This document shows positions 1 through 26,410 of a stretch of DNA of 26,410 nt, one piece after another. Position numbers and translations under genes: made by a program. The notes below the pieces were generated by a model. It saw only the letters and a list, made by a program, of their open reading frames with translations, was not told where the DNA came from and did not search any database. The stretch lies in assembly GCA_025201365.1 (NCBI GenBank), contig JAIXMF010000179.1:1-26410 (forward strand). The letters are read 5' to 3'. How positions within the stretch are numbered: position 1 is the first letter of the stretch; the number at the start of each line of letters is the position of its first letter. Source of the stretch: Syncephalis plumigaleata (lineage: Eukaryota > Zoopagomycota > Zoopagomycetes > Zoopagales > Piptocephalidaceae).

Positions 1-2326
1 GATTCATACGATTATCTCCAGCATTGGCCCCTCCTCCTCCACCGCCACTACCACCTCCCCTCCTACCACTACCATTGCCACCACGTTCAGCTTCACGTAA
101 CAGCTTGCAACACAAACGATTTTCACGCGAAAATCGTATGGATCCATTAATAGAAGCAGGGGAGTATGAGGATATTCTGGATATAGTCGATGCTTACGGA
201 AGTGGTCATTCGGACAACGAAGACCTCGCTAATACCAGCATGAACAGCAACAGCAACAGCAACAGGTATAGCAATTATAATGGCAGTAGTAGGACTATAT
301 CACCAACCATGCCCTATCCTGTTATACCGGCATCGCGTTCTATTTCGGCACCACTACCCACCCGAGCTTCCGTTAGTACGACATCCTCACCTGGTGTGAG
401 TTACACATCTACACCTCGTCAATCCATCTCGGGCGTGGATGCGATAAAATCTTCCCTTGCGATTGATACCACGGCTTTTTCCTATAGCGATGAAGATTCT
501 GCCACTGCCACTTCCCCTATTACCATCACTGATCTAGTTACTACCAATTGGCCTATGCCTGGTATGCCACTACGCGAGACTTCCGTATCACCCATCACCA
601 TGTACGATTCCAGCGTTGATATGTCATTGCTTCACTCACTCGATAAAGAGTTGCACGCCTTTAATGTACGAGCGAGTTTCATCGGTGCCGATACATCGGG
701 TAGTGATCGTAGCTCGCGAACACTAAGTGAACCATCCGATGAAATACTTGGCCAGCTATTCAGTCATATGTCGCTGGAACAGAAAAAGACATCGCTTACC
801 GAGCCATTCGATCCTACGCTTCATGTCATGCCGCCCAAGGCGGAACTTCCCGTGATTAATGACGACGGCCACGATGAAGACGACCTTGATAACATGACCG
901 AACGACGAGCTACCTCATTAAAGGAGATGCTAACCACGGAGCGCTCGTATGTACGTGGTTTGAAACGTCTCTGCGAGATGTTCTTGTACCCGCTTCGTTC
1001 CGGTTCTAGTCAGCGTCAAGGTCTATTAAGTAATGTTCGTCAAGGTCTCTTCTCGGTTCGTAGCGGTTTGAAACGAGATCGCCAAGTAAGTCTCCCGTCA
1101 ATTACCCCAGGACGACCGGTAGATGCCGTTCAATCGCGTGCCAATGTCACCATTAGTAATGTTGACTTGAACATGCTATTCGGTAATATTGAAACCATAC
1201 TATCAATGCATAAACGAGCACAACGCATGATGGAGGATAGGTGAGTAGTATCCATCTTATATTTAGTTAGTTAGTTAGTCAGTCAGTCAGTTAATTAACC
1301 AATCAATAATGAATAGATATCGTGAATGGAATGGTGAAGTTACCCTAAGTGATATTTACAAATACTTGGTAATTATCTCATTATACATACAATGATGATC
1401 TATGTCTAATACTATTACTATTATTGCATCTAGTTGACTACAATATCACAATATCAAGTGTACGTTGAGAATTTCACTCATGCTTGCGCCACCCTTCAAC
1501 GACTCACTGCGCAATCCAAGGATTTTCGTCGTTTTATTAAACAACAAGATGAAAATTCATTGGATTCCATGAATCTTAAGGCTTACCTAAGTCTGCCACT
1601 TCGACGTATTGGACGCTATTTCATTTACTTTAATCAACAAATGGCGCATACTCCACCATCTCATCCTGATTACCAAGCAATGTCCGATTTACTAAAGGAA
1701 TTTACGCGTGCCTCAGAGATGATTGCATCTAGGTAGGTCTATCACGCGTTCTATATGTATATACTTGTGTATATTAACTATGGTCGTTCATTATTAGTGT
1801 CACAACTACGGAGCGTCGTTTGCAGTTAAATGATTTGGAGAAAAACATCACCGGCTTGCCACGATGGACGAGCGGGAAACACCAACTTATTTACGCTGAG
1901 AAACTTCAATACTTTGTAATGTTTGGTGATACTCCTCAATCGGAAGTCTATTTCGTAATGCTACTTGACGATCGTATTATCTGGTCACAGGAAACGAGTC
2001 CTGATCGTTATTTATTCAAGGTGAGATATACTACATGATCGATTAGCTGGCTATATACATCAAGACAGATCTATCTAATTGTAAAGCACTATCACTAACA
2101 ATAATAACAATAATAGGGACAACTTATGTTATTGGAGGCATTTGTTACCGATCTAGCCGACACTGCCTTCTACTCGCATGCATTCCGTGTGGTGAGCGGT
2201 GATGGCAATGAAGTCGTTTTCTGTTGCGATAATGGTGCATCTAGCAAACGTAAATGGATACAACAAATACAAGAAGTGCTAATGCGACATGGCGCAGTGA
2301 TCAGCGGATATATGCCAGTATCTTGA
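1..2326 (+). CDS. Rho guanine-nucleotide exchange factor (DH-PH), 5' partial
   Basis: Exons 1-1240, 1317-1368, 1434-1732, 1798-2020 and 2117-2326 join in frame to 673 codons from the first full codon at base 3; the frame is open to the left edge, so the start probably lies outside (first internal ATG at 139). Residues 1-295 are Pro-, Ser- and Thr-rich and look disordered. A DH (RhoGEF) domain spans about 298-530: it starts at SLKEMLTTERSYVRGL and has the conserved CR3 helix LKAYLSLPLRRIGRY followed by TPPSHPDY. A PH domain follows (about 535-668), with the typical C-terminal helix around KRKWIQQIQEVL. The family loads GTP onto Rho-type GTPases (Cdc42/Rho1/Rac) for actin and polarity control at the plasma membrane; which GTPase cannot be told. 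Odd: about 40 Ser/Gly/Arg-rich residues are inserted early in the DH domain. The DH-PH assignment is firm. Confidence 0.9.
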
Positions 2327-2986
2327 GTATAATAAGCAAGTGCACGCACTCATGTGCATACATGCATACATACATACATGCATACATACAATTACATACA
2401 ATTACATATGATGATGGCAAAAAAACTCACTTTACGAATTATAGCAACCATTTTTCTTATGAATTACGACACCATACATATACATCCTCACTCATTTTGA
2501 CTCTTTACCATCAACGATAACGACTCTATTTCTTCTTTCCTTCTTTTCTTTTACTTTCCATTGGCATTCGATGTTATTGCTGTTGTTTTTATTATTTCTC
2601 TATTCTTGCGTCATTGCACTGATTTAAAATATTCTATGTACGATGTTAGCATTCTATCACCAGTACTACTACTACTACTACTATTACTACTATTACTATT
2701 AAACAATATACGCTGTTACTTTCATAATATATATAATCTGATATTGCTATTGATCAAATGATTATATGGTTATTACTAAAAATGGTACTGAAATGGAATT
2801 CCGCATTTCAATTTCAATGTTTTTCCATCTTGATGAGGCCTTAGTTTATCCATTAGCATGGTGTACCTCATAATAAAAAAGAAAACACTGCAGTCCCAAC
2901 TGCGTTAGTTGTTTACCTTTTAGTCCTCCACTCATCTTACTTCACTTTATACGTTACCACTCGACATATTCTACCGACTATTCAAT
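2327..2986. other. Intergenic: 3' UTR of RhoGEF and promoter of zinc transporter
   Basis: No convincing coding sequence. It holds a degenerate CATA/TACA repeat at about 2355-2400, a pyrimidine-rich stretch at 2525-2560 and an (ACT/ATT)n tract at about 2665-2700. The short open frames here are low complexity and lack splice or start context. Confidence 0.6.
2355..2400. repeat. CATA/TACA microsatellite
   Basis: Degenerate tetranucleotide repeat in the presumed 3' UTR of the RhoGEF gene. Confidence 0.7.
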
Positions 2987-5183
2987 ATGACAGAAACGAC
3001 AGAAACGATAACAACAGAAACGAATGTAAACAATTCACGCGAACAAAGTGCAAACTCGCTTGATGGACTATCGAATGAGACTGACCAGTCAACGGTTCAA
3101 AATACTACTGCCACTACACTACTATCAGCTGGTTATGTAGCAGGCGAGAAGGAGTACGCATCGGTATCTACCGCGATATGTGCACCTATTCTGCCATTAC
3201 AAGGAACGGATGTGGTACGTGCTCGAACATTCTCCATAGGTTCCATTCGATCTGGTGCTAATAGTCGACGTGGCTCCACCACTGATGCGCCCATTCATTT
3301 GGTAACCCTTAAGGGGACACAGCATAATAGAGCTAATATCGATGGATTATACAACGGTCGTGATACTGGTCTGAAAACAAGAGAAAGCGGCAATGATGAC
3401 ATTGATGATGAAGTGATGGATACGCCTTTAATGGGGAAATCACGTCGTAGACTGAGTGAGCCCGCACCACTTGATTCCGATCACGAGAGTTGTTGCAATG
3501 AAGTGATCGCCCTAAGAAGATCATCCGATAGTGAGGTACGCGACGATGATGGTTGCACCGATGAAGATGGCGTAATGGCACGACAACATCGTGTTCGATC
3601 ACGTCTCGAGGAAAGTAATCGTAATAAGCGACGCTTACAACGTGTTATGATATTGTGTTTCGCATTCTTCTTGATTGAAATTGTCGGTGGTCTCATTGCA
3701 GGTTCACTTGCCTTGATGAGCGATGCTTTCCATTTACTATCAGGTAAGTGATTGCTATTGCTCGAATGCCAGTTACTCATTTATGATGTAGATATTGCAG
3801 GATTTGCTATCTCACTGTTTGCCATTCATGTTGCACAGCGTCCTGCATCTAAACGTAAGTGATCCACTCAACTGGCCTAGTGTGATAGAATGGAAATGTC
3901 ATTGTCAATCGGATGACCACATCATTGATGTTATCCATCATCTATTATAGGCTATTCCTTTGGCTATCATAGAGCAGAAATTGTTGGTGTACTCATTTCC
4001 GTATTCTTTCTATGGTTTCTTACCTTAATGCTCGTCATTAATGCAATTGATCGACTACAAAATCCACAACCTATTAATAGTTTGACGATGCTATTCATTG
4101 CAATTATTGGACTATTAGTAAATCTAATGTAAGTGACAAGAGATACAATCCAAAATTGTTGTATTAACAATAGGTATATACGTTACAGTATGGCATTTGC
4201 CTTAGGACATGAACATCATGGATTCCATAGTCATGGTCATAGTCATAATCATCATCACCATCATCATCATGATCATAGTCATTCAAGTAAACATGAGCAT
4301 GGTAAAGTATGTATGGTATACGGTTTATCTATTAGCATAGATACTAATCTATCTATTAGATGAATATCAATATTAGAGCAGCATGGTTGCATGCAATAGG
4401 TGATATGCTTTCATCGCTAGGTGTGGTAGTCTCATCTATTTGGATCTACCTTCATCCTGAGCACACATTCATCGATCCCATTTGTACACTTTTCTTTTCA
4501 ATCATTGTCATGTTCACTACAGTAGGCATTACTCGTGAATCAATTCACGTATTAATGGAAGGTAAGCAGCAGCAGCAGTAATAAGAATGATAAACATGAA
4601 TTAACTATGTTGTATCTACACCTGCACCAATGCAATAATAGCCGTACCTCATGACATTGATCTAGAACAAGTGGAGCAGTCATTATTGGCCATTAGTGGT
4701 GTTCAAGGTGTTCATAACCTACATGGTAGGTAGTTATGTAGCGTATATCGTTCTAATAGCATCTAACACAATCATTCCCATTTAGTATGGAGTTTGACCG
4801 CGGATAAGGTAGTTATACAAATTGGCAAATAGCCATTGGTCATGTCGTCACAATTAACTCATCCGCCTATTTACTAGATTGCATTAATGGCCCATTTGGA
4901 AGTGGCTACAAATGATGTTGCATCCGATGCACGCACCTTAAAGGAAGCACGGCAACAACTTGATAGTAAATATCACATTCGACATGTTACATTACAAATC
5001 GAACATCGTCCGACAAGTTCATCCAGTGCTAATGATATTAATCATGATATGGAGATGGAAGAGCAAGATGATAAAAAGTTCGACGGTCATGATCATCAAA
5101 TCGAATCCAAGGGAAGAGTGGCGAATGTAACGACAAGATGTCGATCAGCTTCCTGGCTTCACGTCAACCAGCTGCCAGTATAA
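2987..5183 (+). CDS. Zinc transporter, cation diffusion facilitator (CDF/ZnT) family
   Basis: Exons 2987-3743, 3792-3854, 3951-4128, 4189-4306, 4360-4561, 4642-4725, 4786-4808 and 4878-5183 join to 576 aa. The family exchanges Zn2+ for H+ across vacuolar, ER/Golgi or plasma membranes to remove cytosolic zinc. Residues 1-215 are a long Ser/Thr/acidic cytosolic N-terminus. TM1 starts near 220. TM2 carries SDAFHLLSD, whose HxxxD (H249, D253), with the second HxxxD in TM5 (H383, D387, in WLHAIGDML), makes the four-ligand zinc site; His at both HxxxD sites points to zinc rather than Mn. TM3 has the signature YSFGYHRAEIVGVL. The TM4-TM5 loop (exon 4) is a long His-rich zinc loop. After TM6 comes the cytosolic domain (VPHDIDLEQVE ... 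VWSLTADKIALMAHLEV). The best-known relatives are vacuolar Zrc1/Cot1 and ZnT1. Exon 7 is only 23 nt. The family call is nearly certain; the organelle is not visible. Confidence 0.95.
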
Positions 5184-5424
5184 CAATAGTAGTAATAATA
5201 ACAATAATAATAATAATGTTGTATTAGGTTCATTGGTTGGCATGGTGATCAATCCTGCCCTATGATTAATGTACACATACGCAACCGACTTTATTTACAG
5301 TGCTTTTTCCATAAATCGTACCATTAAATTTGTACTCAGTGAAACGTATAAAGTAGTTATTTGCATTGTTCCCGTAGTTAACTAGTTGGCCAAATGGTAA
5401 TGTTGATTATTACTCTTATCGAAC

Positions 5425-7424
5425 ATGTCTACACCGGAACTCGAGGCATTGCGACAGCGTGCACTTGCACAAAAGTCTGACATTGCTCGTATTTATGCCA
5501 CGCTTAAGAAAGGTTACATGCCCAGTTATGATCAACTAGATCAGTTATGTGCCGGTATTGAAGGTAGCCGACTACTGAATGAGATAACACCACAGCTATC
5601 GCATGTAGGCCAGTCACTACTAAGGTCTATCAAGGAATTACTGATTAATACGCGTAACTATGTTGGACAAACTGGACATCATGTCAAGTGGCGGGAGGTA
5701 TTTACGATGAATCAACAGGACAATCAATTGGCTCATAGTAAGCTTGTCATTTCTATTGTGTATTAAAGACACTAATTCATTGTTGTGCACATTGATCGAC
5801 TATCAGTCAATGAAGCTTACCTGGATAGAAATAGATATGTCAATATCAATCGAGAAACTGATGCCACATGGCAACGCCTAGTTAATATTGTTGGTCTGTT
5901 GCTCAATTCTCATCATTTCTGCAATCTACTGGGAAATGCACATTCTATACTACACGATATTATATGGCTCAATGAAAGCAATAACGGTGATATAGGCAAT
6001 TCAGCAGGCAAGAATGCGGCACATGCGAGTGGTAAGCGAATACACACTAATGATAAGCAGCTGGATATGTGTAATAATTACATAGCTACCTGAACTAGAG
6101 AGCAAAATCACGTTCTCCGAGAAACAACGTATAAAACTCTGTTCGCATTTTAGATCATTCCTGGATGAGCTTCAGAATCACCAGAGTTACCGCAATGGTT
6201 TGATCGATATAGTTGAACTTACATCAAATATTAGCAGTTGGCAAGAATACAAAGACTATATTGCAAGCGACAGCGAAGAGGATGCTTCAACGACTCAAAT
6301 GGAGTATTATCAATTGTATCAATTATTGGAGAATCAAACGGATAGGAAATCGTTGAAACAACTACTTGATAGCGTATATTGCCTACGGAATCGGATTATA
6401 GAGGACAAGAAAGCACTGAAATATTGCCAACAACTAAGTGCATTTATTCTGAAAGCATTGAAAGAACCAGACTATATACTATCCGATTCCGGTGCTTATC
6501 AGTATGACGTGCTTGCCTGCCAATGTCATAGCAGTCTTATGGCTCGACACAATCAGCAAGTGCAGGAGGTCGATGAAGCAGCTCGTCAGTTTATTTACGC
6601 ATTGTTAAGGAACGAATTAGACGAGAGATTACGCGAGAATATAGATACGATTATCCAGACCGCCTTACTGGATAACGATGGTCGTCCTATTATCAAATTG
6701 GATTTATTACGTGATATATTCGCCCTAGTGCATCGATCGGTAACACGACTACAATTCCTACCATTGCCCGATATCGAGACGGAGGCGAAGGAAGCGTATG
6801 TCTCCTTGCGAAATATCGTTCTACAATGTCCTCGCGTGTTGCCCGAGCAATTCACCATTCGTACCATGACTCGTTTTGACATGGAAAATGAAGATCAACC
6901 GCTGCGTAACTCGTTAAAAATTGTCATTACAAAGATAAAGGGTGAGGCACACGATATCGCGTTTAAATATCGACAAAAAACGTTTCCCTACATCAAGCAT
7001 GAAGGACTAGTATCGGCAAGTATGGTACGCGGTCATGGAATGCGAGTGAAACTTTTACTCACTACACCATTGCCTACCGACAAGGAGAAGAAGGTTAAAG
7101 TAAGCGTGATTTCCGTGGATATTAGTTACTTAAAATTGAGGTTTAAAAACACCAAGTATGAGTATGTTAACATCACAGCATTAGGTAACACTTTTATTCA
7201 TTTCATTAACACATAACATGTCTAGTATTCTACATCGTATGGTAGAACCGATCATTAATGTCATTGCAAGTAAAATGGTGGGCAAGCTAATAGCTAATAA
7301 CATTCGACAATGGATGAGTGTTGCCGACGAACGATTAAACTCGATTGATACACTAAGCGACACGCTATGTCGGTATAAACTAGCTGAAAACTATAAGGAG
7401 CCTAGGATGAATGAGAACACATGA
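5425..7424 (+). CDS. HAM1-like protein (hyphal-anastomosis family)
   Basis: Exons 5425-5737, 5807-6031, 6099-7161 and 7226-7424 join in frame to 599 aa. The N-terminal motif [11 protein letters not shown], the helical '[18 protein letters not shown]' stretch and the later segment [18 protein letters not shown] followed by [11 protein letters not shown] resemble the N- and C-terminal domains of fungal HAM1-like proteins, named for a Neurospora gene needed for hyphal fusion; the biochemical role is poorly known. The protein is helix-rich with no signal peptide or clear membrane segment. The third intron uses GTATGT at 7162 and the acceptor before 7226; this restores the frame and keeps the hydrophobic C-terminal helix. 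The stop overlaps a truncated RPL35 copy, so the native C-terminus may have been replaced at a breakpoint near 7405-7424. The family is called from recognised motifs, without an alignment. Confidence 0.62.
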
Positions 7425-7620
7425 TTACTCAAAAGCAACGCGCTCAGGTTGCTCTGCTCTGCTCTACAAGGGCAAGAAGTACAAGCCACTTGACTTGCGC
7501 GTCAAGAAGACACGTGCCATCCGTCGTCAATTGACCAAGAAGGAGCGTAGCACCAAGACACTCCGCACCATTAAGCGCGAGCAAAACTTCCCTCTACGCA
7601 AGTTTGCCCTTAAGGTTTAA
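7411..7620 (+). pseudogene. RPL35: 5'-truncated, frameshifted ribosomal protein L35 (uL29) copy
   Basis: Bases 7471-7617 encode the C-terminal part of eukaryotic uL29/L35: [20 protein letters not shown], then a basic helix, ending [10 protein letters not shown] and TAA. L35 sits at the peptide exit of the large ribosomal subunit. A whole protein is about 120 aa; here the first 70 or so residues are missing, and the upstream DNA is the last exon of the HAM1-like gene. Homology resumes upstream in another frame: 7424-7456 reads [11 protein letters not shown], matching the part of L35 just before the LYKGKKY segment. The shift coincides with three tandem GCTCT units at 7451-7465; two units would keep one frame. 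Codon use (AAG, CGC, GCC, GAC) is that of a highly expressed gene, unlike its neighbours. It is therefore a recent 3' fragment, either a pseudogene or an assembly join. No intron or poly(A) tract is seen. Confidence 0.75.
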
Positions 7621-8641
7621 ATGGATATATATATGTGTGTACGCATATGCGTGAATGAATGAGTAAGCGATGTTGTTATTTGTTGGTTGTTGTTGTTGTT
7701 GTCACTATTTCAACATCGGTCCATAATATACTCTTACATATACTGTTATTCACACTTGGCGAGATATATATATATACATACACATCCTAACCACCTCTTC
7801 TACGCGTTGTGCATTAGTGAACATTTTTGTTAATGAACAACAAGTAGTAGTAGTAGTAAACAAACAAACACGACTGATTTGGTCATTTTCCATCAATATT
7901 AATTGAGCCCGTATTATTTATTAGCAGTCATGTGTGTGCATGTGTGTTTACTTCTTAGTGTAATGATTGTAGTATTACCTTATTATAAGCAATGCTGAAT
8001 GAGTAGCTAAAGAAGTTAGAGCGTGTTACGTACATAGTTAAAGCGTTCATAAGGCTGTTTTACTTTGAGAATATAGATTTATTGATAATGTTTGTATATA
8101 CATATGGAATAACACTGAAGATTTCAATGATATAGTCAATTGCTGTGTAGTTATTTTCATGTAAGTTGTTAATGAATAAGGTGAAAAGAAGTAGAAGGGA
8201 ATAGAACAGTCATTAGATAGGAACAAAGCAGTCAGTTGGATAGAGAAAAGTATTCTGGTAATTCTGAAATGATAATGATGTGTAGATTCAGACAATTGGC
8301 AGGGCATGTAGCTACACGACATGGCAGATATTCATCTCATTGGTACTTGATTACTGAGTGCACTATCAATAAGCAATGGATTGACCATGCAGCTATACCA
8401 ATATCCACTCCTAATTGGCACGATGCTGTTATAACAATATTGCACTATCATTCATGTAGCAAATCTACTGGTCAATATCCACACGGATGGCATGGTAGAC
8501 GTGCAGTCTGATGGATGTTCCATCATTTCGAGTACAATTCATGTACAAAGGAGAGTATCGTATGAAGATAAGCTGACTGTGACCTATGGCCATCGTATTA
8601 TGTTCACTAGGAATATCCGCCATCATCACTATCATCTCGGC
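7621..8641. other. Gene-free stretch upstream of the microexon gene
   Basis: About 1 kb without a supported gene. It contains short (GTT)n near 7680-7700, (AGT)n near 7843-7857, TA-rich tracts and GT/GC steps. Open frames at 8047-8322 (minus) and 8236-8849 (plus) have no recognisable domain, unusual composition and no splice logic. Part of it should be the promoter of the gene starting at 8782. I see no tRNA or known structured RNA. Confidence 0.5.
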
Positions 8642-8648
8642 TATAAAT
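8642..8648 (+). promoter_or_regulatory. TATA box of the secreted microexon gene
   Basis: TATAAAT lies 140 bases before the ATG at 8782. A long C/T-rich tract (about 8670-8765) follows, typical of the start-site region of strongly expressed fungal genes. The ATG has the favourable context ACATCAACATG. Confidence 0.5.
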
Positions 8649-8781
8649 CGAGCACTTTTTGGCACACTCGACTTGTCATCTTCATACTCGCTCTTCTACT
8701 CTACTCTAGCTACTGCAACTACTATCTACTCTCGTTCCAGTCTGTTTATCTATCTATCCATTCCAACAGGCCAACATCAAC

Positions 8782-9538
8782 ATGAAGTTCTCTGCCGTTA
8801 TCGCTATTGCCGTCGCCATTGTCGCTGTCGCCAGTCTGGTCGCCGTTGAAGCTAGTCCCGTCCTGGAACGTCGTGGTATGTCTGGCCGTGACCCTATCAA
8901 TTGATGTACTAATCATAGCCTATTGTTTCATTGTCCACCGATGATTACCGATAGCTCGTAAGTTCATGTATATCAAATTGTTGTTTTGACGTGCTAATCA
9001 CACTACAATGTTTATTCTACCTATTAATTTGTTAGCACAACTTCGTAAGCTATCCTATTAATCATAGCAAGTACTATGCTAATCGTAACATAAATCAAAA
9101 TCATGTGTGAATGCGTTTTATAAAATGGAGTAAGTTATCGTTATGGCTGTAATGAATGAGGTACTAATGATAATATGACACATGATCCATGTCTGCTTGT
9201 ATACGATAGGACGTAAGTTAACATTCTCATTGCAATATATGAGACGCTAATCACAGTATGACGCATGATCCACGTATGTTTGTATACGATAGAGTGTAAG
9301 TTACCATTCTGACCATAATGTATGGCACGCTAATTACAACGTGGCGTGTAATTCTATGTTCCTGTATGGCAGCTTGTAAGTTATCATTCCAATCGTCATT
9401 TACGACGTGCTAATCACAAATCGATATACATTAATCGAATGATAGGAAGATTAAGCAGTAAGTAATAATCCACAATAACAATCATTCTCACACTGATCCA
9501 TTATGATTACAGAGCAAGACAAGGACATCATCAAGTAG
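8782..9538 (+). CDS. Secreted small protein built from microexons (MEG-like)
   Basis: Exon 1 (8782-8875) encodes MKFSAVIAIAVAIVAVASLV then AVEA-SPVLERR: a signal peptide with likely cleavage after VEA, then a dibasic RR suited to Kex2-type processing. Its codons (GCC, GTC, AAG) suggest high expression. After donor GTATGT at 8876, candidate microexons lie between good acceptor and donor pairs: 8955-8957 (CTC), 9036-9044 (CACAACTTC), 9210-9212 (GAC), 9293-9295 (AGT), 9373-9375 (CTT) and 9446-9457 (12 nt). The last exon is 9513-9538, reading (x)QDKDIIK and TAG. Each microexon length is a multiple of 3 and sits in phase 1, so any can be skipped without shifting frame. Full inclusion reads APQLRQS and then a junction TGA; leaving out the AGT and CTT exons reads on to QDKDIIK. 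No family is recognised. Exon 1 is well supported; use of the 3-nt exons is inferred from splice sites only. Confidence 0.55.
8876..9457 (+). repeat. Tandem array of ~80-85 bp intron units
   Basis: Eight donors (GTATG at 8876; GTAAG at 8958, 9045, 9130, 9213, 9296, 9376, 9458) and seven CTAAT branch-like sites (8909, 8994, 9079, 9164, 9247, 9330, 9410) recur with strict spacing; the CTAAT intervals are 85, 85, 85, 83, 83 and 80. Adjacent units are related by sequence: 9181-9209 and 9264-9292 match at 26 of 29 positions, including the acceptor GTATACGATAG. The array looks like serial tandem duplication of an intron plus microexon unit. Confidence 0.8.
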
Positions 9539-10680
9539 ATATTATAGGTATTCAAGTCAAGAATGGATTGGTACTACAAGACCCTCATTTAGTGTCCATG
9601 CCATTCAAGTCATTATTCCTTGGTACAACAACAACAAGTATATCTACAAGATCATTCAATCATTTATTGAATAAATATGTCATATTCTAAGCATTATAAC
9701 CATTGCTTCATTCTACTTTAGAAATAATGTGCAAGTACTGGTTTAAATGTCAACAATATTGATCACATATTATTTCCATTTTATTCATTGCTAATACAAG
9801 AGACAACATCCGGACAATATGCACTAATCTCCATTCTAAATGGCAATTATTCTGCTATTTCGGCACTTGTTAGAATGAAGCCATCTCTTTATTCCTGATA
9901 TGCTAGTCTGCTATGAATGTAATCATCATTATATCTCGAGTGGATACGCATATATCACGTGACATTATTTGTTTACATCTTGAAACACCGTCGACGCGTA
10001 TTTTCCAACAGCATATTTAGAGATGCAGCATGACGTGTATGCCGTATCTATTGCAGCATACAAGTAGCATGTATGCTTGGAGAACTCTATTGACATGTAG
10101 CAGATGGTGGCATCTAGAAAACAATGATGCGGAAGCAGATTATAGTTAATGAATGATCAGTCTAGTATAACTGTGTATTTGGCTGTCCTTCCCCATTCAC
10201 TCACTCACTCACTTTCTTTCATTCTTGTGTTTTGTTTACTGTATGCTATTATCGTTGCACATCAGAAAGTTGTATCTGATCTATTTATTCTAATTATTTC
10301 AAAGCATATAGCAAAGCTTGTCTGTTCGCTTTAGTATACACGGCTTACACTTGTGAGCAATAGCAAACTAGCCACTCGACTATTTGTTATTGTTTTGATC
10401 CAGCGCTTTTCTGGTTCAGTTTCCGAACACACTCTAGAGCTTTAGTCTATTACTACATTCCCTCCTTTATTACTACTTGTCGAGCATACTCGTATTATGC
10501 TCGTATTGCCATATTCAATGTAAGTGACAAGCCTGTCTGTGATTTGAAAGCGTATCGTCAAGTGTGTGTGTGTGTGTTTACTGATATGATGCATGATTAT
10601 CCTCTGCTCTTTATTATTGCCGCACCTTGTGGTTCAGCAGTATTCACCAGTCATTTAGTACAACCACTCCGCACTAGATA
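9539..10680. other. Gene-free stretch (3' UTR of microexon gene, upstream region of next gene)
   Basis: An AATAAA at 9670-9675 may serve the microexon gene. Two frames stay open for about 50 codons after 9513, but neither follows the phase of exon 1. There is a (GT)n tract at 10562-10577. No RNA gene or domain-coding frame was found. Confidence 0.45.
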
Positions 10681-13165
10681 ATGTTTTCCTGGCAACAAAA
10701 GAAGCTGCCGCAACGACAACGCGAGCCGTGTCTGGCTCCAACTCGTCGTATGCGATTCAAGATCTCGCTCTTGTCGACAATGAGCATACTCAAGAAGAAG
10801 CCGGTGACAGCCATGCGACACACGCTACAAACATTAAAGGACGGTGTGGCTAGTCTGCCCACTGCAATGAAATCATCATCATCTACTCCGGTGCAACAAT
10901 CGATCAAGCAGTCATGCACATTGTCTCATACCATCAAGACACCTGCTCATGATGACGTGCTAGCCATGCAAGCATCAATCGACTCCTCTACTCCCATTGC
11001 AACTGCCGACACATCCATCGATGGTCAAGCAAACAACATTGTCGAGCTGCCTCCTCCATTCTCTTCTTCATCAGTGCCATTGACACCAACAGCGCAGCGA
11101 CAATCAACATCACCCAAACTACAGTCTGCTTTCTGCACACCAACCAAGAGCAATAAGAAGCGGCTGTCTGCTGATGATGCGATCATTGATCAGCTGACTT
11201 CTCCTGTCTTCAACAATACTTGTATCACATCATCATCAGCATCATCATCATCAAGTCCTGGCATGCTGATGTGGCCATTCGATGAGACATCATCCAATAC
11301 TAAGGAGCAGATGAGCAAGAAGCAGGCTGTCGATGCAACTTCATCAAGTCCTCTACTCGTATCTTCACCCACTATGAAGACACAAGCCACATTAGATCTA
11401 CTTGAATTGCCATTTTTTAATGAGGCATCTCCTATTATTGCTAAGCAGCAAGATAGTAAGAAGTCAGCAAGTAACGAACCCTCTCCTTCTTCTATCAGCA
11501 ACGAGGAACAGACCAACAAAGCATTGTCTCCTATCCGATGCACATTACCATCTCCTGATATCGGTAATACGACATCAAATGTTCAACTTCCATCATCGCC
11601 AACACCTGCATTGCAACATTCAGCGAATGCATCTGCACTATGGATTGCCAATGATGAGTGCACAAAGACGTCGACATCTAGCAAGTCTAAACTCCTGTCC
11701 TTCTCTAATAAGAAGAGCAATATGATGTCGAATCCTCGTACACCATTGTCACCACTCGCACTTGCCAATAATACCAAGAAGCAATCTGTCACTGATGCAT
11801 TGGTATCAAGCAAGACTCCTCCACCAACTAGTGTCAAATCAACATCGACATCGACATTTAAGCATGCTTCATTGGCCAACAAGTCAAATGTACCTGCAAA
11901 GAACACATTCAAGGCACCAGCACCCATATCAAAACGTAAACGAAATGGGAATAGTTCGAATGATAGTAGTAAGGTATGTATTAATACTCTTCTTCTTCAT
12001 GCTATTGTCACAGCTAGTTATTAATCATAGTTCTATTAGATATCACCGACCTATAACATCGAGAATTACTTCATCAAGAGTAAAGCAGCCTCAATCAATG
12101 AAGGAACGACTAAGAAGAAGGAGAACACGGCTACCACTACTACTACTACTACTACTACGACTACTTCCTCATTAGCCAGTTCATTGCAAAGGACCGCATT
12201 CCACTCTACACCATCATTGTTCTGCTCAGCCACATCTGAATCGACAACGAAAAAGGATGCCGATGGTTTCTGCCGTCCACCCAGCATCAAGCGTAAGCGT
12301 AGCGGCATCGAGAACAATGCTCAATCCTGTTCATTCTTGAAGCGTAAGGTGCTGCCATTAGCAACTCGCTCGCACACCATGCCAAATCCATCAACATCCA
12401 ATGACAGTGACGATGATGTATTCCTATCAGCATCAGCATCAGCATCAGCATCACCGCAACAACGACAACGACGAGATACACGACGATTAAGCTCACCTCA
12501 ACTGGGACTGAATGAGCAAGTGATGCGAAAACGCACTCGTGTCTCTGTGCATACCAATGGTGGCATCCACAAGCCTCGTTATGCTGAGCGTTCCTTGAGC
12601 GAGTCAGCAGTGAATCACATCGGTGCTTGTCATAGCAGTGCACCACACACACCACCTTCTACTCGACGCTGTTCATCGCCATCCAATGCCATCGAATCTA
12701 CGGAGAGTGTTGCTGAACCGCAAGAACAGTCGTCGTCCACCACCTCACAAACGATCGTTCATGGATCCGATTCATTCATGTCGCCCATGTCGCGTCGTAT
12801 CATTGCTGCAGCTGGCATGCGTCGATTTGGCGAGACCATGCCGATGGACATGCTCAAATCCAACCTGGTTAATGTAAGTATGATGCAATCTATGATTCTA
12901 GTTCATGTGCTCATTCCTGTTCCATTAGCCATTCCTTTAAACCTTACTCCAATCATAGGACTGTCATCAGCATCAATGTATACTTGTCTCTGCTATTCGC
13001 AAGACTGGCTCTCACCATTGTGAGGGACGGGCTAGCATTTTAGTAGTGGCACAACTGTCGACTACATTGATCAAGGAATGCAGATATGCCTCCAACAATA
13101 TGGATACTTTATTCTATTACGATGTAGACAGCAATCATACAAAGCGGGACCAATTCTTGTTATAA
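10681..13165 (+). CDS. Ser/Thr-rich, probably nuclear protein of unknown function
   Basis: Exons 10681-11973, 12040-12873 and 12959-13165 join to 777 aa. I do not recognise the family. The product is low complexity, with many SP/TP sites (for example RTPLSPLAL, HTPPSTRR), which suggests proline-directed (CDK/MAPK) phosphorylation. It has two basic clusters that fit nuclear import (KRKR at 418-421 and IKRKRSG in exon 2), a KEN sequence at 458-460 that could act as an APC/C degron, and an aromatic patch YNIENYFIK at the start of exon 2. The first intron is supported because splicing removes a frame change and joins two long open frames. The third exon (68 codons) is less sure: reading through from exon 2 gives a different tail ending at 13023. 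A (ACT)n tract encodes a Thr run, and a CAGCAT-type run encodes a Ser-Ala repeat. Confidence 0.5.
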
Positions 13166-13706
13166 TAAGAAACGGGCTAGCTATCGTAGATTGTTGCGAC
13201 AATCATTTAGTAATTAGAAACAGTATTTGTATTGTGTTGTCGCCTCATCAACCATCATCAACCTTGTATACATTTGTAATCTTTTCTTGTATGCATATTA
13301 ATGTTATACCGTAGTTTCTTTCCATCAGTTACTTTCCGTTACCCTAATCACTCACCTATTTCAAGCATGTACTTGCTAATGTTCACTACTTTAATACATG
13401 CTGCTATTATTGCTTATCATTCTAGATGAGCAGCCGTATCGTCTATCTGTTTCAACCCTTTATTCTTATTCCCTAATAAATGACAATAGAATAGAACAAA
13501 GAACATTATAACACGCAATATACTTGAATATAATATATAGATAGAAGGATAGTAGAGGTAAGTCACAATAGAATACACAAATTGTATAGTGAAATGTAAT
13601 TAGAATGCTTAATTTGGTAGCAATTATTCGCTTTTCTTTTTTAACCTTCTGCTTAGTTGTTTATCTCAATATTTCTATATCGCACTTTCCCTGTCATTAT
13701 ACCAAT
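13166..13706. other. Intergenic stretch
   Basis: AT-rich, with an AATAAA-like end signal near 13476 (CCTAATAAATG). The open frame that begins at 13605 is taken as upstream of the real start at 13707. Nothing else is recognised. Confidence 0.4.
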
Positions 13707-15230
13707 ATGTATCCCAGTAAATATGGCTCTTCAAGACAGTATGACAAGAGAGACCGGATTGGCTATTCCCGTCGTAGGATAAATAGACGTTTTAATGAGA
13801 GAAATGTCCATAGCAACAATCGTAACTGCTCTGATGAGGAGACAAAGTCGAGTACAAATCTGTACGAACCAGCAGTACAAATCATGAATACTACTATTAT
13901 AATTGATTCCTCGGATGAAGAGAATGCCACTGCTACTGATATGAGTATGGAATACGATTTCAATACCGCATACAAGTCTAGCAAGGCTCGTGGAAAGATG
14001 CCATATTATGGTGATAACAAACCAAACGTCATTAACTTGGTAGGCGCATCGTCTTCTATTTCACCCACTTATTCTATAATCGACCTGGATACATCGCCAC
14101 ATAATCAGACACAGCGTATAAAATCTGTAGTACGTAAATCAGCCCATACGATTATTCATGATATTACCACCTCAACGCCACGGAAACCATCGTCGCCATT
14201 CTCGTCGTCTTCATTCTCTTCATCATCCATTAGATCTCCTCAACGTTCAGCCACTCGGAATATATTCAATAGAGCATTGGCAGATGTGTTTAAATCGAGG
14301 AATGCCGAGGAGCATGTCATCAACCTGGTAAATGATAGTCCAGCAAGCAGTGTCTTACTAGATCGTTTGAGGGCATCGCATTCTAGAGCTCAGCCACCAG
14401 GACAACGTTTACCAAGGGAAATTGTAACGTTGATCATTGCTTTCATGTCGCCGAATAAGAGTGAATGTCTAGCATTACGCGGTGTATCCTGCATATTCTA
14501 CGATGCTCTAACCATGTGGCAGGCCGATGAGGTAAGGCGCCTATTTGAAGAGCGTTACGGACCAGAGACACCACCTAGTGATTTAACATGGGCAACAGAT
14601 GGACAAGTACTAGAACAACATATCAGCTGTAATCGTATACTAGAGAAACCATATGTTGATCCAAAGGATCGAATAGGTGTCTCGACATTCCACCGTTGGA
14701 TTACATTGGCTGCACCACGACCCAAACTGTCTGCCTGTTTACGTTGTGGTCGTTTAGACGACACGCTCATCATACGAGATGGAGCGAATCTTGGTCGATT
14801 CTGCGTACAATGCTGGGATACTGCCGATTACTGGTTACGTTGGCGTATTTGTCACTGGGTGAGATTGCTCGATGATCTAGTGGAATTCCGTCAAAGCTGG
14901 TTCGTAGCGTTAACCGATCTCGAATGGCTGAATAACGTGCCATGCTACCCTGCTTACGACGATAATGGTAAAATACGATACGCCGTGCCGTTCAATCACT
15001 TTTGTCGACTTGTAGAGCAATGGACGGATTGTCCACCTTATACATTAGAGTTGCAACCGAATGGTCGATGGGAATCTGTCACCATGAGTCTTGCACAACT
15101 GGATAGACTAAGCGCTATGGAAGGTGCGCATAATAACTCGGAAGCATTACCACTACCACCGGGATTCATGCCACATCTCACCGAGGACACAGAGGGTACA
15201 TCAGCTGCTGAACCGATTATTCTAACGTAA
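13707..15230 (+). CDS. F-box-like, zinc-site protein with several SUMO-interaction-like motifs
   Basis: Single exon, 507 aa from the ATG at 13707 (an in-frame ATG at 13605 would add 34 hydrophobic residues and looks like leader). The N-terminus is basic and Arg/Ser-rich. Residues 60-215 hold four hydrophobic cores of the SUMO-interaction type: TTIIIDSSDEE (about 61-71), VINLV (about 108), SIIDLD (about 123) and VINLVND (about 204). An F-box-like helix follows at about 234 (LPREIVTLIIAFMS ... LALRGVSCIFYDAL). A Cys4 site C344-x2-C347-x18-C366-x2-C369 resembles a zinc ribbon. The last 130 residues are Trp-rich and folded-looking. An F-box would link it to an SCF (Skp1-cullin) ubiquitin ligase and the SIMs to sumoylated targets; both are inferences. 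AATAAA at 15371-15376 is a likely poly(A) signal. Confidence 0.65.
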   Translation: MYPSKYGSSRQYDKRDRIGYSRRRINRRFNERNVHSNNRNCSDEETKSSTNLYEPAVQIMNTTIIIDSSDEENATATDMSMEYDFNTAYKSSKARGKMPYYGDNKPNVINLVGASSSISPTYSIIDLDTSPHNQTQRIKSVVRKSAHTIIHDITTSTPRKPSSPFSSSSFSSSSIRSPQRSATRNIFNRALADVFKSRNAEEHVINLVNDSPASSVLLDRLRASHSRAQPPGQRLPREIVTLIIAFMSPNKSECLALRGVSCIFYDALTMWQADEVRRLFEERYGPETPPSDLTWATDGQVLEQHISCNRILEKPYVDPKDRIGVSTFHRWITLAAPRPKLSACLRCGRLDDTLIIRDGANLGRFCVQCWDTADYWLRWRICHWVRLLDDLVEFRQSWFVALTDLEWLNNVPCYPAYDDNGKIRYAVPFNHFCRLVEQWTDCPPYTLELQPNGRWESVTMSLAQLDRLSAMEGAHNNSEALPLPPGFMPHLTEDTEGTSAAEPIILT

Positions 15231-16138
15231 TCACACAATGATTATAGAATGTATTGTAGCCCTTCTCTCTATCTATATCTATGATAATACTATATCTATA
15301 GTAGTTATCTATTGTTTGGATTGTATCATAATATCTATATCTGTTGTATGTGCGTGTGTGTGTGTTGGGTAATAAACAAGTGTTACATACAGGGTTTTTC
15401 CATCTCATTACTTGTTATTCGTTAACTCGACCACAGTCAATAAACAATGTGTATCAACACACACATATTATGAACACACAATGAACACAAGTATGCGCTC
15501 ATAGTTAGTCTCCTTAACCTTGTCGCAGACTACCTGTTTTCATTTGTACGAACACAATAAAACGACAGCAACAGCAACAACGACCACTTTTGCCTCTATT
15601 GAAACCTTTTTGTTCTTTTATATTAACCTATGTTTTCAGACAAATAGCCACTTGTACTGCTTTATTCTATGTTAAGCGGTGCTTCCTCCACTCTTTCTCT
15701 TACTTTAACTTTTGTCTTCTTTCTTTTCCTTCTGTTTCTATATACATTCTGGCAGGTGAAAGTCGCTGTGCGATTCATTTCCTTATTCATTCTTCATATT
15801 CTTGGCACTACTGCATTCGCAACAATATCAAGCACCGTCAGCTATTATTGTCACTAGTAGTGTTACACTCGTATTCGCACCCAGTCCAGTCTAACCATTA
15901 TCAATTGATAATATTACTCTTATTACTCTTATTTCTATTACTCTTATTATTATAACTGAGCATTATATGAACATTATTATTTCGCATAAGTTAATTATTA
16001 TCGGTGTTGAGGCGGCGTCTAAAAATCGTTTGGTAGCCTGTTTTTCTCCCCATTGGAGGGTAGACTTAAATACTGATACATTATCGTTTGGGAAATCATC
16101 ATATCACCGCAAGTTGCAACTGCGTAAACGGTATCATC
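15231..16138. other. Intergenic: 3' UTR of the F-box gene and upstream region of the Sec7 gene
   Basis: AATAAA at 15371 follows a TG-rich tract (15349-15366). Long pyrimidine-rich segments at 15600-15760 and a (TTA/TTC)n tract at about 15905-15955 follow. The open frames here are compositionally odd and have no recognisable domain. Confidence 0.5.
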
Positions 16139-19100
16139 ATGGAACGTGTATCATCCGAAAACCTGACCATCCGCCCCCTAGCGAGCAGCAACGGCAATGG
16201 CAGCAATGGCAATATGAAATTGAATTCACAATATCGACATCGACGTCTTACTCAGGAGATGCGTATGCTAGCCGAAAAGGAAACAGCAGCTAGAAATGAA
16301 AAGACAGACATGCTACGCGAGGAGATTGCCAATGCCGCACGTACAAAGCAACTCTTAATGCAAAACGCCATGGAACGACGTCGACGACGATCAGAGAGGA
16401 AATTCAGCCGTACTATCTTGCTAGACTCCATTACGGACTCGACAATCATTAACGATACTCTAGCGGATGTCGATAGTAATACAAGTTCAGGAAGTGAGAC
16501 TATATCGATCATACTGGAGAGTGCCATCGGTACAAAGCAGGATGAAACATCGGTTGCGCATAGGCAACGAACGAATAGTACGGATAAAAGTACAACATTA
16601 TCACTTGTAGCCAAATTCGAGACGAAACATCATGTAGACGCGACAGTATCATCATCAAAGTCCATCATGAACAATAAGAAGATGCAACCATTGAGCAATG
16701 GTAAAATCACATCAACTACGAGTGATCAGCACGTATCGAATAGTCAAGTGGCATCAACATCCACGACAAAGAGAGCAGCGGTAGCTGGTGCGAAACAAGG
16801 TGTTGCACACTTGATTGCTCGGTATAACACGGTCAAGGATGATCAATCGACAACGGCATCCTATTGTAAAAACAATAAAACGAAGCAACAGCAACAACAG
16901 CAACAGCCATCTGTCGCCATTGTGTCAGAGAATACCGATACAAATACACCAGTTGACCAAGTGAAATCATCATCGATAGCGTCAAAATCCACACTCAAAT
17001 CATCTCTAGTCGATGACACTATACTTGAAATAACGGAACTTTTAGCTGAATTGAATACAACCACCGCGTCTACTGATATGATTGATGATGATACTGAATC
17101 GATTACATCGGTGCTAATCAATGATCATGTAAATAGTCCAGCAATATCGCCGACTAGTCAGGTAGAAGATTCAGGGATTGCGTCGTCATTGGATCCAACG
17201 AGAATATCGGTCGAGCTAGATATGGAGGATAGTATTGAAGTGGACACACTACTAGATTCTTACTTCGACGGCAATGACACGGCATCACCTTCCAATGTCA
17301 TCGATAATGCTGAATTAAGTGAAATACTCGAGGATCAACATACTAGTAGTATATTAGAATCAGTTTTGGATGATAATAGTGATGTATCGGTCAGTGGTAT
17401 GATTGAAGCGCAGGAATCGACCGTTTCCATTAATATACAACTACGGAAGGATAGCGATGCCATACGAATGATCAACGAGCTACGCATGCTAGAGGAGGCG
17501 GAAGAGCAGCTACGTCAAAGTGATCTAGTAACGGAGCAACTATTGGCAACAGCACGAAAAGGATCGGTCGCCACCATTGAATCATTAAAATCACCGCGTG
17601 ATCCGATGTTACAGGACAATTCCATTATATCGCTTTCTTCGTATTATGATGCTGATCTTATACTGAACAACAGCAGCGTTGCCGTATATGATATTCGTAA
17701 ATCAATGAGATTAGAGTTTAATTCCAATGATGTCAATGGTTTATTACTTTCCGATAAAATGCCACATCCCTCCCGATTATCGTCCGATCAAAGTAACGAT
17801 CCATCGAGATCTAGTAATGGTAGTAATAGTAATAGTCGACTATACATGGTAGATCGCCACTTGCTAAATCATGCAGGTCGATTGAAAAGCGTGACACCCG
17901 TTACAGCGATCAAATCCGAACTCAATCTACTTGTTAACGATTTATTTCCTACATCGACCGTATCACCATCAACCGTTGTACCACCTCCTCGCTATCCTAC
18001 ATCGAGTTCATCTTCAGCACATACAGCGATATCTCCCTCCACTGCTTCGTTAGGCTCGTCTTTATCGACTACATCGACAATAGCATCTTCATCCGATATG
18101 ATGGTGATCGATACGCGTTCGGGTAGAACAAGAAAACCAGCATCCATACTCTCCCCACTCAGTGACAGTTCAATATCGGTGGCAAGTATGGCGGAGCATC
18201 GATCGTCTATCATCCATAATCGACATGAATCACCATCTGAACATGGTATAAATACAGCTACCGCGGTTACTTCATCTACCAAATATGAATCGAACATATC
18301 AATGAGCAATGCAACTGCAACGGAAAGTAACAATCCGATAGCATTGATGAATGATATTCCAGCAATTCCTCTACGCTCTGCGCCTACAATCATTACTGTG
18401 TCGGCACCATTAGTACCGTCAGAAGAAAGGATTCCCGACAAGACACTTGCTATAATTGATCCAAATGCGAAACCATTTGCTTCACTTGATCTTCAGGATA
18501 CAAATCGGCAATTACCTCGTAAGTACTATTATTGTATGTCCACATATACATGTATATTTATTATTATTATTATTATTATCCAACAATGTAACATTAGCTA
18601 CTAACACTAAAACTGAGGAAGGTCTCACTAGTCCTCGTAAAGGTATGGCAGCTGCTTCTCGTGCCGAGTCACGTAGACAACGACGCAAAAGCGGTGTAGC
18701 CGGTACACCAGATGGTAGATGGTCAGCACGTAGTTCTCGTGGTCAGAAATCAGACACAGCACAACCTGCCAGTAGCGATAATAATCATTTGGATGATAGT
18801 CAACCGGACACTTATGTTGCCGAGGAATTCCGTCAAATACTTGGACAGCATCTATCCAATATATTGACAGAGGAATTAACCGATACAAATGCATTAGAGA
18901 TTGATAATGGTGGATCTAGTAGTACACTGCCAAATCCACATCCATCATCATTGTCTGATAGTGATGCGGCCATTCGCATTGTAGCAGTTCAAGGGCAAAA
19001 GGCGCGCATCATCTTCAACGAGAAGCCAGCCCCTCCACGGGGACAACGTCCGATCATCACTAAATCTCGTGGATCACCATTATCGAACGATAATCCAGCA

Positions 19101-22100
19101 CCTAGGATACAGCCAACCTTCTCGACGACTAGTCCCCTTCATCGACAATCTAAGCATACGATTGCACCGCATCTATTCAGTACTGCACCACCGAGACATT
19201 CACGTTCATCGTCATTTCCATCGATGGATCTTTGCTCCGTCACTATGGATTCCGCAATATCGACATCGTCTCCTGGTGCGACAACACCAAGTACTCCTTC
19301 CGCTTTACGCCCACGTAACATGCCTGCTCACAAGCAGCTGCACAGAAAGTCATCAAGTTTATCGATGAGCCATATACAGTATACGAATGGTGCAGTAAAT
19401 AACGCAATATTCCAAAGAGAGCAGCATTCTTTATTGGCAAAATCAAATGCTATAAGAAACAATATCAATACAGCGTCCACAATGCAGGCGGAATCATTGG
19501 TAAATGGCATCAACAATACTGGCAAGGCTAGTGCTGTATCCTCGACTATTACTGATGCAAATAGTACAAAGACAAACACCGCTGTGTTACACACTCGAGC
19601 ACCATCCGAGTCTACTATTGCAAAATCAATTCCTATTAGCCATCAGCGATCTCACTCTCAGCCGATTATTCATAGTATTAATCATACTGAACGTATTGCA
19701 TCACCAGTACATCGTAGTAGCAGTAGCAATAATACTACTGCACAACCAGCATTATTGCAAAAGAGTAATATCACCCTGCCCACGAATAGAGTATCTGCTA
19801 CTACTACTACTACTAGTGATAAACCACAGACTTCTTGGGAGAATCTACCACCGTGGAATCAACTTTATTGGAGTAGTAATAATGGTAGTAACAATGATGA
19901 TAGTGATGCAGATGCAAGTAATCGCACTATTTCCGATACAGCATCTACTAGTAAGCAACAGCGACAACAACAACGGCAGCGGCAACATAGTATAGAACAG
20001 CAATTGAAAGATGATTCAATACCAATGACATCGTCAATGAATACAATGCTTGAAACTGCCTCTAGTCCATCGACATCCCCATCGCTGACTAGTAATCCTT
20101 TACAAGCGATGCGTCGTCAACCATCGACAAGAGCGAAAGCATTAGCGGAATCATTGAGTGTTGGCGCCAGAACGAATTCATTAGCAGGAACAACAGCAAC
20201 ATCAATTGTCGAGACAAACAAGTCGACCATTCATCGTCCAATTAATACGGCGTAAGTTAGCATGTCCTATGTTTATACACGTTCATTAGACTAACTATTA
20301 TTATTGTTATTGTTATTGTTATTGCTAGATCGCCAACTAGTGAAAATAGTCCATTGGTTATACTGACCACGTATTTGAAACATTTCGATTTCGCGGAAAC
20401 ATCCATAGATTTAGCATTACGGTAAGTAGTAATTGTGGAAAACATTATAACAACCTGCTAATAACGAATCATTAGAGCACTACTATTGGATATTCCATTA
20501 CCGCGCCAACCTGAAAAGATCGATTGTATTCTTGTTGCTTTCTCCAATCGTTTCTACGAATGTAATCCAGATATGTTCTCTTCTGTTGGTGGGTGATTTT
20601 ATTATTTTGTACTTTGTCTTTATTTCAGTTACTAATTATTCATTAGATGCGGTCTACTCTACTGGATTTGCCATGCTATTGCTACATGTGGATACGCATG
20701 GCATGGACGCACGACATATGATCACATTTGAGCAATTCGTCAATCAGGCCAATTCAATTGATAAAACTCGACCAGTAGCACAAGAACTACTAGAGGTACG
20801 TAGTAGTAAATACTACTATGTAGCAACACTCACTTACCATCATACATACACCCTTATAGATTCTTTATGATAACGTATTAACATTAAAGTTCTCGCATGC
20901 CAGTGAGCCGCATGGCAATTGCAATAGCACTAGCTGCAATGATAAACATCATCGTGCTACTGGTCATCATGGCAATGAAAATCACGGCAATCTATTGGGT
21001 CGTTTCCTAGGGCGTCATCGACAACATGGTACACAGGCGACGAAATCTCCTCAACGCTTTCTGCAACAGGTGATTACTATTGCAACAATGCTAAACGACA
21101 TCAATGACTAATCTATCATTTATAGACTAATAAGGCAAAGCTAGCCGCACAAATACGCGTACCTAGTGCACAACAGTACACGTACAAGCCAGGCAATCGA
21201 ACATGGCCAATGTCACAGGAATTACTAAAGAAACGTTGTACACTTCGTGTATCCGGTGTTAAACAAAGTCTAGCGTCAACCATCGGCAATCATCCGACCG
21301 AGTATTCACTTGCTTTAGCACCACATCATACTACGCAGTACGATGAGCATCATACATCTATCGTGGAATTGCTATGTAATCATCAAGACTTTGTATTTCG
21401 TAAGTTGGACCAGGTGGAAAATGGTCAACGCAGTGGACAACGATCATGGATTCCCTATTGGCTTATACTATGTGGTTCGCAATTGCTACTATTCACGGAG
21501 GTTGCATGGTTTCGCGACATGGAAATACGAGGTGGCACAGTAGTTAATGAGCAAGGAGTAACACATATGGTAAGGACCATTATCGATTTATACTAGCAAA
21601 TATCATTATTATAACTTTATACATCCACGTATGCTTTACTTTCCTTCACTCTAGTATCAAGGCACGGCGCTTCCACCCGCTGAGATCCATTCGTTAAAAG
21701 ATGCCATTTGTATTATTGATAGCACCTACACCAAGTACCCTTACACTATCCGTCTATGTCTAGCCGATGGTCAACAATGGCTGCTACGTACGAATGACGA
21801 GGAAGCCATGGCTCAATGGATGTTCCACATTAATCACGCTGCCGTGTATCGCTCCATCAAATTGGATCTAATACCACGATCGTGCAATGATAGAAACGAG
21901 CTGAGACTACGTCGTAATATCATTACTGGTCATCTAACAAGTATCGCATCTCGTCTGGCAACCGTCGAGGATAGAATCAACGCGGACACTCGTCTATTCC
22001 ATCAACTCTCTGTGAGCGTGCCAATTCGACGAAAGATCCGAGATCGTGCCATTGCAACTGGACGAGCACTTGATACTCGACTGCGAAAGACGTACATTGA

Positions 22101-22173
22101 ACAGCAACAACTGCAATGCTATCGGGAGATACTAAGCCTCGAGTGTAACTCTGTTATACTAGAATTAAAATAA
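16139..22173 (+). CDS. Large ARF guanine-nucleotide exchange factor, Sec7-PH (Syt1/Yel1/EFA6-like)
   Basis: Exons 16139-18518, 18598-20251, 20329-20421, 20476-20588, 20647-20795, 20860-21069, 21126-21569 and 21655-22173 join to 1,853 aa. The start is set at MERVSSENL; an ATG at 16088 is in frame but reads unlikely leader. Residues 20-110 contain a charged helix (probably coiled coil) ending in an Arg run. About 1,200 Ser/Thr/Asn-rich disordered residues follow. The Sec7 domain covers about 1,320-1,500: LKHFDFAETSIDLAL, KIDCILVAFSNRFYECNPDM, DAVYSTGFAMLLLHVDTHG and LLEILYDNV. A PH domain follows (WIPYWLILCGSQLLLF to EEAMAQWMFHINHAA), then a helical C-terminus. Sec7-PH proteins load GTP on Arf at Golgi or plasma membrane; long disordered N-termini are known in Syt1-type GEFs. 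Odd: Gln1387 at the catalytic Glu position (LPRQPEKID) and a His/Asn-rich insert after LYDNV. AATAAA at 22169 overlaps the stop. Confidence 0.85.
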
Positions 22174-22227
22174 ATATCCGTATATATACATCTACATATA
22201 AAGCATTAACTTCTTTTTAACTACTTT

Positions 22228-23049
22228 TTATTCATCTTTTGCATTGTCAAATAAAGATATTTTTCTTTCTAATTGTCGTATCTCCTCGTTTAACTGATCA
22301 ATCTCTTGTTGACATGCATCTATCATTATCATTAATGTTACTATTATACTAAAGAATATCACACAATTACCATCATCACGGTCTATAAACTTCTGATAAG
22401 CTCTAGCATTCAATGCATCTAAATTGTATATACCAATTAGAACATAACCATACGGTTATTATTATTATTAACTGACCTCGAGCGCTTTTTACGGTTATTC
22501 TACGTAATAGTCGTTGTGGTTCTGCATTGATCGAATTGTACTCTTTCAGAAAACTAATATTATCCTCTAGTATGGCATTCTCACTGTAGCAATTAATAAG
22601 CACGTTGATAGTAGATCTGACTGTTCGCTTACCGTTGATACTTGTCTTGCTCCTGTTTAGTGACGTGTATTTCATGATTTATCTTCTGACCGAGGATATG
22701 TTGCTCACGAATAAGCAAGGCCGTGGCTAATACCTAGTAGTATAACATCAATACTCGCTAACCAATACTATACATATATGTCCATGTGCATATACCTTTT
22801 TAACGAGTTCGCCATTTTTACTCATCTTCTGTTTCTCTCTAAGTATCAAACTATGTTAATGAAAGCACTATCGACTAGTACTATTTACCATACGCTTGTA
22901 AATCCGTTATTTGTTGTTGTATTCGTATACATTCCTTTTCAAGTAGTTCACTACGTTGCTATTATACGTTATTATTATTACTAGCTTCTATCTAAGTAAA
23001 TACTTACACGCAAGTTGTCAGGATCAATAGAATGTGTGTTATAATCCAT
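22228..23049 (-). CDS. Small coiled-coil protein, seven short exons
   Basis: Minus-strand exons 23049-23008, 22958-22889, 22836-22796, 22733-22633, 22583-22477, 22418-22371 and 22319-22228 join to 166 aa with intact GT-AG junctions. The reading runs MDYNTHSIDPDNLR, then coiled-coil heptads (SELLEKECIRIQQQITDLQ), LATALLIREQHILGQKI, KQEQDKYQRENAILEDNISF and a second coil EIDQLNEEIRQLERKISLF before NAKDE and TAA. The helix is continuous apart from a middle linker (QRLLRRITVKSARDALNARAY). I do not recognise the family; the size and two coils would suit a subunit of a kinetochore, spindle-pole or vesicle-tether complex, but that is a guess. Six of the seven exons are under 108 nt, so gene finders could miss it. 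It converges on the Sec7 gene (54 bases between stops) and diverges from ELP4. Confidence 0.68.
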
Positions 23050-23225
23050 GGTATGAATAATGGATATATATGTGTTAGAATTGGTAACAATAAAGTGAAA
23101 AGCAGTACTCTAGCTTATTAACTGCATCATCGACATTCTTGTGGTTGTCACTCCTTTTCGCTATCGTTTTGATATTAGAGTGAAAAAAAGAAAGAAAGAA
23201 AGAAAACTCGACATCGCTCTAAACA
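23050..23225. promoter_or_regulatory. Divergent promoter between coiled-coil gene and ELP4
   Basis: Only 176 bases separate the two start codons, so both genes must start from this stretch. It contains a (GAAA)n tract at about 23184-23204 and AT-rich sequence. No clear TATA box for either side. Confidence 0.6.
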
Positions 23226-24862
23226 ATGAGTGCCTTTCAACGACGTGCACCAACTAGTCAGCCTGCATTGCCTCAGGGAACTCGTCTATCCGTGTATAAC
23301 ACGCAACTACTTACGTCAACGGGCGTGTCGTCACTCGATGATATCCTTTATTATTACTATTACTACTATTACTACTGTTACTATTTCGATAAACTTATCT
23401 TGTTAACTCTAATTACGCTTTATTGGTGGTGGTCTGCCTATAGGCACGCTCATTCTTGTCAAGGAGGATAGAAATACACGATATGCTCAGTTACTATTAC
23501 GCTATTTCATGTCACAAGGATTGGCTCATGATCATGGTTTATTCGTAGCATCAGCGGATAAAACACCGGATGCCCTACTACAATGTCTTCCATCGTGGAG
23601 GAAGACCGAGAAGAGTGCGTCGACGAAGACGGGAAATGAAGATAAACCAGCAGATACTAGTAATAGTAATAATAGCAGCAGCAGTAATAGTAATGACGAT
23701 GATCGTATGAAGATTGCTTGGCGTTATCAGCATCTTCGTAAAGTGGATACTTCTGCTAGTCATGATAATGGATCTACTACTACCAGCACTACTACGAGTA
23801 AGTATGATGTATACACTAGTTTCAACATCAATCCTTAACCATCATTAATCGATATATATATATATATATATGTATATCTACTAGATACAACAACATTTTG
23901 TCATAAATTCGATATTACCAAAGCCATTGATACGGAACATCTAGCGAGTCCACATATTGTTAAGGTGGCCCTAGATGCTAGTCATCAACAACAGGATCCC
24001 TATGCACAATTGTATAAAGCGATATCAGCTCAAATCGATCAATCTTATAGCTCATTGGCGGCAGCTACGGCAGATAAGAAAGACGCGGCTTCACGTCGTA
24101 TTCTACGTATTGCTATTCAATCGTTAATATCGCCTGCTTGGCCTGCTACTACACCGCAAGTAAGTGTGATCATCCATTACAATACTATGATATATATGAG
24201 ATCAACTGGCTAATTGTATTAATCTTCTTATTCCATCAATCATTTCCCTATTTGTAGGCGACATTCCGATTCCTACACAGTCTTCGTGGTCTACTACGCT
24301 ACTCGTTGGGTGTAGCCATGATTACACTGCCCGCTTATTTGTACGAGTCGATCACTGCCACCACATCGATACCCAATGCTGCCAGTTGGATAAGACGATT
24401 TGAACATTGTGCCGATTTAGTGATTGAATTACGTTCATTCTCAGGTAATTAGTTGTACAAAAGCTTATATATATATATACATACACATCTGTTATCACAA
24501 TAGTATTAATAAAACTCGCATCAATAGAACAAGAACAAAAAACTATGGGATCTGACCCGGCCACCGCTTATCATGGTACACTTCATATTCGACGAGCTGC
24601 CGGTGTCAACACATTAGTGGCAACTTCCGTGAAATATGGACATGCTGGCGAGAATCTAGCTTTTCGTCAGAAACGACATGGATTACTCGTGGAAACGCTT
24701 CATCTACCACCAGAGGGTGGAGTATCCGAACGCCGATCCACTCCTGCATCGAGTACATCGAGCGATAAAGGGAAGCGTAATAAAGTGATCCGACCTGCCA
24801 TGGGTCTAAGCTGTGCAAGTGGTGGCAATGGTAGTAGTGGTAGTAATCCACTTGATTTCTAA
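23226..24862 (+). CDS. ELP4: Elongator complex subunit 4 (Elp4)
   Basis: Exons 23226-23340, 23417-23797, 23885-24159, 24258-24444 and 24528-24862 join to 430 aa. Elp4 forms the Elp4-Elp5-Elp6 ring (RecA-like folds), which binds tRNA and supports Elongator in adding the cm5 group to wobble uridine 34. Diagnostic segments: GTRLSVYNTQLLTSTGVSSL at 19-38, SLDGFIGGGLPIGTLILVKED, YAQLLLRYFMSQGLAHDHG, KIAWRYQHL, TFCHKFDITKAI (about 169-180), then LRYSLGVAMITLPAYLY, RFEHCADLVIELRSFS and ETLHLPPEGG near 378. A Ser/Asn-rich insert (KPADTSNSNNSSSSNSN) lies in the middle. The first intron does not follow GT-AG: it runs from ATATCCTTT to AC, and only this splicing joins SLD to the FIGGG segment in frame. 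Length and order fit the family well. Confidence 0.93.
23341..23416 (+). other. U12-type AT-AC intron in ELP4
   Basis: The 76-nt intron starts with ATATCCTTT, the consensus U12 5' splice site, and ends TTAC. A branch-like sequence CTTGTTAAC (23399-23407; U12 consensus TTCCTTAAC) puts the branch A about 10 bases before the 3' end, the short spacing typical of U12 introns. No GT-AG pair here joins the two conserved halves of Elp4 in frame, because no AG precedes the GGTGGTGG coding start. Confidence 0.85.
23852..23870. repeat. (AT)n tract in ELP4 intron 2
   Basis: Simple AT dinucleotide run just before the acceptor of the second ELP4 intron (acceptor AG at 23883-23884). Confidence 0.8.
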
Positions 24863-25104
24863 TAAATATCACTTCTTTAATAGATTACGTATATTATTAT
24901 GATAATACAGTGTTTTTCCATCCATTTTGCGCATTTATCCTTTAACGTTTGTAGTTTATTAATAAACAGATTTACACAATAGTTAACACCATTAGCACCA
25001 TAGAAATGCCAATTGACACAGCATAATAATAACAATTCAGTATTTAGTAATGGATCATTTATTGATAGCGATAACTATCATCATCAATTCTATAAGGTAG
25101 GTGA
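24863..25104. other. ELP4 3' region
   Basis: AATAAA at 24861-24866 overlaps the ELP4 stop; a second lies at about 24960. No coding sequence is seen. Confidence 0.5.
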
Positions 25105-25338
25105 TACAAGTGTACTAGTATAGTTGGATATTGCCATGTCATGTACTTACAAGTAGTTATTGAGTATCGTTTATGGAATCGGGATATGGCTGCATGTCTG
25201 AACTTCATTCAAATTATCCTTAGTCTTCGTAATGGAAGTCGTATTCCAACACAATTCCAACGAGGTGCCGTTCCTTCTAAGCGTTCAAAGAAAGAAGGAC
25301 AAGGACAACGGGGGTCCAAACAACGAAAATCAAATTAA
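25105..25338 (+). mobile_element. Remnant like the C-terminus of a TnpB/Fanzor-type protein
   Basis: The frame is open from 25105 to the TAA at 25338. From about 25159 it reads EYRLWNRDMAACLNF, then a helix with RNGSRIPTQFQRG and a Lys/Arg/Gln-rich tail. The pattern NRD-x-AA-x-x-N resembles the RuvC-III motif of IS605/IS607 OrfB (TnpB) and eukaryotic Fanzor proteins, where the Asp is catalytic and the motif lies near the C-terminus. RuvC-I, RuvC-II and a Cys4 zinc finger are not present upstream, so only the last part would remain, with no element ends seen. It could instead be part of another domesticated or unknown gene. Confidence 0.38.
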
Positions 25339-25769
25339 CCGTGGCGTTATCGCTGCCGCACCACAAAATACGTAAGTGTTATTATAACTATTATTTATTT
25401 GTAACAACAAATGGCTAACTGCGCAAATTGGATGGAAATAGCCTGTAGTTTGAAATGCCTCCATTTAGTAGTAGTCGGATGATGGAAATGGTAATAGTAA
25501 AGAATAATCAAAATGTGCCTCTATTCTTCTTGTTGTAGTTGTAGTTGTAGCTGTTAGATAGCACATTGAGAAACTAGACATAGATGATGATAATAGAAAT
25601 AGAAATAGTAAAGAGCGGTTTAAACTAAACATAACAAGGAAGATGATTGGAATGGACGATGATAAACAAAAAATAGTAGTAGTAGTAGTAGTAGTAGTAG
25701 TAATAAAGAGGGTAAGAAATAATAATAATAATAATAAGAAAGTAAACCACAATCAGTTAGGAATGTCAA
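25339..25769. other. Low-complexity intergenic stretch with triplet repeats
   Basis: An (AGT)n tract lies at about 25674-25702 and an (AAT)n tract at about 25717-25737. The open frame on the minus strand at 25465-25752 is an artefact of these repeats. No gene is recognised. Confidence 0.6.
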
Positions 25770-26406
25770 CTACTGATAGAAATCGGCGGGAACACTACTT
25801 GGAAAGGCTTGTTGAACAGATAATAGCATGCATACCACCTTCTCCTCGTTACCTACAAGAATATCGGCCGTTGTGTAGCCTTTCGTGTCGACATTGAGCT
25901 TGTGTAGAAAGTGGAATGCCGTTGACATATCATCCACGGGACGACCGGTCTCGCGTGCCTCCGGAATGGTAGACGCTAGCTTGTAACCCGAGAGTTCCTC
26001 CATGAATCGTAAAAGCAGCTGACCCGAGCGTAGATCGGCGACTAGATCGTTGGCATGATAACCGGCATGTGCCAAATAGCGATTAACCCAGTTGAGCAGC
26101 TTGGGTACGAGGTCACCTGTACGAAGTTGGTCCGGCTCCTCGGGTACACCGGCCATGCCGCTGGCCACTACAGAAGCGTGTGATTTGGTACTGTTGTTTC
26201 TGGAGTGATAGCCGGTCTTGGTTACTATTATTTCCGATAGAAGAAGAAAGATGAGACTGACGCGTCAGCAACGTGATGCTTTGTCCACTACGTGAATTAG
26301 GTCGTCGCCCCGTGCTGTCCTCCACTGCACGGCTCAGGCGCGACATGACACTCATACGCGGTTTACTCTGTCGTTTCTCTTCCCCACCTTCTTGATTTGC
26401 ACGCAT
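25770..26406 (-). CDS. Single calponin-homology (CH) domain protein
   Basis: Minus-strand exons 26406-26262 and 26224-25770 join in frame to 199 aa, from an ATG four bases inside the window edge; a longer protein starting outside is possible. Residues 1-67 are basic, Ser-rich and probably disordered. The CH domain covers about 86-187: LVPKLLNWVNRYL, then NDLVADLRSGQLLLRFMEEL (the DLR-G-LL core), HFLHKLNVDTKGYTTADILV and EEKVVCMLLSVQQAF. CH domains bind actin or act as adaptors; single-CH proteins of about 200 aa include transgelin/Scp1-type actin bundlers, but the core here looks more like the first CH of actinin-type proteins. The intron is only 37 nt (GTCAGT to ATAG) and is needed to leave the first frame. 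The C-terminus after the domain is short (FPSSVPADFYQ). Confidence 0.78.
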
Positions 26407-26410
26407 AATT

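Follow-up and report, generated by a model that had tools for sequence, protein, structure and literature searches.

The DNA analysed here, a stretch of 26,410 nt from the fungus Syncephalis plumigaleata (Zoopagales, Zoopagomycota; hereafter the window), contains a locus in which an exon that appears to encode a signal peptide is followed by a row of segments of 3 to 12 nt, each placed between splice sites. The locus raises the question of whether such codon-sized segments are exons, and whether a secreted peptide is put together from them. A sequence-only reading had proposed a gene of this kind, similar to the micro-exon genes (MEGs) of schistosomes. In the explanation that we prefer, at a probability of about 0.9, the locus is a member of a large gene family for secreted prepropeptides whose mature parts would be assembled from serial, mostly one-codon microexons, the window copy itself probably being decayed.

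Layout of the locus and size of its family

All parts that the sequence-only reading had described are present: a signal-peptide exon, six segments of 3, 9, 3, 3, 3 and 12 nt, each flanked by a YAG acceptor and a GTAAG donor, and a last exon (Table 1). The signal peptide of exon 1 was judged by eye and is putative, and the dibasic RR behind it is, we assume, a Kex2-type site. GTATGT stands directly after exon 1 in 40 rows among the paralog matches listed. TATAAAT was found 126-203 nt 5' of the ATG in 37 of the 38 loci that we parsed (see below), and AATAAA lies within 320 nt of the start of the last exon in all 38 (at 9670-9675 in the window copy). Rfam and tRNA searches returned no match within the window. 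Elsewhere in the window, an ORF with a HAM1_N domain (6200-7213) shares 99% identity, across 85% of its length, with the deposited S. plumigaleata protein BDF22DRAFT_440896.

Table 1. Features of the window copy, with positions counted from the first letter of the window
Feature	Position	Strand	Remarks
TATA box (TATAAAT)	8642..8648	+	140 nt 5' of ATG
Exon 1, 94 nt	8782..8875	+	MKFSAVIAIAVAIVAVASLVAVEASPVLERR plus one base; putative signal peptide, short pro-part, dibasic RR
Intron 1, 79 nt	8876..8954	+	GTATGT...TAG; donor GTATGT at 8876
Exon 2, 3 nt, CTC	8955..8957	+	3 nt in 31/38 loci, 9 in 5, 2 in 2
Exon 3, 9 nt, CACAACTTC	9036..9044	+	9 nt in 24/38 loci, 3 nt in 11, 12 nt in 3
Exon 4 vestige	9125..9129	+	donor at 9130 present, usable AG acceptor absent
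3-nt exon GAC	9210..9212	+	array parse
3-nt exon AGT	9293..9295	+	array parse
3-nt exon CTT	9373..9375	+	array parse
Penultimate exon, 12 nt, GAAGATTAAGCA	9446..9457	+	stop codon here in intact paralogs
Last exon	9513..9700 (end approximate)	+	3' UTR in intact copies; paralog alignment

Exons 1, 2 and 3 of the window copy together spell APQ, at the place where an intronless relative described below has TPQ. One of the seven introns measures 165 nt, because no usable AG precedes the donor at 9130; the other six have lengths of 55-80 nt. In intact copies, exon 4 is 2 or 5 nt long and establishes phase 0; its acceptor is missing in three loci, namely the window copy, L029 and L030. The claim that all junctions are in phase 1 thus holds for the window copy and fails for intact paralogs, in which this exon shifts the remainder of the array to phase 0. 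With its exon-4 acceptor missing and an early stop, the window copy is probably a decayed family member and not the exemplar of the design. A coding last exon, as obtained by joining everything in phase 1, was rejected: the joined frame of the window copy terminates after APQLRQS, and intact paralogs stop in the penultimate exon or just before it.

We searched the genome from which the window comes (32.6 Mb in 383 contigs). A stretch of 1,121 bases around the locus matches at least 227 places, counted with the best 40 of 277 candidates scored. The matches listed were grouped into 40 loci, the window included, and 38 were kept for parsing. One of the two that were dropped, L050, runs into a contig end; the other, L036 (C193:2500-7300), is an array broken by unrelated T-rich sequence and probably represents a disrupted gene. 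A family exon-1 peptide (that of L037/L038) matched 150 places when 150 of 169 candidates were scored, a count that takes in haplotype copies as well as the window copy. These places were counted on exon 1 alone, and the open frame there spans 44 residues in many and up to 165 in others. By sequence similarity, the locus is a member of a large S. plumigaleata family of putative secreted prepropeptide genes. In the wider of two protein searches, the family alignment A1 found 27 deposited family proteins, of which 17 are named S. plumigaleata. Set against the 150 exon-1 places in the genome, these 17 models suggest that standard annotation misses much of the secreted-peptide repertoire.

L004:1162-1900 (C1:2254722-2257741) is a diverged member with an exon 1 that is also 94 nt long and with few microexons (GTTCTT, GCA, CTC, GAC, GAC); joined by hand from the DNA, its product would end in SSCTRRRCYDD, and its introns look, by eye, unrelated to those of the main family. 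In L060, from about position 3679 on the plus strand, a second signal-peptide-like start is followed by a long G/F-rich tandem-repeat stretch.

Microexon arrays and their reading frame

We parsed the 38 loci by dynamic programming, scoring donors, acceptors and branch points with weights chosen manually once the data had been seen and with all exon lengths of 1-20 nt treated alike. This parse replaced a first one based on regular expressions, which was discarded as it took GTGC and GTACG for donors. The parser returned 774 internal exons, of which 657 are exactly 3 nt long. Each gene carries 6 to 47 internal exons behind its 94-nt exon 1, or 8 to 49 exons in total. The lengths of 731 internal exons are multiples of 3; 41 leave a remainder of 2, mostly the 2- and 5-nt exons, and two leave a remainder of 1. 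The mean intron length is 78 nt, with all residues modulo 3 represented (228/281/303). The donor is GTAAGT in 624 of the 812 introns and a GC donor in four. Among the 563 array introns of 74-85 nt, 488 contain CTAAY, its A lying 42 nt before the exon in 267 of them.

As controls, a nearly identical parser was run on five dinucleotide shuffles of the full set of arrays, which yielded 7-18 exons each (0-3 of them 3 nt long), and on the reverse complement, which yielded five. By these two controls, the microexon arrays are not a product of chance. Exon lengths within one array are not independent, as units arise by duplication; we therefore rejected independence of lengths as a statistical argument and relied instead on the reading frame, the stop codons and a deposited gene model. 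Genome-wide, YAG-N3-GTAAGT occurs 3,791 times and its reversed-pattern control 1,132 times, while YAG-N2-GTAAGT (875; control 1,329) and YAG-N4-GTAAGT (885; control 1,493) occur less often than their controls. The N3 pattern fits 548 of the 657 parsed 3-nt exons, and from this fit and the N3 excess we extrapolated about 3,500 three-nucleotide exons in the genome.

Exon 1 ends in phase 1, and phase 1 persists up to exon 4, after which the arrays run in phase 0. In 33 of 38 loci, the exon at the third internal position measures 2 or 5 nt (in L066 it comes one place later), and every 3-nt exon beyond it makes up a complete codon. Stop codons are absent from all 626 of these exons, against an expectation of 15.9 from positional composition or 43 from intron composition. 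In the concatenated runs, stops make up 2 of 625 codons in frame 0, 5 of 587 in frame +1 and 55 of 587 in frame +2; the scarcity of stops in frame +1 as well counts against our explanation. By our manual reading of the parse, the frame of 31 of the 38 loci stays open until a stop where the array ends. The penultimate exon ends in TAAGCA or TAAGCG in 29 of these 31 intact copies and in TGAGCG in one, and the stop lies in this microexon in 30 of them, at an earlier codon within it in L046, L057 and L060; L039 stops one exon earlier. The seven broken copies comprise the three loci without an exon-4 acceptor, L041 and L044, in which the frame is lost in exon 1, L059, whose exon 4 is 3 nt, and L054, which has a 2-nt exon.

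One deposited model follows an array closely. The exons of the intact copy L049 (C362:258048-262349), which encodes 84 residues across 48 introns, had been predicted before we saw model P0006 (BDF22DRAFT_685685), which lies on a contig of 975,987 bases, as long as C362; joining 41 of the 47 predicted exons, 39 of them 3 nt long, reproduces this model letter for letter. After these 41 exons, P0006 reads through into the last intron and misses the family stop. The model omits six predicted exons, including TGC and GGA. It uses an exon with an AAG acceptor and one with a GTAGGC donor, yet skips some exons with better sites, and this choice of poor sites over better ones suggests that P0006 rests on transcript evidence. 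That the model may not be transcript-based counts against our explanation. P0004 agrees with 8 of 37 exons of L064, skips others and then enters an intron, and it was not reproduced to its end. Among the 27 family proteins, we linked only these two to arrays in the 38 parsed loci, which cover a minority of the loci behind the remaining 25. No protein among those 25 follows any of these arrays beyond one exon, P0014 matching one exon 1 plus one further exon only.

Moreover, an intronless gene adjoins the array gene L047 (L047:1-363, minus strand), and a similar copy adjoins L048 (L048:1-469, minus strand). These genes stand head to head with the array genes on the opposite strand. The intronless gene shares with array genes the promoter region, the signal exon and the 3' end, and between signal exon and 3' end it codes without interruption for RR-TPQ and further residues. 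Its homology reaches to about -155 against L060 and L056, and to about -98 or slightly beyond against many others. As the homology extends into the promoter region, we did not conclude that the gene is a pure retrocopy; it may stem from cDNA-mediated intron loss or represent an ancestral intronless state.

The predicted peptides share further features. RR occupies residues 30-31 in 33 of the 38 predictions, and a C...CC...C pattern occurs in 11 of the 31 intact ones, one similar pair included. APQ follows RR in 8 of the 31 intact predictions, exons 1, 2 and 3 together supplying it there, and in 6 of the 27 family proteins. No Pfam family matched above its curated cut-off in the 10 proteins scanned; the best match, CBM_14 in one of them, had E=0.017 and 15.7 bits against a cut-off of 22.1. 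A PDB search with the predicted peptides gave nothing above threshold. Conotoxin-type prepropeptides have a conserved signal, a dibasic site and a variable, Cys-framed mature peptide, and they form a multigene family with ordinary exon structure. The predicted Syncephalis peptides and their gene family resemble them in all these respects except the exon structure.

These data bear on the possibility that the whole array leaves the transcript as a single long intron, or stepwise by recursive splicing, the short exons being non-coding way-stations whose residues are absent from the final mRNA. The AG..GTAAG sites about 80 nt apart do resemble recursive-splicing points, and exon 1 joined directly to the last exon also yields a short open frame. 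Way-stations would nevertheless sit badly with the absence of stops from the 3-nt exons, the open frame of the 31 intact loci and the recurring cysteine pattern. P0006, in which 41 microexons are joined, and the intronless relative, with continuous codons from signal exon to 3' end, speak against them as well, and we find this possibility scarcely credible. Under our preferred explanation, the conserved 94-nt exon would encode a signal peptide ending at a dibasic cleavage site, and the mature peptide would be assembled from serial microexons separated by introns of about 80 nt with a GTAAGT donor and a CTAAY branch point about 42 nt before a YAG acceptor. To our knowledge, exons of 3 nt are too small to be recognized by exon definition, and the short introns would therefore have to be recognized and removed one by one. 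They are probably spliced out co-transcriptionally, starting from the 5' end, and the upstream exon would lengthen by one codon at a time. Genes that use as many as 48 introns to encode 84 residues, mostly in one-codon exons, test how accurately a spliceosome can deal with dozens of adjoining 3-nt exons.

Evolution and use of the codon-sized units

We compared units, each an intron plus its codon, leaving out pairs of closely similar loci. Where introns are 90-95% identical, codon bases differ by 32% between arrays (n=143 pairs) and by 47% within an array (n=27), the unit pairs not being independent; at 75-80% intron identity, codons are nearly randomized. Between paralogous units, codons thus diverge much faster than introns. 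We also compared similar copies, in ten pairs. Substitutions are rarer at splice sites than in introns (9/1744 vs. 343/13272, p=6e-10); this comparison is biased, the motif search that located the sites having used a single copy per pair. In exons, the deficit relative to introns is not significant (12/707 vs. 343/13272, p=0.18). In the two most diverged pairs, which were picked afterwards, exons have 0/166 changes and introns 162/3429 (p=0.0008). L034 and L035 differ by two exons, as do L040 and L043; as expected, such differences fit units coming and going one residue at a time.

The overall exon rate in similar copies, not significantly reduced, would also fit arrays that are tandem intron repeats in decaying, functionless genes, as would the seven broken copies among the 38, the window copy included, and the interrupted array of L036. 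Such decay is nonetheless very unlikely to account for the family. Most loci (31 of 38) are open, splice-site changes are few even if motif location favours this result, and the two most diverged pairs have changes in introns and none in exons. Furthermore, TATA box and AATAAA are kept in 37 and 38 of the 38 loci, respectively.

For a gene that is in use, the frame-neutrality of each 3-nt exon also allows combinatorial alternative splicing, in which one gene would give many peptides by choice of one-codon exons, as the sequence-only reading proposed. This is compatible with our preferred explanation and concerns the mode of use. The six predicted exons absent from P0006 could reflect such choice; they could equally be alignment errors, in a model that also misses the family stop and enters an intron. 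The splice sites are strong, most donors being GTAAGT, and the documented diversity lies between gene copies, in the 150 exon-1 places, the gain and loss of units and the variability of codons. On balance, we regard combinatorial splicing as doubtful.

Under the one-codon-exon explanation, gain or loss of one intron-plus-codon unit would add or remove one residue without a frameshift, and the arrays point to peptide evolution residue by residue. A wider proposal, to which we give an even chance, is that the codon-sized exon is the unit of protein evolution: modules would be duplicated, lost and exchanged between arrays, and peptides would change residue by residue while keeping their cysteine framework. 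Transcripts may also sample microexons combinatorially. On this view, the order of residues would in effect be put together by the spliceosome one codon at a time, and the peptides would probably serve against host fungi. Syncephalis is mycoparasitic according to a review (PMC10386755), and a role as effectors in the attack on host fungi is suggested by this lifestyle, the predicted secretion and the size of the family.

Relation to known multi-exon secreted-protein genes

According to PMC10526429, schistosome MEGs (35 genes) encode secreted, variable parasite proteins and have 10-20 exons of 6-81 bp (3-81 in its abstract), mostly 15 bp, with introns of 0.1-5 kbp. The claimed likeness to them stands as far as a signal-peptide exon followed by many mostly symmetrical microexons is concerned. 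It does not extend to sizes: microexons here are mostly 3 nt, and introns are short and alike across arrays. The Syncephalis genes also differ in having up to 47 internal exons, 150 matching places and phase 0 after exon 4, and in belonging to a fungus. None of the 27 family proteins, 17 of which carry an organism name, is named as schistosome, in a search that needed shared 5-residue words and similar length, and the likeness is presumably convergent.

Aphid bicycle genes, as described in the accessible text of PMC9168663, have about 17 exons per gene, with almost all internal exons in phase 2. Like the present family, they encode putative effectors and combine many small internal exons, one dominant phase and rapid protein evolution. 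Unlike them, the Syncephalis arrays run in phase 1 to exon 4 and in phase 0 thereafter, and single-codon arrays are not among the features which that text gives for bicycle genes. Isolated 3-nt microexons are also spliced, for example a 3-bp exon in Drosophila homothorax (PMC7392893), which is a single alternative exon and not one of tens in series. The design works like MEGs and bicycle genes, but the sizes and phases that define these are not those found here, and we regard it as a new, extreme form of micro-exon gene for secreted proteins in which the novel element is the one-codon module. Neither serial single-codon exons nor microexon genes of Syncephalis were reported in the literature searched, which left out most subscription journals. 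The sequence-only reading, which knew of no secreted-peptide gene of symmetrical microexons in fungi, is borne out in this respect. Splicing order, intron gain or loss and diversifying selection become testable through the intronless relative, the phase switch at exon 4 and the extrapolated 3-nt exons.

Some deposited proteins point to relatives of the family. P0021-P0023, P0025, P0027 and P0029 (jgi, ena) are exon-1-like peptides with an end that resembles read-through into intron 1, for example RRGTSGHGHIN, and these endings suggest the same exon-1 boundary in relatives. P0024 (jgi), one of the six family proteins with APQ after RR, and P0026 are relatives of 143 residues with a similar signal region and a longer, charged mature part that, by eye, is perhaps helical.
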